Part shown: piece by piece, positions 1 through 5,935 of the stretch
How positions within the stretch are numbered: the stretch's first letter is position 1
Layout of the letters: each line of letters begins with the position of its first letter
DNA from: an uncultured Mollicutes bacterium
Lineage (GTDB): Bacteria > Bacillota_I > Bacilli_A > RF39 > UBA660
Assembly (NCBI GenBank): GCA_900557675.1
Contig: USTO01000040.1
Location: 1-5,935 of the forward strand
DNA length: 5,935 nt
Direction of reading: 5' to 3'
Position numbers and translations under genes: made by a program
Notes under the pieces: generated by a model
Databases searched by the model: none
The model's input: only the letters and a program-made list of their open reading frames with translations
What the model was told of the DNA's origin: nothing

Positions 1-359
1 AAAGAGGTACGTTAAGATATAATACGGATAGACCACTTTATTGGGAAGGAATGGTTGGACTTATGTATCCAAGTGATTATGGTTATGCGGCTGGAAACAG
101 TTGTGTAAGTGGTACTAAATTATATGATTATAACAAAGGATGTATGAATAAAGATTGGCTCTATATTTCAAATACTTATCAGTGGCTAATGTCGCCGACT
201 TCGCACCACTCCGACCTTGTGTTCGGCGTCGGCTCGTCCGGCTACGTCAGCTACGACACCTACCCTGTCCGTTCGGTGAGCCCAGTCTTTTTTCTGAACT
301 CTAGTGCAAGTATAAAGGGAGGAGATGGGACTTCTACTGCCCCTTATATCTTGTCCTAA
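1..359 (+). CDS. C-terminal part of a probable surface protein with a hypervariable-looking C-lectin-like tail (5' partial)
   Basis: The frame is open from the first full codon at position 3 to TAA at 357-359, giving 118 visible residues; the start lies upstream of the window, so the internal ATG at 51 is not the real start. Visible motifs are VGLMYPSDYGYA (residues 18-29), two cysteines (34 and 47) that could pair, a W-L-M-S-P block (61-65), then a Ser/Gly/Tyr/Val-rich stretch, and an ending with PVFFLNS (94-100), GGDGT (106-110) and APYIL. I know this layout from memory as a C-terminal domain of secreted or surface proteins in gut Firmicutes, where the equivalent of residues 92-95 usually reads V-R-P-V; here it is V-S-P-V. 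The codons for residues 64-95 are far more GC-rich than the rest, with 20 of 32 ending in C, as expected of a retroelement-diversified variable region. The N-terminal architecture and any secretion signal cannot be seen. Binding of a ligand at the cell surface is inference. Confidence 0.7.
   Translation, partial: RGTLRYNTDRPLYWEGMVGLMYPSDYGYAAGNSCVSGTKLYDYNKGCMNKDWLYISNTYQWLMSPTSHHSDLVFGVGSSGYVSYDTYPVRSVSPVFFLNSSASIKGGDGTSTAPYILS
189..290 (+). other. Candidate variable region (VR) of a diversity-generating retroelement target
   Basis: A GC-rich island of about 100 bases lies near the 3' end of the partial surface-protein gene. Hand counts of G+C per 100 bases are 29 (91-190), 63 (191-290) and 37 (291-390). 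Within it, 20 of 32 codons have the form NNC (cac, gac, ggc, tac, gtc, agc, ttc, tcc, acc). That is the pattern expected when AAC codons of a template repeat are randomised at adenines. Size, position at the end of the gene and the palindrome downstream all fit known retroelement targets. No reverse transcriptase or template repeat is in the window, so the assignment is inference. Confidence 0.45.
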
Positions 360-367
360 TTAGGACA
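352..367 (+). terminator. Perfect palindrome over the stop codon; weak terminator or target-site hairpin
   Basis: TGTCCTAATTAGGACA is its own reverse complement. As RNA it can form a 6-bp stem with an AAUU loop, followed by G and then only four T (369-372). It includes the stop codon of the upstream gene. The position suits a Rho-independent terminator separating this gene from the vanZ-like gene, but the U tract is short. The alternative is the hairpin or cruciform found just 3' of variable regions in some diversity-generating retroelements. Confidence 0.45.
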
Positions 368-405
368 GTTTTAATAAATCCAACTAAAAGAAAGAAAGTG
401 ATACT

Positions 406-1020
406 ATGCTAAAAAATATCTTCCTTGATGTATTTAGTGATACGTGGCCTACAATCCTAATAGCCGTCGTAATAGCCGTATCACTAAGACTAGCATATCT
501 ACTAAAAGGACATAAAAAAATAATACTCTATAAAGAACTCCTAATGCTTATATTCATAATCTATGCTCTCTGTCTTTTCCATGTTGTAACTTATCAAGAT
601 GTGAATTTTGGTACCAATAACTTTATTCCCTTTAAAGAGATATTTCGCTACGATTTAGGTACCCCCAAGTTTATAAAAAACATAATAGGGAATATAATAA
701 TGTTTATTCCCTTCGGGTTCTTCGCATCCTATTTCCTCAAAAGTAAAAAGATAAGTATCCCCTTAATACTAACCATAATATTAACAACCACCATAGAAAC
801 AGTCCAGTACTATATAGGAAGAGTATTCGATATAGACGATATCATCCTAAATATAGTAGGAGGAATACTAGGTTATCTCCTCTTTATAACAATGGACTTT
901 CTTCAAAATAAAATACCAGGATTAAAAAATAATCACATCTTAAACTTGCTAATTATCATAATAATTGTTATAATAGTCATATACGGGTTCGATATAAATA
1001 TATTCGGACTATACGGATAG
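406..1020 (+). CDS. VanZ-family integral membrane protein
   Basis: This 204-residue protein is very hydrophobic, with about six likely membrane segments near residues 15-33, 44-62, 91-110, 116-132, 146-163 and 178-194. The VanZ-family signature is visible in order: NFIPF (72-76), G95-N96 with F100-x-P102-x-G104, E131-T-V-Q134, G138-R139 followed by D142, D144 and D145, then N149 and G152. VanZ itself gives low-level teicoplanin resistance in enterococcal van clusters. Most homologues, including those found singly in Firmicutes, have no known function, and no van genes are visible here, so resistance should not be assumed. The last segment (178-194) is an unusually pure Ile/Leu/Val run. An A/G-rich ribosome site (AAAGAAAGTG, 391-400) precedes the ATG. 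The gene ends 10 nt before ybeY, so they are probably cotranscribed. The family call is firm; the role is unknown. Confidence 0.88.
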   Translation: MLKNIFLDVFSDTWPTILIAVVIAVSLRLAYLLKGHKKIILYKELLMLIFIIYALCLFHVVTYQDVNFGTNNFIPFKEIFRYDLGTPKFIKNIIGNIIMFIPFGFFASYFLKSKKISIPLILTIILTTTIETVQYYIGRVFDIDDIILNIVGGILGYLLFITMDFLQNKIPGLKNNHILNLLIIIIIVIIVIYGFDINIFGLYG

Positions 1021-1025
1021 GGGGG
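1020..1025 (+). promoter_or_regulatory. G6-type ribosome binding site of ybeY
   Basis: A run of six G starts on the last base of the vanZ-like stop codon and ends 5 nt before the ybeY ATG. It can pair with the CCUCC anti-Shine-Dalgarno through a central G-U wobble. The same G6-N5-ATG arrangement precedes dnaG. Confidence 0.65.
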
Positions 1026-1030
1026 ATAAA

Positions 1031-1474
1031 ATGTACGATGTAATAAACAATTACGGAAAAGAAATACCAAACTATGAAGAAATAGAAAAATATGTAGAAT
1101 ACCTCGTAAAAGAACTAAACCTAGATAACTGTATGTTTAATATCATCTTTATAACCAATAAAGAAATCCATAAAATAAATAAAGAATATAGAAATGTAGA
1201 TAGACCAACTGATGTCATATCCTTTGCCCTTGAAGACAATAAAGATATCGAATACAAAGACTTTAGACTACTAGGAGATATCTATATATCCGTAGATAGA
1301 GCCATAGAACAAGCAAGAGATTATAACCACTCCCTAAAAAGAGAACTATGCTTCCTATCAACCCACGGTATCCTTCATCTTCTCGGATATGATCACCAAA
1401 CAAAAAAAGAAGAAGAAATAATGTTTACTAAACAAAAGGAGCTATTAGAAAAATATGGAATACAAAGGAACTAA
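1031..1474 (+). CDS. ybeY: Endoribonuclease YbeY, 16S rRNA maturation and ribosome quality control
   Basis: YbeY is a zinc-dependent single-strand endoribonuclease in the cytoplasm, needed for 3'-end maturation of 16S rRNA and for removal of defective ribosomes. The 147-residue length is usual for the family. The metal-binding signature H-G-x-L-H-L-L-G-Y-D-H is intact, with zinc ligands H112, H116 and H122. Other conserved blocks are N-x-x-Y-R-N-V-D-R-P-T-D-V-I-S-F (50-65), containing the family arginine, and L-G-D-I-Y-I (81-86). The ATG at 1031 follows a G6 ribosome site by 5 nt and gives a full-length N terminus. The gene lies 10 nt after the vanZ-like gene and its 3' end overlaps dgkA by 20 nt, so translation of the two is probably coupled. 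ybeY next to dgkA is a standard Firmicutes arrangement, often followed by cdd, era and recO, none of which is here. Confidence 0.96.
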   Translation: MYDVINNYGKEIPNYEEIEKYVEYLVKELNLDNCMFNIIFITNKEIHKINKEYRNVDRPTDVISFALEDNKDIEYKDFRLLGDIYISVDRAIEQARDYNHSLKRELCFLSTHGILHLLGYDHQTKKEEEIMFTKQKELLEKYGIQRN

Positions 1475-1835
1475 AAAAAGAACATTTAAAAACAGTGTTA
1501 AAGATTGCCTTGATGGCATAAACTTTGTTCTAAGTAATGAAAGAAATTTTGTAAGAGAAATAATAATGGGAATGATAGCCCTTACGCTATGCGTGTTTTT
1601 AGAAGTATCCCCTTATGAATACATAACCGTTCTTTTACTAATCTGTTTTGTCCTCATAATGGAACTAATAAACACTGCCTTAGAGAAAGTAGTAGACCTA
1701 TATACAACCCAGTATAACGAACTAGCCAAGATAATAAAGAATGTCTCCGCTGCCTCTGTCTTAATAATGTGTACATTCTCAGCAATAATAGGAATAATAA
1801 TCTTTTTACCAAAAATACTCAATATTATTAGATAA
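1455..1835 (+). CDS. dgkA: DgkA-family lipid kinase (probable undecaprenol kinase) with Asp-to-Asn substitution
   Basis: This is a 126-residue membrane kinase of the small prokaryotic diacylglycerol kinase family; in Gram-positives this protein usually phosphorylates undecaprenol, feeding the lipid carrier for cell-wall synthesis. Three membrane helices are expected, near residues 33-50, 54-76 and 97-118, after an amphipathic N terminus. The core motif E70-L-I-N73-T-A-L-E77-K-V-V-D81 is intact, as is E29 in the N-E-R-N-F block. The second active-site motif, normally A-K-D followed by a small-residue helix, reads I-K95-N96-V-S-A-A-S-V-L-I, so the usual Asp is Asn (codon aat). The E. coli equivalents are K94 and D95. 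AAGGAG (1436-1441) inside ybeY lies 13 nt before the ATG, a rather long spacing. The family is certain; full activity is not. Confidence 0.92.
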   Translation: MEYKGTKKRTFKNSVKDCLDGINFVLSNERNFVREIIMGMIALTLCVFLEVSPYEYITVLLLICFVLIMELINTALEKVVDLYTTQYNELAKIIKNVSAASVLIMCTFSAIIGIIIFLPKILNIIR

Positions 1836-1849
1836 CCTCTAATAATATT
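1821..1849 (+). terminator. Perfect 12-bp hairpin over the dgkA stop codon, possible terminator
   Basis: AATATTATTAGA (1821-1832) and TCTAATAATATT (1838-1849) are exact reverse complements around a 5-nt TAACC loop that begins with the dgkA stop codon. The stem is almost all A-U, and only two further T follow directly (1850-1851), so termination may be weak. It could instead protect the 3' end of the mRNA. It probably marks the end of the vanZ-like/ybeY/dgkA transcript. Confidence 0.5.
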
Positions 1850-1886
1850 TTATCATAAATAAAACTTGCTTTAATTAATATTTAGT

Positions 1887-1892
1887 AAGGAG
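1887..1892 (+). promoter_or_regulatory. Ribosome binding site that fixes a CTG start
   Basis: AAGGAG ends 5 nt before a CTG at 1898-1900. An in-frame TAA at 1886-1888 overlaps the site, so the frame cannot begin further upstream. No ATG, GTG or TTG occurs in that frame until the ATG at 2234, deep inside the coding region and lacking a comparable ribosome site. This makes CTG the most likely initiator. Confidence 0.75.
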
Positions 1893-1897
1893 AAAAT

Positions 1898-2482
1898 CTG
1901 AAAATAAAACTAAATAAAAACTATGTAAAACTAGTATTACCCTATATCCTAGTAACAACAACTATCTATTCATCAAGATACCTAATAACAGATAAACTCC
2001 CCCTTATAAGAAATAAAGAAGAAATAAATACCAAAGATGTACTAATATTAGGAGAAAAACCAAGTCAAGGTTCCTATTATGAAACCCTAGATAATAAACC
2101 AAACCAAGTACGCCTCTATACAAAATGTATCCCCCATAATAATAAATACAAACTACAAGGCTACCTCTATACATTTAATAAATATAATGAAGAAGAACTA
2201 CAGATAGCCCTAGAAAACCAAGATGAAGCCCTTATGAAAGAAATATTAGGACCACCCAAAGAAATAGAAAGAGAAGTATCAGAAGAAATAAAAACCCCCT
2301 ATATAGAAGGAATAATATTCAAAGATTCAAATACACCCACCCTAATAAAAGAAAGCCTTCCCGAAACCATTTTAAACAATACCTTTCTAATAGCCACATC
2401 CATAGTAGCATCAAAACTAATAAATGAAGTTGCCTATATAATAAAAGAAAGAAAAGAATACAAAAAAACTCCCAAAAATTAA
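1898..2482 (+). CDS. Unrecognised protein with N-terminal membrane anchor, CTG start
   Basis: The frame runs for 195 codons, including the stop, with no interruption from CTG at 1898 to TAA at 2480-2482. It encodes 194 residues that I do not recognise. The N terminus is short and basic (K-I-K-L-N-K-N), followed by a hydrophobic stretch near residues 9-25, suggesting a signal anchor. The middle (about 40-155) is hydrophilic and mixed charge, with T-K-D-V-L-I-L-G-E-K-P near 45-55, consistent with an extracytoplasmic domain. A moderately hydrophobic stretch near 158-182 could be a second membrane segment, before a Lys-rich tail. Codon use (ATA, AAA, CTA, CCC) matches the neighbours, supporting a native, expressed gene. 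ATG at 2234 would leave only 82 residues and discard the anchor. The gene lies between the dgkA hairpin and the queA promoter, so it may be its own unit or read through from dgkA. No function is proposed. Confidence 0.75.
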   Translation: MKIKLNKNYVKLVLPYILVTTTIYSSRYLITDKLPLIRNKEEINTKDVLILGEKPSQGSYYETLDNKPNQVRLYTKCIPHNNKYKLQGYLYTFNKYNEEELQIALENQDEALMKEILGPPKEIEREVSEEIKTPYIEGIIFKDSNTPTLIKESLPETILNNTFLIATSIVASKLINEVAYIIKERKEYKKTPKN

Positions 2483-2499
2483 CTTTACTAAACTTTTTG

Positions 2500-2528
2500 T
2501 TTGCATTTACAAAAATATATGCTATAAT
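2500..2528 (+). promoter_or_regulatory. Housekeeping (SigA-type) promoter with extended -10, for queA-dnaG-rpoD
   Basis: The -10 box TATAAT (2523-2528) is a perfect consensus match and is preceded by TGC, giving an extended -10 (TGnTATAAT). A weaker -35, TTTGCA (2500-2505, 4 of 6 to TTGACA), lies 17 nt upstream. Transcription would start near 2535, leaving a leader of about 18 nt before the queA ATG, too short for a riboswitch. The region between the preceding stop codon and the ATG is only 70 nt. Confidence 0.8.
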
Positions 2529-2552
2529 ATATACGTTTGAAAGAGGATTATT

Positions 2553-3578
2553 ATGAGAACTGAAGATTTTGATTACAATTTACCCCCCGAATTAATTGCC
2601 CAAACACCCCTAGAAAAAAGAGATAACTCAAAACTAATGGTGCTTGACAAAGAAACCGGAGAGGTAAAACACGAAACATTTAAAAACATTATAAACTATT
2701 TAGATAAAGGAGACGTCCTTGTCTTAAACGATACCAAAGTATTACCAGCTCGCCTTATAGGAACCAAAGAAGAAACCGGTGCCACTATTGAACTACTACT
2801 ATTAAATAACGTTCTCGACCATACTTGGAAGGCCCTAGTAAAACCAGGAAAAAGAGTAAAAAAAGGAACCATAGTTACCTTTGGTGAAGGAATGCTAAAA
2901 GCAAAATGCATCGAAGAATTAGAAGACGGTATAAAAAAATTCCAATTAATATACGAAGGAGTACTATTAGAAATATTAGATAAACTAGGGACAATGCCCC
3001 TTCCACCATATATTCACGAAAAACTCCAAGATAAAGACCGTTACCAAACCATATACGCCAAAAATACCGGAAGTGTCGCTGCTCCAACCGCTGGATTACA
3101 CTTTACCCAAGAATTACTAGACCAAATAAAAAATAAAGGCATAGAAATATGCTTTGTAACACTCCACGTTGGTATAGGCACATTTAGACCCGTATCCGTA
3201 GAAGACGTAACCAAACACAAAATGCACAGTGAGTATTATAATATGAATAAAGAAACAGCAAGTATCTTAAATAAAGCTAAGGAAGAAGGAAGAAGAATAA
3301 TATCCGTAGGCACCACGACAACTAGAGTACTAGAAACAATAATGACAAAATACAATACATTTAAAGAATGCTGTGGAGATACCGATATCTTCATATATCC
3401 AGGCTATAAATTCAAGGCCATAGATGCTTTAATTACCAATTTCCACTTACCAAAGTCAACCCTAATAATGCTTGTTAGTGCTTTTAGTTCCAAAGAAATA
3501 ATACTAAATGCCTATAATGAGGCTGTCAAAAACAATTACCGCTTTTTCTCTTTTGGAGACAGTATGTTCATAAAATAA
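2553..3578 (+). CDS. queA: S-adenosylmethionine:tRNA ribosyltransferase-isomerase QueA
   Basis: QueA transfers the ribosyl part of S-adenosylmethionine to preQ1 already placed at position 34 of GUN-anticodon tRNAs, making epoxyqueuosine, the penultimate step of queuosine synthesis in the cytoplasm. The 341-residue length is typical. Conserved blocks run the whole length: [12 protein letters not shown] (6-17), [16 protein letters not shown] (53-68), the P-L-P-P-Y-I block (149-154), [12 protein letters not shown] (174-185), [11 protein letters not shown] (204-214), T-T-T-R-V-L-E (255-261) and [10 protein letters not shown] (295-304). AAGAGG (2541-2546) lies 6 nt before the ATG. It is the first gene after the extended -10 promoter and ends 21 nt before dnaG, so it is probably cotranscribed with dnaG and rpoD. 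The partner gene tgt is not adjacent, unlike the ruvAB-queA-tgt order of many Firmicutes. Confidence 0.97.
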
Positions 3579-3588
3579 CTAAAAGAAA

Positions 3589-3594
3589 GGGGGG
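3589..3594 (+). promoter_or_regulatory. G6-type ribosome binding site of dnaG
   Basis: Six G (within AAAGGGGGG) end 5 nt before the dnaG ATG. Spacing and the following A and AAATG context match the ybeY site. It is an unusually G-rich element in an A-rich sequence. Confidence 0.7.
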
Positions 3595-3599
3595 ACCAA

Positions 3600-5312
3600 A
3601 TGATAACAAATGAAATAGTTAACGAAATAAGAGCCAAAACCGATATCGTAAGTATCATATCAGCTTATCTCCCCTTAACAAAAAAAGGCAAAAACTACTT
3701 TGGAGTATGCCCCTTTCACGATGACCATTCCCCCTCAATGAGTGTCTCCCCCGATAAACAAATATATACCTGTTTCTCGTGTGGAGCCTCAGGAAACGTT
3801 TTTAACTTCGTATCCAGTTATGAACACATAACATATTACGAAGCCGTAAAACTACTAGGAGAACGCTTAGGATACAATATAAACACATCCCCCAAAGAAA
3901 AAAAAGACGATATAAGTTATGAAATATATGATAAAGCGTGCAAATTTTATCAAAATAACATAAATACCACTCTTGGAAAAAATGCAATCGAATATTTACA
4001 TAGTAGACAAATAAACGATGAACTAATAAATAAGTTCAAAATAGGCCTATCAATGACCAAAGTATCCCTAACCGAATATCTTCTCGGAAGCGGTTATGAA
4101 CTAAACAAACTAATAAATATAGGCCTTACAAATGAACAAACCAAAGATATCTTTTTAAATAGAATAATGTTTCCCTTATTCGATTTAAAAGGAAATGTTG
4201 TGGCCTTCTCCGGAAGAATATACAATACCAAAGATGGAAGCAAATACGTAAATACCAAAGAAACAAATATCTTTAAAAAAGGAACAATGCTCTATAACTA
4301 CCATAATGCCCGTGAACACCTAAAAGTAAACGATACCATTATCGTAATGGAAGGCTTTATGGATGTCATAAGAGCGTACTCAATAGGAGTTGTAAGTTGT
4401 GTTGCAACTATGGGAACCGCCTTAACTAAACAAAATGCCCTTAACTTAAAGAAAATGGCTACCAATATTATCCTTTGTTTTGACGGTGATAAAGCCGGTG
4501 AAGAAGCAACCACTAAGGCCATTAAAATCTTTGAAGAAATAGATGTAGTACCCAAAGTAGTAAGATTAGAAGATAACTTAGATCCCGATGAATACATTCT
4601 AAGCCGTGGTAAAGAAAGCTTTCTAGCCAAAATAAATAATCCCATTAGCACATTAGAATTCAAAATGAATATCTATAAAGGAAACAAAAACTTTACCGAT
4701 GTTGAAGAAATATCCAAATACATAAACGAAGCCTTAAAAGAATTATCAAAATTAGATGATGAACTATTAAAAGAATTAACCATAAAAAAATTAGAAAAAG
4801 AATACGGGGTGGGATACGATGTATTAAAAAAGAAACTACAAAGTTTTGAAGTAATAAAACCAAAAGACTTGCCAAAAGCCGTAATAAAACCCAAAAGTTA
4901 TGGAAAATACGAAACCGCTCAACGAAATCTCTTATACTATATGATTAAAGAAAAAGAAGTCCTAGAATACGTTGAAGAAAAATTATCATACTTTCCCAAT
5001 GATAATTTACGCTTTTTAGCAAATGAAATATTTACATTTTATCATAAATATGGTATTCTAGTAGTCGCCGACTTTATAACAAGTTTAGTAAATGAAGAAG
5101 AACTGTATAAAATATTCCAAGAAATAATCAGTATGAATTTAAAAGAAAAATATACTAAAGAAGAAATCGACGACTATATATACCTTATAAACGAATACCC
5201 CAAGAAAAATAAAATAAACAAACTCGAAGAAGAACTACGAAAAGAACCAGACCCAATAAAAAAAGCTCAGATATTAAGTAAGATAATGGAAATAAAAGGA
5301 GTGAGAAAATGA
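3600..5312 (+). CDS. dnaG: DNA primase DnaG
   Basis: DnaG makes the RNA primers for Okazaki fragments at the replication fork, working with the replicative helicase. The 570-residue protein has the three expected parts. The N-terminal CHC2 zinc finger has ligands C37, H40, C58 and C61 ([10 protein letters not shown] and CFSCGASG). The catalytic core has N-R-I-M-F-P (187-192) with S-G-R (204-206), [14 protein letters not shown] (215-228), the Toprim glutamate E251 in E-G-F-M-D, and the metal-binding D295-G-D297 in F-D-G-D-K-A-G. The C-terminal region (about 440-570) is helical, charged and less conserved, as expected of the helicase-binding domain. A linker rich in Lys and Pro lies near 415-440. 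Translation starts after a G6 ribosome site. The stop TGA shares ATGA with the rpoD start and is followed at once by an in-frame TAG. No key residue is missing. Confidence 0.97.
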
Positions 5313-5935
5313 TAGAGGAAATAAAAAGCTTTGAGGATAGAAAAGAAGAACTAATAAAACAAGGAAAAGAAAAAGGCTATGTAACTTACGAAGAAATAGC
5401 CAAAGGATTAAAAGGCCTCGATTTAGATAGCGATTCCCTTGATGACTTATACAATAGTTTTATGGAAAACAATATCCAAGTAGCAACAGATGAAGATATG
5501 GTAGGGGAGACTGAAGACGAAGATGAAGGAGGAGACTTTGAAGACCTCTTAAAAGATAGTACTCTTGCCAAAGAACTAACCATAAATGATCCCGTTAGAA
5601 TGTATCTAAAAGAAATAGGTAAAATAAGTTTACTTTCCCTCGAAGAAGAAACCGCTTTATCAGAAAGAATAGTAGCCGGTGATGAAGAAGCCAAAAATAT
5701 CTTAGCCGAATCAAACCTCCGTTTAGTAGTATCAATAGCCAAAAGATACGTAGGACGCGGTATGCTATTTTTAGACCTAATTCAAGAAGGAAACATTGGC
5801 CTTATGAAAGCCGTTGAAAAATTTGATGCCGAAAAAGGATACAAATTCTCAACTTATGCCACTTGGTGGATTAGACAAGCCATAACCCGTGCTATCGCTG
5901 ACCAAGCCAGAACAATAAGAGTACCCGTACATATG
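5309..5935 (+). CDS. rpoD: Housekeeping RNA polymerase sigma factor RpoD/SigA (3' partial)
   Basis: This is the primary sigma-70 factor that directs RNA polymerase to -10/-35 promoters. The window holds the first 209 residues; the frame is open to the end, within region 3 at V-P-V-H-M. Region 1.1 occupies about 1-60 and is followed by a very acidic linker (61-80, many Asp/Glu). Region 1.2 is [11 protein letters not shown] (94-104). Region 2 follows without the long insertion seen in E. coli: [12 protein letters not shown] (136-147), [12 protein letters not shown] (154-165) and the -10-reading helix with [15 protein letters not shown] (178-192). The ATG overlaps the dnaG TGA (ATGA at 5309-5312) and AAGGAG (5296-5301) sits 7 nt upstream, so translation is probably coupled to dnaG. 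The sequence of regions 1.2 to 3 leaves no doubt that this is a primary sigma. Confidence 0.97.

Follow-up and report, generated by a model that had tools for sequence, protein, structure and literature searches.

How does a sharply GC-rich island come to lie within a reading frame of an AT-rich chromosome? The question is raised by a stretch of 5,935 nucleotides (the window) from an uncultured Mollicutes bacterium of the RF39 lineage, whose overall GC content is 33%. The GC-richest scoring segment, at 191-287, reaches 65% GC, and its score of 20.5 compares with a maximum of 15.0 in 300 first-order Markov shuffles. The top 100-base stretch (184-283) contains 64% GC, and the best one starting before 90 or after 420 contains 48%. 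A sequence-only reading had placed the island at 189..290, within a single frame near the 3' end of a gene, and this placement holds: an open reading frame at 3-359 of the forward strand (118 codons, with its 5' part outside the window and its TAA stop at 357-359) spans the island, and the variable region (VR) delimited below, at 192-284, lies shortly before that stop. The 20 C-ending codons counted in 189-290 are there, although they belong to 34 codons and not to 32. The same reading had proposed a region diversified by a diversity-generating retroelement (DGR). We put at about 93% the probability that 192-284 is the VR of a chromosomal DGR target whose reverse transcriptase (RT), Avd, MutS-like protein and template are located elsewhere in the genome, a proposal well supported by hypervariable NNY codons, by RT, Avd and template repeat (TR) in relatives, by a pair of variants and by a lectin-fold model.

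The window itself carries the sequence signatures of such a region. Along the VR, codons for fixed Ser, Val, Phe and Gly alternate with hypervariable NNY codons. For the same encoded amino acids, and by the codon usage of the other genes of the window and of frame 3-359 outside the VR, 39.6 G/C bases and 8.9 C-ending codons are expected in codons 192-278; the observed numbers are 56 and 18 (p<0.001 for both). The codons of the fixed residues contain one A in 39 bases, where 7.7 are expected for the same amino acids from the codon usage of the window outside the VR (p=1e-4). A DGR template has to avoid A at the sites of fixed residues, and NNC or NNT codons, none of which is a stop, can specify 15 amino acids. 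In the mechanism proposed, a template RNA whose codons are free of A for fixed residues, and AAC or AAT for variable ones, would be copied by an error-prone RT together with Avd, template adenines being turned into any base, and the cDNA would replace the VR by retrohoming and leave NNC and NNT codons behind. The GC island would then be a by-product, since A is absent from the fixed sites of the template and disappears from the mutated ones.

Judged by its sequence, frame 3-359 encodes the C-terminal end of a protein with a DUF6273, C-type-lectin-like domain. The fragment, which lacks the N-terminal part of the domain, has no Pfam match, including to DUF6273 (PF19789). It aligns with DUF6273 proteins of relatives, and 69 proteins match its 118 residues, one of them with a precomputed PF19789 assignment; a full-length homologue from one relative, G005, scores 26.8 bits against PF19789, with a curated cut-off of 23.5. 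In the alignment of the 69 proteins the mean entropy of codons 64-95 is 2.16 bits versus 1.14 outside, and along the island fixed S, P, V, F and G alternate with positions that accept 9-18 residue types. The first four homologues are 84-87% identical in the flanks and 41-56% in the VR. Lys, Glu, Gln, Met and Trp, which NNY codons cannot encode, make up 45 of 1234 residues in 18 variable columns versus 304 of 2265 in the other variable columns, and all 18 window codons at those columns end in C or T; the diversified codons that had been described as NNC are thus borne out in the wider form NNY. Downstream of the VR, the part 285..356 (VFFLNSSASIKGGDGTSTAPYILS) forms the conserved C-terminal end of the fold (alignment A1); P94, just before this part, and L98, G107, G109 and P114 are invariant. 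Upstream, the diversified stretch may reach beyond the island to the Tyr codon TAT at 177-179, whose column has 3.3 bits and 13 residue types. Such an extension is not secure, because Lys, Glu, Gln, Met or Trp occur there in 7 of 68 homologues.

The island might instead be foreign GC-rich DNA, or an ordinary loop at the surface that evolves under relaxed or positive selection, and its sharp GC contrast with the surroundings would speak for this. However, fixed positions alternate with variable ones from codon to codon, the latter being NNY, and the same composition recurs within a family: in G005, whose six sampled loci have 23-31% GC, 14 of the 18 target copies examined have and four lack a GC-raised C-terminal stretch (90-base maximum 0.51-0.66). 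Foreign DNA or an ordinary loop is consequently regarded as extremely improbable.

The machinery that a DGR target calls for, together with adenine-specific TR/VR pairs, is found in relatives. A profile of the homologues matches 20 of 20 related genomes (E up to 1e-5) and 8 of 8 others (E up to 1e-6). RVT_1 matches occur in 14 of the 20 and matches to the G005 RT in six of the eight, not all of them being confirmed as of DGR type in either set. The cassette of G005 consists, in order, of a 455-residue target, a MutS_I protein (28.7 bits, cut-off 20.6), the template repeat, a second MutS_I-like protein (17.3 bits, below the cut-off), a bAvd-like protein (36.7 bits to Pfam bAvd, below the cut-off of 40) and the RT. 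The Avd protein beside the RT matches the PHROG family 'Avd protein of DGR' (5.8e-8) and scores 28.9 bits against the NCBIfam Avd model, below its cut-off of 80. The best sequence match of the G005 RT among solved structures is 8ub7, which we take to be the RT of the Bordetella phage DGR. Among 15 loci with RT matches, several of them cut by contig ends, seven have both Avd and MutS-like matches, one Avd only, two MutS-like only and five neither. The two MutS domain I-like proteins flank the G005 template repeat (locus L129, 5414-5845 and 6290-6682, minus strand), and in G021 (L208) the template region likewise lies between matches to both.

The 97-base template of G005 differs from its VR at 16 positions, all of them template adenines, and in 11 extended TR/VR pairs from five genomes 151 of 157 mismatches fall on template adenines. 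Scan and extension both tolerate A mismatches, and the scan was therefore repeated with the other bases as control: it gave 21 hits for A, none for C, five for G and two for T, and hits free of off-base mismatches numbered ten for A and none for C, G or T. Hence both the RT and the adenine-restricted differences anticipated from the window were encountered in its relatives. In a further template/VR candidate of G021 (L208/L220), four of the 13 mismatches lie at bases other than adenine. Recombination or gene conversion among paralogues, with no reverse transcription, would have ample material in a genome such as G005 with its 29 profile matches, but shuffling of copies predicts no base bias, and both the mismatch count and the control scan argue against it; we consider it very unlikely. 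A single template can be paired with VRs of two or more genes, and some of these VRs lie on other contigs (G005 and G287). In three pairs (L223, L241 and L243) TR and VR are on different contigs, C3 and C30 in G005, and C28 and C15, and C47 and C39, in G287, so that targeting away from the contig of the cassette is observed in these draft genomes.

The VR of the window was compared with templates of the relatives as well. Of the 386 family genomes, eight contain the template-core pattern (S N N V F N V N), at nine places in all, and its reversed form, used as control, occurs in none of them; a backbone pattern derived from the window VR, with up to one mismatch, was likewise found in 0 of 386. 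Seven template loci were newly found in this way. At five of them the template is accompanied by matches to RT, Avd and MutS-like proteins, those to the RT being in two frames at one locus (L275); no RT was found at the other two, both in G327. The closest template, that of G285, matches the window VR at 51 of 63 non-A and 9 of 30 A positions, in an alignment between two genomes that uses one codon gap, the best of all places and chosen to fit, and none of 2000 shuffles of the window codons with the same gap freedom reached the observed non-A match. The other eight templates agree with it at 53-73% of non-A and 21-33% of A positions, matches reached by 0 to 3 of 2000 shuffles.

Recent change can be followed in the target of G005, two close variants of which, P0070 and P0072, share 99.5% identity outside the VR and agree at 22 of 33 positions inside it. 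Ten of the 11 VR differences lie at codons whose template has adenine, and one strain-level change (V to M) lies off template adenine. The concentration of variation in the variable segment that had been predicted is seen in this near-identical pair, and the next ten variants listed show 88-94% identity outside and 17-23 of 33 inside the VR.

In the window the target gene is followed on the forward strand (406..5935) by ordinary chromosomal neighbours with Pfam matches, namely VanZ-like, YbeY, diacylglycerol kinase, an unknown ORF, QueA, DnaG and RpoD. No RT or Avd is found by ORF and Pfam search among the genes of the 5935-base window, and no copy of the VR or template repeat appears among the repeat families listed in a scan of it; about 5.6 kb behind the target gene are thus free of RT and TR. 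A possible gene of 194 amino acids lies in the window at 1898-2482 on the forward strand, with a CTG start at 1898 behind AAGGAG (1887-1892); its frame has no ATG, GTG or TTG start listed before 2234 and no Pfam match. The DnaG of the window is at most 62% identical to that of relatives among the species genomes searched. Several relatives come from animal guts, including at least one of the six best DnaG matches, and by analogy the gut would probably be the habitat of the window organism too.

An ancestral DGR could have made the VR and subsequently lost its RT or template, leaving the gene fixed. Draft genomes with no RT match (6 of the 20 relatives and 2 of the 8) would agree with such a fossil, as would target-like copies of low GC content in G005 with no close template, for example two copies at L132. 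However, the parts stand together in related cassettes, and the VR of the window retains both the avoidance of A and the NNY codons, features that should be lost by drift where the genome is AT-rich. We therefore judge a fossil unlikely, at somewhat over one chance in ten. For the DGR target, we infer that the window organism would possess the machinery and use it at present, and that the protein would be located at the surface and bind a ligand.

Target genes are numerous in the relatives. The drafts of G005, G021, G070 and G287 (1.2-1.3 Mb) have two or three RT hits each, some partial, and 10 to 29 matches to the target profile, not all with a VR, the highest number belonging to G005 (1.3 Mb). 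Two of the 18 copies examined there agree with template 1 at all 38 non-A positions, and two others match a presumed template 2 at 27/32 and 27/33. A second DUF6273-like group of G005, of the 'YWTMSP' type (L225, L227, L228, L232 and L239), has GC-raised, variable C-terminal stretches, and no template repeat for it was found in that genome. The target matches at L222, L223 and L224 (G005) and at L240 (G287) end about 200 bases or less from the end of their contig, and the window also begins inside one; such copies may break assemblies, and the counts in drafts may therefore be too low. The model of a homologous domain shows a C-type lectin fold, in agreement with the lectin-fold target originally proposed. 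The nearest fold to the DUF6273 domain of the G005 target (L129, 7237-8598, minus strand) is the N-terminal domain of a gut IgA peptidase of Erysipelotrichia. The varied residues would lie on beta-hairpins of the C-type-lectin-like domain, probably in a cell-surface protein, and could thus allow many ligands to be bound. It is tentatively suggested, with odds slightly short of even, that in these Bacilli of small genome dispersed lectin-fold surface proteins form a genome-wide adhesin repertoire, diversified in trans by two or three DGR cassettes and borne on a TasA-like fibre or a membrane stalk and facing ligands of the host or of neighbours.

A DGR target may hence be identified by codon texture in its VR alone, even where RT and template are not in view, and the combination of adenine avoidance and adenine mutation supplies a reason for the GC island. 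If the relatives are a guide, little-studied Bacilli diversify chromosomal lectin-fold proteins in trans, and the ligands of these proteins become a testable question. Among the open-access papers listed, none was found to report on DGRs in this RF39/Mollicutes group; the new part may be the scale, that is, the number of RT hits and target matches in each small draft genome. DUF6273 proteins are known as DGR targets of phages, in the tentaclins (PMC10743442) and in Faecalibacterium prophages (PMC11792537). As far as these accounts describe them, they share with the present family the DUF6273 domain, the C-type-lectin-like fold and a VR within the domain, which in the Faecalibacterium prophages (PMC11792537) is also at the DUF6273 C-terminus. 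The MSL protein, given as PF01624, is a known DGR accessory (PMC10053308), and the DGRs with Avd and MSL, in the part of that source concerned with them, correspond to the RT, bAvd-like and MutS_I-like proteins at the TR loci of the relatives. They differ in that the target of the window has no RT and TR nearby and in that several RT loci and many copies of the target family occur per 1.2-1.3-Mb draft in four relatives. DGRs with several VRs amount to 271 of 948 in one survey (PMC6642488); to the extent that it details them, they resemble the relatives, where a template is paired with VRs in more than one gene, and differ in belonging to another bacterial group and another target family.
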